From the NCBI RefSeq assembly GCF_000334895.1, contig NZ_BAFM01000014.1, positions 1-64,000 on the forward strand: 64,000 nt of DNA. Reading direction: 5' to 3'. The notes below the pieces were generated by a model. It had not been told where the DNA came from. It searched no databases and worked only from the letters and a program-made list of their open reading frames with translations. This DNA is from Halococcus agarilyticus. Lineage in GTDB: Archaea; Halobacteriota; Halobacteria; Halobacteriales; Halococcaceae. Every line of letters starts with the position of its first letter. The first letter of the stretch is position 1. This document shows, in pieces, positions 1 to 64,000 of this stretch. A program made the position numbers and the translations under genes.

Positions 1-465
1 TCGGATCATCGCATGGGGTCGCTGAATATCCTCTCTATGCGCACTAAGAACGGGAGGCAACCAGCTGCGGGAATTGGGTTCGCTCTCGATGACAACAAGC
101 GAGGCGATCTATCCCTTAGTCGTACCATGGGTGATGGCATCCTCAAAGGATCTGTTGTTTCTGACGGTCAGGTAGTTCAAAAAGGTGCAGAGCAGGTTTC
201 GTACGATGAAATATATCATAGTATGGATGTATCACCCCAGAGTTCTGATGAAGTTTCTTGTTGGGAATGCACGACATACGTCGGAGGCGTATGTGCTGCT
301 GGTGCTGCCCTCATAGCTAGGTTCGGCTGTGGAGCTGCCTGCACTCTGGCCGGATTCCTTGCTCCTGCATGTAAAATTGCCTGTACTGTTGTATTTGCCG
401 CTATCGGTACAGTTATCTGTAGCTTTCCTGCATATTACGGTTGTCGACAAGCCGGTGTCTGCTAA
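1..465 (+). CDS. Halocin C8-like cysteine-rich peptide precursor, 5' end outside window
   Basis: The frame is open to the window edge (first internal ATG at 13), so the gene probably starts upstream. The C-terminal 72 residues hold ten cysteines, beginning CxxC-x7-C and ending in the motif CRQAGVC. Halocin C8, as I remember it, is a 76-residue C-terminal peptide with ten cysteines, the same CxxC-x7-C opening and a CNRAGLC ending, released from a precursor whose N-terminal part gives immunity. The middle cysteine spacings differ. The visible upstream part is hydrophilic and shows no signal peptide. The DNA is clearly lower in GC than the genes after about 860, which suggests transfer. Likely a secreted disulfide-bonded anti-archaeal peptide; activity is inferred. 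Confidence 0.8.
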   Translation, partial: SDHRMGSLNILSMRTKNGRQPAAGIGFALDDNKRGDLSLSRTMGDGILKGSVVSDGQVVQKGAEQVSYDEIYHSMDVSPQSSDEVSCWECTTYVGGVCAAGAALIARFGCGAACTLAGFLAPACKIACTVVFAAIGTVICSFPAYYGCRQAGVC

Positions 466-479
466 CAGGAGTCGTGATT

Positions 480-698
480 ATGAATCGTTTGCCCGTACAG
501 CGGAACGATGCCGGTTGGTTCCCCCTCAAGGCTGGTTTAGCGACCGGAATCACCTTCTTCCTGGGCGCAGTTTTCGTCTGGACCTACTTGACGGACAACT
601 ATTCGTACATACTATTGATTTCATTAACGATGGGTGTCATTTCGGGGACGACATCGTATCTGGCTTGGAACTGGACGATAAAACCCCGCAGTAAATAG
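480..698 (+). CDS. Small two-helix membrane protein next to halocin-like gene
   Basis: 72-residue protein beginning MNRLPVQRND, with two hydrophobic helices (about residues 14-36 and 42-62) joined by a short loop and a basic C-terminus. The ATG at 480 is chosen because an AGGAG ribosome-binding sequence lies at 467-471, just after the stop codon (463-465) of the peptide gene. An upstream in-frame start at 441 would overlap that gene and lacks such a site. Same strand, 14-base spacing and the same low GC indicate one operon with the halocin-like gene. It may help immunity, membrane anchoring or export of the peptide. I recognise no family. Confidence 0.7.
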   Translation: MNRLPVQRNDAGWFPLKAGLATGITFFLGAVFVWTYLTDNYSYILLISLTMGVISGTTSYLAWNWTIKPRSK

Positions 699-858
699 CC
701 AGCCGGTCCGTCAACACCGGAGTTCAGTCCGATCACGCTCGGTGGCTGCCTGCCGGCGCACCGTCCCCGCCGGCTTGGGCTCGTCACTGCTCGGGCGGCG
801 CTCGGTGGCACTCACGCCACCGGCGAAGCTCCGAAGTGACGATCGATCGGGGTGCGTG

Positions 859-1191
859 TTAGACCGACACCTCCGTTCGTGCCTCGCAGTCATGGTTCGT
901 GGCTTCGAGGGTCGCCACGACGGTATGAGTGCCTGCGTCCGGCTGCTCCCACTCGCCCTCGTAGGTGACGGTTTCGCCGGGCGCGAGCTCTTCGGACTGG
1001 AGCGCCTGCGTGAACATCCGTCCCTGTGACCACCGCCAGCGCTCGTCGTCGCCGTCGAGCACCGCGAAGTCCGCGGTGCAGGAGTCACGGAAGGAGAGCT
1101 GCTCGGCCTCGTTGCCCTCGTTTTCGACGGTGAAGACGAACGCGACCCGATCCTCGTCCGTCCGGGTGTCGAGCGTGCCGGTGAGCGTCAT
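859..1191 (-). CDS. BsuPI-type intracellular proteinase inhibitor domain protein
   Basis: 110-residue all-beta protein starting MTLTGTLDTR. It resembles the BsuPI family (intracellular proteinase inhibitor; immunoglobulin-like fold): a strand with FVFTVENEG, then SFRDSCTADFAVLD, an E-R-W-R-W segment, and a late APGETVTYEGEW strand typical of the family. No signal peptide, so probably cytoplasmic. A GTG at 1206 in frame would add five residues; ATG at 1191 is preferred. It stands alone, with the DUF2797 gene divergent on the other strand. The inhibitory function is the family name only; haloarchaeal members are uncharacterised. Confidence 0.7.
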   Translation of the reverse strand: MTLTGTLDTRTDEDRVAFVFTVENEGNEAEQLSFRDSCTADFAVLDGDDERWRWSQGRMFTQALQSEELAPGETVTYEGEWEQPDAGTHTVVATLEATNHDCEARTEVSV

Positions 1192-1310
1192 GGCGGGAGT
1201 GTTCACATCGGAGCGACAAAACCGTACGGGCGGCCGGTAACGGTGAGGAGGAACAGTAGTGATGGAGATAGAACGGCAGTGATTTGCCGAGCGCTTGCCT
1301 ACCGCGCGGC

Positions 1311-2045
1311 GTGCAGGTCGTCGGCTACGACTCCCGCCCGGACGCGCCAGGCCTCCTGATCACCGAAGCGGGTGGCATGCGCCGCGAGACGCTGACCTCC
1401 GGGACGGAGCTCGCCTACACCCTCCGCGAGCGCCACTGTGCGGGCACGATCGACGGAGAGACCCACGTCGCATGCGACCGCGAGCGTACGCCGTACTGTG
1501 AACTCCACACCGTTCCATGGGCCGTGGCGAACAACCGCGATTCCGACGAAGAGCACGCGATCTACCTCGCGGCGTTCGCGCCCAGGATGTTCAAGGTGGG
1601 CGTCACGCGATCGGCACGACTCGACACGAGGTTGCGCGAGCAGGGTGCCGACCGTGCCGCACACGTCGAGGTCGCCCCGGACGGCCGGAGCGCGCGCAGA
1701 CGCGAGACCGCGATCGCCGACGACCACGACATCACCGAGCGAGTGCGGGTCCCGACGAAGATTCGCGGACTCGCCGACGTCGTGGATGTGGCGGCCTGGA
1801 ACGAGCTGCTTTCGGCATTCGAAGTCCGTGACGAGTTCGCCTTCGAGTACGGCCTCGATCTCACGGAGCGCCCGGTCGCCGAGACGCTGCTCACCGGAAC
1901 CGTGTGCGGTGTCAAGGGCCGAGTGCTGGTGCTCGATCACGCCGGGACGACCTACGCAGTCGATCTCCGGAGCCTGGTCGGCCACGAACTCACGACCGGC
2001 GCGACCGACCGGATGCTCCAGGCCAGCCTCACCGGGTTTCAGTGA
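1311..2045 (+). CDS. DUF2797 family protein
   Basis: About 244 residues from the GTG at 1311; an in-frame TTG at 1284 would add nine residues. Family features: a cysteine-rich segment (C43, C55, C63 with H66) that may bind zinc, followed by a GIY-YIG-like stretch with YLAAFAPRMFKVGVTR and a downstream REQGAD motif, then a C-terminal beta domain (GTVCGVKGRVLVLD). The KVGVT...R...EQGA arrangement is diagnostic of DUF2797, whose function is unknown; a relation to GIY-YIG nucleases is an inference from the motif. Monocistronic by spacing; the next gene starts 52 bases downstream. Confidence 0.8.
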   Translation: MQVVGYDSRPDAPGLLITEAGGMRRETLTSGTELAYTLRERHCAGTIDGETHVACDRERTPYCELHTVPWAVANNRDSDEEHAIYLAAFAPRMFKVGVTRSARLDTRLREQGADRAAHVEVAPDGRSARRRETAIADDHDITERVRVPTKIRGLADVVDVAAWNELLSAFEVRDEFAFEYGLDLTERPVAETLLTGTVCGVKGRVLVLDHAGTTYAVDLRSLVGHELTTGATDRMLQASLTGFQ

Positions 2046-2097
2046 GGGGGCGACCGGTCACCGAACCCTTTTCCGACGGGCCGGCGAACCCGGGCGC

Positions 2098-2547
2098 ATG
2101 GCGAACGACGAACCCGACGACGAAAGCGTCGACACAACGGAGACGGACGCAGACACCGAAACCGACGCGAGCGAGGACGAACAGTCCTTCCGCGATCGCG
2201 TCGAGGAGATCCGCGAACAGCGCGCCGAGGAAGGCGAGGGCGAGGGCGACGACCGGAGTCGCGAGGAGCGCATGGAGGAGATGATGGGCGGTGGTGGCGG
2301 TCCCGGCGGTGGTGGCATGGGCGGCGGCAACCCGTTCGCGCAGATGATGGGCGGCATGATGGGCGGCGGTGGCGGTCCCGGCGGTGGCGGCATGGGCGGA
2401 ATGGGTGGCGGTCCCGGCGCAGGGCCCGGTGGCCCCGGCGAGGAGGGCGGCAACGAGGAGATGGTCCGCGAACTCCGCCAGCTCCGCGACGAGGTCCACG
2501 ACGTCCGGCGGACGCTCGAACGGATCGCCGACGCGCTCGAAGACTGA
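2098..2547 (+). CDS. Acidic protein with Gly/Met/Pro-rich centre and C-terminal coiled coil
   Basis: 149 residues from ATG 2098. Residues 1-45 are very acidic (Asp, Glu, Thr); residues about 45-60 form a charged helix; residues about 60-118 are almost only Gly, Met and Pro, with a duplicated MMGGGGGPGGGGMGG block; residues about 120-149 form a regular amphipathic helix (MVRELRQLRDEV...LERIADALED) that should make a coiled coil. Gly-Gly-Met tails occur in archaeal thermosome subunits, and the DnaJ in this window has a similar GGMGGMGG stretch, so a link to protein folding is possible but unproven. No known domain recognised. Confidence 0.6.
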   Translation: MANDEPDDESVDTTETDADTETDASEDEQSFRDRVEEIREQRAEEGEGEGDDRSREERMEEMMGGGGGPGGGGMGGGNPFAQMMGGMMGGGGGPGGGGMGGMGGGPGAGPGGPGEEGGNEEMVRELRQLRDEVHDVRRTLERIADALED

Positions 2548-2676
2548 CCGCCCGACGCCGACCCGTTTTTCCGCCGGCGGTACGAGAGGTCGAATCGAAC
2601 AGCGAGTCAAGGCTATACGGTTCCGGTAGTAACTCCATCCACGGACCGTTAGTCGGATGTTCGGCGGTCGCTGGCG

Positions 2677-3243
2677 TCAGTCGGGAAAGCCGCTACCGAG
2701 CTCGATCGATTCGTCCTCCTGGCACTCGCCGACGAGCTTCGCGGGGTTGCCGACGACGGTGCAGTTCGGCGGGACGGACTCTAATACGACGGACCCGGCC
2801 CCGACGCTCGCACCCTCGCCGATGGTGATCGGGCCTAATACTGTGGCGTTCGAGCCGACGGTCGCGCCGTCTTCGAGGGTCGGGTGGCGCTTTTTGTCCT
2901 CCAGCGAGTCGCCACCGAGGGTCACGCCCTGATAGAGCATGGCGTCGTCGCCGATCTCTGCGGTCTCGCCGATCACGATGCCCGCGCCGTGATCGATGAA
3001 GAATCGATCGCCGATCTCGGCTCCCGGATGGATCTCGACGCCGGTGAGAAAGCGGGCGAGATGGGAGAGCAACCGCCCGGCGAGGCGGTGGTCGCGCTTC
3101 CAGAGCGCGTTGGCGATCCGGTAGGTCCAGATGGCGTGGAGCCCCGGATACGTGAGGAGGACCTCGATCGTGCTCTTCGCCGCAGGATCCTTGGCGAACG
3201 CCGTCCGAACGTCCTCCCGGATTCGATCGATGAACGAGAGCAT
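2677..3243 (-). CDS. cysE: Serine O-acetyltransferase
   Basis: 188 residues. Acetylates L-serine with acetyl-CoA, the first step of cysteine synthesis. A short helical N-terminus ([14 protein letters not shown]) leads into a left-handed beta-helix of hexapeptide repeats from about residue 70. Catalytic His85 lies in [25 protein letters not shown] and VVGNPAKLV are family hallmarks. Shorter than the E. coli enzyme because the N-terminal helical domain is reduced, as in many archaeal and Gram-positive CysE. No cysteine synthase gene is adjacent. Divergent from the acyl-CoA dehydrogenase, sharing a 144-bp upstream region. Confidence 0.92.
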
Positions 3244-3387
3244 GTGTACCCGACTCACGGGACGACGGCAGATAAGCGATCGGTATGCGGATCCGGTTTG
3301 CCTCGAAGCCGGCGGAGCGAGCGGGACGGGGAATGTCCGGACGACCGTGGCGGAACGCATAAAGAACCGCGCGCCGGATGATAGACC

Positions 3388-4530
3388 ATGGACTTCAGCC
3401 GGTCGACCGAGCAGAAGCAGATCGAGGAGATGGTGACGGAGTTCGTCGACGAGGAGATCAAACCCCGTGCGGCCGAAATCGACCACGAGGACGAGTTCCC
3501 GCACGATCTCGTCGACGAGATGGCGGAGTTGGGGCTCATGGGGATGCCGTTCCCCGAGGAGTATGGCGGCGCGGGCCTCGACTACCATTCCTACGCGATC
3601 GGTCTGTCGGAGATTGCACGGGGATCGGGCGGACTCGGCACTGTCGTCGCCGCCCACATCAGCCTCGCGGGCAACATGCTCTACGAGTTCGGGACCGAGG
3701 CCCAGAAAGAGAAGTATCTGACGCCGCTCGCGGCGGGAGAGGATATCGGTGCGTTCGCGCTCTCGGAGGCCGGCGCGGGCAGCGACGTGTCCGCGATGGA
3801 GACAGTAGCCAAAAAGGAGGGCGACGAGTACGTGATCGACGGCGGCAAGCTCTGGATCTCCAATGGCTCGGTCGCCGACACGGTCACCCTGTTCGCGAAG
3901 ACCGATCCCGACGCGGGCAACAAGGGGATCTCCTCGTTCGTCGTCCGGCCCGACGAGGACGACGGCTTCCACGTCGAGGGGACCGAGGACAAACTCGGCG
4001 ACAAGGGCTGTCCGACCGCCGAGTTGCGCTTCGACGGAATGCGGATTCCGGAAGAACGGCGGCTCGGCGAGGAAGGGAGAGGATTCGTCCACGCGCTCAA
4101 GACGCTCAACGGCGGCCGGATCACGATCGCCGCCCGGGGGGTCGGGATCGCCCAGGCCGCCCTCGACGAGGCGCTCCGATACTCTCAGGATCGCGAGCAG
4201 TTCGACCAGCCCATCAGTGACTTCCAGACCATCCAGCACAAGCTCGCCGACATGGACACCAAGCTCCAGGCCGCCAGGCTGTTGATGCACCAGGCGGCCG
4301 ATCTGAAGATCCGGGGCGAGGACTACAGAAAGGAGGCCGCCCAGGCGAAGCTCTACGCAAGCGAGATCAGCAGAGAGGTCGCGAACGAGGGCATCCAGAT
4401 CCACGGCGGGTACGGTTACACCAAGGACTTCCCCGCCGAGCGGTTCTACCGGGACGCCAAGCTCAACGAGATCTACGAGGGGACGAGCGAAGTCCTCAGA
4501 AACACGATCGCGCAGAACCTGCTCGACTGA
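3388..4530 (+). CDS. Acyl-CoA dehydrogenase (paralogue 1)
   Basis: 380 residues, full length for the family. FAD-dependent alpha,beta-dehydrogenation of acyl-CoA in beta-oxidation or branched amino-acid breakdown; electrons go to ETF. Seen: N-terminal helical domain, [11 protein letters not shown] and KLWISNG (FAD/substrate middle domain), DREQF and IQHKLADM, then IHGGYGY and the catalytic glutamate Glu364 in YEGTSE. Resembles short/branched-chain enzymes; the substrate cannot be read from sequence. A second enzyme of the family lies at 34652-35800. Starts at ATG 3388 with [10 protein letters not shown]. Confidence 0.93.
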
Positions 4531-4563
4531 CGCCCGGAAGGCCGCTATACGACTCGGACGCCA

Positions 4564-4878
4564 CTACACGATCCCTCTGACAGCCAGCACGGTGCCGACG
4601 CCGACGGCGAGCGACAGCAGCAGGTTCCCGGTCCTGCGGGCGACCGCGACGGTCGCGGCCGCGGCGATCCACTCGGGAACGCCGCCGTTCGCGAGCGCGG
4701 GTGCGACGAACGCGACGACGACCGCACCCGGAAGGACGTCGAGCCCGGCTTCGGCCCGTTCGGAGAGGTCGACACGGCCGACCAGCCAGAGTCCGCCGGC
4801 CTTGGTAGCGTACGTGACGACGGCCATCCCGGCGACGAGGGCGAGCACTGCCGGATTGAGCGCGAGCGCGCTACCCAT
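4564..4878 (-). CDS. azlD: AzlD family branched-chain amino acid exporter subunit
   Basis: 104 residues with three to four hydrophobic helices and the family segment MAVVTYATKAGGLWL plus LPGAVVVAFVAPAL. AzlD is the small partner of AzlC; together they form a branched-chain amino acid (or related compound) efflux system in the cytoplasmic membrane. Its start overlaps the end of azlC by 8 bases, so the two are translated from one transcript. The substrate in haloarchaea is not established. Confidence 0.88.
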   Translation of the reverse strand: MGSALALNPAVLALVAGMAVVTYATKAGGLWLVGRVDLSERAEAGLDVLPGAVVVAFVAPALANGGVPEWIAAAATVAVARRTGNLLLSLAVGVGTVLAVRGIV

Positions 4879-5650
4879 CGTGAGTCACCATCCTGACCCC
4901 GGCACCCGCGAGCGCCCCGACGATGACGTACCACTCGCCGGGGAGGACGGCGTTCGTGACGAGCGCGACGCCAGCGGCGACGAGCCACGGCCGGAGCGAT
5001 TCGCGACCCTCCCAGAGTCCGGCGGCGAGCGTGAGGAAGAGCGCGGTCACGACGAAATCGAGCCCGTACTGTGCGGGGTCGCCAACGAGATCGCCAGCGG
5101 TCACGCCGACGACGGTCGCGACGATCCAGAGTAGCCAGAGAACCAGCCCGCTGCCGAGCAGGAACGCGCCCTGCCGACTGCCCGCCCGGAGCGTTGCGAT
5201 CGTGAGCGCCCAGTTCTCGTCGGCGGTGAAGAAGACGCTGCCGTAGGCCGCACGCGGCGAGAGGTGACGAAACCACGGGCGAAGTGCGGCCCCCAGCAGG
5301 AGATAGCGGAGGTTGACGATCCCGACCGTGGCGACGACGGTGACTGCCGGAACCGAATCCGCCCAGAGTTCGACCGCGATGAGCTGTGCGGCCCCCGCGA
5401 GCACGGTCGCGCTCATCAGCCCGGCCTCCGCGACGCTCAGCCCGGCACGGCCGGCGAGCACACCGAAGACGACGCCGTAGCCCGCGACGCCGACCGCGAC
5501 CGGGAGTCCGGTAACGAACCCCTCGCGGACGCCCGCGAGCGTGAACGTGACGTCCCCTCTCTCGCTCGAAGGCGTCGATCCCGCCGCCGCTCCGTCCGTC
5601 GAATCCCGGTCGGTCGTCGCTCGCTCGGTCGACGAGTCGGTTTCAGCCAC
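4871..5650 (-). CDS. azlC: AzlC family ABC-independent amino acid exporter
   Basis: 259 residues. About 35 hydrophilic residues (Ser/Thr/Asp rich) precede a polytopic membrane domain of the AzlC type: GLPVAVGVAGYGVVFGVLA, the VLAGAAQLIAVEL helix, NLRYLLLGAALRPW and FFTADENWA. These are standard AzlC landmarks. First gene of the azlCD pair. The hydrophilic N-terminal extension may mean that translation starts further in, but no better methionine is present before the first helix. Divergent from the small conserved gene at 5776. Confidence 0.88.
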   Translation of the reverse strand: MAETDSSTERATTDRDSTDGAAAGSTPSSERGDVTFTLAGVREGFVTGLPVAVGVAGYGVVFGVLAGRAGLSVAEAGLMSATVLAGAAQLIAVELWADSVPAVTVVATVGIVNLRYLLLGAALRPWFRHLSPRAAYGSVFFTADENWALTIATLRAGSRQGAFLLGSGLVLWLLWIVATVVGVTAGDLVGDPAQYGLDFVVTALFLTLAAGLWEGRESLRPWLVAAGVALVTNAVLPGEWYVIVGALAGAGVRMVTHDG

Positions 5651-5775
5651 CGTGTGTTCCTCGCGTGGCGACGGTCATCGTGAGACGGCACGACCGCAGT
5701 GGATAACCGCTTTGCGAACGGCCTCGATCGGCGGGGACCCACGGGCTTTTGCTGCGGCCAGGCGAACACGGACCG

Positions 5776-6051
5776 ATGACCGACGGGACCGCCGAGGCGA
5801 ACGGCATCACCGCCCGCTACACCGAGACCGGCACCGAGCGCGTGCTCGCGTTCGAATTCGAGGGACGGACCGCGGCGATCGCGCAGAACCGCGAGGGGTA
5901 CGCGATGCTCAAGGTCCGACCGACAGTCGAAAGCGACGAACTCGAACGGTACTACGGGTTCGACATGGCGCTCGATCACGCCGCCGAACTCCTCGGAACC
6001 GCACCGAACGACCTCCCCATCCCCGAGTCGGCCGCCGACATGGGGATGTGA
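5776..6051 (+). CDS. Conserved haloarchaeal protein, DUF7111-like
   Basis: 91 residues from ATG 5776. A compact protein with an EFEGRTAAIAQNREGYAML core and the conserved tail FDMALDHAAELLG ending in ADMGM. It looks like a small haloarchaeal family that I associate with DUF7111; the number is from memory and may be wrong. Soluble, acidic, no cysteines, no membrane segment. The stop is one base before the end of a convergent 46-residue membrane-protein gene. Function unknown. Confidence 0.65.
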   Translation: MTDGTAEANGITARYTETGTERVLAFEFEGRTAAIAQNREGYAMLKVRPTVESDELERYYGFDMALDHAAELLGTAPNDLPIPESAADMGM

Positions 6052-6052
6052 C

Positions 6053-6193
6053 TCAGAGCGCGGTGAAGACGAGATACGGCACGGCGAACAGCAGGAGCGT
6101 CATCACGAGCAGGATGGCTCCGTACCCCAGGAACGTCCCGAGGACGGTCAGCCACGAGGGGTGCTCGGCCCCGCCGGGCAGGTACTGGTTCAT
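6053..6193 (-). CDS. 46-residue single-helix membrane protein
   Basis: Starts MNQYLPGGAEHPSW at ATG 6193 and ends FTALstop. A short polar N-terminus with P-G-G-A-E-H-P leads into one or two closely packed hydrophobic stretches (about residues 17-46). Very small, but codon use and the clean hydrophobic pattern look coding; it sits tail to tail with the gene ending at 6051. It resembles the tiny membrane proteins common in haloarchaeal genomes. Function unknown. Confidence 0.6.
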   Translation of the reverse strand: MNQYLPGGAEHPSWLTVLGTFLGYGAILLVMTLLLFAVPYLVFTAL

Positions 6194-6287
6194 ACCCGAG
6201 GGAGCGCCCGCCGGGGCTTAAATCCCACAGCCGACGAGGGGCGCTCGGTCGCGCGCGAGCCGCACGACCGACAGGGCCGGTTCGTCG

Positions 6288-6683
6288 CTACTCCCCCACG
6301 AACCGCTCCGTCACCGCGAGCGCGACGCCGACGGCGAGAGCCCCGGCCACGAGCCACGCCCAGAGCGGGATCAGCGGACCGCCGGACGTCTCCACGAGCG
6401 CGCCGATGGCGATGACGAGGATCAGGCCGGTGACGGTGGTGGCCGCCGTCATCGCCGGGCGGAGGTTCTCGGTTCGGTAGGAGTGGAGGCCCGCAGCGAC
6501 CGTGGCGAGACCGACCAGGGCGGCGACGACCCACAGCACGTAGACCCCGACGACGACCGGCCCGCCGCCGTCGGGCGGGCGAACCGCGAGGGAGGGGACG
6601 ATACCGACGAGGAGCCCGAGGACGACCACCGGAAGCGCGCGGCGGTCGCCCGCCGGCGAAGCCAACTGCCCCTGTCGTTCCAT
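6288..6683 (-). CDS. Four-helix membrane protein, unknown function
   Basis: 131 residues. Four predicted membrane helices: about residues 17-35, 43-66, 78-98 and 106-124, with a short charged N-terminus (MERQGQLASPAGDRRA). No catalytic motif recognised. Stands alone, divergent from the cupin gene at 6810 across 126 bases. Confidence 0.6.
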   Translation of the reverse strand: MERQGQLASPAGDRRALPVVVLGLLVGIVPSLAVRPPDGGGPVVVGVYVLWVVAALVGLATVAAGLHSYRTENLRPAMTAATTVTGLILVIAIGALVETSGGPLIPLWAWLVAGALAVGVALAVTERFVGE

Positions 6684-6778
6684 CGTGGCTCAGCCGCTCC
6701 GTCGGGTTCGTATCTCGCTGTCGATACCGAGAACCGATCGTCCGCGGATGTCCATGAACGACTACTGAGGGGGTGGCG

Positions 6779-6787
6779 CTTTTATTT
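6779..6787 (+). promoter_or_regulatory. TATA box of cupin gene
   Basis: AT-rich CTTTTATTT centred about 27 bases before the ATG at 6810, the spacing expected for an archaeal TATA box giving a leaderless transcript. A transcript start near 6808 is inferred from spacing only. Confidence 0.55.
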
Positions 6788-6809
6788 GCTTGGCCGCGGT
6801 GGGAACGAT

Positions 6810-7148
6810 ATGGAGATCCGTTCGGCGGCAGCCGTCGAGAGCACCGAGGCAGTCGAGGGAGTGCATCTGCAACGCCTGGCCGGTGGCGAGGAGGCGAACG
6901 TCCAGCGGTTCACGATCGGTCCCGGGGCCGTCGTCCCGGAGCACAGCCACCCACACGAGCAGGTCGGCTACGTGATCGAGGGGGAGCTGACGTTCACCGT
7001 CGACGGCGAGGAGCGCGTCGTCGGCGCGGGCGACTCGTACGTCCTCGCTGGCGACGAACCCCATAGTGTCGAAAACCGCGGCACGGACCAGGCAATCGGC
7101 CTCGACGTCTTCAGCCCACCGCGGGACGACCCCGACTGGGAGAAGTAG
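6810..7148 (+). CDS. Cupin domain protein
   Basis: 112 residues with a single small-barrel cupin domain. Motif 1 is seen as PEHSHPHEQVGYVIEGEL (metal ligands H-x-H and E, here HSHPHEQ), motif 2 as GDSYVLAGDEPHSVEN (ligand His in PHS). Such proteins bind a divalent metal and may be small isomerases, dioxygenases or sugar-binding sensors; the substrate cannot be deduced. Start chosen at ATG 6810 because a TATA-like element lies 27 bases upstream. Confidence 0.8.
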   Translation: MEIRSAAAVESTEAVEGVHLQRLAGGEEANVQRFTIGPGAVVPEHSHPHEQVGYVIEGELTFTVDGEERVVGAGDSYVLAGDEPHSVENRGTDQAIGLDVFSPPRDDPDWEK

Positions 7149-7225
7149 TCGATCGACGGGCCGCCGCTCGACTCGTCGTGTGGTGTGGTCTCAGATGCCG
7201 AGTCACCGAGCGCGAGGACGACGGC

Positions 7226-7423
7226 TCACGCGGTGATGTCGCCGATGCGGCGGGGCTCGCCCGAGAGCGCCGGATCGGGTTCGACGATCTGCAGCACTTC
7301 GTGGTCGGTGATCTCGGGGTAGGGCTTGTCGACGGCGTCCTCGATCAGCGCGCGTTCGAGCCGGAACTCGGTGCCTTCATAGACCACGTCGACACCTTCG
7401 TCGTCGAACGATAGAACCGTCAT
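7226..7423 (-). CDS. Small haloarchaeal protein, DUF5800-like
   Basis: 65 residues starting MTVLSFDDEGVDVVYEG and containing RLERALIEDA, then YPEITDHEVLQIVEP. Matches my memory of the DUF5800 family restricted to haloarchaea; function unknown. ATG 7423 is preferred over an upstream in-frame start because residues before it are basic and unlike haloarchaeal proteins. Divergent from the bactofilin-like gene, whose promoter lies between them. Confidence 0.65.
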   Translation of the reverse strand: MTVLSFDDEGVDVVYEGTEFRLERALIEDAVDKPYPEITDHEVLQIVEPDPALSGEPRRIGDITA

Positions 7424-7490
7424 GGCCGGGCTTCGACGCTCGCCGGTAAAAATCGCTCGTCGGCCGACCGCGGCCGACGGACGGATTGGA

Positions 7491-7497
7491 TTTATTA
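7491..7497 (+). promoter_or_regulatory. TATA box of bactofilin-like gene
   Basis: TTTATTA centred 27 bases before the GTG at 7521. This spacing supports the GTG as the true start and a leaderless mRNA. Confidence 0.6.
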
Positions 7498-7520
7498 CGC
7501 ACCCCCACCGAACGGTCGGT

Positions 7521-8861
7521 GTGTCGCTCCGCTCGGACCCGCTCGCCGCGCTCGTCGTGCCCGATGGCACCACCGTCGAGGAACACGCCATCGTGACCGA
7601 CCGGGACGTGATCGTCGGAACTCAAAGCGAGATCGCACTCGGCGTCCGCGGCCGGAACGTGATCGCCGGCGAGCGCGTCGCGATCGCTGGCGACGTCGAG
7701 GCGGACGCCGACTGCCGGCTCGACACGTGGTGCGAGCTCGGCGGGAACGTGCTCGCCGGCGCGGACGCCTACATCGGCGAGCGCGTCACGATCGACGGCC
7801 AGCTCGTGGTCGCGGGTGACCTCGACATCGGCGACGACGTCACGATCGAGGAGGGGTTCGACGCCAACGGCTGGATCGTCATTCGCAACCCGGTCCCGAC
7901 GCTCGTCTTCCTCTTCACGTACCTCACCCACCTCCTCCGCATCGGCGAGGAGGATCTCGCGGAGGACGTCGTTTCCGAGGTGTTCGACGAAGGGGAAGGG
8001 GAGCCGCTCGTGATTCCGAAGAACGCCGACGTGACCGACGACGCGTGGCGGGTCTCGACGCCCGCCGAGGTCGGGAGCGACTGCCGGCTCCACGGCAACC
8101 TCCGGGCCGAATCGATCACGGTCGGCGAGCGTACTGAGATATTCGGGAGTCTCCGGGCGCGCGAATCGATCGCCGTCGAGAGCGGGACGACGGTCCACGG
8201 CGACGTCACGACCCGCGGCGGTGAGGTCGAGATCGCCGCCGACGCGCAGGTTCGCGGCGACATCGCGTGCGAACGGCTCCGCCTCCACGAGGGAGCGGTG
8301 GTCGAGGGTGCGATGCGCGCCCGCGGCGAGATGACGATCGTCCGCGAGGAGAACCCTCTCGCGACCGACACCGAGAGCGCCGATCGGGCGACGGACGAGG
8401 ACGCCGAACCCGCATCCGAGGCGCGCCCGCCGTCGAGCGAAACGGTGGCCGACATCGACGGGGAGGAAGTGGCGGCGCACGAGGAGTCGACCGAATCGGT
8501 CGAGTCGACCGATCGAACCGAGCCGATCCAGGCGATCGAGCCGATCGAACCGGCCGCGACGGAACCGGCCGCCGACGGGCAGGGGTCGAAACCACCGGCC
8601 AGGGCAGAACCAGTAGCCGAAGCGGAATCGACGGACGAGGGATCGTCTTCGGCGAACGGAGACGACCGTGCGGAAGCGGGGGAGCGCCAGACGGGCGAAC
8701 CGTCGGAGCCAGCCTCCGCGGCCGAGGAGTCGAACGGCGAGGAACCGCCGGAGCCGGCGATCAGGGAGGCCGAATCCAGCACGAACGAGGCCGCGGAGTC
8801 AGCGGCGGACGACGCCGAGGAGTCCGAGGAACCGAAAGGCAGTTTCACGCCGCCCGAGTAG
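7521..8861 (+). CDS. Bactofilin-like polymer-forming protein with long acidic tail
   Basis: 446 residues from GTG 7521. Residues about 10-125 and 195-280 carry right-handed beta-helix type repeats (short strands with G-x-D-V-x-I/V, such as VVAGDLDIGDDVTIEEG and GNLRAESITVGERTEIFG), as in bactofilin/polymer-forming cytoskeletal proteins. A hydrophobic segment (VPTLVFLFTYLTHLL) lies between the two halves and could touch the membrane. The last 160 residues are low complexity, rich in Glu, Ala, Ser, Pro and Thr. The family forms filaments without nucleotide in bacteria; the role in archaea is inferred. An upstream ATG at 7422 is rejected because of the TATA box at 7491. Confidence 0.7.
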   Translation: MSLRSDPLAALVVPDGTTVEEHAIVTDRDVIVGTQSEIALGVRGRNVIAGERVAIAGDVEADADCRLDTWCELGGNVLAGADAYIGERVTIDGQLVVAGDLDIGDDVTIEEGFDANGWIVIRNPVPTLVFLFTYLTHLLRIGEEDLAEDVVSEVFDEGEGEPLVIPKNADVTDDAWRVSTPAEVGSDCRLHGNLRAESITVGERTEIFGSLRARESIAVESGTTVHGDVTTRGGEVEIAADAQVRGDIACERLRLHEGAVVEGAMRARGEMTIVREENPLATDTESADRATDEDAEPASEARPPSSETVADIDGEEVAAHEESTESVESTDRTEPIQAIEPIEPAATEPAADGQGSKPPARAEPVAEAESTDEGSSSANGDDRAEAGERQTGEPSEPASAAEESNGEEPPEPAIREAESSTNEAAESAADDAEESEEPKGSFTPPE

Positions 8862-8868
8862 GCGCGCC

Positions 8869-10050
8869 ATGCTCTCGCTCGCGCTCGCCGGCAAGCCGAA
8901 CGCCGGCAAATCTACCTTTTTCGAGGCGGCGACCATGACCGAGGTCGACGTCGCCAACTACCCCTTCACCACGATCGACCCGAACCGCGCGGTCTCGTCC
9001 GTGCGTACCGACTGTCCCTGTCTCGATCGCGAGGAGCGCTGCGGCAACGAGCACTGTCGCGACGGCAAGCGGTACGTCCCGGTCGAACTGCTCGATGTCG
9101 CCGGGCTGGTGCCTGGCGCACACGAGGGGCGAGGGCTGGGCAATCAGTTCCTCGACGAACTCACGACCGCCGACGTCATTCTGAACGTCGTCGACGCCTC
9201 CGGCGGGACGAACGCCGAGGGCGAACCGGTCGAGGTCGGCGACCACGACCCCGTCGAGGACGTGGATTTCGTCGCGAGCGAGATCGAGCGCTGGCTCGCG
9301 GGGATAATCGAGCGCAACTGGGAGACCGTCGAGCGCGGGTCGCGCTCGCCCGGCTTCGCGATCGACGACCACCTCGCGGAGCTGCTCTCGGGTGTGGGTG
9401 CGAGCGAGCCCGCGATCGCGGCGACGCTTCGCGCGCTCGACTACCCCGCCGACCCGCGCGAGTGGACCGACGACGACCGGCTCGCGCTCGCCCGCGAGAT
9501 CCGCGCACGAACCAAACCCCTCGTGGTCGTGGCGAACAAGGCCGACGTCGCGCCCTCGGACAACCTCGATTCGCTGTCCGCGGCCGCCGAGCGCGCGATC
9601 CCGGCGACCGCGGACGGCGAACGCGCGCTCAGACGCGGGGCCGAGGCAGGCGTGATCGACTACGACCCCGGCGACAGCGAGTTCTCGGTCGTGGGTGATC
9701 TCTCGGCAGGCCAGCGCACGGGCCTCGAAACCGTCGAGGACGTCATTGGGGAGTACGGTGGGACCGGCGTCCAGCGCGCGCTGAACGAGGCGGTGTACGA
9801 CCTGCTCGACTACATTACTGTGTACCCGGTCCAAAACGAGTCGAAGTGGACCGATGGCCAGGGGAACACTCTCCCCGACGCCTTCCTCGTGCCCCGTGGG
9901 TCGACGCCGCGCGATCTCGCCTTCGCGGTACATTCGGACATCGGCGAGGGGTACCTCCACGCCGTGGACGCGCGCTCGAATCGAGAGATCGGCGACGACC
10001 ACGAACTCGCGGAGGGCGACGTGGTGAAGATCGTGAGCACCGCGAAGTAG
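8869..10050 (+). CDS. Obg-like GTPase of the Ygr210/YchF group with TGS domain
   Basis: 393 residues. G1 P-loop GKPNAGKST at the N-terminus, G3 in DVAGLVPGAHEGRGLG (glycine-rich after Walker B, typical of Obg-like GTPases), G4 as ANKAD near residue 225. The NKxD form points to the archaeal/fungal Ygr210 branch and not to bacterial YchF, which prefers ATP. A cysteine cluster C49, C51, C58, C63 between G2 and G3 could bind zinc. The C-terminus is a TGS domain (FLVPRGSTPRDLAFAVH...EGDVVKIV). Probably ribosome or RNA associated. Starts 7 bases after the previous stop, so likely co-transcribed. Confidence 0.88.
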   Translation: MLSLALAGKPNAGKSTFFEAATMTEVDVANYPFTTIDPNRAVSSVRTDCPCLDREERCGNEHCRDGKRYVPVELLDVAGLVPGAHEGRGLGNQFLDELTTADVILNVVDASGGTNAEGEPVEVGDHDPVEDVDFVASEIERWLAGIIERNWETVERGSRSPGFAIDDHLAELLSGVGASEPAIAATLRALDYPADPREWTDDDRLALAREIRARTKPLVVVANKADVAPSDNLDSLSAAAERAIPATADGERALRRGAEAGVIDYDPGDSEFSVVGDLSAGQRTGLETVEDVIGEYGGTGVQRALNEAVYDLLDYITVYPVQNESKWTDGQGNTLPDAFLVPRGSTPRDLAFAVHSDIGEGYLHAVDARSNREIGDDHELAEGDVVKIVSTAK

Positions 10051-10062
10051 CACGACGACAGG

Positions 10063-10473
10063 ATGACGAGAACGTTCCGGGTGCCGATCGAGACCCCACA
10101 GCCGACGCAACTCTGGCTCTCTGGTCGGAAGCTCCACGCCGCGAGCGCGTGGTTCGATTTCGACGAGCCTCGGTACGACCCGCTGCCCGTTCTGCGCGGC
10201 GCGACGGCGTTTCCGGACCGCGACGAGCCCGTGCTGATCGACGGTCACACCCGTGCCTTCCTCGCCCATCTCGCCGGCGCGGACGAGCTCCTGATCCGCG
10301 ACGTGAGCGACGAGGATCATCCACTAGGACTGTACGCCGACTGCGTCGCGTGGTGCGAACGAAAGGAGGTCACGTCGGTGGCCGACTTCGCCGGCCGGGT
10401 CGTGAACCACGAGACCCACCAGCGGCGGTGGGTCGACCGGTGTCACCGCGTGGCGAGCGTGCTCGACGAATGA
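10063..10473 (+). CDS. ParB/sulfiredoxin-fold-like small protein
   Basis: 136 residues. The segment EPVLIDGHTRAFLAHLAGADELLI is close to the ParB-like nuclease-domain signature (a strand, D-G-H-T-R, then a helix ending in G and a strand). After it comes a WCERKEV helix region. There is no DNA-binding HTH, so this is not a partition protein. Twelve bases after the GTPase gene, same strand, likely one operon. Family members I know of are unannotated hypotheticals; NTPase or nuclease activity is only a fold-based guess. Confidence 0.6.
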   Translation: MTRTFRVPIETPQPTQLWLSGRKLHAASAWFDFDEPRYDPLPVLRGATAFPDRDEPVLIDGHTRAFLAHLAGADELLIRDVSDEDHPLGLYADCVAWCERKEVTSVADFAGRVVNHETHQRRWVDRCHRVASVLDE

Positions 10474-10494
10474 GTGCGCCGGGCGCGTCGCCCG

Positions 10495-10944
10495 TCAGTC
10501 CATGACTTCGGCCGTATCGATCCCGACGACGATCCCCGCATCGATGTTCCCTTGAGGATCGTCGGCCGCCGCGAGCAGTCGTTCGGTCTGTGCGGTGTGC
10601 GCTCGCTGTGCGGCCGCCGCGAGCCGCGAGTCGAGGTCATGTTCCTCGCGGAGGGTCTCCCACGCCGCCGCATCGACGACGTAGCCCCGAACGCCGTCGA
10701 CGGTGGCGTACTCGTACTCGCGCTCGTACGTCGAGTGCGATCCGAGCAGCGAGGCGTTGAGCACCACGAGCGCGTCGACGAGCCCCTCTCGGGGAACGTT
10801 CTCGTCTTCGGCAACCTCGTCGACGACGTCGGCCTCGATCGGCGTCTCGGCCGCTTCGTCCGTGCCACCGTCGGTCATCCGCGTGTCGGTTTCTGCTCGT
10901 CCGGTGTCGGCCGTCGAATCGTCGTTGGAGCGATCGTCGGTCAT
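10495..10944 (-). CDS. Conserved haloarchaeal hypothetical protein
   Basis: 149 residues from ATG 10944 (MTDDRSNDDS). Residues 1-55 are acidic and disordered; residues 60-149 look folded: REGLVDALVVLNASLLG, an EYEYATVDGVRGYVVDA strand pair, then a helix AAAAQRAHTAQTERLLAAADD, and a DAGIVVGIDTAEVMD end. An in-frame ATG at 10989 would add 15 residues. I do not recognise a named family. Convergent with the ParB-like gene at 10473. Confidence 0.6.
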   Translation of the reverse strand: MTDDRSNDDSTADTGRAETDTRMTDGGTDEAAETPIEADVVDEVAEDENVPREGLVDALVVLNASLLGSHSTYEREYEYATVDGVRGYVVDAAAWETLREEHDLDSRLAAAAQRAHTAQTERLLAAADDPQGNIDAGIVVGIDTAEVMD

Positions 10945-10989
10945 CGGATCGTGGTTCGCGGAGGGCGTGTTTCGGTGTTGTGGTTGCAT

Positions 10990-11349
10990 GGCTCGGATGG
11001 GTCCTCTGCTGTAGTCCTCTAAACGGTCAAAAAACGGTCGGGGAGCGATTGAAACATGACCCACACTCGCACGGAGCAAATGAGAACCGCAGGCCACACC
11101 CTCCCCAGCCGATTCCTTCGCCTCACTCCGTTCGGCTCAGTCATCCCTCGCGCGAGGTTGCGCGCCGATGAACGGCGCGCAGCGCGCGCCGCCGCAACTG
11201 TCTGGCGGAGCACACTCACTACCCATCGTCGGTGAAGAGGCCCGTCTCCCGGCCGTCGTCGGGAGATCCCAGTCTTCAGTTCAGTCTCGAAACAACGAGA
11301 ACGAAGAACACGAGGTGACGGAGCCGTTCGGTGGCTCCGCTGGCGTCGA
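10990..11349 (+). repeat. Dispersed repeat type 2, copy 1, in a 360-base intergenic region
   Basis: No gene seen. Positions 11091-11115 (starting AGGCCACACC) are identical to the reverse complement of 59281-59305. Around that 25-base core the two copies also share a preceding G-A-G-A-[AG]-C-C-G-[CT] block and a following hairpin-forming stretch ending TCATCCCTCG at 11141-11150. Further on, GCGCGCCG at 11160-11167 and CGGCGCGC at 11173-11180 form a hairpin. Lies between the 3' end of the subtilase gene (stop at 11350) and the start region of the hypothetical gene. Confidence 0.7.
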
Positions 11350-14300
11350 TTACCCCGACTGCCGTTGCTGTTCGATCCCGTCGGCACGTTCGCCCCCGAA
11401 GACGGGCGCTGGCGGCGCGCCGTTCTCGAAGACGGGTGCCGGCGGCCCACCGTTCGCGAACACCGGCGCTGGCGGAACGGCGGCCTGGCCGCTGCCGTTC
11501 GCTGCGGTGACGGTCAGCGGGTGGGAGGCGATCTCCTGCAGGCTGGAGATCGTGTACGCGTAGTCGCCCGGCTCTTTGTCCGCCGCGATGTCGTAGGTGA
11601 ACGTCACGGTGGTGCTCTCGCCGCCGTCGAGCGTCACCTGCTGTGGGGCGGCCTGTGGCCGGAAGTTCGCGAGCATCTCGCGCGAGCCGAACTCACCGAG
11701 ATCGTACTGGCTGAGCGTCGACGCCTCGCCAAGGAAGGGGTAGATCGTCTGTGTCCCCTCCTCGTCACCGGTGTTGGTGATGGTGGCGGTCGTCGTGAAC
11801 GACTCGCCCTGACCCACCTCCGAGGGGCCGGTCAGGTTCGAGATCGCGAAGTACGCCGGCTCCGGCTCGCCGGCTTCGACCGAGATGTTCGCGAGCGCGC
11901 TATCGTCGGCGGTCTCGACGCCGTGCTGGTAGGTGCCCTCGGTGGCTGGCACCATGGGTGAGAACGCGACCGTCGTGCTCTCGCCCGGGTCCAGCGTCAC
12001 TTCACTCGTGTTCGCCGTCGTGCCGTCGAACAGGTACTCGACGGTCTGCGTGCCGGTGGCGTTGCCGGTGTTGGTGATCGTCGCATTCACGTCGATCTCT
12101 TCACCGGGTGCGGCCGTGGCGGGGGCCGAGAGGTCCGAAACCGAGTAGTTCGCCTCACCAGGGGTCTCGGCCTCCTCGATCGTGATCGTCGACGATGCGA
12201 CCTCGTCGGCGGAGACGCCGTGCTCGTACTCGCCCGGCTCGCGGCTCGTCGCAACGTCGTAGGTGAACGTCACGGTGGTGCTCTCGCCGCCGTCGAGCGT
12301 CACCCGCTCGGAGAGGTGCGATTGGGTGGTGAACGTGTCACCGCCGAAGTCGGTGCCAGGCGGGAAGTAGAACGCCGTTCGGGTGGCCTGCTCCGACCCG
12401 GTGTTGGTGAGCGTCGCGCTCACGTCGATGGTGTCACCCTGGGCCGCGGTGGCGGGCGCGCTCAGGTCCGAGACCGCGAAGAACGACCCGAGGGTGAAGT
12501 TCTGGGTGGTGGTCCCGTTCGCTGGCACCTCCACGAACTCGATGTCGGTGGCGTTGTAGCCCTCGGCCTTCGCCCGCAGCGCGTACGTGCCACGGTCGAG
12601 ACCGGTGATCTCGTAGTGGCCGCTCTCGTCGGTGGTCACGTTGAACGCGTCCCCGTCGGCGTCGACCACGTGCGCGCCCTCGATGGGCTGGCCCGCGGCG
12701 CTCTCGACGGAGCCCGCGATCGAGCCGTTACGTGGAGTGACTTCGAAATCGACGCCGGTGACTGCCTCGCCGGGGGCGACCGTGACGATCTCCTGGGGCC
12801 GGTAATCGCCAGGCGTGTCGGCGACGTTCACGACGTACTGTCCCGGCGGTACGTCGATGGTGTACGTGCCGTTCGCGCCGGTCATCGCCTCGTGGACGTT
12901 GCCCTCGCCGTCCTCGGCGGCGACGGTGACGTTCGCGACCGGTTCGCCGGTGTCGCTCGCGGTGACCGTCCCGCTGATCGACCCGTCCATCGGGGCGAGC
13001 GCGAAGTCCTGGGTGACCGTGCCGTTCGCCGGCACGTCGACTTCAGCGGTCGTGTTCTCGTAGCCCTCGGCCGACACCGTGACGTTGTGCGTGCCCGCGG
13101 GCACGCCGTCGATCCGGTACGTGCCGTCCGCGCCGGTCACGGCGGTGTAGTTGCCGTCGTCGACCTCAACCGTGACGTCGACCGTCGCGCCCTCGATCGG
13201 GTCGCCGGTCGCGTTGTTGGTCACCGTTCCTTCAACGGCACCGCGCTCGACGTCGATCGTGAGCGGCGCGTAGTCCGTATCGTCCTCGCTCTCGACCACG
13301 TGGCGGTAGCCGATCGAGATGTCGATGTCGTCCGGGACCGTGTCGGTGAACTCGACGGTCTCGGACTCACCGGGATCGAGCGTGACGTTCTCGCTGGTGT
13401 CGTCGAGCGCCCCAACGCTGGTGCCGACCGGACCGAAGCCGCTGACGTGCGCGACCGAGTTCGCGAGGATCCGGTTCGATGCCTCGCTGAACGGAGCGGG
13501 AAGGTAGCTCGTCTGTCCGAGCGAGTCCGCGAGCACCGTGTTCGTCGACGCGTCGACCGCGATGGCTGCCCCGGCGGTGGTGCCGCTCTCGCCGACGGTG
13601 GCGATCGTCTGACCGCTGTAATCGCTGTGCCAGCTGTGCTCGGGCCCCGATCCGGTGAAGACGTCCACCTGATCACCGGGGTCGCCCACACCGGCGAAGA
13701 TCGGGTGATCCTGCGTGATCTGGAAGTACGGATCGCCGGCGCTGAACTCGTCGGAGTGGCTCGCCGGATTGCCGGTCGCACTGGACAGTTCGTTGACCGC
13801 GTCGCTGCCGCCGAAGTTGCCCCACTGGTCGAGGTAGACGACGCCCGTCTCGGTGTCGTCGGTTGCCTCGTGGAAGTCCTCGACGGGCCCATCGCCCGTC
13901 TGGAACTCGTTGACGACGAACGTGTCGTAGGCGTCGATCTCGTCCATCACGTTGCTGGCGTTGACGAACGTCACGTCGTAGCGCTCGGCCGGCAGCGACG
14001 ATTCGAGCCGATCGACGAGCGCCTGGCTCTGGGTGTCGTTCACGTCGTCGACGACCGCGACGTCGGTCTGATTCGGCACCAGATCGTACCGCACGGTCTG
14101 TTCGTCGGTCGCGTTACCGGTGTTCTCGACCGTCGCCGAGACGTTGACCGTCTCGCCGGGGCTGGCCTCGTCGGGTGCGTCGGTGATCTCGACGTCGAAG
14201 AATCCTTCGAGCACCGTGATGTTTGCCGTCTGTGAGTCGTCTTCCGTGTGGACACCGTGTTGGTAGGTGCCAGCGCTCACGCCGTCGGTCTCGATGTCCT

Positions 14301-16590
14301 CGAACCCGACGGTGGTGCTCTCACCCGCACCGAGCGTGACGTTCGTGGTCCGCTCGACTGTGCCGTCGAGGCGATACTCGACGGTCTGGGTGTCCGCCTG
14401 GTTGCCGGTGTTGGCGATCGTCGCGTTCACGTCGAACGCGTCGCCCTGTTCGACCTCCGCGGGCGCGCTCAGGTCCGAGACTTCGAAGTTCGACCCGAGG
14501 ACCGTGATCTCGCCGGTCGCGGAGTCGTCCTCGCTGAACACGCCGTGGTAGTAGTCGCCCGCCGGGAGGTTCGAGGCGTCGATCTCGAACGCCACCGTGG
14601 TCTCGTGCGGGCGGTCGACGGGATCGTCGACACCCTCGGGGGCCATGTCGACGATCTCGGTCGCGACGGGTTCGCCCTCACCGAGGTCGCTCTCGTTTTC
14701 GGCGACGTGGAACGCGATCTCCTGGAGCGCGCCCTCGTCGCCGGGGTTTTCGAGGTCGACGGTGACGTTGAACGTCTCGGTCTCGTTCACCTCGTCCGGT
14801 GCTGTGAGGTTCGACACCTGAATCTCGCCCTCGTCGAGTGTGCCCTGAACCTTCCGCTGGAGCAGGCGCAGGTCGGTCCTGGTGACCTCGCCGTCACGGT
14901 TCATGTCCCCGAGATTCGCGTTGAAGTTCTCTGGTTCCTGCCCGTAGAGGTACTGCTGCATCAGTCGGACGTCCTGGACATTGACCTCGCCGTTCTCGTT
15001 GACGTCACCGAGTTCGGACTCGGGAGCGGCAGCGGCGATCTGCTGGGTCGCGTTGTGGACGTCGATGATGCCCATCCCGTACCGCGTGTCTTTCTGCCCG
15101 TGCTGCGTACTCCGCTCGTCGCTCGGCGGCGTGGGGTCTGCGGGTCTCCACGCCGTCTTGTTGAGCGCCTGCTGGATCTCGTAGACCGACGCATCGGGGT
15201 TTGCCGAATGCATCAGCGCGATCGCCCCTGCGACGTGTGGAGTGGCCATCGAGGTCCCGCTGAGGTTCTGATAGCCGTTGCCATCGGGATCGGCGCTCGT
15301 TACGGCAGCGCCGGGCGCGGAGACGTTCGGCTTGATGAACGTGCTCGGCCACTCGGCGGGTGGGTCGTCCCAGTTGCTCTTGTCGATGACCCCGCCGCTG
15401 GAGAACTCCGCGATGTCGCCCTGGGCGTTCGAGGCTCCGATTGAGAACGTCTTGTGATCGTTGCCGGGCGAGCCGACACACCCCTCGCCAGCGTTCCCGG
15501 CTGCGGCGACGAAGCTGGTCCCCGAGGACTTCGCGTTCTCGACCACCGGGATCCACGCTTGCGAGTAGACCGGGCCGAACAGGCCACAGCCCGCGCCGAG
15601 GCTCAGGCTCGCCACGTCGGCTCCCTCGCTGACGGCCCACTGGACGCCGCCGATGACCTGGGTGGTCGAGCCGCTGCCACCGGGAATGACCATCCCGTGC
15701 ATCAGTTGGACGTTGGGCGCGACGCCGATGTACTGGCCGCTCGCGTCGCCACCAGACACAGTGCCGCTGACGTGCGTGCCGTGATAGGCACTATCGCGCG
15801 GCTCGGAGCCGGGGACCTGGTTGCCGTTCTCGTCGAACTCGGCCCACCCACCGGGGTAGGTTTCGTTCGACGCGTTCTCGGTGTAGAGATCGATATCCGG
15901 GTGGCCGATGTCGACGCCCGTATCGAGCACCGCGACTTTGGTGCCCTCGCCGCGGGTATCGAACTCGTTCCAGGTCTGCGTGGCGTTGATCTGGTCCAGC
16001 CCATAGGTAGTGTTGATGTCGTTCGGGCCGGCCGCCGCGTCGTCACCGGTCGGCCGGACGGGCTGGTTTTCGGGCGGTTCCGGGACCGAGATCTCGCGGC
16101 TCTTGACGACCGCGTTGACGCCGTTGATCTGTGCCAGCGACCGAACGCTGGTTTCGTTGGTGTCGACGGTGGCCGCAACGAGGTTGGCGATCCAGAACCG
16201 GTTGGTGACGTCGACGCCCCCGAGGTCGGTGGCGTCGGTCGTCACCGACGACTGGGTGCTCGCCGCGTGCTGTTTCAGCGTCTCGATCGTCTCCTCTCGA
16301 TCCGCCCCGCGATCGACGGCCGCCTGATCGAGGACGAGGAGTACGTCGACCGTCCCGTTGGCGTCCTGCAGCGCCGAACCGATCGGGGCTGCTTGTGATT
16401 GGGTCGCGCCGGCAGACTGGGTGGCCTGTGTCTGTCCCCCGACGGAGCTCAGTTGTGTGGTATCCGAATCGATGCTATGCTGCGTGGAGTGGTGGCCCGT
16501 CCCCATCGCACCGGCGAACGGTGCTGCCATGGAAAGCGTGACCACCCCCGCGACGATGATCGCGAGAACTGTGGCGTATTTACGTGGCAT
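11350..16590 (-). CDS. Giant secreted subtilisin-like protease with dockerin, CARDB and carboxypeptidase-regulatory-like modules
   Basis: 1746 residues from ATG 16590 (MPRKYATVLA); a start at 16620 would add ten polar residues. A Sec-type signal sequence (no twin arginine) covers residues 1-30. Then an I9-like propeptide (about 75-170), an S8 domain with Asp223 (LDTGVD), His270 (HGTHVSG), oxyanion Asn366 and Ser447 (GTSMATPH), and a two-repeat calcium-binding dockerin (527-582: DVNENGEVNVQD and DMNRDGEVTRTD). CARDB-like domains follow at about 590-840, the third split by a Rossmann-like insert (842-1055). Three carboxypeptidase-regulatory-like domains (1117-1368), three more CARDB domains (1371-1695) and a tail with three PPAPVF repeats complete it. 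All catalytic residues are present. Longer than typical halolysins (about 400-550 residues). Confidence 0.9.
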   Translation of the reverse strand: MPRKYATVLAIIVAGVVTLSMAAPFAGAMGTGHHSTQHSIDSDTTQLSSVGGQTQATQSAGATQSQAAPIGSALQDANGTVDVLLVLDQAAVDRGADREETIETLKQHAASTQSSVTTDATDLGGVDVTNRFWIANLVAATVDTNETSVRSLAQINGVNAVVKSREISVPEPPENQPVRPTGDDAAAGPNDINTTYGLDQINATQTWNEFDTRGEGTKVAVLDTGVDIGHPDIDLYTENASNETYPGGWAEFDENGNQVPGSEPRDSAYHGTHVSGTVSGGDASGQYIGVAPNVQLMHGMVIPGGSGSTTQVIGGVQWAVSEGADVASLSLGAGCGLFGPVYSQAWIPVVENAKSSGTSFVAAAGNAGEGCVGSPGNDHKTFSIGASNAQGDIAEFSSGGVIDKSNWDDPPAEWPSTFIKPNVSAPGAAVTSADPDGNGYQNLSGTSMATPHVAGAIALMHSANPDASVYEIQQALNKTAWRPADPTPPSDERSTQHGQKDTRYGMGIIDVHNATQQIAAAAPESELGDVNENGEVNVQDVRLMQQYLYGQEPENFNANLGDMNRDGEVTRTDLRLLQRKVQGTLDEGEIQVSNLTAPDEVNETETFNVTVDLENPGDEGALQEIAFHVAENESDLGEGEPVATEIVDMAPEGVDDPVDRPHETTVAFEIDASNLPAGDYYHGVFSEDDSATGEITVLGSNFEVSDLSAPAEVEQGDAFDVNATIANTGNQADTQTVEYRLDGTVERTTNVTLGAGESTTVGFEDIETDGVSAGTYQHGVHTEDDSQTANITVLEGFFDVEITDAPDEASPGETVNVSATVENTGNATDEQTVRYDLVPNQTDVAVVDDVNDTQSQALVDRLESSLPAERYDVTFVNASNVMDEIDAYDTFVVNEFQTGDGPVEDFHEATDDTETGVVYLDQWGNFGGSDAVNELSSATGNPASHSDEFSAGDPYFQITQDHPIFAGVGDPGDQVDVFTGSGPEHSWHSDYSGQTIATVGESGTTAGAAIAVDASTNTVLADSLGQTSYLPAPFSEASNRILANSVAHVSGFGPVGTSVGALDDTSENVTLDPGESETVEFTDTVPDDIDISIGYRHVVESEDDTDYAPLTIDVERGAVEGTVTNNATGDPIEGATVDVTVEVDDGNYTAVTGADGTYRIDGVPAGTHNVTVSAEGYENTTAEVDVPANGTVTQDFALAPMDGSISGTVTASDTGEPVANVTVAAEDGEGNVHEAMTGANGTYTIDVPPGQYVVNVADTPGDYRPQEIVTVAPGEAVTGVDFEVTPRNGSIAGSVESAAGQPIEGAHVVDADGDAFNVTTDESGHYEITGLDRGTYALRAKAEGYNATDIEFVEVPANGTTTQNFTLGSFFAVSDLSAPATAAQGDTIDVSATLTNTGSEQATRTAFYFPPGTDFGGDTFTTQSHLSERVTLDGGESTTVTFTYDVATSREPGEYEHGVSADEVASSTITIEEAETPGEANYSVSDLSAPATAAPGEEIDVNATITNTGNATGTQTVEYLFDGTTANTSEVTLDPGESTTVAFSPMVPATEGTYQHGVETADDSALANISVEAGEPEPAYFAISNLTGPSEVGQGESFTTTATITNTGDEEGTQTIYPFLGEASTLSQYDLGEFGSREMLANFRPQAAPQQVTLDGGESTTVTFTYDIAADKEPGDYAYTISSLQEIASHPLTVTAANGSGQAAVPPAPVFANGGPPAPVFENGAPPAPVFGGERADGIEQQRQSG

Positions 16591-16829
16591 GGTTGGTCCG
16601 TGTTTGTTTCGCTGCAACACGCATTGGTATATGTCGATATGACAGCTACCTGTATGCGTGATGGAGCAAGTCTCGAATCTATAGGTCTTAAAATTACCTC
16701 TAATTTTCAGATTTGAGGTGCAGTGTAATGTCTACAGACGAATGTTATCGTGCATTCGAGCATGTTGTTGTTCATTTGATCCGATCGATGGTCAGATGGG
16801 GTGGAGTTGAGAGATACGAACTCACTTCG
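16591..16829. other. Low-GC segment upstream of the subtilase; promoter and possible insertion scar
   Basis: AT-richer than its surroundings. On the minus strand TATATACC (16632-16625) lies about 40 bases before the subtilase ATG and can serve as its TATA box. On the plus strand an open frame begins at 16728 (MSTDECYRAFEHVVVH...WGGVERYE) but runs out where the broken methyltransferase begins, near 16825. It could be a fragment of an inserted gene; I recognise no family. Confidence 0.4.
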
Positions 16830-17149
16830 AAACTGAAGACGATGCGAGCCGAGGCGTGGTCGGCGAGGTTCGTGCGGGCCTCCGTGACCATCCCCGGCAA
16901 GAAATCCGTCATCGCGACGTTCCACTCGTCGGGGACGCGGTCGGCGTTCGCCTCCCAGAGCTTGCCTGGCTCGCAGCCCAACGTCAGCACCCGTGCGTCG
17001 TCGGGGAGTTCGAACTCAGCGAAGATCCACGGATGGAACTCCCGCTCGGCGGTGCTGTACCCCTCGTGGAGCGCGATCCGCGCGTTCAGGTTCGTGGCGT
17101 CGGCGTACTGCTCTTTGAGCGCGTCCGGGTCGTCCAGTCAATCGATCAT
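16772..17149 (-). pseudogene. Class I SAM-dependent methyltransferase remnant
   Basis: From ATG 17149 the frame reads M-I-D-stop (TGA at 17140-17138), then continues in the same frame LDDPDALKEQYADATNLNAR. SAM-binding motif I follows as RVLTLGCEPGKLW and motif II as VAMTDFLPGMVTEAR, as in class I methyltransferases that normally begin with DDPDALREQY. Homology stops around F-S-F-E-V (near 16830), giving roughly 105 recognisable residues where the family has about 250. One premature stop plus loss of the C-terminal half, including most of the substrate domain, indicates a dead gene. A restart after the stop could still yield a short peptide, but not an enzyme. Confidence 0.75.
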
Positions 17150-17211
17150 TTCGTCGCCGTGTGGAGCGCTTTCTGACAACTTCGGGGGCCCGAGCCACGA
17201 GCACCGCCGCG

Positions 17212-18063
17212 TCACGCGAGCGGTCGGAACCACACCGCGAGAAAGAGCAGTCCGAGGAAGACGTAGGAACCGCGCATCAACACCTCGGTCGCGCGCCGAG
17301 GTTCGAGCCGACGGGTCGTCACGGCGACACCGGCGAACGCGACGGCTGCGAGGGCAGTGCTCGGCGGAAACACGCCAGCGGTCGCACCAACGAGCACACC
17401 CACGAGTGCGAGCGCAACCAAGCCGTATGCGACCCGGCGAGCGCGCGCCCGACCGAGCATCACGGCGACGGTCCGCTTGTCGATCGAGCGATCGTAGGCG
17501 TCGTCCTTCGCGTCGTCGATGACCTTGATCCCCGAGAGGAGCACGAGGAAGACGGCCGCAAAGGCGAGCGACGGCACCGAGAACGTGCCCGTCTGGACAT
17601 AATATCCACCGAGGATCGAGAGTGCGATCCCGACCGGATAGCCGGCAGTCGCGCCCACGGGGTGCATGTCGAGCTGGGGCGCATGGAGATACCCGACGAA
17701 CCACGCTGGCAGCGTGACGAGCGCCGCACCGAGTCCAACCGCGAACCAGAGCCAGCCGAGACACGCCGCGAACCCGCCGGTCGCGAGCGCGAGCCCCAGC
17801 CGACAGCCCCCCACCGTGAGCGGGTGGTCGTCGTCCTCACCTCGAACGTGGAAGTCGACGTAGCCGTCCTTGACGTGGGCGGTGTAGACCGCACAGAACA
17901 TCGCCGCCATGTGGACGACACCGGCGACCGGCGAGAGAGTGGGAGCGAGTGCCGCACCGAACCACGACGCCGCGAGCGGTGGGAGCATGAACACCGGATG
18001 GACCTGCGAGGCGAGCGCGGCGAGATCGGCTCGTGGTCCCTGCTCGTGGCGTGCGATAGCCAT
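17212..18063 (-). CDS. UbiA family prenyltransferase
   Basis: 283 residues, mostly membrane helices (eight to nine). The two aspartate-rich loops typical of UbiA enzymes are present: AHVKDGYVDFHVRGEDDDHP near residue 65-80 and VIDDAKDDAYDRSIDKRT near 190. These bind the prenyl diphosphate through magnesium. Archaeal UbiA members attach geranylgeranyl or longer chains to glycerol phosphate, menaquinone precursors or other acceptors; which one cannot be told here. Membrane located. The methyltransferase remnant just downstream may once have been a partner gene. Confidence 0.85.
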   Translation of the reverse strand: MAIARHEQGPRADLAALASQVHPVFMLPPLAASWFGAALAPTLSPVAGVVHMAAMFCAVYTAHVKDGYVDFHVRGEDDDHPLTVGGCRLGLALATGGFAACLGWLWFAVGLGAALVTLPAWFVGYLHAPQLDMHPVGATAGYPVGIALSILGGYYVQTGTFSVPSLAFAAVFLVLLSGIKVIDDAKDDAYDRSIDKRTVAVMLGRARARRVAYGLVALALVGVLVGATAGVFPPSTALAAVAFAGVAVTTRRLEPRRATEVLMRGSYVFLGLLFLAVWFRPLA

Positions 18064-18181
18064 GCACCCACGTTCGAGTCCCCGTCACATAGTTGTGCGG
18101 CCGGAGTGTGGCGTTTCGATGCCACAGGGGTCGGCGTACGAACGCGCGTCGATTTCTGAAAGAGACGATCCTCCCGGCGTG

Positions 18182-19612
18182 TCAGTCGTTGGACGCGGGG
18201 TCGGTCGATCGCTCCCGATCCGGGCCTACCATCGCGTTCTCGCGGAGGTCGGCCTCGATGTCTTCGAGCGAGCGGCCCATCGTCTCGGGGACGTGCGAGT
18301 AGACGAACACGAACGCGAGGAGGCAGAACCCACCGAGCAGCCAGAACGAGAGGCCCTCGCCGAGTCTGTTGATCAGCGGGAGGAAGGTCAGGGCGACGAG
18401 GAAGTTCGCTCCCCAGTTGAAGACGCTGGCGACGCCCTCCGCGGTCCCGCGGATGCGAAGCGGGTAGATCTCCGAGATGAGCAGCCAGAACACCGGCCCG
18501 AGACTGATCGCATAGAAAGCGACGTAGCCGATCATGCTCGCAAGCGTCACGTAGCCGACGACGCCCGAGAGTCCGGGGAGGAAGAAGCCGAGCCCCAGAA
18601 TTCCAAGCATCACCGTCATCCCACCGGTGCCGACGAGCAACAACGGTCGCCGGCCCACGCGATCCACGAGGAGGATGGCGACAACAGTTAAGAGGACGTT
18701 GACCGTGCCGACGCCGACAGTACCGACGATCGAGGCGATGTCGTTGAACCCGATGTTGTTGAGGATCGTCGGCGCGTAGTAGATGATGGTGTTGATGCCG
18801 CTTACCTGCTGGATGACCGCGAGGCCGACGCCGACGACGAGCGCCGGGCGAACCCACGGTTCGAGCAGGTCCGAGAGGTCGCCTTTCGCCTCGGTTTCGC
18901 TGACCTCGTGGATATGCTCGATCTCCTCGTCGATATCGTCGGTGCCGCGGACGCGGGAAAGCACGTCTCTCGCCTCGTCGAGCCGGTCGTTTTCGACGAG
19001 CCAGCGCGGGCTCTCGGGGAGGAAGTACGTCCCGACCGCCAGCACCGCCGCCGGCACCGCGCCGAACCACAGCATCCAGCGCCAGCCGATGATCCCGAGG
19101 AACTCGGGGGCGAAGGCGTAGTTGACGACGTACGCCAGCAGGATCCCGATCGTGATCATCAGCTGCTGGAGGAAGCCGAGCGCGCCCCGGATGTCGGAGG
19201 GAGCCGTCTCGGAGATCAACAGCGGGCCGACGATCGACGCGACGCCGACGGCGACGCCCTCGATGACCCGCCAGACGATGAGCCACTCGATCGTCGGCGA
19301 CAGCGCCATCCCGAACGAGCCGACGAAGAACACGACTGCACCGGCGAGCGTCAGCCGGCGACGGCCGAACCGATCGGCCAACGTCCCCCCGGTCGCCGCG
19401 CCGATCATCGCTCCCACGAGCACGCTGCTGGTGACGACGCCTTCGAGAAACGGTGACAGCGTGAACGTCTGGTCGATGTACAACAGCGCCCCCGAAATGA
19501 CGCCGACATCGAAGCCGAACAGCAACCCGTTGAGCGCGGCGATCCCCGCCATGACGTAGACGAAGGTGCTGTGCTCGTGCTCGGCGTTCACCAGCCGGTC
19601 GGCTACGCCCAT
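18182..19612 (-). CDS. Sugar porter family MFS transporter
   Basis: 476 residues with twelve helices. Sugar-porter signatures are all visible: LLFGFDVGVISGALLYI at helix 1, DRFGRRRL after helix 2, PESPRWLV before the central loop, QQVSGINTIIYYAPTI at helix 7, DRVGRRPLL after helix 8 and PETMGRSLEDIE after helix 12. Probably imports a hexose, pentose or polyol by H+ or Na+ symport. An AT-rich stretch (AATGAATATATTG) near 19740 is a candidate for part of its promoter, though it lies over 120 bases from the start. Confidence 0.92.
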   Translation of the reverse strand: MGVADRLVNAEHEHSTFVYVMAGIAALNGLLFGFDVGVISGALLYIDQTFTLSPFLEGVVTSSVLVGAMIGAATGGTLADRFGRRRLTLAGAVVFFVGSFGMALSPTIEWLIVWRVIEGVAVGVASIVGPLLISETAPSDIRGALGFLQQLMITIGILLAYVVNYAFAPEFLGIIGWRWMLWFGAVPAAVLAVGTYFLPESPRWLVENDRLDEARDVLSRVRGTDDIDEEIEHIHEVSETEAKGDLSDLLEPWVRPALVVGVGLAVIQQVSGINTIIYYAPTILNNIGFNDIASIVGTVGVGTVNVLLTVVAILLVDRVGRRPLLLVGTGGMTVMLGILGLGFFLPGLSGVVGYVTLASMIGYVAFYAISLGPVFWLLISEIYPLRIRGTAEGVASVFNWGANFLVALTFLPLINRLGEGLSFWLLGGFCLLAFVFVYSHVPETMGRSLEDIEADLRENAMVGPDRERSTDPASND

Positions 19613-19820
19613 CGCTCACCGCCACGGACAACTGCTGTTCGGCCGATGTGGTCCGTCCACAGTCGGTCTCGGTCGCTCCGGTCCGTCGCCGTTCGGTCCG
19701 CTCGACCAACAATCACACGGACGATAACCCAGATATGAATGAATATATTGTGGTGTATCGACCACCATCGATCACGATGTTTCGTGGGCGGCGACGCGCG
19801 TCAGAGAGGTGTTAGCGACG

Positions 19821-20942
19821 TCAGCGAACCGCGCTTGCGGCGTCGTCCATGATCTCGAGTGCGTCCTTCAGGTCCTCGATGCCGGCGGCGTAGGAGATCC
19901 TGGCGTAGCCGTCGCCGCCGTCGCCGAACGCCTCCCCCGGGACGACGACGACGCCGCGATCGAGACACTCGTCGACCCATCCATCGGGGGCCTTGGGCAT
20001 GGCGTAGAACGCGCCCTGCGGGGTCGGGGTGTCGAGGCCGGCGTCGGCGAGGCCGTCGAGCAGTACGTCACGGCGCTCCTCGAAGGCGTCGACCATTTCG
20101 TGGACGCGATCCTGTGGTCCGGAAAGGGCGGCCTCGGCGGCGTACTGAGCGGGCGCGCTCGCGCAAGCCTGGACGTACTGGTGGACCCGGAGCATTCGGT
20201 CGATCCGGCGGTCGGAGCCCGCGACCCAGCCGAGTCGCCAACCCGTCATCGAGTACGCCTTCGAGCAGGCGTTCACCACCACGACGTTGTCCGACTCGGC
20301 GAAGTCCATCGGCGAGTGGTGGTCCCCCTCGAAGACGATGTGTTCGTACACCTCGTCCGAGATGCAGAGCACGTCGTGCTCGTCGGCGATCCGCGCGAAC
20401 TCGCGCATGTCGTCCTCGGACTGGACCGCTCCCGTGGGATTGGCGGGGCTGTTCACCACGAACGCCGCGGTGTCGTCGGTGATGGCTGCCTCCACGTCCG
20501 CGGGGCTCATCGTGAGGTCCTCGCGGAGTTCGACGGGGTGTGGTTCGCCGCCGGCGAGGTGGGTCAAGGCGGCGTAGGAGACGAAGCCGGGATCGGGGAT
20601 GACGACCTCCTCGCCCGCGCTCACGTGGGCCTCGATCGCGAGGTGGAGCGCCTCGCTGCCGCCCGCGGTCGCGATCACCTGGTCCGGGCCGACGTCGAAC
20701 CCGTTGTCGCGGGCGTGTTTCTCGCTGATCGCCTCGCGGAGTTCGGGGATGCCCGCGTTCGAGGTGTAGCCGTCGGTCGCGCCGCCCTCGATCGCGTCGA
20801 CCGCCGCCCCCCGGACGTGCTCGGGGGTCGGGAAGTCCGGCTGGCCGAGGCCGAGGTTGATCGCGTCGCCGCCCGCTGCCTCGAACACCTCGCGGATGCC
20901 GCTGATCGCGATCCGCTCCACCCGGTCGGCAAAGTCCGTCAT
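19821..20942 (-). CDS. Class I/II PLP-dependent aminotransferase
   Basis: 373 residues, fold type I. Seen: GLGQPDFPTPEHV near the N-terminus, PLP phosphate loop GGSEAL at 94-99, NSPANPTG at 164-171, ISDEVYEHIVF with the PLP-ring Asp near 196, and the Schiff-base Lys228 in NACSKAYSMTGWRLGW. Typical of aspartate/aromatic or alanine-type archaeal aminotransferases; the amino donor cannot be assigned. The start ATG 20942 follows a short gap after the 48-residue gene upstream. Confidence 0.9.
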   Translation of the reverse strand: MTDFADRVERIAISGIREVFEAAGGDAINLGLGQPDFPTPEHVRGAAVDAIEGGATDGYTSNAGIPELREAISEKHARDNGFDVGPDQVIATAGGSEALHLAIEAHVSAGEEVVIPDPGFVSYAALTHLAGGEPHPVELREDLTMSPADVEAAITDDTAAFVVNSPANPTGAVQSEDDMREFARIADEHDVLCISDEVYEHIVFEGDHHSPMDFAESDNVVVVNACSKAYSMTGWRLGWVAGSDRRIDRMLRVHQYVQACASAPAQYAAEAALSGPQDRVHEMVDAFEERRDVLLDGLADAGLDTPTPQGAFYAMPKAPDGWVDECLDRGVVVVPGEAFGDGGDGYARISYAAGIEDLKDALEIMDDAASAVR

Positions 20943-21000
20943 GAATCTACAGGCGATGGCGGGGCCGATAACTGTTCGTGTTTCGCCCGCCGTCGGCGAC

Positions 21001-21147
21001 TCACTCGGTCGCCTCGCGCAGCGTCTCGACGTGGTGTTCGAGCGTCGCGAGCGCCGCGTCGGGGTCGACGTAGCCGTCCTCGTAGTCCTCGAACACCGAG
21101 TCGGCCCGGTCCAGGAACGTCTCGACGGCGTCGTCCGTATCGGTCAT
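21001..21147 (-). CDS. 48-residue acidic helical protein
   Basis: Starts MTDTDDAVETFLDRAD and ends LREATEstop. Two short helices with a DYEDGYVDPDAALATLEHHV segment between them; strongly acidic as expected for a halophile cytoplasmic protein. Its stop is 58 bases before the aminotransferase start, same strand, so the two may share a transcript. The regular codon pattern and high acidity support it being real. Unknown function. Confidence 0.6.
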   Translation of the reverse strand: MTDTDDAVETFLDRADSVFEDYEDGYVDPDAALATLEHHVETLREATE

Positions 21148-21558
21148 GCGTTCGGTATCCTCGCACGGTACTTGTGTCTGCTTGTCGCCGACGTGTGCTG
21201 CGGGGCGGCGGTAGGGTGGCAGTCGCGGTGTGGTGGCGGTTGCGGGGCGGTGGCGGTTTGCGGTGTGAGGGGGCAGCGAGGGCGTATGGCGTCTCCGGCG
21301 GACGAAGGGTGAGCGATCAGCGCTCTCGCGAGTAGCGTGGCACTTCGATCCTGCGGATCATGCGGGCGGGCGCGAAGCGCCCTCGGAACGGCGAATCCGT
21401 TCCGATGGGCTGTACGGGAGCTCCGCTCTCGTGAACGTCCGTGTGCAGACGAAGCGAGCGAGAACACGGTAGAGCGAAGTCCTCTCAACGGGGCAAAACG
21501 TCTCGGTGCGAGCGTTTGCGAGCAAGCGGCCGGAGGGCCGCGAGCGTCGCAAACGGTC
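21148..21558 (-). repeat. Hairpin-rich 3' flank of the PAPS-reductase-like gene; likely diverged member of the modular repeat family
   Basis: 411 bases without a gene. Read on the minus strand from the stop codon: a long hairpin with arms GTTTGCGA and TCGCAAAC (21553-21546 and 21522-21515), more short hairpins (GGGCGCTTCGCGCCC, 21385-21371), a CCCTTCGTCCGCCGG block near 21309-21295 that matches CCCTTCATCC[AG]CCAGG of the elements at 23.8, 28.1 and 41.7 kb, and an ACCGCCACCGCC-type end. No T-tract directly after the stop, unlike the other three. Confidence 0.45.
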
Positions 21559-22530
21559 CTACATGTAGCCGAGGTCGCGCAGGCGCTCCATCAGGTCTTC
21601 CTTGTCCTGGGCGCGGCCCGCGCGCTCGGTCGTGCCTTCGAGATCCTGGAGCCACGCGGGCTCCTCGTCGGCTTTTTCGGTGCTCACTTCGCTGCCGAGC
21701 GACCGGAAGCCAGCGAAGTACTTCGGGCTGATCGGGATGTCCTCGTTGGTGAGGTCGTTCGGGAGGTCGTCGGCGCTCTGGGGGACGTAGCCCTCGTCGG
21801 GGTACTCCGCGACGGTCTCGGGGACCGCGAAGTTCCAGAAGGCGTCCCAGACGTCGCGCTCTGCGAACTGGAGGATCGGCTGGATGCGGTCGTGGGGCGG
21901 GTAGATCTCGGGGTCGTGACGCGGGCTGAAGAAGGTCTCGTCCGCGCGGGCCTCCTGTTCGTCCCAGCGGACGCCCGAGATGACGCCGTCGACGTCGTAC
22001 TCTTCGAGGGCGTCGTTGAGCGCCACCGTCTTGAGCAGGTGGTTGCCGACGTAGGTGTCGAGCAGGAACTCGAAACTGTCCTCCTCGTATTCGAGGATGT
22101 TCCGGACGTGATGCTGGTTGTGCTCGGAGAGGTCCTCGATGGGGATGTCGTCGCCCGGTTCGAGTCCGTGCTCGTCGACGTACTCGCCGACGTCCTCGTT
22201 GCGCGCGTAGCGCACCTCGAGATCCCACTCGTCGGCCCACTTCTCGACGAAGTCGTGGATCTCGTCGAAGTGCTGGTAGTGGTCGATGAAGATCGCGGGC
22301 GGCACGTCGAGATCGAAGCGCTCGGCGACCTCCTTGATGAAATAGAGGGTGAGCGTCGAATCCTTCCCGCCGGTCCACATCACCGCGGGGTTCTGGTACT
22401 GTTCGAGGCCGCGCTTGGTGACCTCGATCGCCTTCTCGAGCTTGTCCTCGATGCTCGGGTAATCCTCGGGGTCTTCGCCCTCGCCGTCGGTGTAGTCGAC
22501 GTCGAGGTAGTCGGGGAACGCGTCGGACAT
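21559..22530 (-). CDS. Phosphoadenosine phosphosulfate reductase family protein (PP-loop ATPase fold)
   Basis: 323 residues. The N-terminal PP-loop is VMWTGGKDSTLTL (about 50-62), the adenylyl-binding SGGKDS variant. RYARNEDVGEY and GVRWDEQEARADE are PAPS-reductase family segments; the latter precedes FFSPRHDPEIYPPHDRIQPILQFAERDVW. The catalytic C-terminal ECGLH motif of true PAPS reductases is absent, so sulfate reduction is doubtful; these haloarchaeal proteins may activate or transfer sulfur in another pathway. ATG 22530 is supported by the AT-rich promoter upstream. Confidence 0.8.
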   Translation of the reverse strand: MSDAFPDYLDVDYTDGEGEDPEDYPSIEDKLEKAIEVTKRGLEQYQNPAVMWTGGKDSTLTLYFIKEVAERFDLDVPPAIFIDHYQHFDEIHDFVEKWADEWDLEVRYARNEDVGEYVDEHGLEPGDDIPIEDLSEHNQHHVRNILEYEEDSFEFLLDTYVGNHLLKTVALNDALEEYDVDGVISGVRWDEQEARADETFFSPRHDPEIYPPHDRIQPILQFAERDVWDAFWNFAVPETVAEYPDEGYVPQSADDLPNDLTNEDIPISPKYFAGFRSLGSEVSTEKADEEPAWLQDLEGTTERAGRAQDKEDLMERLRDLGYM

Positions 22531-22540
22531 TTCGTAATGA

Positions 22541-22562
22541 GATATAATTACCTGCGTAAAAG
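22541..22562 (-). promoter_or_regulatory. Promoter of PAPS-reductase-like gene
   Basis: On the minus strand CTTTTAC (22562-22556) is centred about 29 bases before the ATG and TAATTATAT (22549-22541) about 15 bases before it. The first has the distance of a TATA box for a leaderless transcript; the second keeps the start region open. Confidence 0.45.
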
Positions 22563-22621
22563 CCCTTGTGGCTTCGACGCGGGCTGGTATGCGTTCACAC
22601 CACGATCCGCACAGTCCGCGG

Positions 22622-22816
22622 CTATCGCCCGCTCGTTCGGTGCTGGCCGTACTGCACGCCGATCGCGAGGCAGAGCAGTCCGAAGACGACCATCGCGGGC
22701 AGGACCATCATCAACACGGTGCCGGCCGCCATCACGCCCGCAACGAGCAGGCCACCGACGCCGATCGCGATGAGGGCGACGAACGCGATGGCGGTCGTGG
22801 TCGAATCGAACTCCAT
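22622..22816 (-). CDS. Small two-helix membrane protein, DUF7333-like
   Basis: 64 residues: MEFDSTTTAIAF start, then two helices (about 9-30 and 33-53, the second containing LMMVLPAMVVFGLLCLAIGV) and a short polar tail. The pattern fits a haloarchaeal family I recall as DUF7333; the number is from memory. Membrane protein of unknown function, lying between the PAPS-reductase-like gene and an aldo/keto reductase on the same strand. Confidence 0.65.
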   Translation of the reverse strand: MEFDSTTTAIAFVALIAIGVGGLLVAGVMAAGTVLMMVLPAMVVFGLLCLAIGVQYGQHRTSGR

Positions 22817-22867
22817 GCTTGGCGTACGGCCCGGCGAAAATAAGCGCTTTCGGAAGCGGTCCGAGGT

Positions 22868-23698
22868 TTACCAGGGCGCGAAGTCGGGATCGACCTGCCG
22901 TTCTTCCCTGTCGATCCCGTCGATCGTTTCGATGTCCTCGTCGTCGAGATCGACGTCGAGCGAGTCCCAGTTGTCCTCGATGTGGTCCTTCCCTGTGGCC
23001 TTGGGGATCGCGGTGACGCCCTTCTCGCGGAGCCACGCGAGGCTGACCTGGGCCGCGCTCGCGTCGTGTTTTGCGGCGATCTCGGTGAGTTCGTCGACCT
23101 CGAAGACCTCGCCGCGCGCGAGCGGCGAGTACGCCACGAGTTCGATGTCGTGCTCGTCGCAGTAGCTCCGAAGTTCGTCCTGTGGGAGCAGCGGATGACA
23201 CTCGACCTGGTTCGCGAAGATCGGCTCGTCGAGGACCTCGTGGGCGGTGTCGAGATGCTCGGGCTCGAAGTTCGAGACGCCGATCCGGTCGATCGCGCCG
23301 CGATCCTTCAGCTCGGCGAACGCCGGCAGGGTGTCCTCGGCGTCGTACTCGCCGGCCGGCCAGTGGGCGTAGAGGAGATCGACCGACTCCACGCCGAGTT
23401 CGTCGAGGCTCTCGGTCGTGCTGTGGATCACGTCGTCGTAGCTCAGGCTCGACTTCCAGACCTTCGTCGCGAGGAAGACGTCCTCGCGCGGGACGTCCGC
23501 TCCCTCGATCCCCTCGCCCACGGCCTCCTCGTTGCTGTACGCCTGGGCGGTATCGATATGTCGATACCCCGTCTCCAGCGCCGTGCGGACGCTCTCGGCG
23601 CACTGTTCCGGGTCCTCGTTCTGCCACGTGCCGAGGCCCAGCATCGGCATCTCGTCGGCGCGCGGGGCGCTCTCGGAACTGCGTTGCTCTTGAGACAT
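22868..23698 (-). CDS. Aldo/keto reductase (family 1)
   Basis: 276 residues, TIM barrel. The catalytic tetrad is complete: Asp49 and Tyr54 (YRHIDTAQAYSNE), Lys79 (LATKVW), His112 (LYAHWP). NADPH-binding segment VTAIPKAT lies near the C-terminus. Reduces aldehydes or ketones, perhaps methylglyoxal or 2,5-diketogluconate-like substrates as in related small AKRs; the true substrate is unknown. Distinct from the larger AKR at 29124. Its upstream region holds repeat element A. Confidence 0.9.
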   Translation of the reverse strand: MSQEQRSSESAPRADEMPMLGLGTWQNEDPEQCAESVRTALETGYRHIDTAQAYSNEEAVGEGIEGADVPREDVFLATKVWKSSLSYDDVIHSTTESLDELGVESVDLLYAHWPAGEYDAEDTLPAFAELKDRGAIDRIGVSNFEPEHLDTAHEVLDEPIFANQVECHPLLPQDELRSYCDEHDIELVAYSPLARGEVFEVDELTEIAAKHDASAAQVSLAWLREKGVTAIPKATGKDHIEDNWDSLDVDLDDEDIETIDGIDREERQVDPDFAPW

Positions 23699-24202
23699 AC
23701 ACCACCAATCATGGCCACTAACCGAAAAGCCGTTCGGGAACCGGCGAATCGGGCTGATTGGGGGTGGTTCACGAGACGGTAGCGGTTGTGGCGGTGGCGG
23801 TGCGGCCCTGGCGTCTCGACGAACAGAGTGAGTCGAGGCTCAACAGAGCGTTGCTCTCCTGGTGGATGAAGGGCGACGGCGCGAGCGGCGGGCGGCGCGA
23901 ACGTAGTGAGCGCCGCCAACGAACGGGGAGCGGAGCGACCCGTGAGTACTGAGCGCGTGCTGAGGGCTTCGGCGGTGCGTGTGGTGGCGGTCCTCGGTGG
24001 ATCGAGGGCGAGCGACCATCGGGAGCGAGGGCTCGGGCGGTGCTGTGCGGTTGCAGAGCGGTGCAGTCGTGGAGAGCGCTAGCGTACCCACCGCGAGCGA
24101 GCGTAGTGAGCGAGCGGGTGTTTTTCGTCGAGGTTTTTGCAAGGGGGGTCGCGTGAGCGACCGAAGGGAGCGAGCGCGATCCCCCCGCAGGAAAAAAGTC
24201 GT
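23699..24202 (-). repeat. Modular 3'-flank repeat, copy A (behind dnaJ)
   Basis: 504 bases without a convincing gene. Read on the minus strand away from dnaJ: a T-tract (24197-24192), a fold-back with GGGGGG/CCCCCC arms (24186-24181 and 24148-24143), a TTGCAAAAACC linker, then a 285-base block (24129-23845) that equals 27843-28127 with one mismatch (position 24012). After the block a different hairpin and a GCACCGCCACCGCC end near 23800. Contains GAAAAACACCCGCTCGCTC at its start and many short palindromes. The block can be read as short arginine/serine-rich frames, which I regard as non-coding. Confidence 0.85.
24192..24197 (-). terminator. T-tract terminator of dnaJ
   Basis: Six T on the minus strand, five bases after the dnaJ stop codon. 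Archaeal RNA polymerase terminates at such U-tracts; the fold-back directly behind may add to it. Confidence 0.6.
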
Positions 24203-25387
24203 TTAGAGCGAGCTCTTGATCTTCTCGAAGAACCCTTCGGCGACTTCGACTTCCTCGCCGCCCGCCTCGGCGAACGCTTCGAGCGCCTCGCGCTGTTCGT
24301 CGTTCATCTCCTCGGGCGTCACGATCTGGACCTTCACGAAGAGGTCGCCGTTGCCACGTCGGCGCAGTCGGGGCATCCCCTTGCCTTCGAGCCGGAACGT
24401 CTCGCCGCTCTGGGTGGCCGACGGGATGTCCATCTCGACGCTGCCATTGAGCGTGGGGACCTCGACGGTGGTGCCGAAGGTGGCCTGCGGGAACGAGATC
24501 GCGGCCCGGTGGGCGAGGTCGTCGCCGTCGCGGTCGAACTCGGGATGCTTGCGGATGCTGATCTCGATCAGGAGGTCGCCGTTGGGGCCGCCGTTCTCGC
24601 CGGGTGCACCCTCGCGCTCCATCCGGAGGCTCTGACCGTCTCGAATCCCGGGGGGAACTTCGACTGACAGGGTGGCCTCGTTGCGAATTTGGCCGTCACC
24701 GGTACACGTCGAACAGGTCTCGCTGTAGAGGGTCCCTTCACCCTCACATCGGCGGCAGGTCTGGGTCTGCTGGACTCTTCCGAGAGGCGTCTGCTGGACC
24801 TGGGTGGTCTGGCCGCGGCCCTCGCACTCCGGGCAGGTCTCGGCGTCGGCGCTGTCGGGGTGGCCCGAGCCGCCACAGTCGGGACAGGTCTCGGGTCGTG
24901 CGACCGTGAACTGTTTTTCGACGCCCTCGTGGGCCTCTTCGAGTTCGATCGCGAGGTCGGTCCGGAGATCGGGGCCCTGGCGCGGGCCGCTGCGACCGCC
25001 ACCCCCGCCGCCCGCACCGCCGCCGAAGAACTGCTCGAAGATGTCGCCGAGACCGCCCTGGCCGCCCGCGCCGCCGAACGGGTCGCCACCGCCCATGCCA
25101 CCCATGCCGCCCATCCCGCCCGCGCCACCCGCACCGCCGCCGTCGAACCCGCCACGTTTCTCGGCCTGCTCGAAGCGCTCGTGACCCATCTGGTCGTAGG
25201 CCTGGCGCTTCTGGTCGTCGGTCAGCACCTCCTTCGCCTGCTTCGCTTTCTTGAACTTCTCGTCGGCGTTCGGGTCGTCGGAGACGTCGGGGTGGTACTC
25301 GGCGGCTTTCTTCCGGTAGGCCTGCTTGATGTCGTCCTCGCTCGCGTCCCGGGAGACGCCGAGCACCGAATAGAAGTCCTCGCTCAT
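24203..25387 (-). CDS. dnaJ: Chaperone protein DnaJ
   Basis: 394 residues, a full type I Hsp40. J domain at 1-70 with HPD at 32-34; a Gly/Met/Phe-rich region at 79-132 containing GGMGGMGGMGGGDPFGG; zinc centre with four CxxCxGxG repeats (C168/C171, C185/C188, C211/C214, C225/C228); C-terminal substrate domains with RLRRRGNGDLFVKV. Stimulates DnaK ATPase and delivers unfolded clients. dnaK and grpE are not in the window. ATG 25387 gives the usual MSEDFYSVLGV start. Followed by a T-tract and repeat copy A. Confidence 0.97.
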   Translation of the reverse strand: MSEDFYSVLGVSRDASEDDIKQAYRKKAAEYHPDVSDDPNADEKFKKAKQAKEVLTDDQKRQAYDQMGHERFEQAEKRGGFDGGGAGGAGGMGGMGGMGGGDPFGGAGGQGGLGDIFEQFFGGGAGGGGGGRSGPRQGPDLRTDLAIELEEAHEGVEKQFTVARPETCPDCGGSGHPDSADAETCPECEGRGQTTQVQQTPLGRVQQTQTCRRCEGEGTLYSETCSTCTGDGQIRNEATLSVEVPPGIRDGQSLRMEREGAPGENGGPNGDLLIEISIRKHPEFDRDGDDLAHRAAISFPQATFGTTVEVPTLNGSVEMDIPSATQSGETFRLEGKGMPRLRRRGNGDLFVKVQIVTPEEMNDEQREALEAFAEAGGEEVEVAEGFFEKIKSSL

Positions 25388-25507
25388 TGGGTTGCACACG
25401 GGTAGTGGATTGAGACACTTGAAAAGAACGGGTTCGTCCGATCGCCCGAACCGACCGACCGCTGCACCCCAACAGCTATTGCAAGCCGTAGTATTATATT
25501 GGTACGA

Positions 25508-26191
25508 ATGAGCACGATCTCCGAGGTCTCGATCGGGGCGACCACGTTCGCGCTCGGCGACACCCTCGAAGCGGTGCCCGAGGCGACGTTCGACGTCGAG
25601 CGCGTGGTCGCCCACGACGACGACCACGTCATGCCGTTCGTGTGGGTGACCGCACCGGACCGCGCAGCGCTCGAAGCGGCCTTCGCCGACGACCCCAGCG
25701 TGGTCGACATCGAACTCCTCTCGGAGCTCGACGACGAGTGGCTCTACCGGATGGAGTGGGTTTCGCACGTCCAGTTCGTCGTCCACGCGATCGTCGAAGA
25801 GGGGGCGACGGTGCTGGACGCACACAGCGGGCGGGGCCGGTGGCAGCTCCGGATCCTCTTTCCCGACCGCGCCTCGCTCTCCCGGACCTACGAGTCCTGT
25901 GAGGGTCACGACATCGACATCGACATCGAAACGATCTACGAGATGGACAACGAGCGCCACGGTCGATACGGCCTGACCGACGATCAGTCCGTGACGCTCA
26001 CCACGGCGTTCGAACACGGGTTCTACGAGGTCCCCCGAGGAGTCTCGGTCGCGGATCTCGCCGACGAGCTCGACATCTCCCACCAGGCGCTCTCCGAGCG
26101 GTTCCGCCGGGCACACGGCACCCTCATCGAGAACTCCCTGATCATGGGGCGCGAACGCGACGACGAACGGACGGCCGCCCCCGAGCTGTAG
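25508..26191 (+). CDS. Bat-type HTH transcriptional regulator (copy 1)
   Basis: 227 residues from ATG 25508. The N-terminal part (about 10-155) is the all-haloarchaeal domain found in front of Bat-like HTHs (RMEWVSHVQFVVHAIVEEGATVLDA...GRWQLRILFPDRASLSRTYE). The C-terminal HTH_10 domain (from about 160) reads GLTDDQSVTLTTAFEHGFYEVPRGVSVADLADELDISHQALSERFRRAHGTLIENSL, quoted here only for its key helix SHQALSERFRR. Such proteins control energy, light or redox genes; targets here are unknown. No PAS/GAF sensor domain. Divergent from dnaJ over 120 bases. Confidence 0.85.
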   Translation: MSTISEVSIGATTFALGDTLEAVPEATFDVERVVAHDDDHVMPFVWVTAPDRAALEAAFADDPSVVDIELLSELDDEWLYRMEWVSHVQFVVHAIVEEGATVLDAHSGRGRWQLRILFPDRASLSRTYESCEGHDIDIDIETIYEMDNERHGRYGLTDDQSVTLTTAFEHGFYEVPRGVSVADLADELDISHQALSERFRRAHGTLIENSLIMGRERDDERTAAPEL

Positions 26192-26261
26192 CCGCCAGGC
26201 CGTCGCGTCCGATCCTCGATGGGACGTATCGACGACGGACGGCCGCGAGAGACGACCCTTT

Positions 26262-26268
26262 TTTATAA
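26262..26268 (+). promoter_or_regulatory. TATA box of geranylgeranyl reductase gene
   Basis: TTTATAA in a T-rich run, centred 27 bases before the ATG at 26292; the clearest leaderless-type promoter in the window. Confidence 0.7.
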
Positions 26269-26291
26269 TCCGACGGATAACGGGACGGACA

Positions 26292-27662
26292 ATGACAGCC
26301 GAACAGTACGACGTTGTGGTGGTCGGGGCCGGGACCGCGGGCGCGTTCGCCGCCGCGACCGCCGCACGAGAGGGGGTCTCGACCGCTCTCGTCGAGCGCA
26401 AGCCCGAGGCCGACGTCGGTGACATCGCCTGTGGCGACGCGATCAAGGGAACCAGCTCGTTCCCCGACGTCATCGACCTCGACTACCTCCACGAGGAGGC
26501 GTTCACCAACGACCACATCGAGAAGGCGCGCTTCGAGAACCCACAGACCGGCGACCACATCGACGTCCCGCTTCCGGGCAACGGTGCGGTCGTCGATCGG
26601 AAGCGCTACGGCGAGGTGATCGTCGAGGAGACCGAACGCGCCGGCGCGGAGCTCCACTGTGACACCGTCGTCAAGGACGTCGTTCAGGAGAATGGTCGCG
26701 TGACCGGCGTCGAAACCGTCCGCAAGGGCGACCCCACGACCTACGAGGCCGACGTGGTGATCGACGCCGCGGGCTCGCTCTCCCTGCTTCAGGACAAGGT
26801 CGACTTCGACGGGACCACCTTCGACACCAACGTGAACTACTCGCAGTTCTGTTCGGCCTACCGCGAGGTCGTCGAGGTCGATTCCCCCGTCGACTGGGAC
26901 GACTCGCTCGTCTTCAAGCCCACCGAGGAGCTCGGCTATCTCTGGTACTTCCCCCGGACCAGCACCGAGATCAACGCCGGACTGGGGTTCCAGATGAACA
27001 AGTCGCCGATGGAGCTGGTCGAGGTCCTGAAAGACGACCTCAGAAAGCGCCCGGAGTTCGACGGCGCGACGGTCAAGAGCAAGCTCGGGGCCGCGCTCCC
27101 GACGCGGCGGCCGTACGACTCGGCGGTCGCGCCAGGCTTCATGGCGGTCGGCGACGCCGCTGGCCACGTCAACCCCACCACCGGCGGCGGGATCCCGGGC
27201 GCGGCGAAGGCCGGCCACTGGGCCGCGACGAAGGCCGTCGAGGCCGTTTCCTCGGGCGACGCGAGCGAACAGCAGCTCTGGGAGTACAACTACAAGGTGA
27301 TGCGCGACTTCGGCAAGCGCTTCGCCGCGATGGACGTCTACAACATCTTCGGCGGCGCGAACGACGTCGACGACCTCGTGAACATCCTGACCTCGATGCC
27401 GAGCCAGCAGATCATCGACGCGCTCGGCAAGGAGGGCACCGCCTCGATGAGCCTCGGCCTCAAGCTCAAGACGATCCTCAAGACCTACGGCCACTGGGAG
27501 ACGCTGTACGACCTCTACAAGGTCCAGGGCAAGGCCGCCGAGGTCAAGGCCCTCTACGACGACTACCCCTCCTCACCCACCGAGTTCGACGCCTGGCAGG
27601 AGTCCCGCGACGCACTCATGGACGAGGTGTACGCGCTCACCGGCGCGGAGCCCAAGTACTAG
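26292..27662 (+). CDS. Geranylgeranyl reductase family FAD protein
   Basis: 456 residues. N-terminal dinucleotide fold VVVVGAGTAGAFAA with VERKPEA as the FAD ribose-binding acidic end, the VGDIACGDAIKG segment that archaeal digeranylgeranylglycerophospholipid reductases use near the flavin, and FMAVGDAAGHVNPTTGGGIPGA as the second FAD motif. It saturates isoprenoid chains of archaeal lipids (or related menaquinone side chains) at the membrane surface. Haloarchaea carry several paralogues; which lipid is the substrate is not shown. Strong TATA box at 26262 and T-tract eight bases after the stop. Confidence 0.9.
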   Translation: MTAEQYDVVVVGAGTAGAFAAATAAREGVSTALVERKPEADVGDIACGDAIKGTSSFPDVIDLDYLHEEAFTNDHIEKARFENPQTGDHIDVPLPGNGAVVDRKRYGEVIVEETERAGAELHCDTVVKDVVQENGRVTGVETVRKGDPTTYEADVVIDAAGSLSLLQDKVDFDGTTFDTNVNYSQFCSAYREVVEVDSPVDWDDSLVFKPTEELGYLWYFPRTSTEINAGLGFQMNKSPMELVEVLKDDLRKRPEFDGATVKSKLGAALPTRRPYDSAVAPGFMAVGDAAGHVNPTTGGGIPGAAKAGHWAATKAVEAVSSGDASEQQLWEYNYKVMRDFGKRFAAMDVYNIFGGANDVDDLVNILTSMPSQQIIDALGKEGTASMSLGLKLKTILKTYGHWETLYDLYKVQGKAAEVKALYDDYPSSPTEFDAWQESRDALMDEVYALTGAEPKY

Positions 27663-28195
27663 AACCCACTTTTTTACAGAGGGTCCTCCCTCGCGCCTGC
27701 GGACGTCGTCAGAAATCTTCGATTTCCGACTGCCAAGCAGAACGCTTCGCGTTCTGATGACGCTCGGTCGAACCCTCTGCAAAAACCTGTCCTGCCGAGC
27801 GCAGCGAGGCAGGGCTCGGAAGACGCTTCGCGTCCTCCGGTGGACGAAAAACACCCGCTCGCTCACTACGCTCGCTCGCGGTGGGTACGCTAGCGCTCTC
27901 CACGACTGCACCGCTCTGCAACCGCACAGCACCGCCCGAGCCCTCGCTCCCGATGGTCGTTCGCCCTCGATCCACCGAGGACCGCCACCACACGCACCGC
28001 CGAAGCCCTCAGCACGCGCTCAGTACTCACGGGTCGCTCCGCTCCCCGTTCGTTGGCGGCGCTCACTACGTTCGCGCCGCCCGCCGCTCGCGCCGTCGCC
28101 CTTCATCCACCAGGAGAGCAACGCTCTCCTGAGTCCTGCGGTCGCGGAGCGACCGCAGACACCAGGACCGCACCGCCCGGCCGTCGTCGGCCGCC
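27663..28195 (+). repeat. Modular 3'-flank repeat, copy B (behind geranylgeranyl reductase)
   Basis: 533 bases without a convincing gene, between convergent genes. Order: CCCAC then six T, fold-back arms AGAGGGT (27678-27684) and ACCCTCT (27772-27778) enclosing smaller hairpins, GCAAAAACC linker, further hairpins, the 285-base block 27843-28127 (identical to copy A except 27960), a new hairpin GCGGTCGC/GCGACCGC at 28139-28157, and a GCACCGCC end at about 28171. Same orientation relative to its upstream gene as copies A and C. Confidence 0.85.
27670..27675 (+). terminator. T-tract terminator of geranylgeranyl reductase gene
   Basis: Six T, seven bases after the stop codon, within the sequence CCCACTTTTTTAC that recurs after the PAC2 gene. 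Confidence 0.6.
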
Positions 28196-29011
28196 TCAGT
28201 AGAGGTCGTCCAGCTCCGACTCGACGTGACTGTGTTCCTCGGCCGGGAACTCGCCGTTCTCGACCGCGTCGACGTAGCCCGACACCGCTGTTTCCATCTC
28301 GCTGCGGACGTCACCGAACGCTTCGGCGAAGGGGGGCTGGCGGTCGCCGAGCCCGAGCACGTCGTTGGCGACGAGCACCTGGCCGTCGCAGTCGGGGCCG
28401 GCCCCGATCCCGATGGTGGGGATCGAGAGGTCGTCGGTGATCCCCACCGCGAGGTTCGCCGGGACGTGTTCGAGCACGAGCGCGAACGCGCCCGCGTCCT
28501 CGTGCTCGCGTGCGAGACGGGCGATCTCGTTCGCGGCCTCTTGGGAAGTCCCCTGACGACTGTATCCAAGCTGGTTGACCTTCTGTGGCGTCAGTCCGAG
28601 GTGGGCCATCACCGGAATCCCGACCGCCGCGAGTCGTTCGGTGAGCTCGATGGTATGAGCGCCGCTCTCGATCTTGACGGCGTGTGCGCCCTCCTCCTTC
28701 AGCATTCGACCGGCGTTGTGGAGGCTCTCTGTCTCGTCGACGCCGAAACTGAGGAAGGGCATGTCGGCGATCACGAGCGGCTCGTCGGTGGCGCGCGCGA
28801 CCGCGCCGGTCCGGCTCGCGACCTCCTCGACGGTGACAGGGAGCGTCGAGTCGTATCCCAGGGCGGCGTTGCCCATGCTGTCGCCGACGAGGATCGCGTC
28901 GACACCTGCAGCCTCACAGGCCGCCGCCGTCGGTGCGTCGTAGGCGGTCAACATCGTGAGTGGCGTCTCGGCCCCGGTCCCCGCACGGAACTCCCGCACA
29001 GTCGTCGGCAT
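28196..29011 (-). CDS. panB: 3-methyl-2-oxobutanoate hydroxymethyltransferase
   Basis: 271 residues, TIM barrel. Converts 2-oxoisovalerate plus methylene-tetrahydropterin to ketopantoate, the first step to pantothenate and CoA. Landmarks: LTAYDAPTAAACEAAG, magnesium site VGDSMGN near 43, VIADMPFLSFG with the second Asp near 83, KIESGAH and MAHLGLTPQ, and LEHVPANLA with the catalytic Glu. Length matches bacterial PanB. Not next to other pantothenate genes. Its 3' end faces repeat copy B. Confidence 0.95.
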   Translation of the reverse strand: MPTTVREFRAGTGAETPLTMLTAYDAPTAAACEAAGVDAILVGDSMGNAALGYDSTLPVTVEEVASRTGAVARATDEPLVIADMPFLSFGVDETESLHNAGRMLKEEGAHAVKIESGAHTIELTERLAAVGIPVMAHLGLTPQKVNQLGYSRQGTSQEAANEIARLAREHEDAGAFALVLEHVPANLAVGITDDLSIPTIGIGAGPDCDGQVLVANDVLGLGDRQPPFAEAFGDVRSEMETAVSGYVDAVENGEFPAEEHSHVESELDDLY

Positions 29012-29123
29012 GGGCGACTCTCACACGCGACGGGAGTAAACGGCTCCGAATCCACACCGTGAACAGGCGGGAATCGATGTTCCCGTCGGGAACCATCCCC
29101 CGACGACGGTCCACGACGATCCG

Positions 29124-30092
29124 CTACTCGTGGCCGAGGACGGCCATCGGCTCGTACGGCTCTTCGAGGTACTCGACGTCGCTGTCCGAGAGATCGAGCT
29201 CGACCGCCTCGACTGCGTCCTCCAGATGTTCGACGCTCGACGTGCCGTAGATCGGTGCGGTCACGCCGTCTCTGTGGAGCAGCCACGCCAGCCCGATCTG
29301 GCTCATGCTGGCGTCGTGCTCGTCGGCGAGTTCCTGGACGCGCTCGTTGATTGCCCGGCTCTGCGGGGTGTCGTACCGATCCGCAGTCATCTCGCGCATT
29401 GCGTCGGTCTCCTCGTGCGGGCGAGCGAGGTAGCCACCCGCGAGCGGCGACCACGGGATCACGCCGACGTTTTCTTTCCGTGTGAGCGGCAGCATCTCGC
29501 GTTCCTCCTCGCGATAGACGAGATTGTAGTGGTTCTGCATCGTCGCGAAGCGCTCGAAGCCGAGACGATCGCTCGCGTGCAGCGCGTCCGCGAACTGGTG
29601 GGCCCACATCGAACTCGCCCCGAGATATCGGGTCTTGCCCCGCCGAACGGCGTCGTCGAGCGCCCCGAGAGTCGCCTCGATCGGTGTCTCGGGATCCCAG
29701 CGATGGATCTGATAGAGGTCCACCGTGTCCATTCCTAACCTCTGGAGGCTGTTCTCCAGCTCCTGGTCGATCGTCTTCCGGGAGAGCCCGCCCGAGTTCG
29801 GGTCGTCGTCGCGCATCTGGCCCCAGACCTTCGTGGCGACCACCTGCTCGTCGCGGTCGTACTCCGCGAGGGCGTTGCCGAGGATGCGTTCTGAATCCCC
29901 GTCCGAGTAGACGTTCGCGGTGTCGAAGAAGTTGATCCCGAGCTCGATCGCCCGGTCGATGACCTCGGTGGCTTGCTCCTCGCCGACGGTCCAGTCGAAC
30001 ATCTCCCCGCCTCCGGAGCCGCCGAAGCTCATACAGCCGAGGCAGATCTTGCTCACGGTCATCCCCGTGTCGCCGAGTGTCGTGTACTCCAC
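29124..30092 (-). CDS. Aldo/keto reductase (family 2, GTG start)
   Basis: 322 residues from GTG 30092, reading VEYTTLGDTGMTVSKICLGC, the usual start of this family. A longer open frame upstream is rejected because it shows none of the family. Catalytic residues appear in FFDTANVYSDG (Asp, Tyr), VVATKVWGQ (Lys) and YQIHRWD (His). Similar to Tas/YajO/voltage-channel beta-subunit-type AKRs of about 320 residues. NADPH oxidoreductase, substrate unknown. Upstream region shared with psmA. Confidence 0.88.
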   Translation of the reverse strand: MEYTTLGDTGMTVSKICLGCMSFGGSGGGEMFDWTVGEEQATEVIDRAIELGINFFDTANVYSDGDSERILGNALAEYDRDEQVVATKVWGQMRDDDPNSGGLSRKTIDQELENSLQRLGMDTVDLYQIHRWDPETPIEATLGALDDAVRRGKTRYLGASSMWAHQFADALHASDRLGFERFATMQNHYNLVYREEEREMLPLTRKENVGVIPWSPLAGGYLARPHEETDAMREMTADRYDTPQSRAINERVQELADEHDASMSQIGLAWLLHRDGVTAPIYGTSSVEHLEDAVEAVELDLSDSDVEYLEEPYEPMAVLGHE

Positions 30093-30277
30093 CCCGACCG
30101 CTACGGCGGCCGAGCGAATAGCCGTTGGACCACGCCCGGTATTTGCCCCTAGCCGAGCCGATAAATGGCTGGTCCTGCGGCGACGGCCGAACCGTCCAGT
30201 CGACGGCTCAGAGGCTGCCGAACGCCCGTCTCGATCTCCGTCGGTGACCGCATCGACGGGATCCAACTGACCGACGG

Positions 30278-30285
30278 TTTTATAT
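30278..30285 (+). promoter_or_regulatory. TATA box of psmAB operon
   Basis: TTTATATA, 49-56 bases before the psmA ATG. With the usual 26-base offset the transcript would start near 30308 and carry a leader of about 25 bases. Confidence 0.55.
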
Positions 30286-30333
30286 ACGAAAATCACTAAC
30301 CTCTGGTGAATTCGAGCAGCGACACGACACATC

Positions 30334-31071
30334 ATGCAAGGACAAAACCAGCAGCAGGCCTACGATCGCGGAACGACGATCTTCTCGCCGGACGGGCGGC
30401 TCTACCAGGTCGAGTACGCCCGTGAGGCGGTCGAGCGGGGGAGTACGAGTCTCGGCGTTCGAACCGACGGGGGCGTCGTCCTCGTCGCGGAGAAACGCGT
30501 CCGGTCGCCGCTGATGGAGGGATCGAGCATCGAGAAGCTCCACGAGATCGACGACCACATCGCCATCGGGTCGGCCGGCCACGTCGCCGACGCGCGGCAG
30601 CTCGTCGACTTCGCCAGGCAGCGAGCACAGGTCGATCGCCTGCGCTACGGCGAGCCGATCGACGTCGAGACGCTCGCGGGGGCGGTCACCGACCACATTC
30701 AGGAGTACACGCAGACCGGCGGTGCACGGCCGTTCGGCGTCTCGCTGCTCGTCGCGGGCGTCGACGACGGCGAGCCGCGACTCTTCGAGACCGACCCGTC
30801 GGGCACCGCGACCGAGTGGAGCGCGAGCGCGATCGGTGCCGATCGCGATGCGATCCTCGACGACCTCGAGACGAACTACCGGCCGGACGCGGATCTCGAC
30901 GGCGGCATCCACACCGCGCTCCGGGCGCTCGCGTCCGTGCGGGACGGGTTCGAGCCGAGCGAGGTGGCGATCGCGACGATCGATGTCGAAACGAAGCGGT
31001 ACCGGACGCTCGACGAGGAGGCGGTCGAAGCCCATCTCGACGAACTCGACGTGGGAGACGACGATGAGTGA
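30334..31071 (+). CDS. psmA: Proteasome alpha subunit
   Basis: 245 residues. Forms the outer rings of the 20S core and the gate for the PAN ATPase. The N-terminal gate and helix H0 are classical: QAYDRGTTIFSPDGRLYQVEYAREAV. It lacks an N-terminal threonine and so is non-catalytic. The C-terminus is acidic (DVGDDDE). The last bases overlap the start of psmB by 8 nucleotides, so the two subunits are co-translated. Confidence 0.97.
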   Translation: MQGQNQQQAYDRGTTIFSPDGRLYQVEYAREAVERGSTSLGVRTDGGVVLVAEKRVRSPLMEGSSIEKLHEIDDHIAIGSAGHVADARQLVDFARQRAQVDRLRYGEPIDVETLAGAVTDHIQEYTQTGGARPFGVSLLVAGVDDGEPRLFETDPSGTATEWSASAIGADRDAILDDLETNYRPDADLDGGIHTALRALASVRDGFEPSEVAIATIDVETKRYRTLDEEAVEAHLDELDVGDDDE

Positions 31072-31774
31072 CGACATCCATCCGACGACCGGTACCGAAA
31101 TCGACGCCAGCGCCGTCGCCCCCGAGTTCGGGCCCCCGTCCCAGGGAGGCGTCGACGGGGCCGGGGAGCAGGACGAACTCGAGACGGGGACGACGACCGT
31201 CGGTCTCACGACCGAGGACGGCGTCGTGCTGGCCGCGGACCGGCGCGCGAGCGCCGGCAACCTCGTGGCGAGCAAGAACGCCGACAAGATCCTCGAGATC
31301 CACTCGTCGGCGGCGCTCACCATCTCGGGCAGTGTGAGCGCGGCGCAGTCGCTCGTGAACTCGCTGCGCGCGGAGGTCCGCCTCTACGAGACGCGCCGCG
31401 ATACGGGGATGAGCCTCGAAGCGCTCGCGAACCTGACGTCGAACCTCCTGCGGAGCGGTGGGTTCCGGATCGTCCAGCCGGTGCTCGGCGGCGTCGACGC
31501 TGAGGGCAGCCACATCTACAGCATCGGGCCTGGCGGGAGCGTGATGGCGGAGGACTACGCCGTGAGCGGGTCGGGATCGCCGTTCGCGCTCGGCGTGCTC
31601 GAACAGGAGTACGATGCGGGGATGAGCGTCGAGGACGCCGCGACCACCGCGGCCCGCGCCGTCCAGAGCGCAGTCGAGCGCGACACCGCGAGCGGCAACG
31701 GGCTCTCGCTCGCGACGATCACCGGCGACGGCGTCGAGATCACCACCCACGAGCGCATCGAAAACGCCCTGTGA
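31064..31774 (+). CDS. psmB: Proteasome beta subunit
   Basis: 236 residues. A 49-residue propeptide ends in E-T-G and is cut before Thr50, giving mature TTTVGLTTEDG with the catalytic Thr1; Asp17 (AADRR) and Lys33 (NADK) of the mature chain are present, so the subunit is active. Makes the inner proteolytic rings. ATG 31064 inside the end of psmA is chosen because it gives the family's propeptide length. The adjacent psmA-psmB arrangement suggests balanced subunit supply. Confidence 0.96.
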   Translation: MSDDIHPTTGTEIDASAVAPEFGPPSQGGVDGAGEQDELETGTTTVGLTTEDGVVLAADRRASAGNLVASKNADKILEIHSSAALTISGSVSAAQSLVNSLRAEVRLYETRRDTGMSLEALANLTSNLLRSGGFRIVQPVLGGVDAEGSHIYSIGPGGSVMAEDYAVSGSGSPFALGVLEQEYDAGMSVEDAATTAARAVQSAVERDTASGNGLSLATITGDGVEITTHERIENAL

Positions 31775-31854
31775 TCGTCCCGTCGACCACGGTCGCCGCG
31801 TTCACAGCGGCGTGTGACGAAGCCGACTGTCCGACACCGGAGTAATCACCACGA

Positions 31855-32889
31855 ATGGATCTCTCGATCGTCGACCTCGCACCGATTCCGGAGGATGGCA
31901 CGGCAACCGAGGCGTTCGAAAACACCGTCGAACGGGCACAGCACGCCGAACAGCTCGGCTACTCGCGGTTCTGGGTGGCCGAACACCACGACTTCACCGA
32001 CCGACTCGCGAGCACCACGCCCGAGGTGCTCATCCCCCACGTCGCTGCGAAGACCGACGAGATCCGGGTCGGCTCCGGTACCGTTCTCCTCAACCACTAC
32101 AGCCCGTACAAGGTGGCGGAATCGTTCGGCGTGCTCGACGCGCTCGCACCCGACCGTATCGATCTGGGGCTCGGGCGAGCAACGGGGAACCCCGTCAGCG
32201 ACCGCGCGTTACAGGAAGATCGGAGCCAGCAGCGCCGCAGCGACGACCACGCCGAGAAGATCGACGAGGTCGCGGCCCACCTCCACGACGGGTTCGACGA
32301 CGACCACCCGTTCGACGACCTGAACATCGCCCGTTCGCGCGACAGCGTTCCCGAGATGTGGGTGCTCGGCTCCAGCCCGTCGAGCGCCGCGATCGCTGGC
32401 GAACTCGGGCTGAAGTACTGTTTCGCGTCGTTCATCAGACCCGGGCCAGCCGTCCAGGCGTTCGAGACCTATCGCGATCGGTTCGAACCCTCCCAGTATG
32501 GAGCCGGACCGGCGGAGCCGACGGGAGCGCTCGCGGCCAACGTCACCTGTGCCGAGACCGACGAAGAGGCGGCCAGACGACGCGCGACTGCCGAGGCGTC
32601 GCGCCGGCGGCTCCAGCGCGGCGAACTCGACAAGCCACCGATCCGGTCGGCCGAGGAGGCGATCGAGGAACTCGGCGGGGTGCCCGAACCGACGCCGATG
32701 CCGATCGAACCGGGCGAGTGGCCCCGCCAGATTTCGGGCAGTCCGTCGACGATCCGGAAACTGTTGAACGAGATGACGGCGCAGGTCGGTGTCGACGAGG
32801 TCGTGATCCAGAACCAGATCGCCGACCCGGACAACGTCCTGGAATCGCACGAACTGCTCGCCGACGCGTTCGATCTCGCCCCGCGATAA
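31855..32889 (+). CDS. LLM-class flavin-dependent oxidoreductase (luciferase-like)
   Basis: 344 residues. Bacterial-luciferase-like barrel: SRFWVAEHHDF near residue 40, VGSGTVLLNHYSPYKVAESFGVLDALAPDRIDLGLGRATGN is the core, of which LGLGRA is the key flavin-side loop, and MWVLGSSPSSAAIAGELGL follows. Belongs to the group of MsnO8/alkanal-monooxygenase-like proteins that use FMN; an F420 user cannot be excluded. Substrate unknown. Eighty bases after psmB, same strand, separate unit likely. Confidence 0.85.
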   Translation: MDLSIVDLAPIPEDGTATEAFENTVERAQHAEQLGYSRFWVAEHHDFTDRLASTTPEVLIPHVAAKTDEIRVGSGTVLLNHYSPYKVAESFGVLDALAPDRIDLGLGRATGNPVSDRALQEDRSQQRRSDDHAEKIDEVAAHLHDGFDDDHPFDDLNIARSRDSVPEMWVLGSSPSSAAIAGELGLKYCFASFIRPGPAVQAFETYRDRFEPSQYGAGPAEPTGALAANVTCAETDEEAARRRATAEASRRRLQRGELDKPPIRSAEEAIEELGGVPEPTPMPIEPGEWPRQISGSPSTIRKLLNEMTAQVGVDEVVIQNQIADPDNVLESHELLADAFDLAPR

Positions 32890-32988
32890 GCGGGCCGTAT
32901 CGTCGTTCGTTCGCTGTGCGAGGATCGCGCGCAGCCGGGTCCCAGACCGGCGAGAAAGGCTTATCGCCGCGCGCTCCGACCTCGAACC

Positions 32989-33225
32989 GTGCCCGACCCC
33001 GTCGAGACCACCGATCCCGAGGGCGTCGACTACGGCTGGGTCATGCAGACCACGTTCGTGCTCACGATCGCTGTCGGCGCACCCGTCGTCGCGCTCCTCT
33101 CGGTCGGTTCCCCCCTCGACTCGTGGAACGCGCGCGTCTCCTTTGCGATCCGGGTCGGGGCAGTCGTCTGGGTGCTCGTCGCACTGGCGGTCTACGGCTA
33201 CGCGCGGCGGACGATCGAGGAGTAG
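32989..33225 (+). CDS. Small two-helix membrane protein, DUF5822-like
   Basis: 78 residues from GTG 32989. N-terminal DPVETTDPEGVDYGWVMQ precedes helix 1 (about 20-42) and helix 2 (about 54-72); ends RRTIEE. The opening motif is what I associate with the haloarchaeal DUF5822 family; number from memory. Cytoplasmic membrane, function unknown. Confidence 0.65.
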   Translation: MPDPVETTDPEGVDYGWVMQTTFVLTIAVGAPVVALLSVGSPLDSWNARVSFAIRVGAVVWVLVALAVYGYARRTIEE

Positions 33226-33350
33226 TGTCACGGTCGTGATCCGTATAGATGACGGCTGGCCGCCGGTTGAGCGACAGTTTTTAATGCACGAAGCTCTTTA
33301 TGTCATACAACCGAATATTTTAGTGCCCGTAGTCCCGACTGTGTTGAGCG

Positions 33351-33989
33351 ATGTCCGAAGACGTCATGCTTGAAGTCGGCGACAGCGCGTATCCGGGACG
33401 ACTGAACACAGCCGAGGAGTCCTCGGATCGCGGGGTACTGGTGGTGCCCGGGGCGGGACACGGTCCGTTCGGCGACGTGTTCCTCCGCTTTTCCCGCACG
33501 GCAGCCGAAGAAGGCCACCACGTCGCCCGGTTTGAGACGTGGATGTCGCCTGGGGAACTGGAGAGCAAGACCGAGGAGGACTTCCGCGCGGAACTGGAGG
33601 CCGGCGTCGACTTCCTGCGCTCGCGAGGCTGTTCGACGATCACCGTGGTCGCCAAGAGCTTCGGTGGCCGGGTGGCCCTGGAGCATCTGCCGGAGGGCGT
33701 TGACCGGCTGGTACTGTGGGCACCCGCGGTCCTGGCGGAGGATGCCGAGGACGTCCCCGAAGAGGCATGGGAGCATCTGCCCTCGGTGACTCCCGGCGAT
33801 TTCGCGGTCGACGTCCCCACCCGAATCCTCCAGGGCGACGACGACAACATCCCGGTCGACAGTGCTGAACGGATTGCCGAGGGGTTGCCCCAGGGCGAGC
33901 TAGTGATCCTCCCGGGCGAGGACCACTCATTCCTGCGAGACCACGAGCGAGTCATCGAGGAGACGGTGGCGTTCCTCGATGGCTCCTGA
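33351..33989 (+). CDS. Alpha/beta hydrolase, dienelactone-hydrolase-like
   Basis: 212 residues. Nucleophile elbow AKSFGGR (Ser near 103) fits G-x-S-x-G-like KSFGG of the small alpha/beta hydrolases; GVLVVPGAGHGPFGD forms the oxyanion loop, ILQGDDDNIPVD holds the acid and PGEDHSFL the catalytic His near 193. Resembles KANL3/Tex30-type or dienelactone-like hydrolases. Substrate unknown. A TTTTTAA sequence near 33277 and a T-rich stretch near 33317 precede the gene. Confidence 0.8.
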   Translation: MSEDVMLEVGDSAYPGRLNTAEESSDRGVLVVPGAGHGPFGDVFLRFSRTAAEEGHHVARFETWMSPGELESKTEEDFRAELEAGVDFLRSRGCSTITVVAKSFGGRVALEHLPEGVDRLVLWAPAVLAEDAEDVPEEAWEHLPSVTPGDFAVDVPTRILQGDDDNIPVDSAERIAEGLPQGELVILPGEDHSFLRDHERVIEETVAFLDGS

Positions 33990-34048
33990 ACCAGGTGTCT
34001 GGAACGATCCCTGTCCGTAGCTATCGGTAAAACGTACGTACGACCGTC

Positions 34049-34600
34049 TCAGAACGTCGTCGGCCCGTCGCCGACGTAGGCGAACCGTGTGCCGGCACGG
34101 TCGGCCGTCTCGGCGTCGCGTTCGGAATCCCCGACAAATAGCGTCCGCTCGGGGCTCGCCCCGAGCCGTTCGACCGCGGCCAGGAGCGGTGCGGGGTCGG
34201 GCTTGAACGTCGCGACGGTGTCGCGACCGACGACACATGCGACGGACTCGGCGAGATCGTGAGTGTCGAGCGCGATCCGGCAGGCGTCCTCGCAGTTCAG
34301 CGAGCAGACACCGACCGGGTGAGTGGTGGAGATCTCGTCGGCGAACGACAGCCGCTCCGAGCGACGTGCGCCCTCGCGCTCGTGGGTGGCAATCGCTTCC
34401 TCGACCGCGTCGCGGTGGCCGAGGTCCTCGGAGCGTTCGAGCATCCGCCAGAGATCCATCCCGTCGGTGTCGACGCCCCGACCGTCGAGCGTGTCGGCCA
34501 CATCCACTGCGACCGCGTCCCAGTCGACGGCGAGGCGCACGAGCGTCCCGTCGAGGTCGTAGACGACGGCGTCCGTGTCGTCGGGGATGGTGACGGTCAT
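34049..34600 (-). CDS. HAD superfamily hydrolase (phosphoglycolate-phosphatase-like)
   Basis: 183 residues. HAD motif I VYDLDGTLV at 13-21, motif II around VCSLNCEDA (Ser/Asn), motif III Lys in ATFKPDP, motif IV LFVGDSERDAETA. A cap of about 75 residues between motifs I and II gives subclass IA. Cleaves a phosphate ester, perhaps phosphoglycolate; not provable from sequence. Ends in FAYVGDGPTTF. Tail to tail with the alpha/beta hydrolase gene. Confidence 0.87.
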   Translation of the reverse strand: MTVTIPDDTDAVVYDLDGTLVRLAVDWDAVAVDVADTLDGRGVDTDGMDLWRMLERSEDLGHRDAVEEAIATHEREGARRSERLSFADEISTTHPVGVCSLNCEDACRIALDTHDLAESVACVVGRDTVATFKPDPAPLLAAVERLGASPERTLFVGDSERDAETADRAGTRFAYVGDGPTTF

Positions 34601-34651
34601 ACCCGGAAAAACGGCGGCTGGGAGAAGTCGGCTTCGATCCGGGCGAGCGGG

Positions 34652-35800
34652 TCAGTCGCGGAGTTCGCGCGCGATGACGTTCTTCTGGATCTCGCTCGTG
34701 CCCTCGTAGATCGTGGTGATCTTGGCGTCGCGGTAGAGCCGCTCGACGCCGCCCTCCGTGGTGTAGCCGTAGCCACCGTGGATCTGGATCGCCTCGTTCG
34801 CCACCGACACCGCGGTCTCGCCCGCGAAGAGCTTCGCCATGCTCGCGGCCTCACGGTGGTCCTCGCCGGCGTCCGCCCGTCGCGCCGCATCGCGGGTCAG
34901 AAGTCGTGCGGCCTGGGTCTCGGTGCGCATCTCCGCGAGCTTGTGCTGGATGGTCTGGATCTCGCCGATCGCGTCGCCGAACTGCTCGCGCTCTGCGGCG
35001 TACGCGAGCGACTCGTCGAGGGCGTGCTGGGCGAGGCCAACGGCCTGGGAGGCGATGGCGACCCGCCCGCCGGTCAGGATCGAGAGCGCCGCCGACAGCC
35101 CCCGTCCCTCCTCGGTCAGCCGGTTTTCCGCCGGAACCCGGACGTCGTCGAACTCGAGGCTGGTGGTGTCGCTCGCACGCAGCCCGAGCTTGTCCTCGCT
35201 CTTGCCGACCGAGAGACCCTCCACGTCCTTCGGGACGACGAACTGCGTGATCGAGTCGGGGTCGTCGCGGTCGGTTCGCGCGAACAGGATCACCACCCCG
35301 GAGCGCTCGCCGTTGGTGATCCACTGCTTGGTGCCGTTGATGACGTACTCGTCGCCAGGGTCCCCGCCAGCACCTTCGACGCGCCTGGCCTCGGTGGTCA
35401 TCGCGGCGGGGTTCGAGCCGGCGTGCGGTTCCGAGAGCGCGAACGCGCCGACGGGCCGGCCGTCGACCATCTCCGGGAGCCACCGCTCGCGCTGGTCCTC
35501 GTCGCCGAACTCCGCGATGCAGGAGGTGGCGAGACAGTGGACCGAGAGCGCGGTCGCCACCGCCAGCATCCCACCCGCGAGCTCCTCGTTCACGAGGCTG
35601 TAGGTGAACGTGTCGGCGTCGAACCCGTCGTACTCTTCTGGTACTGTGAGCCCCGTCAGATCGAGGTCGGCGAGCCCGTTCCATACTTCTTCGGGGAACG
35701 CCTCCTCGCGGTCGGCCCGCTCGGCTTCCGGCCTGATCTCCTCGCGCGCGAACTCTCGGACCACGTCCCGGATCGCGCGCTGTTCGTCGGTGAGATTCAT
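34652..35800 (-). CDS. Acyl-CoA dehydrogenase (paralogue 2)
   Basis: 382 residues. FAD enzyme of beta-oxidation-type pathways. Seen: [79 protein letters not shown] and catalytic Glu366 in YEGTSEIQ. The ASDT segment is typical of short-chain (butyryl-type) enzymes. Start at ATG 35800 (MNLTDEQRAIRD). Close in length and motifs to paralogue 1 at 3388 but clearly different in sequence. Confidence 0.93.
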   Translation of the reverse strand: MNLTDEQRAIRDVVREFAREEIRPEAERADREEAFPEEVWNGLADLDLTGLTVPEEYDGFDADTFTYSLVNEELAGGMLAVATALSVHCLATSCIAEFGDEDQRERWLPEMVDGRPVGAFALSEPHAGSNPAAMTTEARRVEGAGGDPGDEYVINGTKQWITNGERSGVVILFARTDRDDPDSITQFVVPKDVEGLSVGKSEDKLGLRASDTTSLEFDDVRVPAENRLTEEGRGLSAALSILTGGRVAIASQAVGLAQHALDESLAYAAEREQFGDAIGEIQTIQHKLAEMRTETQAARLLTRDAARRADAGEDHREAASMAKLFAGETAVSVANEAIQIHGGYGYTTEGGVERLYRDAKITTIYEGTSEIQKNVIARELRD

Positions 35801-35897
35801 ACCTGCTGGACGGCGGCGACGGGCAAAAATTACCCGTTCCGCGAACCGGCTGTCCGCTGGCACCCCGTCAGCGCCGTCCATCGACTCCGCCGCCGAC

Positions 35898-36407
35898 TCA
35901 CTCCTCGACGAGGGTGACGTCGAGGCGCTCTTCGAGCGCGCTGACGAGCGATCCGCCGACGTCCGCCCGCGCCGCTCTGCCCTCCTCGACTGCACGGAGC
36001 TCCTCGATCGGGGCGTCGAGGTCGTCCGCGAGCGCCTCGACGGAGAGGTCGGCGTCCTCGCGCGCCCGTTTCGCCCGATCGCCGTAGTCGGAGACGAGGT
36101 ACGGGAGCTGGTCCCGATCGTAGTTGGTGCCCTCGCGCTCCCACCGCGAGGAGTCACCGCCGGTGTCGGTGAACGTCGCGGTGTTCTTGGCCGCGCGTTG
36201 TCGGCGGTCGCGATCCTGATCGGCGTCACGACCGCCGCTGGGTTTCGATCCACCGCGATCGTCGGTTTCGCCGTGATCGAGGCAGTTCGGGCAGAGATCG
36301 AGCTCCGCGCCCGCGACGGTCGCCGACGTGAGATCCGCGTCGTGCGCACCACAGAGTTCGCAGCTCTCCCCGTCGCCGGAAGCGTCCCCGGTGGAGTATT
36401 TCGCCAT
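35898..36407 (-). CDS. Archaeal multiprotein bridging factor aMBF1
   Basis: 169 residues. N-terminal zinc ribbon with C16-x2-C19 and C39-x2-C42 (CELCG ... CPNC), an acidic/charged linker of about 50 residues including DRDRRQRAA, and a C-terminal Cro-type HTH (DYGDRAKRAREDADLSVEALADDLDAP, key helices only). This is the archaeal MBF1 arrangement. aMBF1 binds ribosomal subunits and may link translation with transcription factors. The start ATG 36407 gives MAKYSTGD. Confidence 0.9.
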   Translation of the reverse strand: MAKYSTGDASGDGESCELCGAHDADLTSATVAGAELDLCPNCLDHGETDDRGGSKPSGGRDADQDRDRRQRAAKNTATFTDTGGDSSRWEREGTNYDRDQLPYLVSDYGDRAKRAREDADLSVEALADDLDAPIEELRAVEEGRAARADVGGSLVSALEERLDVTLVEE

Positions 36408-36502
36408 GGCTCGTCTTGACGCGCCGCGGGTATAACGGCCCGGCCCGAGTGACGCCGGCGGCTGGTGGCAGCCGGCCGGTGATGGCCGGGGTGGAACGGG
36501 GG

Positions 36503-37345
36503 CTACGAGCCCGCCGTCGAGAGCATGCTCCCGGCGACGCTCACGAGCTCGTCGGTGTCGGCCTCGCGGAGGCGCTCGTCGCCGAGCAGGAGGCGCAGGC
36601 GTGGCCGCCCCACGTCGATCGGCACCTTCTCGGTGTCGATCAGGCCGCCCTCTTCGAGGGTGGCCTTCTTGCGCGAGAACGTCGCGCGGCTGGCGACCCC
36701 GACGTCCTCGCCCCACGTGCTGATGTCGTAGAGCAGCTGTTCGTTCTTCGCCGCGGCGAGCAGGCTGACGACCACTTCGTCGACCTCGCTGTCGCCGTTG
36801 TTCCGTTCCGTGCCGAGCGCGGTACGCATCTGCTCGAAGTCAGCCCGAACGTCGGGGCCGAACTCGCCGTCGAGCGTCTCGCGGACGCGCGAGAGCGGCG
36901 GCGTCCGGAGCCTGAACGCGTCGGCCCGGTCCCACCGCTCCGTGTACTCGCCCCGCGCGGCCTCGACGAACGTCTCGTCGCGAGTGACGAGCCCGGCGGC
37001 CTGGTCGTCGGTCGGGATCACCGCAACGACCGCGTCCTCGGTGCACAGTAGCGGGCCATCGAGTTGCTCGTCCGTCGTGCGAAGCGAGAGGACGTCGGCC
37101 ACCACGAGGTCGGCGGCGGTCCCCGCCACGGTGAAATCGCTCGTGACCGTCTTGAGCACCGGTCCGGTCGCGAGGAGCCGGACGGACGGTGGGTCGTCGG
37201 CCTCCGCGAGCACGTCGAGTAGCGCCTCGACCCCGCTGGCCGAAAAGCCCATCGCGATGACGTCACCGGTCGGGTCGCCGAGCACCGCCCGACAGACGTC
37301 CGATACGTTTTGTTCGATCAGATCGCCGTCCGTTGTGCGACTCAT
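36503..37345 (-). CDS. TbsP-like/DUF5821 haloarchaeal transcriptional regulator
   Basis: 280 residues. The N-terminal 190 residues form a mixed alpha/beta domain (VIAMGFSASGVEALLDVL, LLATGPVLKTV, VAVIPTDDQAAGLVT), followed by a winged HTH at about 195-250 (EVVVSLLAAAKNEQLLYDIS then VASRATFSRKKATLEEGGLIDTEKV, key helix SRATFSRKK). This is the arrangement I recall for haloarchaeal DUF5821/TbsP, which co-regulates gluconeogenic genes with TrmB. Assignment is from memory. Divergent from the gene at 37609. Confidence 0.6.
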   Translation of the reverse strand: MSRTTDGDLIEQNVSDVCRAVLGDPTGDVIAMGFSASGVEALLDVLAEADDPPSVRLLATGPVLKTVTSDFTVAGTAADLVVADVLSLRTTDEQLDGPLLCTEDAVVAVIPTDDQAAGLVTRDETFVEAARGEYTERWDRADAFRLRTPPLSRVRETLDGEFGPDVRADFEQMRTALGTERNNGDSEVDEVVVSLLAAAKNEQLLYDISTWGEDVGVASRATFSRKKATLEEGGLIDTEKVPIDVGRPRLRLLLGDERLREADTDELVSVAGSMLSTAGS

Positions 37346-37608
37346 GTGGATACCACAACGAGTTCGAGGTACGTAACAAAACCGGCTAGACACCTAGATT
37401 ATTGTCAACCGTGGGTAAATATGGCTCGGCGAGGGATCGATCGGCAGGATGCAGTGACGGCGCTCGGCTCCCGACGATGCGGACGGCGATCCCGTGTCGG
37501 CGACGGTGGATCGCGGATCGGGACGGCGGAGGACACCGGCAGCAGGAGTCGGTGTCCGGTGAACCCGCCGACGAAACGGCTTTAGGCGGGCCGGGCCTGC
37601 GCTCTCGC

Positions 37609-38058
37609 GTGACCCAGGTCTGTATCGTCGGCGCGCCGGACGTGGCGGTGCGCTACGAGCTGCTCTCCCGGGAGACCGCCCGCGAGGCGCTCTCGACGTA
37701 CGACCTGCGCGAGCCCCACGCGAACACGCTCGCACTCGATACGGTGAGTCTCGGTGCGGCGGTATCGCTGCTCAACGATCTCAACTGGTATCTCGTCCGC
37801 TTTGCGAGCGACGCGCTCGTGCTCGATCCCTCGATCGACGAGTTCGAGTGGCTCTCGCGGGACCTCGCGACGGCGGTGCGCGACGAGCGGATCGCTCCCG
37901 ACGAGACCGGGGAGAACTGCAAGATCTACGGCGTGAGCGACGACGAACTCGTCGAGCCGATGTACGCCGTCCGCACGAACGGCCTCCCGGAGTACGACCT
38001 CCGCGAGGTCGACGACACACTCGTCGTCCGGATCACGAACGAGGAGTTCGGCGGCTGA
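37609..38058 (+). CDS. Conserved haloarchaeal protein, DUF5804-like
   Basis: 149 residues from GTG 37609 (VTQVCIVGAPDVAVRYELLS). Conserved-looking centre TVSLGAAVSLLNDLNWYLVRFA, then IDEFEWLSRDLATAVRD and ENCKIYGV. I associate this with DUF5804 of haloarchaea; name from memory. Soluble, function unknown. An in-frame ATG at 37402 would add 69 residues of basic, low-quality sequence and is rejected. Confidence 0.65.
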   Translation: MTQVCIVGAPDVAVRYELLSRETAREALSTYDLREPHANTLALDTVSLGAAVSLLNDLNWYLVRFASDALVLDPSIDEFEWLSRDLATAVRDERIAPDETGENCKIYGVSDDELVEPMYAVRTNGLPEYDLREVDDTLVVRITNEEFGG

Positions 38059-38094
38059 GACGACGAGCAACGCGGCGGGTGAGCGACGGACCGA

Positions 38095-38727
38095 CTACGC
38101 GTCCGCCGTCGGGTGTTCGAGCGCCGTCTCGATCGGCTCGTCGCCCGCGAGGATCTCGAAGGTCTCGCCGTACGTCTCTTCTATATCGAGCGCGGCAACC
38201 AGCGTTCGGGCGACGTCCGCACGGGTGATCTCGCCCCGGTCGAGCTTTGCGGCCGCCCTGATCTCGCCGGTGGCGGGGTCGTCGGTCAGCGCGCCGGGTC
38301 TGACGATCGTGTACGTCAGCTCGCTCGCCTGGAGCCGCTCGTCGGCTTCCCGCTTGGCGATCAGGTAGTCTTCGAGTGCGTCGGGACTCGATTCGGGATC
38401 GTCGGCGTTCATCGCGCTCAACATCACGAACCGGTCGACGCCGTGCTCTTCGGCCGCCTCGATCATCCCGATTGCGCCGTCGCGGTCGACGCCCTCGACG
38501 TCCTCGCCGCTCGATCCCGCGGCGAAGACGATCGCATCGTGGCCCCGGACCGCATGGGAGACGTCCGCAGTGAGGTCCGCGACGACGGTCTCGGCGTCGT
38601 ACTCCGCCATATCGGATGCGTAGGAGTCGGTGCGGACCATCGCCGTGGCGTCGTGATCGCTCCCGTCGAGAACCGCCATGATCTGTTGACCGACCTTGCC
38701 GTGCGCGCCAGCGACGAGTACGTTCAT
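38095..38727 (-). CDS. NAD(P)-binding atypical SDR (NmrA/YwnB-like)
   Basis: 210 residues. Rossmann motif VAGAHGKVGQQI at 5-16 (GAxGxxG), FAAGSSGEDVEGVDRDG in the middle, YLIAKREADE holding the Lys-like helix and TIVRPGALTDDPATG as the substrate loop. Matches short atypical SDRs (SDR_a5 type), which often act as NAD(P)H sensors or ene-type reductases. The classical YxxxK site is altered (Y-L-I-A-K). Substrate unknown. Confidence 0.83.
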   Translation of the reverse strand: MNVLVAGAHGKVGQQIMAVLDGSDHDATAMVRTDSYASDMAEYDAETVVADLTADVSHAVRGHDAIVFAAGSSGEDVEGVDRDGAIGMIEAAEEHGVDRFVMLSAMNADDPESSPDALEDYLIAKREADERLQASELTYTIVRPGALTDDPATGEIRAAAKLDRGEITRADVARTLVAALDIEETYGETFEILAGDEPIETALEHPTADA

Positions 38728-38807
38728 AAGCGGTCAGAGGTACGGCGTGGACGCTGGTAAATGGCTTGTCCTCGATAGAGCGATCCCCCGGTGGAAAACG
38801 AGTTCCC

Positions 38808-39074
38808 TCAAACCGTGAGTTCGCCCTTGCGCTGGGTGACTGTGACGTCGTCGGCGTCGATCGCCTCGACGTCGAGATGCATCGGAATGAAGTTCCGGCG
38901 CTCGAAGTCCTCGGTCTCGTCTTCGGTGCCGACCGTACACCACAGCTGGACCTGGCTGGGGCCGTGCCACTCGCCCTGGCGGGAGATGCCGAAACAGACC
39001 AGCTCCTCGCCGTCGTGTTCGATGATCCCGCCCTTCCGGACGCCGGGATCGCCCTCGATGATGAGCCGCTTCAT
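38808..39074 (-). CDS. HAH_0734 family protein
   Basis: 88 residues: [24 protein letters not shown] start, then [36 protein letters not shown], and an all-beta end. This corresponds to a haloarchaeal family that I remember as HAH_0734; unknown function. Two cysteines, no membrane segment. Divergent from the ribosomal protein operon with 95 bases between. Confidence 0.7.
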
Positions 39075-39131
39075 GCCGAGACATCGCCCGACGGGAACCT
39101 AAGCGCTTCGGACCCGGCGCGACACCGAACG

Positions 39132-39139
39132 GGTTTTAC
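39132..39139 (+). promoter_or_regulatory. TATA-like element of L44e operon
   Basis: GGTTTTAC about 35 bases before the rpl44e ATG at 39170, consistent with a short leader. Weak, but the only AT-rich stretch in the 95-base divergent region. Confidence 0.4.
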
Positions 39140-39169
39140 CCTCCGATGCGCTACCGCCATCCAGTAACC

Positions 39170-39451
39170 ATGCAGATACCACGTCGGTTCAACACGTACT
39201 GCCCACACTGCAACGCTCACCACGAACACGAAGTCGAGAAGGTCCGCAGCGGTCGCGAGACCGGGATGAAATGGACCGATCGCCAGCGCGAGCGAGCGAC
39301 CTCCGTCATCGGCAACACCGGGAAGTTCTCGAAGGTGCCCGGTGGCGACAAGCCCACGAAGAAGACCAACCTCAAGTACCGGTGTAGCGACTGCGGCAAC
39401 GCCCACCTCCGTGAAGGATGGCGCGCCGGCCGCGTGGAGTTTCAGGAGTAA
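39170..39451 (+). CDS. rpl44e: 50S ribosomal protein L44e
   Basis: 93 residues from ATG 39170 ([14 protein letters not shown]). Zinc ribbon made by CPHC near residue 11 and CSDC near 75 ([11 protein letters not shown]). Binds 23S rRNA near the E site. An upstream in-frame ATG at 39146 is rejected, since L44e begins [11 protein letters not shown] in haloarchaea. First gene of the translation operon; the next start follows two bases after its stop. Confidence 0.96.
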
Positions 39452-39453
39452 TC

Positions 39454-39660
39454 ATGGCGGGGAACTTCTACTCCGTGCGCTGTCCGGACTGTGAGAACGA
39501 GCAGATCGTCTTCGGCAAGGCCGCGAGCACGGTGGCGTGTGCGGTCTGTGGCACGACGCTCGCCCACTCGACCGGCGGCGACGCGACCTTCGAGGGCGAG
39601 GTGATCGAGACCGTCGAGCGCCGCGACGCCGGCGGCGAGCTCGCGGACACTGGGACATGA
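39454..39660 (+). CDS. rps27e: 30S ribosomal protein S27e
   Basis: 68 residues, zinc ribbon C-P-D-C and C-A-V-C ([24 protein letters not shown]), followed by the T-G-G-D-A strand. Small-subunit protein. Spacing of two bases to rpl44e and an overlap of ATGA with the aIF2-alpha start show tight co-translation. Confidence 0.96.
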
Positions 39661-40454
39661 ACTACAGCGGGTGGCCCGACCCCGGCGAGCTCGTGGTCGG
39701 GAAGATCGACGAGATCGCCGATTTCGGCGTGTTCGTCACCCTCTCGGAGTACGAGGAGAAACGCGGCCTGGTCCACGTCTCGGAGGTCGCCTCGGGCTGG
39801 ATCAAGAACGTCCGCGACCACGTGAGCCTCGATCAGACCGTGGTGGCCAAAGTTTTGGACGTCGACGAGTCGTCCCAGCAGATCGATCTCTCGCTCAAGG
39901 ACGTCAACGACCACCAGCGCTCGGAGACGATTCAGGACTGGAAGGCCGAACGGAAGGCCGACAACTGGATGGCGATCGCGTTCGGCGAGGACATCGCCGA
40001 CGAGCAGTACGCCACGGTCGCGAACGCCTTCCTCGCGGAGTTCGGCTCGCTGTACGCGGGCTTCGAGGAGGCGGCCATCCACGGCACCGAAGCGCTCGAC
40101 GGAACAGACCTCGACGACGACGAGATCGACGCCATCGTCGAGACCGCCCGCGAGAACGTCTCGGTCCCGTACGTGACCGTCAGCGGCTACGTCGACCTCA
40201 CCTGCGCCGAGAGCGCTGGCGTCGACGTCGTTCGGGAGGCGCTCGACGCCGCCGCGGGCAACGGGGAAGTGCCCGACGAGGTCGAACTCGACGTGACCTA
40301 CGTCGGCGCGCCCGAGTACCGCATCCGGGTCCAGGCACCCGACTACAAGACCGCTGAGAGCCAGCTCGAAGCCAGCGCCGAGCGCGCGTCGAGTGCGATC
40401 ACCGACCGCGGCACCGCGGAGTTCCACCGCGAACGCCGCAGCGACGACGAGTAG
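39657..40454 (+). CDS. Translation initiation factor aIF2 subunit alpha
   Basis: 265 residues. S1 RNA-binding domain at 8-82 ([39 protein letters not shown]), helical domain at about 90-170, and C-terminal alpha/beta domain ending near [22 protein letters not shown]. Part of the aIF2 trimer that brings Met-tRNAi to the 30S subunit. Start ATG overlaps the S27e stop (ATGA). Confidence 0.96.
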
Positions 40455-40464
40455 CGTCCGACGA

Positions 40465-40647
40465 ATGAAATCCTCCATTCTGGTGTGCGAGGCGTGGCGA
40501 TCGACTCACGACCGCCCGGTGTACACGCTTGCCGAAACCTGCCCCGAGTGCGGCGGCCAGGCGGTCAACAGCGCGCCAGCCCCCTACAACCCCGAGGACC
40601 CCCACGGCGAGTACCGACGTGCTCTTAAGCGCCGCGAGTCGGAATAG
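40465..40647 (+). CDS. nop10: H/ACA ribonucleoprotein protein Nop10
   Basis: 60 residues. MKSSILVCEAWRS start, ETCPECGGQAVNSAPAP zinc-binding hairpin, and PEDPHGEYRRALKRR basic tail. Component of the archaeal H/ACA RNP with Cbf5, Gar1 and L7Ae, which converts uridine to pseudouridine in rRNA. Ten bases after aIF2-alpha, as in other archaeal operons. Confidence 0.95.
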   Translation: MKSSILVCEAWRSTHDRPVYTLAETCPECGGQAVNSAPAPYNPEDPHGEYRRALKRRESE

Positions 40648-40650
40648 CCC

Positions 40651-41400
40651 ATGGACGAATTCGCCGTCGAAACGCTCGCCGAGCCGTCGCTCTCCGACCC
40701 GGTGTTGATCGAGGGACTTCCGGGCGTGGGCCACGTCGGCAAGCTCGCCGCCGAACACCTCCTCGAAGAGTTCGAGAGCGAACCGGTCCGCCGGCTCTAC
40801 TCCGAGCACTTCCCACCCCAGGTCAACATCGAGGACGGCCGCGCGCAGCTCGCGTGCGCCGAACTCCACGCCGTGACGGCTGACGACCGAGATCTCCTCG
40901 TGCTCACGGGCGATCACCAGCCCCAGGACTCGACCGGCCACTACCGCCTGACCGACCGCCTGCTCGATGTCGCGACCGAACTCGGGATCGGTCGGATCTT
41001 CGCGCTCGGCGGCGTTCCGACGGGCGAGCTGATCGACGAGTACGACGTCATCGGAGCCGCGACCGACGACGGTGTCATCGACGAGCTCGAAACCGCAGGC
41101 GTCGAGTTCCGCGAGGACCAGCCCGCCGGCGGCATCGTCGGCGTCTCCGGCCTGCTTCTCGGTCTCGGTGAGCGCCGCGACCTCGACGCGGCCTGTCTGA
41201 TGGGCGAGACCAGCGGCTACCTCGTCGATCCCAAGAGCGCGCGCGCCGTGCTCGAAATCCTCGAAGCAGCCATCGGGTTCGAAGTCGGATTCGATTCGCT
41301 CGAAGAGCGCGCCGACGAGATGGAGGAGGTCGTCCAGAAGATCCAGCAGATGGAGGGCGGCCAGCAGGCCACCGACGACAACCTTCGGTATATCGGCTGA
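40651..41400 (+). CDS. PAC2 family protein (proteasome-assembly-chaperone-like)
   Basis: 249 residues. PVLIEGLPGVGHVGKLAAEHL at the N-terminus, LVLTGDHQPQD, RIFALGGVPTGEL, and GGIVGVSGLLLGLGERRDL in the middle; C-terminal coiled coil ending VVQKIQQMEGGQQ. Archaeal PAC2 (PbaB/PbaA-related) proteins help proteasome assembly or carry out ATP-independent chaperone roles. Three bases after Nop10, last gene of the operon, followed by a T-tract and repeat copy C. Confidence 0.92.
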   Translation: MDEFAVETLAEPSLSDPVLIEGLPGVGHVGKLAAEHLLEEFESEPVRRLYSEHFPPQVNIEDGRAQLACAELHAVTADDRDLLVLTGDHQPQDSTGHYRLTDRLLDVATELGIGRIFALGGVPTGELIDEYDVIGAATDDGVIDELETAGVEFREDQPAGGIVGVSGLLLGLGERRDLDAACLMGETSGYLVDPKSARAVLEILEAAIGFEVGFDSLEERADEMEEVVQKIQQMEGGQQATDDNLRYIG

Positions 41401-41714
41401 AGCCCCACTTTTTTACTTCGGGGGTTCGCGCGCTCGCTCCGCTCGCGCGCTCAACCCCTCGCAAAAATGTCGATCAAAAACACCCGCTCGCTCGGCCTCC
41501 GGCCTCGCTCACGGTAGAGCTGCTGGCGCTCTCCGCCACCACACAGCACCGCCCGAGCCCTCGCGCTCCCTCCGGTCGCGCTCGCCCTCGACCCGCCGAG
41601 GCCCGCACCGCCACCGCACAACAAACGCCGAAGCCCTCCGGCGCTCGCTTCGCTCGCGCCGTCGCCCTTCATCCGCCAGGCTCGCACCGCCACCGCACCG
41701 CTGCCGCAACCGCC
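41401..41714 (+). repeat. Modular 3'-flank repeat, copy C (behind PAC2 gene)
   Basis: 314 bases without a gene, between convergent genes. Order: CCCCAC then six T, fold-back arms GGGGTT (41421-41426) and AACCCC (41453-41458) around a GCGCGC palindrome, GCAAAAAT linker, then a block from about 41475 to 41680 similar but diverged from the A/B block (shared stretches include ACACCCGCTCGCTC, CACAGCACCGCCCGAGCCCT and CGCCGTCGCCCTTCATCC), ending CCAGG then GCACCGCCACCGC. Confidence 0.75.
41409..41414 (+). terminator. T-tract terminator of translation/PAC2 operon
   Basis: Six T, eight bases after the PAC2 stop codon, in the sequence CCCACTTTTTTAC shared with 27665-27677. Confidence 0.6.
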
Positions 41715-42449
41715 TCAGTCCTCGTTTCGAGCGCGCTCGATCCGCCCTTCGGCCTGGCGAAACAGTCCCCGAAGCGTCGTGACCTCCCGACCGGTGGGGT
41801 GGGCACGCCCGAGCAGCCGCCGGAGGAGGCGACCGGTCTTCGCGTGTTTTTCCTCGGGGTGGTCGATCGCGTCGAGGAACGAGTCGAACTGGCCGTACAG
41901 CCCTTCGAGCGCACGCTCGTCGGCCCGCTCGTGACGTTCGTCGGGATGCTGGCTGTCGTCGAGCGTCAGGTCGCGGAGCTCGTAGAGCGCGACCGTCGCG
42001 GCCTGGCCGAGGTTGAGGACGGGGTACTCGGGGCTCGCGGGGATCGAACAGACTTCGTCGATCCGCACGATCTCCTCGTTCGATAATCCCGTACTCTCTC
42101 GGCCGAACACCAGCGCGACATCGGTCTCGATTCCGGCGAGGTGTTCGCGAAGCTCTGCGGGCGTCTTGAACGGATAGCGGACGTGCTTTCGCCCGTCGCG
42201 GTTCGTGGTCGCGGTGAAACCGATCGTATAGAAGTCGGTGACGAGCGACTCGAAGCTCACGACGTCGTGGTTCGGGAGGACGTCCTCGCGGGCGTGGCCG
42301 GCGAAGCCGTACGCCTCGCCGTCGGGGTCGAGTTCCGGTGGATCGACCAGTTTCAGATCACTGAACCCGAAGTTCTTCATCGCCCGCGCGATCGTCCCGA
42401 CGTTGCCCGGCGTCTGGGGATCGACGACGGCGACCACAGGTTGGGCCAT
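41715..42449 (-). CDS. SPOUT-family tRNA/rRNA 2'-O-methyltransferase (TrmJ-like)
   Basis: 244 residues. SPOUT knot motifs: motif 1 VDPQTPGNVGTIARAMKNFG at 9-28 (Asn/Arg for catalysis), motif 2 VALVFGRESTGLSNEE, motif 3 PEYPVLNLGQAATVALYEL. A C-terminal extension of about 75 residues has helices that, in TrmJ, aid dimerisation. Haloarchaeal TrmJ methylates C32 of tRNA; this is a family assignment. Its ATG shares a base with the upstream stop codon (TGATG), so it is coupled to the gene at 42946. Confidence 0.9.
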   Translation of the reverse strand: MAQPVVAVVDPQTPGNVGTIARAMKNFGFSDLKLVDPPELDPDGEAYGFAGHAREDVLPNHDVVSFESLVTDFYTIGFTATTNRDGRKHVRYPFKTPAELREHLAGIETDVALVFGRESTGLSNEEIVRIDEVCSIPASPEYPVLNLGQAATVALYELRDLTLDDSQHPDERHERADERALEGLYGQFDSFLDAIDHPEEKHAKTGRLLRRLLGRAHPTGREVTTLRGLFRQAEGRIERARNED

Positions 42450-42946
42450 CAGTCGATGTCGAGATTGTCGAGGTCGACCGTGTTCGCCTCCCGTTCGGCT
42501 TCGGCGGCCGAGGTGGTGCTCGATACCTGGGGCACCGCGGTCGGATCGGTGTCGACGTGTTCGACGCTCTCGTACTCCTCCGGCGCGCGACCGCCATCGA
42601 GAAACCACTCGTGGAAGGCGTCCTGGAGTTCGGGCTCGCCGCGGTGCTCACTGCCACCTTCCTCGCGATACCAGTAGAGGAAGTCGGGTTCGTGGACGTC
42701 ACAGACCACGACCTCGCTCAGGGGCTCGCCGTACACCGCCGCAGCCACGTTGCACGCATCGAGGTTCTCGTCGCCGTGGAGCAGCCAGCAGGCGTGACAC
42801 GGCGACCCGATCACCTCCCGGAGCCGAGCCACACGCTGGCGGGTCTCGGGGTCCATCGCGTCGATCGCCATGATCTCGCCGTCGTCGGTGAACACCGCCG
42901 ACTCGTCGAACCGCCAGCCCCGCAGCCCGATGCTTACCTTGCCCAT
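42449..42946 (-). CDS. Conserved haloarchaeal protein with CxxC motif
   Basis: 165 residues from ATG 42946 (MGKVSIGLRGWRFDE). Middle region: SPCHACWLLHGDENLDACNVAAAVYGEPL (CxxC near residue 50, and a third Cys), then VVVCDVHEPDFLYWYREEGGSEH. C-terminal 50 residues are acidic. The cysteines could bind metal. Translationally coupled to the SPOUT methyltransferase, suggesting an RNA-modification or partner role, but no activity can be named. Confidence 0.65.
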   Translation of the reverse strand: MGKVSIGLRGWRFDESAVFTDDGEIMAIDAMDPETRQRVARLREVIGSPCHACWLLHGDENLDACNVAAAVYGEPLSEVVVCDVHEPDFLYWYREEGGSEHRGEPELQDAFHEWFLDGGRAPEEYESVEHVDTDPTAVPQVSSTTSAAEAEREANTVDLDNLDID

Positions 42947-43027
42947 ACTCGAACGAGTCGACTCGTGCCTAAAAGTCGCGCGTCTGTGGAACGGGCCGCT
43001 TTTGGCTCCGGAACCCCCGTATCCACC

Positions 43028-43858
43028 ATGCAGACCGTCGACGCCGCCGGCCTCCCGATCGGCGACGACCACCCCCCGCGGATCATGGGCGTGCTCAACG
43101 TCAGCGACGAGTCACCCTACGATCCGAGCGTGTTCGCCGACCCCGACGAGGCGGCCGCATACGTCGACGACCTCATCGCCGAGGGCGCGGACATCGTCGA
43201 TGTCGGTCTCGAATCAGCGAACAAGCGCTTCGATGTCCTCCCCCCCGAAGCGGAACGCGACCGACTCGACACCGCGCTCGCAACGATCGAGCGCGCCCGC
43301 GACGACGCGGTGTTCTCGATCGAGACTCGGTATCACGAGGTCGCCGCTGCCGCCCTCGACGCGGGCTTCGACATGGTGAACGACGTCTGTGGGTTCGCCG
43401 ATCCCGAGATGCCACGGGTCTGCGAGGCGCGCGAGGCCGCGGTGGTGAAGATGGCGAGCCCGCCCGATCTCGAACGTCCCGGCGCGCTCACCACCGTCGA
43501 GGAGATCCACGCCGCACTCGACCGCGAACTCACCGAAAAGACGATCGTCGATCCCGCCTTCGGCGGCTGGAGCGAGGCGAAAACCCTGGCGGACGACCGC
43601 GAGATCTTCCAGCGACTCGGCGAGTTCCGTGACCTCGACCGGCCGATGCTGGTTTCGATCAACCGGAAGAACTTCCTTGGCGAGATCGTCGATCGTGAGA
43701 CGGAGGGCCGACTCCCGGCCAGCCTCGCCGCGACCGCGCTGGCGGTCGAGCGCGGCGCACACGTCATCCGGACCCACGACGTGGCCGAGACGCGGGACGC
43801 GGCGCTGATCGGCGACGCGCTCGGCGATCGACGTGAGCGGGTCGTAGCCGAGGCCTGA
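43028..43858 (+). CDS. Dihydropteroate synthase-like protein
   Basis: 276 residues, TIM barrel of the DHPS type. IMGVLNVSDESPYDP corresponds to the M-G-V-L-N-V-T-P-D-S-F-S-D loop; GADIVDVGLESANKRF to the DVGGESTRPG loop; MVNDVCGF to the NDVxG strand; SINRKNFLGEI to the SRKxFxG lysine loop; VIRTHDV to the R-x-H-D end. The STRPG residues for pABA/sulfonamide binding are changed, so the substrate may not be p-aminobenzoate. Forms an operon with MptE (start one base after this stop). Confidence 0.85.
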   Translation: MQTVDAAGLPIGDDHPPRIMGVLNVSDESPYDPSVFADPDEAAAYVDDLIAEGADIVDVGLESANKRFDVLPPEAERDRLDTALATIERARDDAVFSIETRYHEVAAAALDAGFDMVNDVCGFADPEMPRVCEAREAAVVKMASPPDLERPGALTTVEEIHAALDRELTEKTIVDPAFGGWSEAKTLADDREIFQRLGEFRDLDRPMLVSINRKNFLGEIVDRETEGRLPASLAATALAVERGAHVIRTHDVAETRDAALIGDALGDRRERVVAEA

Positions 43859-43859
43859 G

Positions 43860-44561
43860 ATGCAGTTCGAGGCGTGGGAGCCGGTCTACGAAGCCATCCT
43901 CACCGACTTCGGGTTCGACCGCGCGGCCGACGACCGCGTGCGAGACATCCTCGCCGGCTTCGCCGAGCCGTTCGATCTCGCTCGGCTCGACATCTCGGGC
44001 GAATCGGTCGTGATCGTCGGCGCTGGCCCCTCGCTCGAAACCGATCTCGACTCGTTGTCGGACGAACTGCTCTCGGATGGGCCCGTGTTCGCCGCCTCGA
44101 CCGCGGCCGACCGCCTGCGTGAAGCCGGTATCGAGGTCGACTGCATGGTGACGGACCTCGACAAGAATCCCGACACGGTGCGCGATCTCACCGCACGCGG
44201 AACGCCAGTCGCGGTCCACGCCCACGGCGACAACGAGCCCCTGGTCCGGGATGTCGTCCCGACCCTCGATGCCGCGAACGTGCTCGCAACGACCCAGGCC
44301 GCACCCGTCGGATCGGTCCGAAATTTCGGCGGGTTCACCGACGGCGACCGCACGGCCTTCCTCGCCGATCACTGCGGGGCGCGTCGGTTGCAGTTCGTCG
44401 GCTGGGATTTCGACGACGACTCGGTGGGATCGATGAAACGGCAGAAGCTCGCGTGGGCCGAACGACTGTTGTACTGGCTCGAACGCCGCCGTAACGAGCG
44501 ATTTTCGGTACTCGACGGACGACGCGATGCGATCGATACGGCTCCGTTGCCGGTCGAGTAG
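43860..44561 (+). CDS. mptE: 6-hydroxymethyl-7,8-dihydropterin pyrophosphokinase, MptE type
   Basis: 233 residues. COG1634-type fold with ESVVIVGAGPSLETDLDSL at 47-65, VDCMVTDLDKNPDTVRDL, AHGDNEPLV and LQFVGWDFDDDSVGSMKRQKLAWAERLLYWL, with GWDFDD as an Mg-binding segment. Transfers pyrophosphate from ATP to 6-hydroxymethyl-dihydropterin, the archaeal substitute for FolK in folate or methanopterin synthesis. Direct neighbour of the DHPS-like gene, the next enzyme of that route. Confidence 0.9.
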   Translation: MQFEAWEPVYEAILTDFGFDRAADDRVRDILAGFAEPFDLARLDISGESVVIVGAGPSLETDLDSLSDELLSDGPVFAASTAADRLREAGIEVDCMVTDLDKNPDTVRDLTARGTPVAVHAHGDNEPLVRDVVPTLDAANVLATTQAAPVGSVRNFGGFTDGDRTAFLADHCGARRLQFVGWDFDDDSVGSMKRQKLAWAERLLYWLERRRNERFSVLDGRRDAIDTAPLPVE

Positions 44562-44575
44562 CGAGGAGTCGACGG

Positions 44576-45544
44576 TTAGAGTTCGAGCACGACCTTGCCG
44601 GTGCTTTCGCGGTTCTCGATGTGCTCGTGTGCTGCGGCGGCGTCTTCGAGCGGGAACGTCTCGCCGACGATCACTTCGAGGCCGCCCTCGGTCAGCAGCT
44701 CGGTGAGGTTCGGCACGGCGCTCAGCACGCGCTCGGGGTCGCGCTGCATCGACTGGCCGAGGTGGTAGCCGTAGACAGTGTAGTTGTTGAACAGGAGGGT
44801 GCTGGTGTCGGGATAGCCCGGTTCGCCGCTCGCTGCGCCGTAGGAGACCATCCGACCGAAGTGAGTGAGACAGTCGAGGCTCTCCGTGGTGGTATCGCCA
44901 CCGATCCCGTCGAGCACGAGATCGACACCCTCGCCGTCGGTGGCGTCGTTGATCTCGTCGGCGAAGTCGGTTTCCGTGTAGTTGATCGGATGGTCCACCC
45001 CGAGGCGTTCGGCGAGATCGAGCTTCTCCTGGGTGCTCGCGGTCCCGAAGACCTCCGCACCCGCCTCGCTCGCGAGTTGGGTCGCTGCGGTGCCGACACC
45101 GCCCGCCGCCGCGTGGATCAGCACCCGCTCGCCCTCCTCCAACCCACCCCACTCGAACAGGGTGTTGTGGGCGGTCAGGAACTGTACCGGAAAGCCCGCG
45201 GCTTCGGCGAAGTCCATCGACTCGGGCACGTCGAACAGCCCGGCGGCGTCGGCGGTGACGGACTCGGCGTAGCCCGCGTCGGTCATCGCGACCACGCGCT
45301 CACCGACCTCGCGATCGACGCCCTCGCCGACCGCGTCGATCGTGCCGGCGGCCTCCATTCCGGGTACGTAGGGCGGGCTCGGGCCGCCCTGATAGTGACC
45401 GCGGCGCTGCATGATGTCCGCGAAGTTGACACCCGCCGCCGAGACGTCGATCCGGACCTCGCCGGGGCCCGGCTCGGGCACGTCGCGCTCGGTCGCCTCG
45501 ATGACGTCGCTCCCACCGAACTCGGTCACCTCGATTGCCTTCAT
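44576..45544 (-). CDS. Quinone oxidoreductase-like zinc-independent MDR protein
   Basis: 322 residues of the medium-chain dehydrogenase/reductase family. GVNFADIMQRRGHYQGGPSPP and GMEAAGTIDAVGEGV mark the N-terminal domain; AAAGGVGTAATQLA is the NADPH-binding glycine motif; LDGIGGDTTTESL follows. No zinc ligands (Cys/His pairs) are present, as in quinone oxidoreductases (QOR/Qor1). NADPH-dependent reduction of a quinone or enone. Tail to tail with mptE. Confidence 0.9.
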   Translation of the reverse strand: MKAIEVTEFGGSDVIEATERDVPEPGPGEVRIDVSAAGVNFADIMQRRGHYQGGPSPPYVPGMEAAGTIDAVGEGVDREVGERVVAMTDAGYAESVTADAAGLFDVPESMDFAEAAGFPVQFLTAHNTLFEWGGLEEGERVLIHAAAGGVGTAATQLASEAGAEVFGTASTQEKLDLAERLGVDHPINYTETDFADEINDATDGEGVDLVLDGIGGDTTTESLDCLTHFGRMVSYGAASGEPGYPDTSTLLFNNYTVYGYHLGQSMQRDPERVLSAVPNLTELLTEGGLEVIVGETFPLEDAAAAHEHIENRESTGKVVLEL

Positions 45545-45661
45545 GCACCTCGATCGACGGTCGCCGGCCGGAAAAGCCTCGCCTTCAGTAGTTCGTCGTC
45601 GAATGCGTCTCGCACGCCAGGCCGCCGACACACCCGAGTCGGGAATCGGCGATCGTGTGCG

Positions 45662-45907
45662 CTACCGGCGGGAGACGAGGAACGCGACCGTCCCGAGAAC
45701 CAGCACGGCTCCGCCGACGAGTGGCGCGACGACGAACAGGGGATGCCACGGCGTACAGCCGTCACAGTGACGTGCTCCCATCATCGCCGTGACCGAGATG
45801 TGTGCGTAAAGACCGTAGCCGATCGACATCGCGCCGACGATGCCGGTCATCCCGACGAGAACCCGTTCGAGAGGTGTACCGAACCGGTTCGTTCCGTCGT
45901 TTTCCAT
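45662..45907 (-). CDS. Small two-helix membrane protein
   Basis: 81 residues from ATG 45907. Helices at about 16-38 and 55-77, separated by a loop with H-C-D-G-C-T-P-W-H-P that could bind a metal (two Cys, two His). C-terminal RR. Unknown family; the Cys/His loop is outside or inside the membrane depending on topology. Isolated gene. Confidence 0.55.
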   Translation of the reverse strand: MENDGTNRFGTPLERVLVGMTGIVGAMSIGYGLYAHISVTAMMGARHCDGCTPWHPLFVVAPLVGGAVLVLGTVAFLVSRR

Positions 45908-46080
45908 CCTGTCTCGTCAACGGATCGGGGACGACGAGGGAAGTGGTTTTCTTGGGCCGTCCGCGCCGTCGTCGGCCGACCGCGCTCGGTGTTCGACTCC
46001 CCAGCACGAGACACGTCCTGACTCGATCCGGGTGGATCCGATTCGACCCAGTTAGAACGTGTCGCGAACGGCCGGGTCCG

Positions 46081-47400
46081 TCACCCGTCGTTCGGGGGTC
46101 GCGTGCCGCCGTCGGGTGAGGACTGGGGGTCCTGGTCGCTGCTCTGCGTCGTTCCCGAACCGGTCGGTGTGTCGTCCGTGCGGTCGGCATCGCCAGCGGT
46201 CTCGTCGGTGCGCTCCGCATCGGCGTCGGGATCGACGGGTTCGGGCTCGGGGGCGGCGATGCCGTCGTCGGGATCGAGCGGGTTGCCCGCGGTCGCTCGG
46301 GTCGTCACCGCCTCGCCACGGACGAGTTCGGGCAGGATGATCCGCGCGAAGTGGACGATCAGCACCAACAGGAGAGGGCCGAGGAACAGGCCGTACCAGC
46401 CGAAGAGAAGCGGGCCGACGATGTACGCGATCATCACCGAGCCGGTGTGGAGCGACCGGCCCGAAACGTACGGCCGGAGCACGAGGTCCGGGATGGTGTC
46501 GACGATCACGAGCGAGACCGCCGCGAACACCAGCGGGAACCAGAGCAGCGTCGGATCGATGAGCGCTGCCTGGCCGGCGAGTGCGAGCGCCACCGGGATG
46601 TAGACGATCTTCATCCCCACCACGGGCACGAGGCTGCCGACGCCGGTGAGCAGCCCCAGCAGGGTGGCCGACGGCACGCCGATCTCGGGCGGGCTGAGGA
46701 GGTCGAGGACGTTGTACGAGACCGCCGCGAGGATCGCCGTCGCGAAGGCGTTCAGGATGTTCCCGAAGTAGATCGTCTTGAGGTTGCGATCGACCGCATC
46801 GAGGTAGGCGTACGCCGGCGTCCGCTCGCCAGCGAGTTCGGTCCGGAACCACGCGGCGAGTCGGTGATCGTCGCGGAGGAGGTAGAACGCGAGCGCGAGC
46901 ACGATGAACAGGTGGAGCAGTGCGTTGCCGGCCGCACCCAGATACCCCGTCGTCGTGCCGAGCGCCCCGCCGAGCGATTCGAGCCCGCCTGGTCCGAGAT
47001 ACTGTCCGGGGTCCTGGATCGCCGAGGTCGCCAGCTCGCGCAGGCTGTCGATCGACAGGCCGCCGTCCGCGAGGATCGGCTGGACGAGGGCGTCAAGCTG
47101 TTCCGCGTTGGTGCCGGCGAGGCCCTGGAGTTCGGTGACGGCCACCGAGACCGTGTACGCGACGAGCAGGATGATCGGGAGCGTGATCGACAGCAGCGAG
47201 ACCGCCGCGGCGAGGCTCGACGTCGGGATCCAGTCGGCGATCCGGCGGTGGATCGGGCGCGTGATATAATAAACGAACAGCCCGAGGACGAACGTGCCGA
47301 TGTAGCGGTAGACGACGAACGCGAGCGCGATCCCGAGGGCGATCGCCGCCAGCCACAGCGGGATCCGCGATCGGTCGTAGCCGTCCAGCAGGCTGGCCAT
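46081..47400 (-). CDS. AI-2E family transporter
   Basis: 439 residues. Eight predicted helices with the family features LAIALGIALAFVVYRYIGTFVLGLFVYYITRP at the N-terminus, the YFGNILNAFATAILAAVSYNVLDLL segment and the glycine-rich GLLTGVGSLVPVVGMKIVY loop; FLGPLLLVLIVHFA at the end. A hydrophilic 70-residue C-terminal tail is rich in Asp, Pro, Thr and Gly. The family (YdiK/TqsA) exports small molecules or Na+(Li+)/H+; a quorum role in archaea is not known. Confidence 0.88.
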   Translation of the reverse strand: MASLLDGYDRSRIPLWLAAIALGIALAFVVYRYIGTFVLGLFVYYITRPIHRRIADWIPTSSLAAAVSLLSITLPIILLVAYTVSVAVTELQGLAGTNAEQLDALVQPILADGGLSIDSLRELATSAIQDPGQYLGPGGLESLGGALGTTTGYLGAAGNALLHLFIVLALAFYLLRDDHRLAAWFRTELAGERTPAYAYLDAVDRNLKTIYFGNILNAFATAILAAVSYNVLDLLSPPEIGVPSATLLGLLTGVGSLVPVVGMKIVYIPVALALAGQAALIDPTLLWFPLVFAAVSLVIVDTIPDLVLRPYVSGRSLHTGSVMIAYIVGPLLFGWYGLFLGPLLLVLIVHFARIILPELVRGEAVTTRATAGNPLDPDDGIAAPEPEPVDPDADAERTDETAGDADRTDDTPTGSGTTQSSDQDPQSSPDGGTRPPNDG

Positions 47401-47457
47401 GACTCGGGGAGGGCTGGTGTGCGTAAAAAGTCGTTGTGCGTGGATGCAGGGCGACGA

Positions 47458-48876
47458 TCAGTCGTCGCTCGGTCCGGAGCCTCCCGTCCCGCTCGGGCCA
47501 CCCGGACCGCTGTCGTCGTCGAAGGAATCGCTGTCGTCGAACGTATCGCCGTCGCCGAGCGTGTCGTCGCTTCCACGACCCCGGCGGCCGCTTCCGTCCT
47601 CCTCTGCCATGTCGGACGCACCGCGTCTCGCCCGGCGCATCCAGCCGTCGATATTGTCGGCGACGTAGTCCTTGCTGCCCCAGCCGAGACCGATGCCGAT
47701 GGCGATGGCGAGCGCGAGCCCGAGTGCGCCGAAGAACGCCACGATGACCGTGTTGAACAGGCTCGTGAGCACGGACGTGTCGAACCCGGCCGTGTCGAGC
47801 GCGAAGACGATGACGATGTAGTAGACGAACAGCTGGACCGCGAGACCGGCGATGTCGGCCGCCCGACTCGCGTCGGCGCTCGCCACGAGGTCGCCGAGGA
47901 GGTCGGCGACGTAGATGCCGACGACGAGGACGGCGAGTCCGCCGAGAAGCAGCGGGATCTGGCCGATGAAGGCGGTCAGCGGCTCCGAGAGCGCCGGGAA
48001 GTCGAGTGCGTCGATCGCCGCGACCAGCGCGAAGTAGTAGATCAGGAACTCGACGAGCCGTCCGACCGCGTTGCCGATCCCACCCACGGCGTCCGTGGCG
48101 TCGGCGAGCGGCGTGTCACGGACGAAGCTGTCGAGGCCGAACCCGGCGACGATGCCCGCGACGAGGTTGCCGACAAACCGGCCGATGGCGAACCCGGCCA
48201 CGAGGATGACGCCGGCGACGATGACCTGCACAGCCCCGTTCGCGATGTTCGTCAGGAACTCGCCGGGGATCGCGATGCCGGCGTAATCGAGCGCGATGAG
48301 CAGCGCGATGAAGTAGATCGCGAACTCGACGAGTGTGCCGACGGCGGTGGCGATGTTCCTCACCGAATCGGTGGCATCGTCGAGCGGCGTGTCGCGGGCG
48401 TAGCTTTCGAGGCCGAACCCGGCGATGAGGTCTTCGACGAGGCCGCCGACGAACCGCCCGATGGCGATCCCGACGACGAGGATGGCGATGGCGACGACGA
48501 CCTGCACCAGGCCGCCGGCGACGCCGGTCAGGAAGTCGCCGGGAAGCGAAATGCCCACGTAGCTGAGCGCGGCGAGCACCGCGAGGAAGTAGACGACGTA
48601 CTTCGTGAGATCGCCGAGCGCCTGTGCGAGGTTCCTGTCGGTGTCGCCCTCGCGGTCGATAGGTGTGTCCTCGGCGTACTGGGCGGGACCGACGCGCCGC
48701 ACGATGCGCTTGACGACGCCGCCGAGAACCCGGCCGACGATCCACCCGAGCAGCAGGATGACGAGCGCGCCGACGATCAGCGGGATGGCTTCGAGGAACC
48801 CATCGACTAACGGCTGAAGCGAGTCCGGAACTGTTTGTAAAACGATACTGTCGCCGACGGTGTGTGAGAGTGTCAT
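47458..48876 (-). CDS. Four-repeat mechanosensitive-channel-related membrane protein
   Basis: 472 residues. At least three, probably four, tandem units of about 85-95 residues, each with two helices, a FAIGRFVG-like or VGIYVADL-like glycine-containing helix and a following D-T-P-L/I motif (EDTPID, RDTPLDD, RDTPLAD). These are conserved TM-helix repeats (PF05552 type) seen in MscS-related proteins, without the MscS beta domain. The C-terminal 80 residues are an acidic Gly/Ser/Asp tail. Possibly an osmotic safety valve; not proven. Start ATG 48876. Confidence 0.82.
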   Translation of the reverse strand: MTLSHTVGDSIVLQTVPDSLQPLVDGFLEAIPLIVGALVILLLGWIVGRVLGGVVKRIVRRVGPAQYAEDTPIDREGDTDRNLAQALGDLTKYVVYFLAVLAALSYVGISLPGDFLTGVAGGLVQVVVAIAILVVGIAIGRFVGGLVEDLIAGFGLESYARDTPLDDATDSVRNIATAVGTLVEFAIYFIALLIALDYAGIAIPGEFLTNIANGAVQVIVAGVILVAGFAIGRFVGNLVAGIVAGFGLDSFVRDTPLADATDAVGGIGNAVGRLVEFLIYYFALVAAIDALDFPALSEPLTAFIGQIPLLLGGLAVLVVGIYVADLLGDLVASADASRAADIAGLAVQLFVYYIVIVFALDTAGFDTSVLTSLFNTVIVAFFGALGLALAIAIGIGLGWGSKDYVADNIDGWMRRARRGASDMAEEDGSGRRGRGSDDTLGDGDTFDDSDSFDDDSGPGGPSGTGGSGPSDD

Positions 48877-49081
48877 TGGTTGCTCCCGACGCCGCGTGAG
48901 CGACTTGCGATGCCGTTCACGCGAACGCCAGTGAGTAACACTCATACCGGTACGAATATAAAATCATTCGCTGAATACACAGGGAACGTGTTCGCCACGA
49001 CCGACGAACGAGTTATCGTGCTTGAAAGTACAAGGTCGGGTGGACCCAGTAACTATACGCGCCGGACGAATCGTCCCGAGC
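48877..49081. promoter_or_regulatory. Divergent promoter region between channel-like gene and Bat-type regulator
   Basis: AT-rich core GAATATAAAATC at about 48954-48965 in the middle of the divergent region, able to supply a TATA box for the minus-strand gene (about 80 bases upstream of its ATG) or the plus-strand gene (about 120 bases upstream). No clear leaderless-type element for either gene. Confidence 0.35.
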
Positions 49082-49750
49082 ATGACGACCATCGCCGAAC
49101 TCGAACTCCCCGCCGAGGAGTTCGCGCTGTGGGAGACGCTCGATGCGATGCCGACCGCCAGGTTCGAGATCGTGAAGGTGGTCGCCCGCGACCGGGACTG
49201 CGCGATCCCCTACCTCTGGGCGAAGTGTGACGACCTGCCCGCCCTCGAAGACGCGCTGGCGAACGACCCGAGCGTCGAGGAGGCGACCCGCCTGGAGGAG
49301 TTGGAGGGCGAGGCGCTCTACCGGATGGAGTGGACCTACCAGATCCGGGTCTTGGTCCACATCCTCGTCGAGGAGGAGGGGACGGTGCTCAACGCGCGCG
49401 GCGGGGAGGGACGGTGGCGCTTCCGGGTCCTGTTCCCGACCCGCGACTCGCTCTCGACCACCCACGAGTTCTGCGAGAACGCCGACTACTCGATCACGGT
49501 CGAGCAGGTGTACGAGCTCGACAGCGCGCGCCAGGGCCGGTTCGGCCTCACCGAGGAGCAGTACGAGACGTTGACCACCGCGCTCGATCTCGGCTTTTAC
49601 GAGATACCCCGGGAGATCGACATGGAGAGCCTCGCCGCCGAGTTCGACATCTCCTATCAGTCGGTGTCGGAGCGACTCCGACGCGGCCACCGGAACTTCA
49701 TCCGCAACGGGCTCGGCTGGGGATCGCTCGACGAGGACACGTCCGAGTAA
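49082..49750 (+). CDS. Bat-type HTH transcriptional regulator (copy 2)
   Basis: 222 residues from ATG 49082. Same architecture and length as the regulator at 25508: N-terminal domain with LYRMEWTYQIRVLVHILVEEEGTVLNA and RWRFRVLFPTRDSLS, then HTH_10 with FGLTEEQYETLTTALDLGFYEIP and recognition helix SYQSVSERLRRGH. Shared blocks (YRMEW, GRWR/GRWQ, FPxRxSLS, FYE[IV]PR) show paralogy. No sensor cofactor motif; targets unknown. Confidence 0.85.
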   Translation: MTTIAELELPAEEFALWETLDAMPTARFEIVKVVARDRDCAIPYLWAKCDDLPALEDALANDPSVEEATRLEELEGEALYRMEWTYQIRVLVHILVEEEGTVLNARGGEGRWRFRVLFPTRDSLSTTHEFCENADYSITVEQVYELDSARQGRFGLTEEQYETLTTALDLGFYEIPREIDMESLAAEFDISYQSVSERLRRGHRNFIRNGLGWGSLDEDTSE

Positions 49751-49843
49751 CGGTTCACGCGGGCGATCGACCACGGATCGTCGACGATCTGCTGGCAGAT
49801 GCCTGCTGAACGGTTATATGGAAGCGGGGTGTGATCGCATCAC

Positions 49844-50359
49844 ATGGCAGAACTCGAAACCGAACAGGAGATGAGTCGTTCCGACGTCGCCACCTACCTC
49901 CGGGAGTTCGCCGACAAACTCGACGCGAACGAGGGTCACGCCGGAACCGAGAGCACGGATCGCTCCGAAACGAGTTCGGCCGACGCGACACGGGATAGTG
50001 ACGAGACGGACGCGGAGTCCCGAGAGACCGACGATGCCACCCGCGAGATACGCGAGGACGAAACGGGGAGTGGTGAACGGACCGATGGAGAGCGAACGAA
50101 CGAAGACCGAACCAGCGAAGGCTCGCACGAGATCGATCGACACGAGATGGATGGGCAGACATCGGGACACGGCGAACGAGTAACGTTCATGGTCGGCAAC
50201 GAGAGCGCGACCATCAACCCGCCTCGCACCGTGGAGTTCCGGATGGCAGTCGACTCCGACTCGGCAATGCTCGACTCCGGTGCGCGCGAGACCGTCGAGT
50301 TCGCGCTGCACTGGGACACCGACAACGTGACCGACGACGACACGCTCGACATCCAGTAA
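49844..50359 (+). CDS. amphi-Trp domain protein with long acidic linker
   Basis: 171 residues. N-terminus MAELETEQEMSRSDVATYLREFADKL is the amphi-Trp domain start, followed by a low-complexity linker (about 30-108) of Glu, Asp, Arg, Ser and Thr, and the C-terminal strands VTFMVGNESATINPPRTVEF and TVEFALHW, with the tryptophan that names the domain. Usual members lack such a long insert. Domain function is unknown; it may bind nucleic acid or partners. Confidence 0.75.
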   Translation: MAELETEQEMSRSDVATYLREFADKLDANEGHAGTESTDRSETSSADATRDSDETDAESRETDDATREIREDETGSGERTDGERTNEDRTSEGSHEIDRHEMDGQTSGHGERVTFMVGNESATINPPRTVEFRMAVDSDSAMLDSGARETVEFALHWDTDNVTDDDTLDIQ

Positions 50360-50401
50360 CCGACACCCCGCACTCGGAGAGGAGCGCCCGGCTGAGCCGG
50401 A

Positions 50402-50408
50402 GCTTTAT
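50402..50408 (+). promoter_or_regulatory. TATA box of GlcD-type oxidase gene
   Basis: GCTTTATG centred 28 bases before the ATG at 50433, again the leaderless spacing. Confidence 0.55.
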
Positions 50409-50432
50409 GCGCCACACGGTCCACGATCTCGT

Positions 50433-51854
50433 ATGCCACACGACTGCTCGTTCCTCGCCGACGTTCTCGCCGAGAGCCAGGTCTCGCTCGGCGACGACGA
50501 TCGTGACTCCCACGCCGGCGACTGGGGCACGCCAGAAGAAGATCGCGTCAGGCCGGACGCGGTCTGCTGGCCCGAGTCCACCGCCGACGCTTCGGGGGTT
50601 CTCGCGGCTGCAAACGACCGTGACGTGCCGGTCACGCCCTACGCGGCGGGCACGGGGATCGAGGGCAACGCACTCCCCGCTCGCGGCGGCATCAGCATGG
50701 ATCTCACGCGGATGGACAGCGTGCTCGACGTGCGCCCCGACGATTTCCAGGTCGACGTCGAACCGGGCGTGCTCGGCGGGACCCTGAACGACGCGATCGC
50801 CGAGCACGATCTCTTTTTGCCGCCGCTGCCACAGTCGGCCGACATCTCGACCGTCGGCGGGATGATCGCGACCGACGCGAGCGGCGCGAAGACGGTGAAG
50901 TACGGCGAAGTCCACGACTGGGTGCTCGCCCTCGAAGCCGTGCTCGCCGACGGCACCGTGATCGAGACCGGCAGCCGGGCGAAGAAGACGTCGAGCGGCT
51001 ACAACCTCGACGACCTTCTCGTGGGGAGCGAGGGGACGCTCGCGGTCGTCACGCGCGCGACGTTCGAGCTCGAACGCCAGCCCGCCCAGGTCAGCGGCGG
51101 GCGTGCGGTGTTCGCGACGCTCGACGACGCCGCGACCGCGATCGCGGCGACGATGCAGGCAGGCGTCGACGTCGCCACGATCGAACTCCTCGACCCGGTG
51201 AGCACGAAGATCGCGAACGCCTACTCCGGCACCGACCTCCCCGACGCGCCGACCGTCTTCGTCGAGTTCCACGCCAATCACGGGGTCGACGCCGAGATCG
51301 ACGCCTGTCGCGAGATCTTCGACGAGCACGGCGTGGAGCAGTTCGCAATGGCGGCCGGTGCGGAGATGGACGAGCTGTGGGCCGCGCGCCGCGAGCTCGC
51401 CAATGCCCTCCTGGCCTACGACCCGCCGCGCCGGCCCGCGAAGCCGGGCGACGTCACCGTCCCGATCAGCCAGTACCCCGACCTCGTTCGCTATGCCAAG
51501 GAACTCGGCGCGGAGCACGACCTCGACGTGCCGTGTTTCGGCCACGCCGGCGACGGCAACGTCCACTACAACGTGCTCGTGGACCCGGACGACCCCGAAG
51601 AACTCGAAGCCGGCCAGGCCATCTCGGACGCCGTGGTCGAGCGCGCGATCGCGATGGGCGGGACGTCGACGGGCGAACACGGCGTCGGCCGGGGCAAGCG
51701 CGAGTACATGATCGCCGAGCACGGCGAGGGAGCGGTCGCAGCGATGGAGGCGATCAAGCGGGCGCTCGATCCGAACGGCACGCTGAACCCGGGGAAGATA
51801 TTCCCCGAAACCGACGACGACGACGACCGGCTCCGGACCGATTCACCCGACTGA
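50433..51854 (+). CDS. FAD-binding oxidoreductase, GlcD/D-lactate dehydrogenase type
   Basis: 473 residues. PCMH-type FAD domain (about 40-225): VTPYAAGTGIEGNALP, DVEPGVLGGTLNDAI, PPLPQSADISTVGGMIATDASG and SGYNLDDLLVGSEGTLAVV; C-terminal FAD-linked oxidase domain with HAGDGNVHYN and TGEHGVGRGKREYM, containing the catalytic histidines and Arg. Oxidises glycolate or D-lactate to 2-oxo acids with electrons going to the membrane chain. No GlcE/GlcF partner nearby. Its 3' end overlaps that of the convergent lipoprotein gene by 12 bases. Confidence 0.9.
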   Translation: MPHDCSFLADVLAESQVSLGDDDRDSHAGDWGTPEEDRVRPDAVCWPESTADASGVLAAANDRDVPVTPYAAGTGIEGNALPARGGISMDLTRMDSVLDVRPDDFQVDVEPGVLGGTLNDAIAEHDLFLPPLPQSADISTVGGMIATDASGAKTVKYGEVHDWVLALEAVLADGTVIETGSRAKKTSSGYNLDDLLVGSEGTLAVVTRATFELERQPAQVSGGRAVFATLDDAATAIAATMQAGVDVATIELLDPVSTKIANAYSGTDLPDAPTVFVEFHANHGVDAEIDACREIFDEHGVEQFAMAAGAEMDELWAARRELANALLAYDPPRRPAKPGDVTVPISQYPDLVRYAKELGAEHDLDVPCFGHAGDGNVHYNVLVDPDDPEELEAGQAISDAVVERAIAMGGTSTGEHGVGRGKREYMIAEHGEGAVAAMEAIKRALDPNGTLNPGKIFPETDDDDDRLRTDSPD

Positions 51855-52850
51855 CGCGTTCGCGGAAGAGGGAGAGGGGGCGGTGGCGGCCGTAGTCGTG
51901 GACGCAGCGGTAACCAGGGACACACCGGCGGCCGTGGCTGTCGTAGCGGTCGACGCGTCCGTCCTGTTCGGGAGTGTCGTGGTGACGTTCGAGGATGTCG
52001 TGGTGGCGTTTCGGACGGCGGCCTCGTACCACGGCGGCCGCTCGATGGTCGTCGAGCCCACGTCGGTGTAGCGCACCCGCCGACTGACGCGAACCGGATC
52101 GCCGTCGAGCGACGCCACGTAGCGCAGGCGGTACTCGTGGACGAACCCCCGTGGATCGACGAACGCGACCAGCACGGCGTTGTGTGGGTTCTCCCACTCG
52201 TCGTCGAGGGCGAACGTGCTCGTCAGGTCCGATCCCCGGACGCGGTAGAGCCGCGTGCCGTTCCTGACCGTCCGATCGACGACGCGGGTCTCCATCGCGC
52301 CGAACAGCGTCGCGATCCGTTCGCTGTTGGTCGGGTCGTCGGCCATCACCTGGCGAAGCGGGAGCGGCCCGTCGTCGCCGCCCCGAGCGATCTCGTACGC
52401 CGTCCCGTCGGTGCTCGTCCGGACCGAAAGCGTCCGATCGCCGTTCGACCAGAAGCGCTCCTCGATCACCGGAAACGAGGCACTCGTCAGCGAACCGGTC
52501 TGGATCACGGAGTATCGCCCCTCGTCCGCCGTGATCCGGGCCTCGACCGCTCCACTGCTGTAGATCATCCCGCTTCGATACACCGTGCTGACGTTCTCGT
52601 GGAGGGTGTAGGACGTCCCGGCGAGGACCGAGGCGTGGGCGTTCCCGAGGGTGAACGGGTCGGCGACGCCGTCACCGGTGAGGCCTGGCGCGAGATCGGG
52701 ACGGGGCGTCGGGGTCGGCTCGTCCGTCGGAACGGCCGCCGGCGTGAGCGTTCGCTCGGGGGTCCCCTCGCCCCCGATCACGAGGCCGTTGCAGCCGGCG
52801 AGAACGACTGCCAGCACGAGCACCGCCTCGACACGACCCGAACGATCCAT
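51843..52850 (-). CDS. Haloarchaeal lipoprotein, DUF7537-like
   Basis: 335 residues. Signal with lipobox LAGC at residues 17-20 (Cys20), then a Thr/Pro-rich spacer, a folded domain (about 65-260: SYTLHENVSTVYRSG, RFWSNGDRTLSVRT, RLYRVRGSDL, and FVDPRGFVHEYRLRY) and a Thr/Ala/Ser-rich tail. The domain pattern resembles the haloarchaeal lipoprotein family I recall as DUF7537, with LolA/LppX-like beta sheet. Anchored on the outer face of the membrane. Leaderless-type TATA at 52876-52882. Confidence 0.75.
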   Translation of the reverse strand: MDRSGRVEAVLVLAVVLAGCNGLVIGGEGTPERTLTPAAVPTDEPTPTPRPDLAPGLTGDGVADPFTLGNAHASVLAGTSYTLHENVSTVYRSGMIYSSGAVEARITADEGRYSVIQTGSLTSASFPVIEERFWSNGDRTLSVRTSTDGTAYEIARGGDDGPLPLRQVMADDPTNSERIATLFGAMETRVVDRTVRNGTRLYRVRGSDLTSTFALDDEWENPHNAVLVAFVDPRGFVHEYRLRYVASLDGDPVRVSRRVRYTDVGSTTIERPPWYEAAVRNATTTSSNVTTTLPNRTDASTATTATAAGVSLVTAASTTTAATAPSPSSANASVG

Positions 52851-52875
52851 CCGTCTATCGTTAGCACATCGCGTG

Positions 52876-52882
52876 TATAAAT
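52876..52882 (-). promoter_or_regulatory. TATA box of lipoprotein gene
   Basis: On the minus strand ATTTATA centred about 29 bases before the ATG at 52850. Confidence 0.55.
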
Positions 52883-52895
52883 CGTCCGCCGCGGA

Positions 52896-54590
52896 TCAGT
52901 CGTGGACCAGGACGTCGAGCACGTCCGGGCCGTCGCGTTCGAGTGCGGCTTCGACTGCGGGCGCGATCTCGTCGGGCGACTCGACGAGTTCGCCGCGCGC
53001 GCCGTGGCTCTCGGCGTTCGTCGGGATGTCGACGGGGGGTTCGAACTCCATTCCCGGCCAGTCGTAGTCGTCCTCGTTCCCTCCAAAGAGGTCGAGCGTG
53101 TTGTCCTTCAGGATGCGGTAGTTGCGGTTGTCGGGGATCACGACCGTGCAATCGAGATCGTGGCGCGCGGCGGTGTAGAGGCTGTGTGGGTAGTAGAGAT
53201 ACGACCCGTCGCCGACGAACCCGAGGACGTCGCGCGGCTCGTCGCGCTGGCTCTCGGCGAACGCCGCGCCGACCGACGCCGGGAGGCCGTAGCCGAGGCC
53301 GCCACCCTTGTTCGAGATGTACTGCTCGGGCTGGAGCGGCCACCGCGTGAGCATCGCGTACTTCGCGGTCACGCCCTCGTCGACGACGAACGCCTCCGGT
53401 GCGGCCTTCTGGAGCGCGTCGACGAGTTCGGCCTTCGAGGCGCGGGGATCGTCGCCGTCGTCCTCCTCACCCTGGTCCATCGCCGCCATCTGCGCGCCGA
53501 CCATCTCCTTCACCGACGCGACCGCTTCGAGTCGCTCCTCGCGCACCGATTCGTCGAGCCGGTCGCGCACCCTCGCAGCGATCTCGCCCAACACGACACC
53601 TGGATCGCCGATCACCGCCGCGTCGGCGGGTTGGTTCTTGCCGATCTCACGGACGGCGTCGCTGAGGTGGATGCAGGTCGTGTCGTCGCTCACCAGCGCG
53701 CGCTCGTGGCGCGTCAGCGTGGTGTTGGTCGAACAGCCCGCGAACACCACGGTGTCGGCGTCGAGCAGCGTCCGCGCGAGGTCCTCATCCGGCGGGATCG
53801 GCGAGACCCACTGGTCGTGATCCATCGGGAAGTCGACCTCACACGAGAGAATCTCGCCGTGGACCCGCGTGCCGGCGGCCTCCGCGAGATCGACCGCGGC
53901 CGCGACCGCGTCCGCCCCGGCACGGGCGACGTGATCGCCGACCACCAGCACCGGCGCGTCGCTCTCGACGAGCAGATCGGCTGCGCGCTCGATCGCCGCG
54001 GCGTCGCCGCCGCCAGCCGTGGGGATCGGGCCGAGGCGTTCGGGAGCGGCGTCGGTCTCGGCGAGCATCGTATCGAGCGGGAGTCCCAGAAAGACGGGGC
54101 CCGTCGGTGGCGTCAGTGCAGTTCGGACCGCTCTGCGGACCATCGTCGGAACGGCGCTCACGTCCAGCACCTCCTGACTGTCCTTACAGAACTGGCGAGT
54201 CAGTCGGAGGAGATCGCCGGAGAGGATCGGCTCCTCGTGGCGGAAATCCGTACTGTGGTTGCCGGCGGTCACGAGCAGCGGCGCGCCGGCGACCTTCGCT
54301 GCGTAGAGGTTCCCGAGACCGTGGGCGAGGCCTGGCGTGGCGTGGAGGTTCGCCACGCCCAGCGGGAGAACCTCATCGTCGTGGTGGGCGTGATACCGGC
54401 GGGTCTGGGCGTAGCCGCCCGCCATTCCCACCGCGATGTCCTCGTGGAGCCCGAGGACGTACTCGATCTCGCTGTCGGCGATCGCGTGGACCACCGGGAG
54501 TTCGGTCGTCCCGGGATTGCCGAACACGTGGGTCACGCCGTACTCGGCGAGTGCATCCACGAACAGGTCCGCGCCGGTACAATCAGTCAT
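52896..54590 (-). CDS. Thiamine diphosphate-dependent decarboxylase/synthase
   Basis: 564 residues, three-domain ThDP fold. PYR domain: FGNPGTTELPVVHA with activating Glu in LGLHEDIAVGMAGGYAQ; central domain with APVLVVGDHVARAGADAV; PP domain with GLGYGLPASVGAAFA and the ThDP-magnesium motif GDGSYLYYP ending in NRNY. Resembles benzoylformate decarboxylase and acetolactate-synthase-like enzymes of haloarchaea; catalytic His pair and substrate remain to be determined. Start at ATG 54590 (MTDCTGADLFVDAL). A longer frame upstream is rejected. Divergent from msrA. Confidence 0.87.
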   Translation of the reverse strand: MTDCTGADLFVDALAEYGVTHVFGNPGTTELPVVHAIADSEIEYVLGLHEDIAVGMAGGYAQTRRYHAHHDDEVLPLGVANLHATPGLAHGLGNLYAAKVAGAPLLVTAGNHSTDFRHEEPILSGDLLRLTRQFCKDSQEVLDVSAVPTMVRRAVRTALTPPTGPVFLGLPLDTMLAETDAAPERLGPIPTAGGGDAAAIERAADLLVESDAPVLVVGDHVARAGADAVAAAVDLAEAAGTRVHGEILSCEVDFPMDHDQWVSPIPPDEDLARTLLDADTVVFAGCSTNTTLTRHERALVSDDTTCIHLSDAVREIGKNQPADAAVIGDPGVVLGEIAARVRDRLDESVREERLEAVASVKEMVGAQMAAMDQGEEDDGDDPRASKAELVDALQKAAPEAFVVDEGVTAKYAMLTRWPLQPEQYISNKGGGLGYGLPASVGAAFAESQRDEPRDVLGFVGDGSYLYYPHSLYTAARHDLDCTVVIPDNRNYRILKDNTLDLFGGNEDDYDWPGMEFEPPVDIPTNAESHGARGELVESPDEIAPAVEAALERDGPDVLDVLVHD

Positions 54591-54709
54591 GATCGTTCGA
54601 TCGTGCGCCCCGGTGAAATAGTTCACTCCGCTGCTGATGTCTCGGACGCTGTGGTGGCGAACTCCCGTGGAGCGATGGGTTTTCCCCCGGCGCGCACCAA
54701 CGGGTACTG

Positions 54710-55246
54710 ATGACGAACACGAAACGAGCCACGCTCGCTGGCGGCTGTTTCTGGTGTATCGAGGCTCCGATGGAGGAGCTCGACGGCGTGCTCGACGTGA
54801 CCTCGGGCTACGCCGGCGGCCACACCGAGAATCCGACGTATCGGGAGGTCTGTTCGGGTGACACCGGCCACGCGGAGGTCGTCCAAGTGGAGTACGATCC
54901 CGACCGCATCGCGTACGAGGACCTGCTCGACGTGTTCTTCACCGTCCACGACCCGACACAGCTGAATCGGCAGGGCCCGGACGTCGGCACGCAGTACCGC
55001 TCGGCGATCTTCACCCACGACGAGGCCCAGCACGAAACGGCCGCAGCGTACATCGACGCGCTCGACGCCGAGGGCGGGTACGACGATTCGGTTGTGACCG
55101 AAATCGAACCCCTGGAGACGTTCTACGAGGCGAGCGAGGAACACCAGAACTACTACGAGAAAAATCCCGAGGACGCCTACTGTTCGTTCCACGCCCAGCC
55201 GAAAATCGAGAAGGTCCGCGAGAAGTTCGCCGAGAAGACCGCCTGA
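54710..55246 (+). CDS. msrA: Peptide-methionine (S)-S-oxide reductase
   Basis: 178 residues. GGCFWC at 11-16 with nucleophilic Cys13 and Cys16; EVVQVEYDP, FFTVHDPTQLNRQGPDVGTQYRSAIF and the EEHQNYYEKNPEDAYC end are diagnostic. Repairs oxidised methionine, S-epimer. No extra C-terminal cysteines for a classical relay except Cys184-like position in DAYCSF, so recycling may use thioredoxin via that Cys. Adjacent ThDP gene is divergent and not related in function. Confidence 0.96.
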   Translation: MTNTKRATLAGGCFWCIEAPMEELDGVLDVTSGYAGGHTENPTYREVCSGDTGHAEVVQVEYDPDRIAYEDLLDVFFTVHDPTQLNRQGPDVGTQYRSAIFTHDEAQHETAAAYIDALDAEGGYDDSVVTEIEPLETFYEASEEHQNYYEKNPEDAYCSFHAQPKIEKVREKFAEKTA

Positions 55247-55281
55247 CGGTCGGGACCGTCGGTGCGCCAGTCGTCAGTACA

Positions 55282-56928
55282 TCAGTCGTCGTTTTCGGTT
55301 CCCGCGCCGTCGGTGGTGTAGCCATCGCCGCCGCTGGCCGGTTCGCCCCCGGTCGTGGACTCCGTCCGGGTGCTGAAGGTGAAAAACGGCTCTTCGTCGG
55401 GCGTGGCGAGTTCTTCTCGGTAGTAGTCCCGCGCGGTGATGTAGCTCCCGTACACCAAGACGAGGAAGTACAGCGTGAACGGCAGCGCCATCACCGGCGA
55501 GAACGACTGCATCGCGTCGAACGCCGGGAGTCGGAGCGTCATGACGCCGAGGAAGGCGAGCAACACGCCCCACCACGCCCGGTTGCGCGCGTTCGGGTTC
55601 TCGTCGCCGAGCGTGATCGCCGACAGCATGAACACCGCCGAATCGAGCGTCGTGAGGATGTACCCGACCATCACGAGCACGAGCAGAACGCCGAGCACGT
55701 TGCCGTACGGCGTGATACTGATGGCTGTGGCGACGGCCGCCGGGATGTCGTTCGCGGCAAGCGCGTCGCTGACGGGGCCGAAGTACTCGGGTGAGAGCAC
55801 CCAGCCACCGATGATGCCGTGTTGGGCCCAGACCAGCCCCGAGGGGACGACGACCAGCGCGACGAACGTCTCGCGGATGGTGCGACCCTTCGAGACGCGG
55901 GCGACGAAACTCCCGACGAACAGGCCCCACGCGACCCACCACGCCCACCAGAAGCTCGTCCACTGCTGTGGCCAGCTTCCGCCGCTGGTCGGTGCGGCGT
56001 AGAACATCAGGCGTGGGAGGTTGTTGAGCCAGATCCCCGTCGCGTCGAGCGTGAGATTCAGGGTGAACAGCGTCGGGCCGACGACCAGGAGCATTGCGGC
56101 CGCGAGCGCCATGAACACCATCGTCAGCCGGGCCGCGTTCTGGATCCCGCTGCGGAGCCCGAGCCAGACGTCGCCGAGGAAGACCAGCCCGATGAGGGCG
56201 AACAGCCCGTAGGTGAGCGCCGTCGCCTGCAATCCGTAGACGGTATCGAGGATCGTGGCGAGCTGTTGGGCGGTGAAACCGAGCGACGTCGCGATGCCGC
56301 CGACCATCGCCACGAGCGCCGAGAGATCGACCAACCAGTAGAGCCAGCCGTGCTCCTCTCGATCGAACACCACGTCGAGCATCGAGCTGAGCTTGTACTC
56401 CGAGACCGACTGGGTGTAGATCATCAGGGCGAAGGAGAGCGTCACGGGGATGTACCACATCGCCATCCCCGGGAACGACTCGTGAAGGAACATGAACGCG
56501 AGCGCGAGCGGTTTGAGTGCGGCTCCACCCACCGGGAACGGCTGCGGCGGCGGGTTGTTCACGATCTGGACCGGCTCGCCGACACCCCAGACGACGATGG
56601 AGCTCCCGAAGCCCACGGTAAAGACCATCGCGATCCACGAGTAGAGGCCGAACTCGGGCTCGGCGTCCTCGCCGCCGATCCGGATCTTTCCGTACCGCGA
56701 GAACGTCATGAACAGTCCGAACACGATCATGACGCCGCCGAGCAGCATGAACCACCACCCGAAGTTGTGCAACACCCAGTCGTACGCGCCGTTCAGCGTG
56801 CTGGTCAACAGCGTTGGGTTCACGAGGCCAACCGTCACGAGCGCCACCAACACCCCGATCGTCACGAAGAACAGCCCGGTTTCGCCCCAGTCGGCCTCGT
56901 CGAGGCCGAGCACGTGCCACGGATCCAT
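55282..56928 (-). CDS. BCCT family betaine/carnitine/choline transporter
   Basis: 548 residues with twelve helices. The family signature appears as WTSFWWAWWVAWGLFVG followed by RVSKGRTIRE; other marks are FGSSIVVWGVGEP and GVNPTLLTSTLNGAYDW-like loops. Imports glycine betaine or a related compatible solute with Na+ or H+; central for life in salt. Hydrophilic C-terminal 45 residues (Thr/Gly/Ser/Asp) could sense osmotic state. Start ATG 56928 (MDPWHVLGL). Confidence 0.93.
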   Translation of the reverse strand: MDPWHVLGLDEADWGETGLFFVTIGVLVALVTVGLVNPTLLTSTLNGAYDWVLHNFGWWFMLLGGVMIVFGLFMTFSRYGKIRIGGEDAEPEFGLYSWIAMVFTVGFGSSIVVWGVGEPVQIVNNPPPQPFPVGGAALKPLALAFMFLHESFPGMAMWYIPVTLSFALMIYTQSVSEYKLSSMLDVVFDREEHGWLYWLVDLSALVAMVGGIATSLGFTAQQLATILDTVYGLQATALTYGLFALIGLVFLGDVWLGLRSGIQNAARLTMVFMALAAAMLLVVGPTLFTLNLTLDATGIWLNNLPRLMFYAAPTSGGSWPQQWTSFWWAWWVAWGLFVGSFVARVSKGRTIRETFVALVVVPSGLVWAQHGIIGGWVLSPEYFGPVSDALAANDIPAAVATAISITPYGNVLGVLLVLVMVGYILTTLDSAVFMLSAITLGDENPNARNRAWWGVLLAFLGVMTLRLPAFDAMQSFSPVMALPFTLYFLVLVYGSYITARDYYREELATPDEEPFFTFSTRTESTTGGEPASGGDGYTTDGAGTENDD

Positions 56929-57305
56929 CGTTAGGGATGGAACTGTGTCGTCGGGGGTGTAGCGACGAACGGTCGGTCACGCTGGCCGGGATCGTCCCGC
57001 CTCCGAGGTAGTAAATCATTCCGACAGTTCCGATGCCACAACCGGTTCCGTTCGGTCGACGACGTCAGTCGATGATCGCTCACGAACAGTGCTCGGCACG
57101 AACGCGTTTGCACGGGTAAACCCCACGATCTCGGGGAGGTGAATCGGGCCGTAGCCGACCCGATCACGGCGTTTGTGGCCGATTCACATCGAGAGCCATG
57201 CGCAGAGACAGCCCGTTCCAGCAGTCCTGATCGGTGCGGAACACGCGTTCGTTCCGGCGTGAAAACACGTCGTCGGCTCGAATCGATGCGGCCGTGCGAA
57301 ACGTA
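56929..57305. other. Intergenic region, no gene seen
   Basis: 377 bases between the BCCT start and the end of the F420 oxidoreductase gene, which run the same way. On the minus strand GATTTACTAC (57019-57010) about 90 bases before the BCCT ATG is the only AT-rich promoter candidate. Short plus-strand frames are basic and unlike haloarchaeal proteins. Confidence 0.4.
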
Positions 57306-58334
57306 TCAAGGAGCGAGTGCTTCGATGGTCGCGTCGATCTCGTCCGTCGTCGCGTCCCGCGGGAACGACACCGACACTGCGTCGACGCCCTCGATCGCGG
57401 CGAACTTCTCGAACCGCTCGCGGGCTTCGTCGGGTGTCCCGGCGACCGCGAGGGCGTCGAGCAGATCGTCGTCGATCGCCGCGACCGCCGCCGCGCGGTC
57501 GCCGTCCTGCCAGTTGTCGTGGATCGCGTTGGCGGCCTCCTCGTGACCGACGCGAGCGAGGCTGTCGCGGTAGAACGTCCCCATGCCGCCGACGTAGAAC
57601 GCGACGTGCTGACGGACGGACTCGCGGGCGCGCTCGCGGTCGTCGAGCGCCGCGCAGGTCAGCGAGAGCGTCACCCGCACGTCCTCGGCGTCCCGGTCGG
57701 CGAGGTCGGCCCCGTGTTCGAGATCCGCCAGGCGATCGCGGACGCCCTCTCTGGTGACCATCAGCGCGTGCCAGCCGTCGGCGAACCGCCCGGCGAGTTC
57801 CACGGCCTTGGGCCCCATCCCGGCCGCGTCGACCGCGGGCGGCGGGGAGGGTGGCTCACACCGCAGGCGAAAGCCCGAGAGATCGAAGTACTCGCCATCG
57901 TACTCGACCGGTTCGCCGGCGAGTACCCCCTTCACGATCTCGACGGTCTCGCGCGTGCGCCGGAGTGGATTCCCATAATCGACGCCGTGCCAGTTCTCGA
58001 TCACCGCGGGGCCCGACGGGCCGAGGCCGAGCCGGAATCGACCCTCCGAAACCTCCTGGAGCGTGGCGGCGGTCTGGCCGAGCAGCGCGGGCGAGCGCGA
58101 GTAGATCGGCGCGATCGAGGTCCCGATCCCGATCTCGTCGGTCCGATGGGCGATGCTCGTTAGCACTGTCACGGCGTCGCGACCCCACGTCTCGGGGAGC
58201 CACGCCCGGTCGTACCCCCGCTGTTCGGCACGTACGGCTTGCTCACAGAGCGCGTCGACGCTCGGCTGGGCCGCCACCGGCAGGAACACCTCGCGGTCCG
58301 CGGCGGTGTCGGCGGAGTCGGCGGAATCGGTCAT
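57306..58334 (-). CDS. LLM-class F420-dependent oxidoreductase
   Basis: 342 residues. Luciferase-like barrel of the Mer/Fgd type: FLPVAAQPSVDALCEQAVRAEQRGYDRAWLPET at the N-terminus, IGIGTSIAPIYSRSPALLGQTAATLQEVSEGRFRLGLGPS and WHGVDYGNPLRRTRETVEIVKGVL. These F420-binding and substrate loops mark the haloarchaeal group that I recall as TIGR04024 (NP1902A type). Its ATG overlaps the stop of the SDR gene (ATGA), so the two are made together and may act in one redox pathway. Confidence 0.87.
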   Translation of the reverse strand: MTDSADSADTAADREVFLPVAAQPSVDALCEQAVRAEQRGYDRAWLPETWGRDAVTVLTSIAHRTDEIGIGTSIAPIYSRSPALLGQTAATLQEVSEGRFRLGLGPSGPAVIENWHGVDYGNPLRRTRETVEIVKGVLAGEPVEYDGEYFDLSGFRLRCEPPSPPPAVDAAGMGPKAVELAGRFADGWHALMVTREGVRDRLADLEHGADLADRDAEDVRVTLSLTCAALDDRERARESVRQHVAFYVGGMGTFYRDSLARVGHEEAANAIHDNWQDGDRAAAVAAIDDDLLDALAVAGTPDEARERFEKFAAIEGVDAVSVSFPRDATTDEIDATIEALAP

Positions 58335-59119
58335 GCCTCGGGCGTGGACTCCATGATGTCCGGCACGCCGCGTGCGGTCAGCGTCTCGCCGACGATGTAC
58401 GAGGAGGCGGGGCTGGCGAGGAACTGCGCGACGTCGGCGATCTCCTCGCTCGTGCCGATCCGACGATCGACGTCGTTTCTGTCGATTTCGTCCGCGGTGA
58501 CACCCATCTGGCTCGCCACTCCGGGGGTGGCGACGAACCCCGGCGCGATGCAGTTGACCCGCACTCCCTCCTCGGCCCACTCGAACCCGAGCGTCGACGT
58601 GAGGTTGACGATCCCCGCCTTCGCGGCGGCGTAGTGGCTCATGTAGGGTGCGCCGAGCTGGCCCGCGACGCTCGCGAAGTTGACGATCGTGCCGCCGCCC
58701 GCCTCGCGCATCACTTCGCCCGCGGCCTGTGCGCAGTGGTACGTGCCGTGGAGGTTGATATCGACGATGGTCTTCCAGCCGTTCTCCGAGATCTCCTCGA
58801 AGTTCGCCATGAAGCTCGCGCCCGCGTTGCTCACCAGCGTGTCGAGCCCGCCGAACTCATCTACTGTGGCGTCGACCAGCGCCTCGACCGACTCGCGGTC
58901 GCGCACGTCGCACTCGACCGCGACCGCGCGGCCGCCATCAGCGTCGTTGATTCCTTCGGCGACCGGATCGACGTTGTCCTGCTCGCGCGAGCAGATCACC
59001 ACGTCCGCGCCGTCGGCGGCGAACCGCTCGGCGATCGTCCGCCCGATCCCGCTCGACGCGCCCGTGACGATCGCCGTGTCGCCGGCGACGCTGAACTGGT
59101 CGGTCGTCACCGCATCCAC
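58331..59119 (-). CDS. Short-chain dehydrogenase/reductase (classical SDR)
   Basis: 262 residues. Cofactor motif TGASSGIGRTIAE near residue 19, NAG in VSNAGASF, catalytic Ser in VNFASVAGQLG, Tyr-x3-Lys in MSHYAAAKAGIVNLT, and the RVNCIAPGFVATPG loop. Full classical SDR with active site. Acidic residues around the ribose site suggest NAD or NADP cannot be told. Forms an overlapping pair with the F420 oxidoreductase. Upstream lies repeat type 2 copy 2. Confidence 0.92.
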   Translation of the reverse strand: MDAVTTDQFSVAGDTAIVTGASSGIGRTIAERFAADGADVVICSREQDNVDPVAEGINDADGGRAVAVECDVRDRESVEALVDATVDEFGGLDTLVSNAGASFMANFEEISENGWKTIVDINLHGTYHCAQAAGEVMREAGGGTIVNFASVAGQLGAPYMSHYAAAKAGIVNLTSTLGFEWAEEGVRVNCIAPGFVATPGVASQMGVTADEIDRNDVDRRIGTSEEIADVAQFLASPASSYIVGETLTARGVPDIMESTPEA

Positions 59120-59448
59120 CTCGGCGTGGTTGTTGTCATCGCGTCGAATGGGTCGGGCGGAGCGGTAATAAATCCCGGCGCGAGCAGTCCCGTTGGTGGT
59201 TTGGGGGCGGTGGCGCGCGGGAGGGCGTCGAAGACGCCCGACTCGTGCGAGGGATGATCGAACGAGCGTAGCGAGTGAGAGAATCGGCTGGGGAGGGTGT
59301 GGCCTACGGCTCTCAGTTGCGTCGTGATTCGTCTCAGACGAGTTGGCGACACTAGATTTTGCGATTGCGTTGTCAGCTTGGGAATCAGGGCACGAACGAA
59401 TCTACCAAAGGACTTGAGCAGAGCGCGAAAAAGTAGTTGCAGACGAAT
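59120..59448 (-). repeat. Dispersed repeat type 2, copy 2, in a divergent intergenic region
   Basis: 329 bases between divergent genes. On the minus strand the 25-base core AGGCCACACC... runs 59305-59281 and matches 11091-11115 exactly. It is followed by a palindrome-bearing CTCACTCGCTACGCTCG stretch, TCATCCCTCG (59255-59246), a hairpin GGGCGTCTTCGACGCCC (59239-59223) and a CGCCACCGCC end near 59212-59203. The last 100 bases (59350-59448) are AT-richer and hold the promoter region of the HAD gene. Confidence 0.7.
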
Positions 59449-60156
59449 ATGGGCGAATCACAGTACGATGCGGTGTTCTGGGACATCGGCGGCGTGCTCC
59501 TCGATCTCGACTCGGTCCGGGCGGGCCACCGCGCGTTCGTCGGGGCGCTCGCCGACGAGTACGATCTCGACGCTGAGGCGGCGCTCGAAGCGTGGCGCGA
59601 CGAGCTCGGCACCCACTTCCGCGAGCGCGACGGCAACGTGTTCCGGAGTGCGCGGGCGGGCTACGAGCGCGCGATCGCAGCGATGGTCGGTCACGAGGTG
59701 GCCGAGGACGACTGGCTCCCGGCGTTCGAGCGCGCGACCCGCGAGCAGCTCGAACCCGTAAGCGAGACGGTCGAGACGATCCGCACCCTCGACGGGCGGG
59801 TCCACCAAGGCATCGTCAGCGACATCGACACGTGGGAGGCCGAGCGCCTGCTGGCACAGTTCGGGGTCGCGAGCCACCTCGATAGGGTGACGACCTCCGA
59901 GGAAGTCGGCCGCACCAAGCCTGATGAGGCGATGTTCGAGACCGCGCTCGACAAGGCGGGCATCGAACCCGCACGGGCGCTGATGGTCGGCGATCGCTAC
60001 GAGAACGACATGGTCGGTGCGTCGCGGGCCGGGATTCAGACAGTGGCGTTCGGCGGCAGCGCGGCCGACGCCGATCCCGACGATCCCGCTGTGAATCATC
60101 GGATCGGGGATCCTCGGGACGTGCTCGCTCTCGTCGGGATCGAAGACGCAGGGTGA
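59449..60156 (+). CDS. HAD superfamily hydrolase (HAD-IA)
   Basis: 235 residues from ATG 59449. Motif I VFWDIGGVLLDLD, where the second Asp of DxD is replaced by G (D-I-G-G-V), as in many non-phosphatase or haloacid-like HADs; motif II IVSDIDTWE; motif III Lys in GRTKPDEAMFETAL; motif IV MVGDRYENDMVGA. DIGGV is common in HAD-IA-v3 proteins, so it is active-looking. Substrate unknown. Could begin at the upstream ATG 59437. Confidence 0.87.
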   Translation: MGESQYDAVFWDIGGVLLDLDSVRAGHRAFVGALADEYDLDAEAALEAWRDELGTHFRERDGNVFRSARAGYERAIAAMVGHEVAEDDWLPAFERATREQLEPVSETVETIRTLDGRVHQGIVSDIDTWEAERLLAQFGVASHLDRVTTSEEVGRTKPDEAMFETALDKAGIEPARALMVGDRYENDMVGASRAGIQTVAFGGSAADADPDDPAVNHRIGDPRDVLALVGIEDAG

Positions 60157-60204
60157 CGGCCAGGCGGGTAAACCTACTTCCGTCGGCCGGGCGCACGTGA
60201 GACG

Positions 60205-61422
60205 ATGACGAACGAACCGTCGGAGTCCACGGAACCGTCGGAGCCCTACGGTGAAAACCGCCAGCGGAACGTCTACGCATCGGGGATGCTCGCCGACGAT
60301 CCGCCCGACCATCCGGTTCGGTACGCCGATCTCGAACGGAAGGGGAAGGAAGCGCTGAGCGAGGAGGCCGCCGCCTACGTCGCCGGCGGGGCCGGCACGG
60401 AGAGCACGGTCGCCGAGAACCGCCGCGCGTTCGACGACTGGCGGATCGTCCCCCGGATGCTCCGGGACGTCGCCGAGCGCGACCTCCGGGTCGATCTCTT
60501 CGGCGACGAGATCGAAGTCCCGCTCCTGCTGGCCCCGCTCGGCGTGCTCTCGATCGTCCACGAGGAGGGCGAGCTCGCGGTCGCGCGGGCCGCCGCCGAC
60601 CGCGACGTGCCGATGGTGCTGAGCTCGGCGTCGTCCTACACGATGGAGGAAGTCGCCGACGAACTCGGCGAGACGCCGAAGTGGTTCCAGCTCTACTGGT
60701 CGGCCGATCCCGACATCGCCCACAGCTTCATCGACCGGGCCGAGAAAGCGGACTACGACGGGATCGTGGTCACGCTCGACACTCCGCTCCTCGGCTGGCG
60801 CGAGCGCGACATCGAACAGGGCTACCTCCCCTTCCTCGACGGCGAAGGCGTCGCGAACTACTTCTCCGATCCGGCCTTCCGCGACCGGCTCGACGTGCCG
60901 CCCGAGGAGAACGAGGGCTCGGCCGTGATGGAGTTCATCGATGTCTTCGGCGATCCATCGCTGACGTGGGAGGATCTCGCCGCGCTCCGCGAGGAGACCG
61001 ACCTGCCCCTCGTGGTCAAGGGTGTGCTCCACCCCGAGGACGCCGAACGTGCCGTCGAGTGCGGTGCGGACGGCGTGATCGTCTCGAACCACGGCGGTCG
61101 CCAGGTCGACGGCGCGATCGGCGCGCTCGCGGCGCTGTCAGGGGTGGTCGAGGCCGTCGACGTTCCCGTGCTGTTCGACAGCGGCATCCGGGGCGGCGCG
61201 GACGTCGTGAAGGCGATCGCGCTCGGGGCCGATAGCGTCCTTCTCGGGCGGCCCTACGCCTACGGTCTCGCGATCGACGGCGAGGCGGGTGTCGGGAGCG
61301 TCCTCGACGACTTCCTCGCGGATCTCGACCTGACGCTCGCGCTCTCGGGGCACACGAGCTTCGACGATCTCGACAGGTCGATCCTCGTGGACCGTCGCGG
61401 ATCGGGTCCCGGTGGACGGTGA
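60205..61422 (+). CDS. FMN-dependent alpha-hydroxy acid oxidase family enzyme
   Basis: 405 residues. TIM barrel FMN enzyme of the glycolate oxidase/lactate 2-monooxygenase/mandelate dehydrogenase group: [72 protein letters not shown], and the catalytic His with Arg in [44 protein letters not shown] binds FMN phosphate. The long N-terminus and GYLP loop recall lactate 2-monooxygenase. Oxidises L-lactate or related 2-hydroxy acids. Ends where a CoA-transferase remnant begins. Confidence 0.9.
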
Positions 61423-61544
61423 TCGCCGCCGTCCGCGTTCTCGGTTTTGACGGTCCCCGCGCCGGCGTCGGCGAGGAGCTGGGTGGCGTACGGACCGGGG
61501 AGGGAGCGCGTGAGAGCGAGCACGCGCACGCCGTCGAGTCGCAT
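61421..61544 (-). pseudogene. CaiB/BaiF CoA-transferase N-terminal fragment
   Basis: From ATG 61544 the frame gives [20 protein letters not shown] followed by [15 protein letters not shown] and GGDHR, the standard start of family III CoA-transferases (usual form: [16 protein letters not shown]-x-G-A). Homology ends after about 41 residues at the stop codon of the oxidase gene; the catalytic Asp, about residue 169 in the family, is missing. Two substitutions in conserved places fit relaxed selection. A remnant, not a gene. Confidence 0.7.
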
Positions 61545-61698
61545 ATCGGCGGGACTCGCGGCGCGGGGACGACGTTTCGCTGGGACAGTCGGGGTGGCCG
61601 CGCGTCTCGTCGGGCCCGGTCATGGACCGGCTCGCCGCCATCGGAGCCGATCCGCAGGCCGGTGGAGTGCGGCGAGTGTGGGTTCGATCCCGCGTTGC

Positions 61699-62619
61699 TC
61701 ACCCAGCTTCGTAGCTGGTGAGCTCCATCTCGAAGGTGAGGGTACCGCTCTCGTCGTAGTAGGCGGCGTAGGGAGCCAGGCCCCTGTCGGGCGAGACGCA
61801 CGCCTCGTGAACGACGGTGCCGTTCAGGCTGGCCTCGGTGACGGAGCACTCGACGCCGGCGTAGGAGTCGGTGCCCGTGACCTCGAAGCTCGCCATCCCC
61901 TGCTCGGTCGAGTACGACCAACTCCGACCCGACTGGAGCGGTCGACCGCCGTAAAAGCCCGTCATCGTCGTGAGGGGCGCGAGGAGCACACCGACCTGAC
62001 TACCCAGCATCTGCTGTTGGACCTCCGTGCGGGTGCCCGTGAACGTCTGCTGGTTGTCCATCCCGTCCATCGAGAGGGACACCTGCACCTCGTACTGGTT
62101 CTCCGACGCCTGAACGACGTCGATGACGTACTGGCCGCTCCGGTTCTCTCCCTGCCGCGTAACGGGCTCCGCGGTGCCTCGCTGTGAGCTCACCGTCGGG
62201 GCGAACGTCACCTCGTAGGTGTACGTGCCAGGCTGTTCGAACGCGAGAAAGCGGAACGCTCCGCTTCCGACCGCGCTGCTGACTGTGGTGGCCGCCGTCT
62301 CGCTCGGTGTCGCTGTGGCGTCGCCACCGGCTGTCGTCGTCATCGCGGCGGTCGTCTCCGCCGCCATGGTTTCGCTCGCTGTTGGCGAGCCTCCGTCGGC
62401 AGTCGTTTCCCCGTCCTCGGCTGTCGTCGTGTCTGCGGCCCCGGTCGTCGTGGTCGCCGCGTCCTCGGCCGCCGTGGTGTCCGCCGTCGCGGCCGGCGTC
62501 TCGGTCGCGTCCGCTCCGGACGCCGTGGTGCCGTTCCCGCCACCGCCGCCGAGCCCGGCACAGCCTGCGAGGACGACGGTCGCACACAGCACCACCGCGA
62601 GCACGGCGCGCGTCCTCAT
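61699..62619 (-). CDS. Secreted lipoprotein with Thr-rich linker
   Basis: 306 residues. Lipobox LAGC at 17-20 (Cys20), then a Gly-rich turn and a Thr/Ala/Asp/Glu-rich low-complexity linker to about residue 115. The folded part (about 118-306) is beta-rich: FLAFEQPGTYTYEVTFAP, YEVQVSLSMDG, RSWSYSTEQGMASFEVTGTD, GTLTFEMELTSYEAG; two cysteines (V-E-C-S, H-E-A-C-V) may form a disulfide. Family not recognised; likely a cell-surface protein. Last gene of a three-gene set on the minus strand. Confidence 0.7.
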   Translation of the reverse strand: MRTRAVLAVVLCATVVLAGCAGLGGGGGNGTTASGADATETPAATADTTAAEDAATTTTGAADTTTAEDGETTADGGSPTASETMAAETTAAMTTTAGGDATATPSETAATTVSSAVGSGAFRFLAFEQPGTYTYEVTFAPTVSSQRGTAEPVTRQGENRSGQYVIDVVQASENQYEVQVSLSMDGMDNQQTFTGTRTEVQQQMLGSQVGVLLAPLTTMTGFYGGRPLQSGRSWSYSTEQGMASFEVTGTDSYAGVECSVTEASLNGTVVHEACVSPDRGLAPYAAYYDESGTLTFEMELTSYEAG

Positions 62620-62715
62620 GGCTGCGCCCCCGTCGGTTCACTCCGGTTCGATCGCTCGTTCGATTCGTTCGCGTCGGTTCGTCGGTGTTCAGTCATGATT
62701 TGGTGTCATCGTCGA

Positions 62716-63321
62716 TCACTCCGTGCTGTCCGGCGTGAGCGAGAACGACTCGACGACGGTCCACGCGACCGCCTCGAAGTCGATGTCGGCAGCCCAGTCC
62801 ACCCCGACCGTGTAGCCGGCCGTCCCGGCGACGACGAAGAGGTAGGTGAGCCGCCAGCGTTCGTCGGGAGCCCCGCCGACGTACCGATACTCGACGGCTC
62901 GCCCTCGGTGGCCGCTCGGGAGCCACACCGTCCGTCGGTCGAGTCGCTCGACGTCGTGTACGTGATCGTCGGCAGCGAGCTCCGCCTCGAAGCGCTCGGC
63001 GTACGCCGCCACGTCGCGTTCGACGTTCTCGTCGACGAACACGACCGCGCCCGCCGTCGAGGCGGGATCCTCGAACGTCGCTCCCCCGCCCGCGTCGACT
63101 CCGGCCGACCAGTCGGCCGGGTAGCTGACGGTGTACCCGTACTCCTCGTCGGTGTACGTCGCAAACGCCGCTTCGTCCCCGCCGGCGGTTCCGCCGTCGG
63201 TCTCGACCCACGAGTGAGCAGACGGGTCTCTGGCCCGATCGGCTCCGACTGACCGACGCCGCCAGGCCGGAACTCCTCTCGCCAGCGGATGGCCGTCCGA
63301 CCGATCGGATCCGTTCGTCAT
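62716..63321 (-). CDS. PsbP-like/DUF-type beta protein without clear signal
   Basis: 201 residues from ATG 63321. After a basic 45-residue N-terminus the core reads ATYTDEEYGYTVSYPADW, then VDENVERDVAAYAERFEAEL, RAVEYRYVGGAPDERWRLTYLFVVAGTAGYTVGVDW, key segment YGYTVSYPADW being typical of PsbP-like (photosystem II family) folds found in many archaea and bacteria. No lipobox and no clear signal, so location is uncertain. Seventeen bases before the next gene in the set. Confidence 0.65.
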   Translation of the reverse strand: MTNGSDRSDGHPLARGVPAWRRRSVGADRARDPSAHSWVETDGGTAGGDEAAFATYTDEEYGYTVSYPADWSAGVDAGGGATFEDPASTAGAVVFVDENVERDVAAYAERFEAELAADDHVHDVERLDRRTVWLPSGHRGRAVEYRYVGGAPDERWRLTYLFVVAGTAGYTVGVDWAADIDFEAVAWTVVESFSLTPDSTE

Positions 63322-63338
63322 GGTTCGGTCCGTGGGCC

Positions 63339-63779
63339 TCAGACGAGGCTGTCCGCGATGCCTGCCGCGATCGGGACGCGCGGGGTCGTGCCCTGGTAGG
63401 CTCGAACCATCAGGTAGACCCAGAGCGCGAACGCACCGAGCGCGAGCACCAGCCAGATCAGCCCGAGCACCAGCGAGACGATGCTCCCGACGAAGAACGT
63501 GCTCGTGCTCGTCACCAGGACGGTCGAGACGATCGTCCCGACGATCGTCAGGCCGATGGACGCCACGAACACGAACCCCGTAATCACCATGCTCTGGGCC
63601 GCGTGAAAGCGGACGTAGGCGTTGTCCTGTTCGACCAGATAGAGGATCAACCCTGACACGATGCCGAACAGGTACGCCAGCGCCCCCGCCACGTTCTCGT
63701 CCAGTCCCGATTCCGTTTCCCCGGATGCGACCGGCGGCTCGTCCCCGGCCGCGTCGATGTCTCGAGTGTTGCTTGCCAT
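63339..63779 (-). CDS. DUF4870/Tic20-like membrane protein
   Basis: 146 residues. Acidic N-terminus, then helices at about 31-50 (LAYLFGIVSGLILYLV), 64-90 and 95-130. The sequence ENVAGALAYLFG...EQDNAYVRFHAAQSMV is the DUF4870 signature (YxRFHAxQS). Membrane protein of unknown function, common in haloarchaea. First gene of the three-gene minus-strand set. Confidence 0.85.
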   Translation of the reverse strand: MASNTRDIDAAGDEPPVASGETESGLDENVAGALAYLFGIVSGLILYLVEQDNAYVRFHAAQSMVITGFVFVASIGLTIVGTIVSTVLVTSTSTFFVGSIVSLVLGLIWLVLALGAFALWVYLMVRAYQGTTPRVPIAAGIADSLV

Positions 63780-63861
63780 TGGGTTCCTCCGTGTCGGTGA
63801 GACTACGCTCCTCTCTACCGTATCGCGCTGTCCCGTCCACCACCTCGTCGTCCGACACTGT

Positions 63862-63992
63862 TTGACACAGGCATGGAAACCGGGTATAATCACTGGCTGA
63901 GCAGCGTTCACGATCTGAACACGGATCACAGCCCGGACGAGCAGGCCGCCGACGGTTTCGATACTGACACCGAGCGGCGATCGGATTCCTGA
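63862..63992 (+). other. Right-edge region with short 39-residue frame and TATAAT-like element
   Basis: ATG 63873 opens METGYNHWLSSVHDLN and closes at 63992 after 39 residues, with an acidic composition typical of haloarchaeal proteins, but it is too short to accept as a gene. TTGACA (63862-63867) and TATAAT (63885-63890) are 17 bases apart; only the second could act, as an archaeal TATA box. Confidence 0.25.
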
Positions 63993-64000
63993 CTGTCCAC

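Follow-up and report, generated by a model that had tools for sequence, protein, structure and literature searches.

The window analysed here, a stretch of 64,000 nucleotides from Halococcus agarilyticus, begins inside a gene whose product ends in a cysteine-rich domain. What does this gene encode, and would the protein that protects its host be encoded by the same gene or by a neighbour? Base 1 of the window is also base 1 of contig C14 in an assembly of 58 contigs (genome G000), so that the window lacks the 5' portion of the gene. From this base a frame stays open on the forward strand up to a TAA stop at 463-465. Ten cysteines are found in residues 87-154, i.e. the last 68 residues, with a spacing (residues between successive cysteines) of 2-7-11-3-9-3-11-7-5, as the initial annotation had read them, and the domain has both a CxxC-x7-C opening and a C-x5-C closing. 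Features of the locus are summarized in Table 1.

Table 1. Features at the left end of the window and the evidence for each.
Feature	Position	Strand	Evidence
Class-2 halocin C8-like precursor gene, 3' part	1..465	+	Open frame of 154 codons plus TAA; class-2 profile match; synteny
End of the pro-region (N-terminal half)	1..240	+	Pattern G-x-L...R-x-P-x-x-A-x-G, here MGSLNILSMRTKNGRQPAAGIG; alignments of relatives (A1/A3)
VSPQ, candidate processing motif just 5' of the Cys domain	229..240	+	Spotted by eye; motif enrichment in relatives
Predicted mature peptide, ~74 aa, ten Cys, two long helices	241..462	+	Cys spacing; TIGR04449 1-69/69; single-sequence AF2
Two-transmembrane protein of 72 aa, putative immunity	480..698	+	Sequence; downstream-gene enrichment; sub-threshold Pfam Imm17
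AT-rich insert, right edge, up to the conserved flanking gene	699..858	.	Congeners join the epimerase-like gene of contig C19 directly to the 859-1206 gene
Conserved flanking gene, right border of the insert, outside the cassette	859..1206	-	Beside the C19 epimerase-like gene in 7/9 congeners

Two spacing classes were found among the TIGR04449-family genes extracted from Halobacteria. Class 1 is spaced 2-7-3-7-(9..14)-7-(7..14)-(5..12)-(5..7). One of its proteins (G004) carries what we take to be the exact HalC8 sequence, with spacing 2-7-3-7-13-7-8-8-5. Class 2, about 30 haloarchaeal proteins, is spaced 2-7-(9..12)-3-n-3-11-7-5, where n is usually 9-13, and also has versions with eight cysteines; its spacing is mirror-symmetric about the centre, 7-11-3-[n]-3-11-7. 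The window peptide shares the opening, the closing and the ten cysteines of halocin C8, but not its spacing: it follows the class-2 framework 2-7-11-3-n-3-11-7-5 (n = 9). Its middle spacing, taken at first to be new, is the mark of this recurrent class, and the closest framework, that of G403, is nearly identical (2-7-11-3-9-3-11-7-6). In G403 (locus L190), the Tat signal lies in a different frame from the rest of the gene, which may be due to a frameshift or a sequencing error. In two plasmids, from Halorubrum trapanicum and Haloterrigena turkmenica, class-2 genes already bear the RefSeq name “halocin C8-like domain-containing protein”. A survey of archaeal antimicrobial systems by Makarova et al. 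in 2019 reportedly expanded the halocin C8 family, and parts of the picture of class 2 and its neighbour genes may already be published.

Profile comparisons bear out the initial reading of a divergent halocin C8-like peptide. The NCBI model TIGR04449 (halocin_C8_dom), which has matches in 47 of 391 Halobacteria genomes, aligns end to end (1-69/69) with residues 87-154 at 14.5 bits, under its curated cut-off of 24 bits; other class-2 members pass this cut-off, with up to 52 bits. A Pfam search of the precursor fragment returned no family. With an HMM of full-length class-2 precursors built without the window protein, the fragment scored 50.4 bits (E 1.2e-12 among 97,973 sequences). When the Cys domain was shuffled, the real score was reached by 0/2000 composition shuffles and 0/2000 spacing permutations and, with the cysteines held fixed, by 0/2000 shuffles under the full-length model and 5/2000 under the domain-only model. 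Class-2 and class-1 precursor profiles align over their full length (hhalign, 99.6% probability, E 7.7e-24, a score to which the shared Tat signal contributes), and over this whole-precursor alignment the N-terminal halves of the two classes are homologous as well. A tree of 66 proteins sets the two classes apart at SH-aLRT 100 and places the window protein inside class 2; its exact place there is unsure because Cys columns are included and its branch is long. The protein is very divergent (≤25% identity), and no relative was found in the genome contigs, viral contigs or plasmids searched with it. Judged from these alignments, the window gene belongs to the halocin C8 precursor family, as a distant, divergent representative of its class 2.

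The initial annotation had proposed to look for a Tat signal upstream of the fragment, and one was found where contig C19 ends: on its minus strand, at bases 2-289, a frame of 96 aa corresponding to the precursor N-terminus has a Tat signal (MRKDVKANDLNRRSLLKK), reads MRKDVKANDLNRRSLLKKVGTTAGVGVLG... and runs off the contig. On the full-length class-2 profile A1, C19:20-289 covers positions 1-81 and C14:1-462 covers positions 120-289, so that about 0.1 kb would be left unsequenced between the two. The A1 match on C19 is unspecific by itself, since other Tat proteins score as high; C19 is tied to C14 by synteny, the contigs not being joined by sequence. In the congeners that keep the arrangement of Table 1, only tens of bases separate the C19 epimerase-like gene from the gene at 859-1206; in the source genome, these two are set apart by the halocin and 72-aa genes. 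As the precursor gene is split across contigs in the assembly, a frameshift may lie within the gap. The GC content of the insert is 48-50%, against 67-68% for the surrounding sequence, from which we conclude that this two-gene, AT-rich insert is probably an acquired cassette. Farther into the window, between the flank of the cassette and an acetyltransferase-like gene, positions 2101-2547 encode an acidic protein with long Gly/Met-rich repeats (MMGGGGGPGGGGMGGG), which is conserved in congeners.

We consider it likely that the locus codes for a class-2 halocin C8-type antimicrobial precursor and, in a gene of its own, for a dedicated membrane protein conferring immunity, the two lying in an acquired, AT-rich cassette. 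Export of the folded precursor would follow the Tat route, and cleavage directly in front of the Cys domain would free a peptide of about 74 aa; this peptide would form a helical hairpin with five nested disulfides and act against rival haloarchaea, with the cell membrane as its most likely target. For its part, the 72-aa protein would sit in the membrane of the producer and protect it, both genes having presumably been acquired together as one AT-rich cassette between conserved housekeeping genes. We infer these functions from homology and context.

The immunity part of this scheme relies on the second gene of the insert, overlooked in the initial annotation. Its ATG lies 14 bp after the halocin stop, with AGGAG at 467-471. 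Its product has two predicted TM segments and, in Pfam, only weak, sub-threshold matches, among them Imm17 (16.7 bits for a threshold of 25). We counted as a neighbour any ORF of 45-170 aa with at least two TM segments, on the same strand and starting within 300 bp downstream. Such small TM genes follow 13/24 class-2 and 18/48 class-1 genes, making 31/72 for the family; among control genes of the same loci, the count is 9/259 (Fisher p ~1e-10 for each class vs controls, indicative only because the sequences are related). None was found downstream of the 20 members of the halocin C8-type group, nor in a tree clade of 17 rows. Four further class-2 genes adjoin a small membrane protein if the TM threshold is relaxed or the opposite strand included; several class-2 genes are without a clear TM neighbour. 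G403 is followed, 267 bp downstream, by a 73-aa two-TM ORF. Two downstream proteins were confirmed as bPH_2, and a third (G375a) reads like one. In leave-one-out tests for a common family, 3/12 of the small TM proteins beat all block shuffles, and the 72-aa protein reached 14.0 for a best shuffle of 13.9, so that it resembles the others only marginally.

An alternative is that immunity comes from the N-terminal half of the precursor itself, and that the 72-aa neighbour has no part in the system or assists in export or processing. Halocin C8 is made from a 283-aa Tat precursor, ProC8, that also yields the immunity protein HalI, so that one gene, halC8, accounts for the halocin as well as for immunity to it (PMC11509114; PMC8628083). 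The window gene resembles this system in its Tat-exported precursor of similar length and its full-length homology, and class-2 N-terminal halves align with class-1 ones, as a HalI-like role would have it. The window locus differs from the halocin C8-type group in its separate small membrane gene, and its protein scores under the cut-off of the halocin C8 model. The contrast between 31/72 family genes and 0/20 halocin C8-type ones is what would be expected if a separate protein took over immunity elsewhere, and the insert of the window consists of just these two genes. We therefore hold the small TM genes to be probably immunity proteins. In the window, the 72-aa protein is the better candidate for this role and probably protects the producer, and we find immunity from the N-terminal half unlikely, though the strongest of the alternatives.

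The two class-2 plasmid proteins, WP_197427780.1 (H. trapanicum) and WP_012945653.1 (H. turkmenica, pHTUR02), share with the window locus the mirror framework, the Tat signal and a downstream small TM or bPH2 ORF. They differ by n, which is 12 or 11 between C5 and C6 instead of 9, by the families of their downstream proteins, which are not that of the 72-aa protein and, in the case of H. turkmenica, by the loss of C1 and C10. In H. turkmenica, a bPH2 ORF (152 aa, two TM segments) comes after the halocin gene, and then a PH-domain protein. The same combination is known from a bacterial leaderless bacteriocin: the enterocin DD14 cluster has, among its immunity/transport genes, a pair coding for membrane proteins, bPH2 and PH-domain, namely ORF E and ORF F (PMC7332713). 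The neighbour in the window differs from this pair, being a 72-aa two-TM protein without PH domain.

How would the ten cysteines be paired? Cys losses in the relatives usually concern mirror pairs: C1 and C10 are lost together in eight class-2 proteins, C5 and C6 in four class-2 proteins, C3 and C8 in three class-1 proteins, and C3, C4, C7 and C8 in two class-1 proteins, G230 (L093) and G136 (L096). On the tree, the C1+C10 loss and the C5+C6 loss are single events each. Exceptions are G018, without C6 only, G397, without C1 only, G191b, in which C4 is shifted, and G058, which looks degenerate. Randomly losing two of ten cysteines gives a mirror pair with a probability of 1/9, in a test conceived after seeing the data; four kinds of mirror-pair loss are unlikely to arise by chance. 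As the losses fall mostly in mirror pairs, nested disulfides are predicted in the helical hairpin, and the simplest map that would fit both classes is C1-C10, C2-C9, C3-C8, C4-C7 and C5-C6. The initial annotation had considered that the middle spacing might entail a new disulfide pattern; the co-lost cysteines suggest the same nested topology in both classes, and a different topology was dropped since both fit this order. As a separate observation, the class-1 proteins G230, G136 and G058 (L087) retain only five or six domain cysteines.

Modelled by AF2 from its single sequence, the peptide folds into a two-helix hairpin (H5-40 and H45-74), with a pLDDT of 81.9 for the best model and 68 to 38 for the other four, and the hairpin recurs in the model of the 154-aa fragment. 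Sequence and fold searches of the PDB gave no match to the peptide, and a literature search found no disulfide map of halocin C8. Alpha-hairpinins are helical hairpins of the type CX3C-Xn-CX3C. The central C4-x3-C5-x9-C6-x3-C7 of the window peptide and its predicted hairpin recall them, whereas it has ten cysteines, is archaeal and has no detectable homology to them, so that this is an analogy only. As for maturation, the motif [VILA][STAV][TAPVS]Q was counted in 74 relatives, the 5'-incomplete window protein not among them: 23 have it at most 22 aa before the first cysteine, whereas the two 22-aa stretches farther upstream give 4 and 3. VSPQ is a candidate cleavage site. The protease cleaving HalC8 is not known (PMC12893001).

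The same fold could also belong to a secreted Cys-rich protein that is not antimicrobial, for instance a signal, metal-binding or envelope peptide. In its favour, the window sequence is very divergent, and a literature search found no class-2 member that had been assayed and no activity data for any of them. The homology to antimicrobial precursors, the patchy distribution, the low GC content, the insertion between conserved genes and the coupling to small membrane genes all fit a bacteriocin-like cassette instead, and the mirror-pair losses suggest disulfides rather than metal ligands. We regard a non-antimicrobial role as improbable. That the gene is a decayed or non-functional halocin remnant, as its long branch and its score under the TIGR04449 cut-off might suggest, is very improbable, given that all ten cysteines and the exact class spacing are kept, that both gene fragments (C14 and C19) are open, and that the neighbouring 72-aa gene has a good ribosome-binding site.

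Under the preferred reading, of a halocin-type peptide and its separate membrane immunity gene, the window cassette belongs to a family already known, as a divergent member, and its cysteine layout is a recurrent mirror-symmetric variant rather than a unique one. The mirror framework and the paired Cys losses provide a concrete predicted disulfide map that would hold throughout the family. The pattern of neighbouring genes suggests that, for most of these archaeal peptide antibiotics, immunity comes from a membrane protein with a gene of its own. This would alter the view, based on halocin C8, of a single gene, and offers a route to more archaeocins. More tentatively, and with the odds slightly against it, most halocin C8-type loci, including that of the window, may be two-gene systems, in which a nested-disulfide helical-hairpin killer peptide is paired with a dedicated immunity protein that is small, membrane-bound and exchangeable, in some cases a bPH2 protein as in bacterial leaderless bacteriocins. 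If this is true, the single-gene arrangement of halocin C8 would be a derived exception.

The same genome has a second halocin C8-like precursor, on contig C6 (G000:C6:108452-109204, L062:4453-5205). It belongs to class 1, with spacing 2-7-3-7-12-7-10-5-5 and 52% GC, and is followed by a 52-aa two-TM protein. About 6 kb from it, a Tat-signal precursor (G000:C6:102789-103524, L143) has a different Cys-rich C-terminus (CGGCICTAAPLCAFQFNKLVCEPFINGSCRSFSECNC), and is possibly another secreted peptide.
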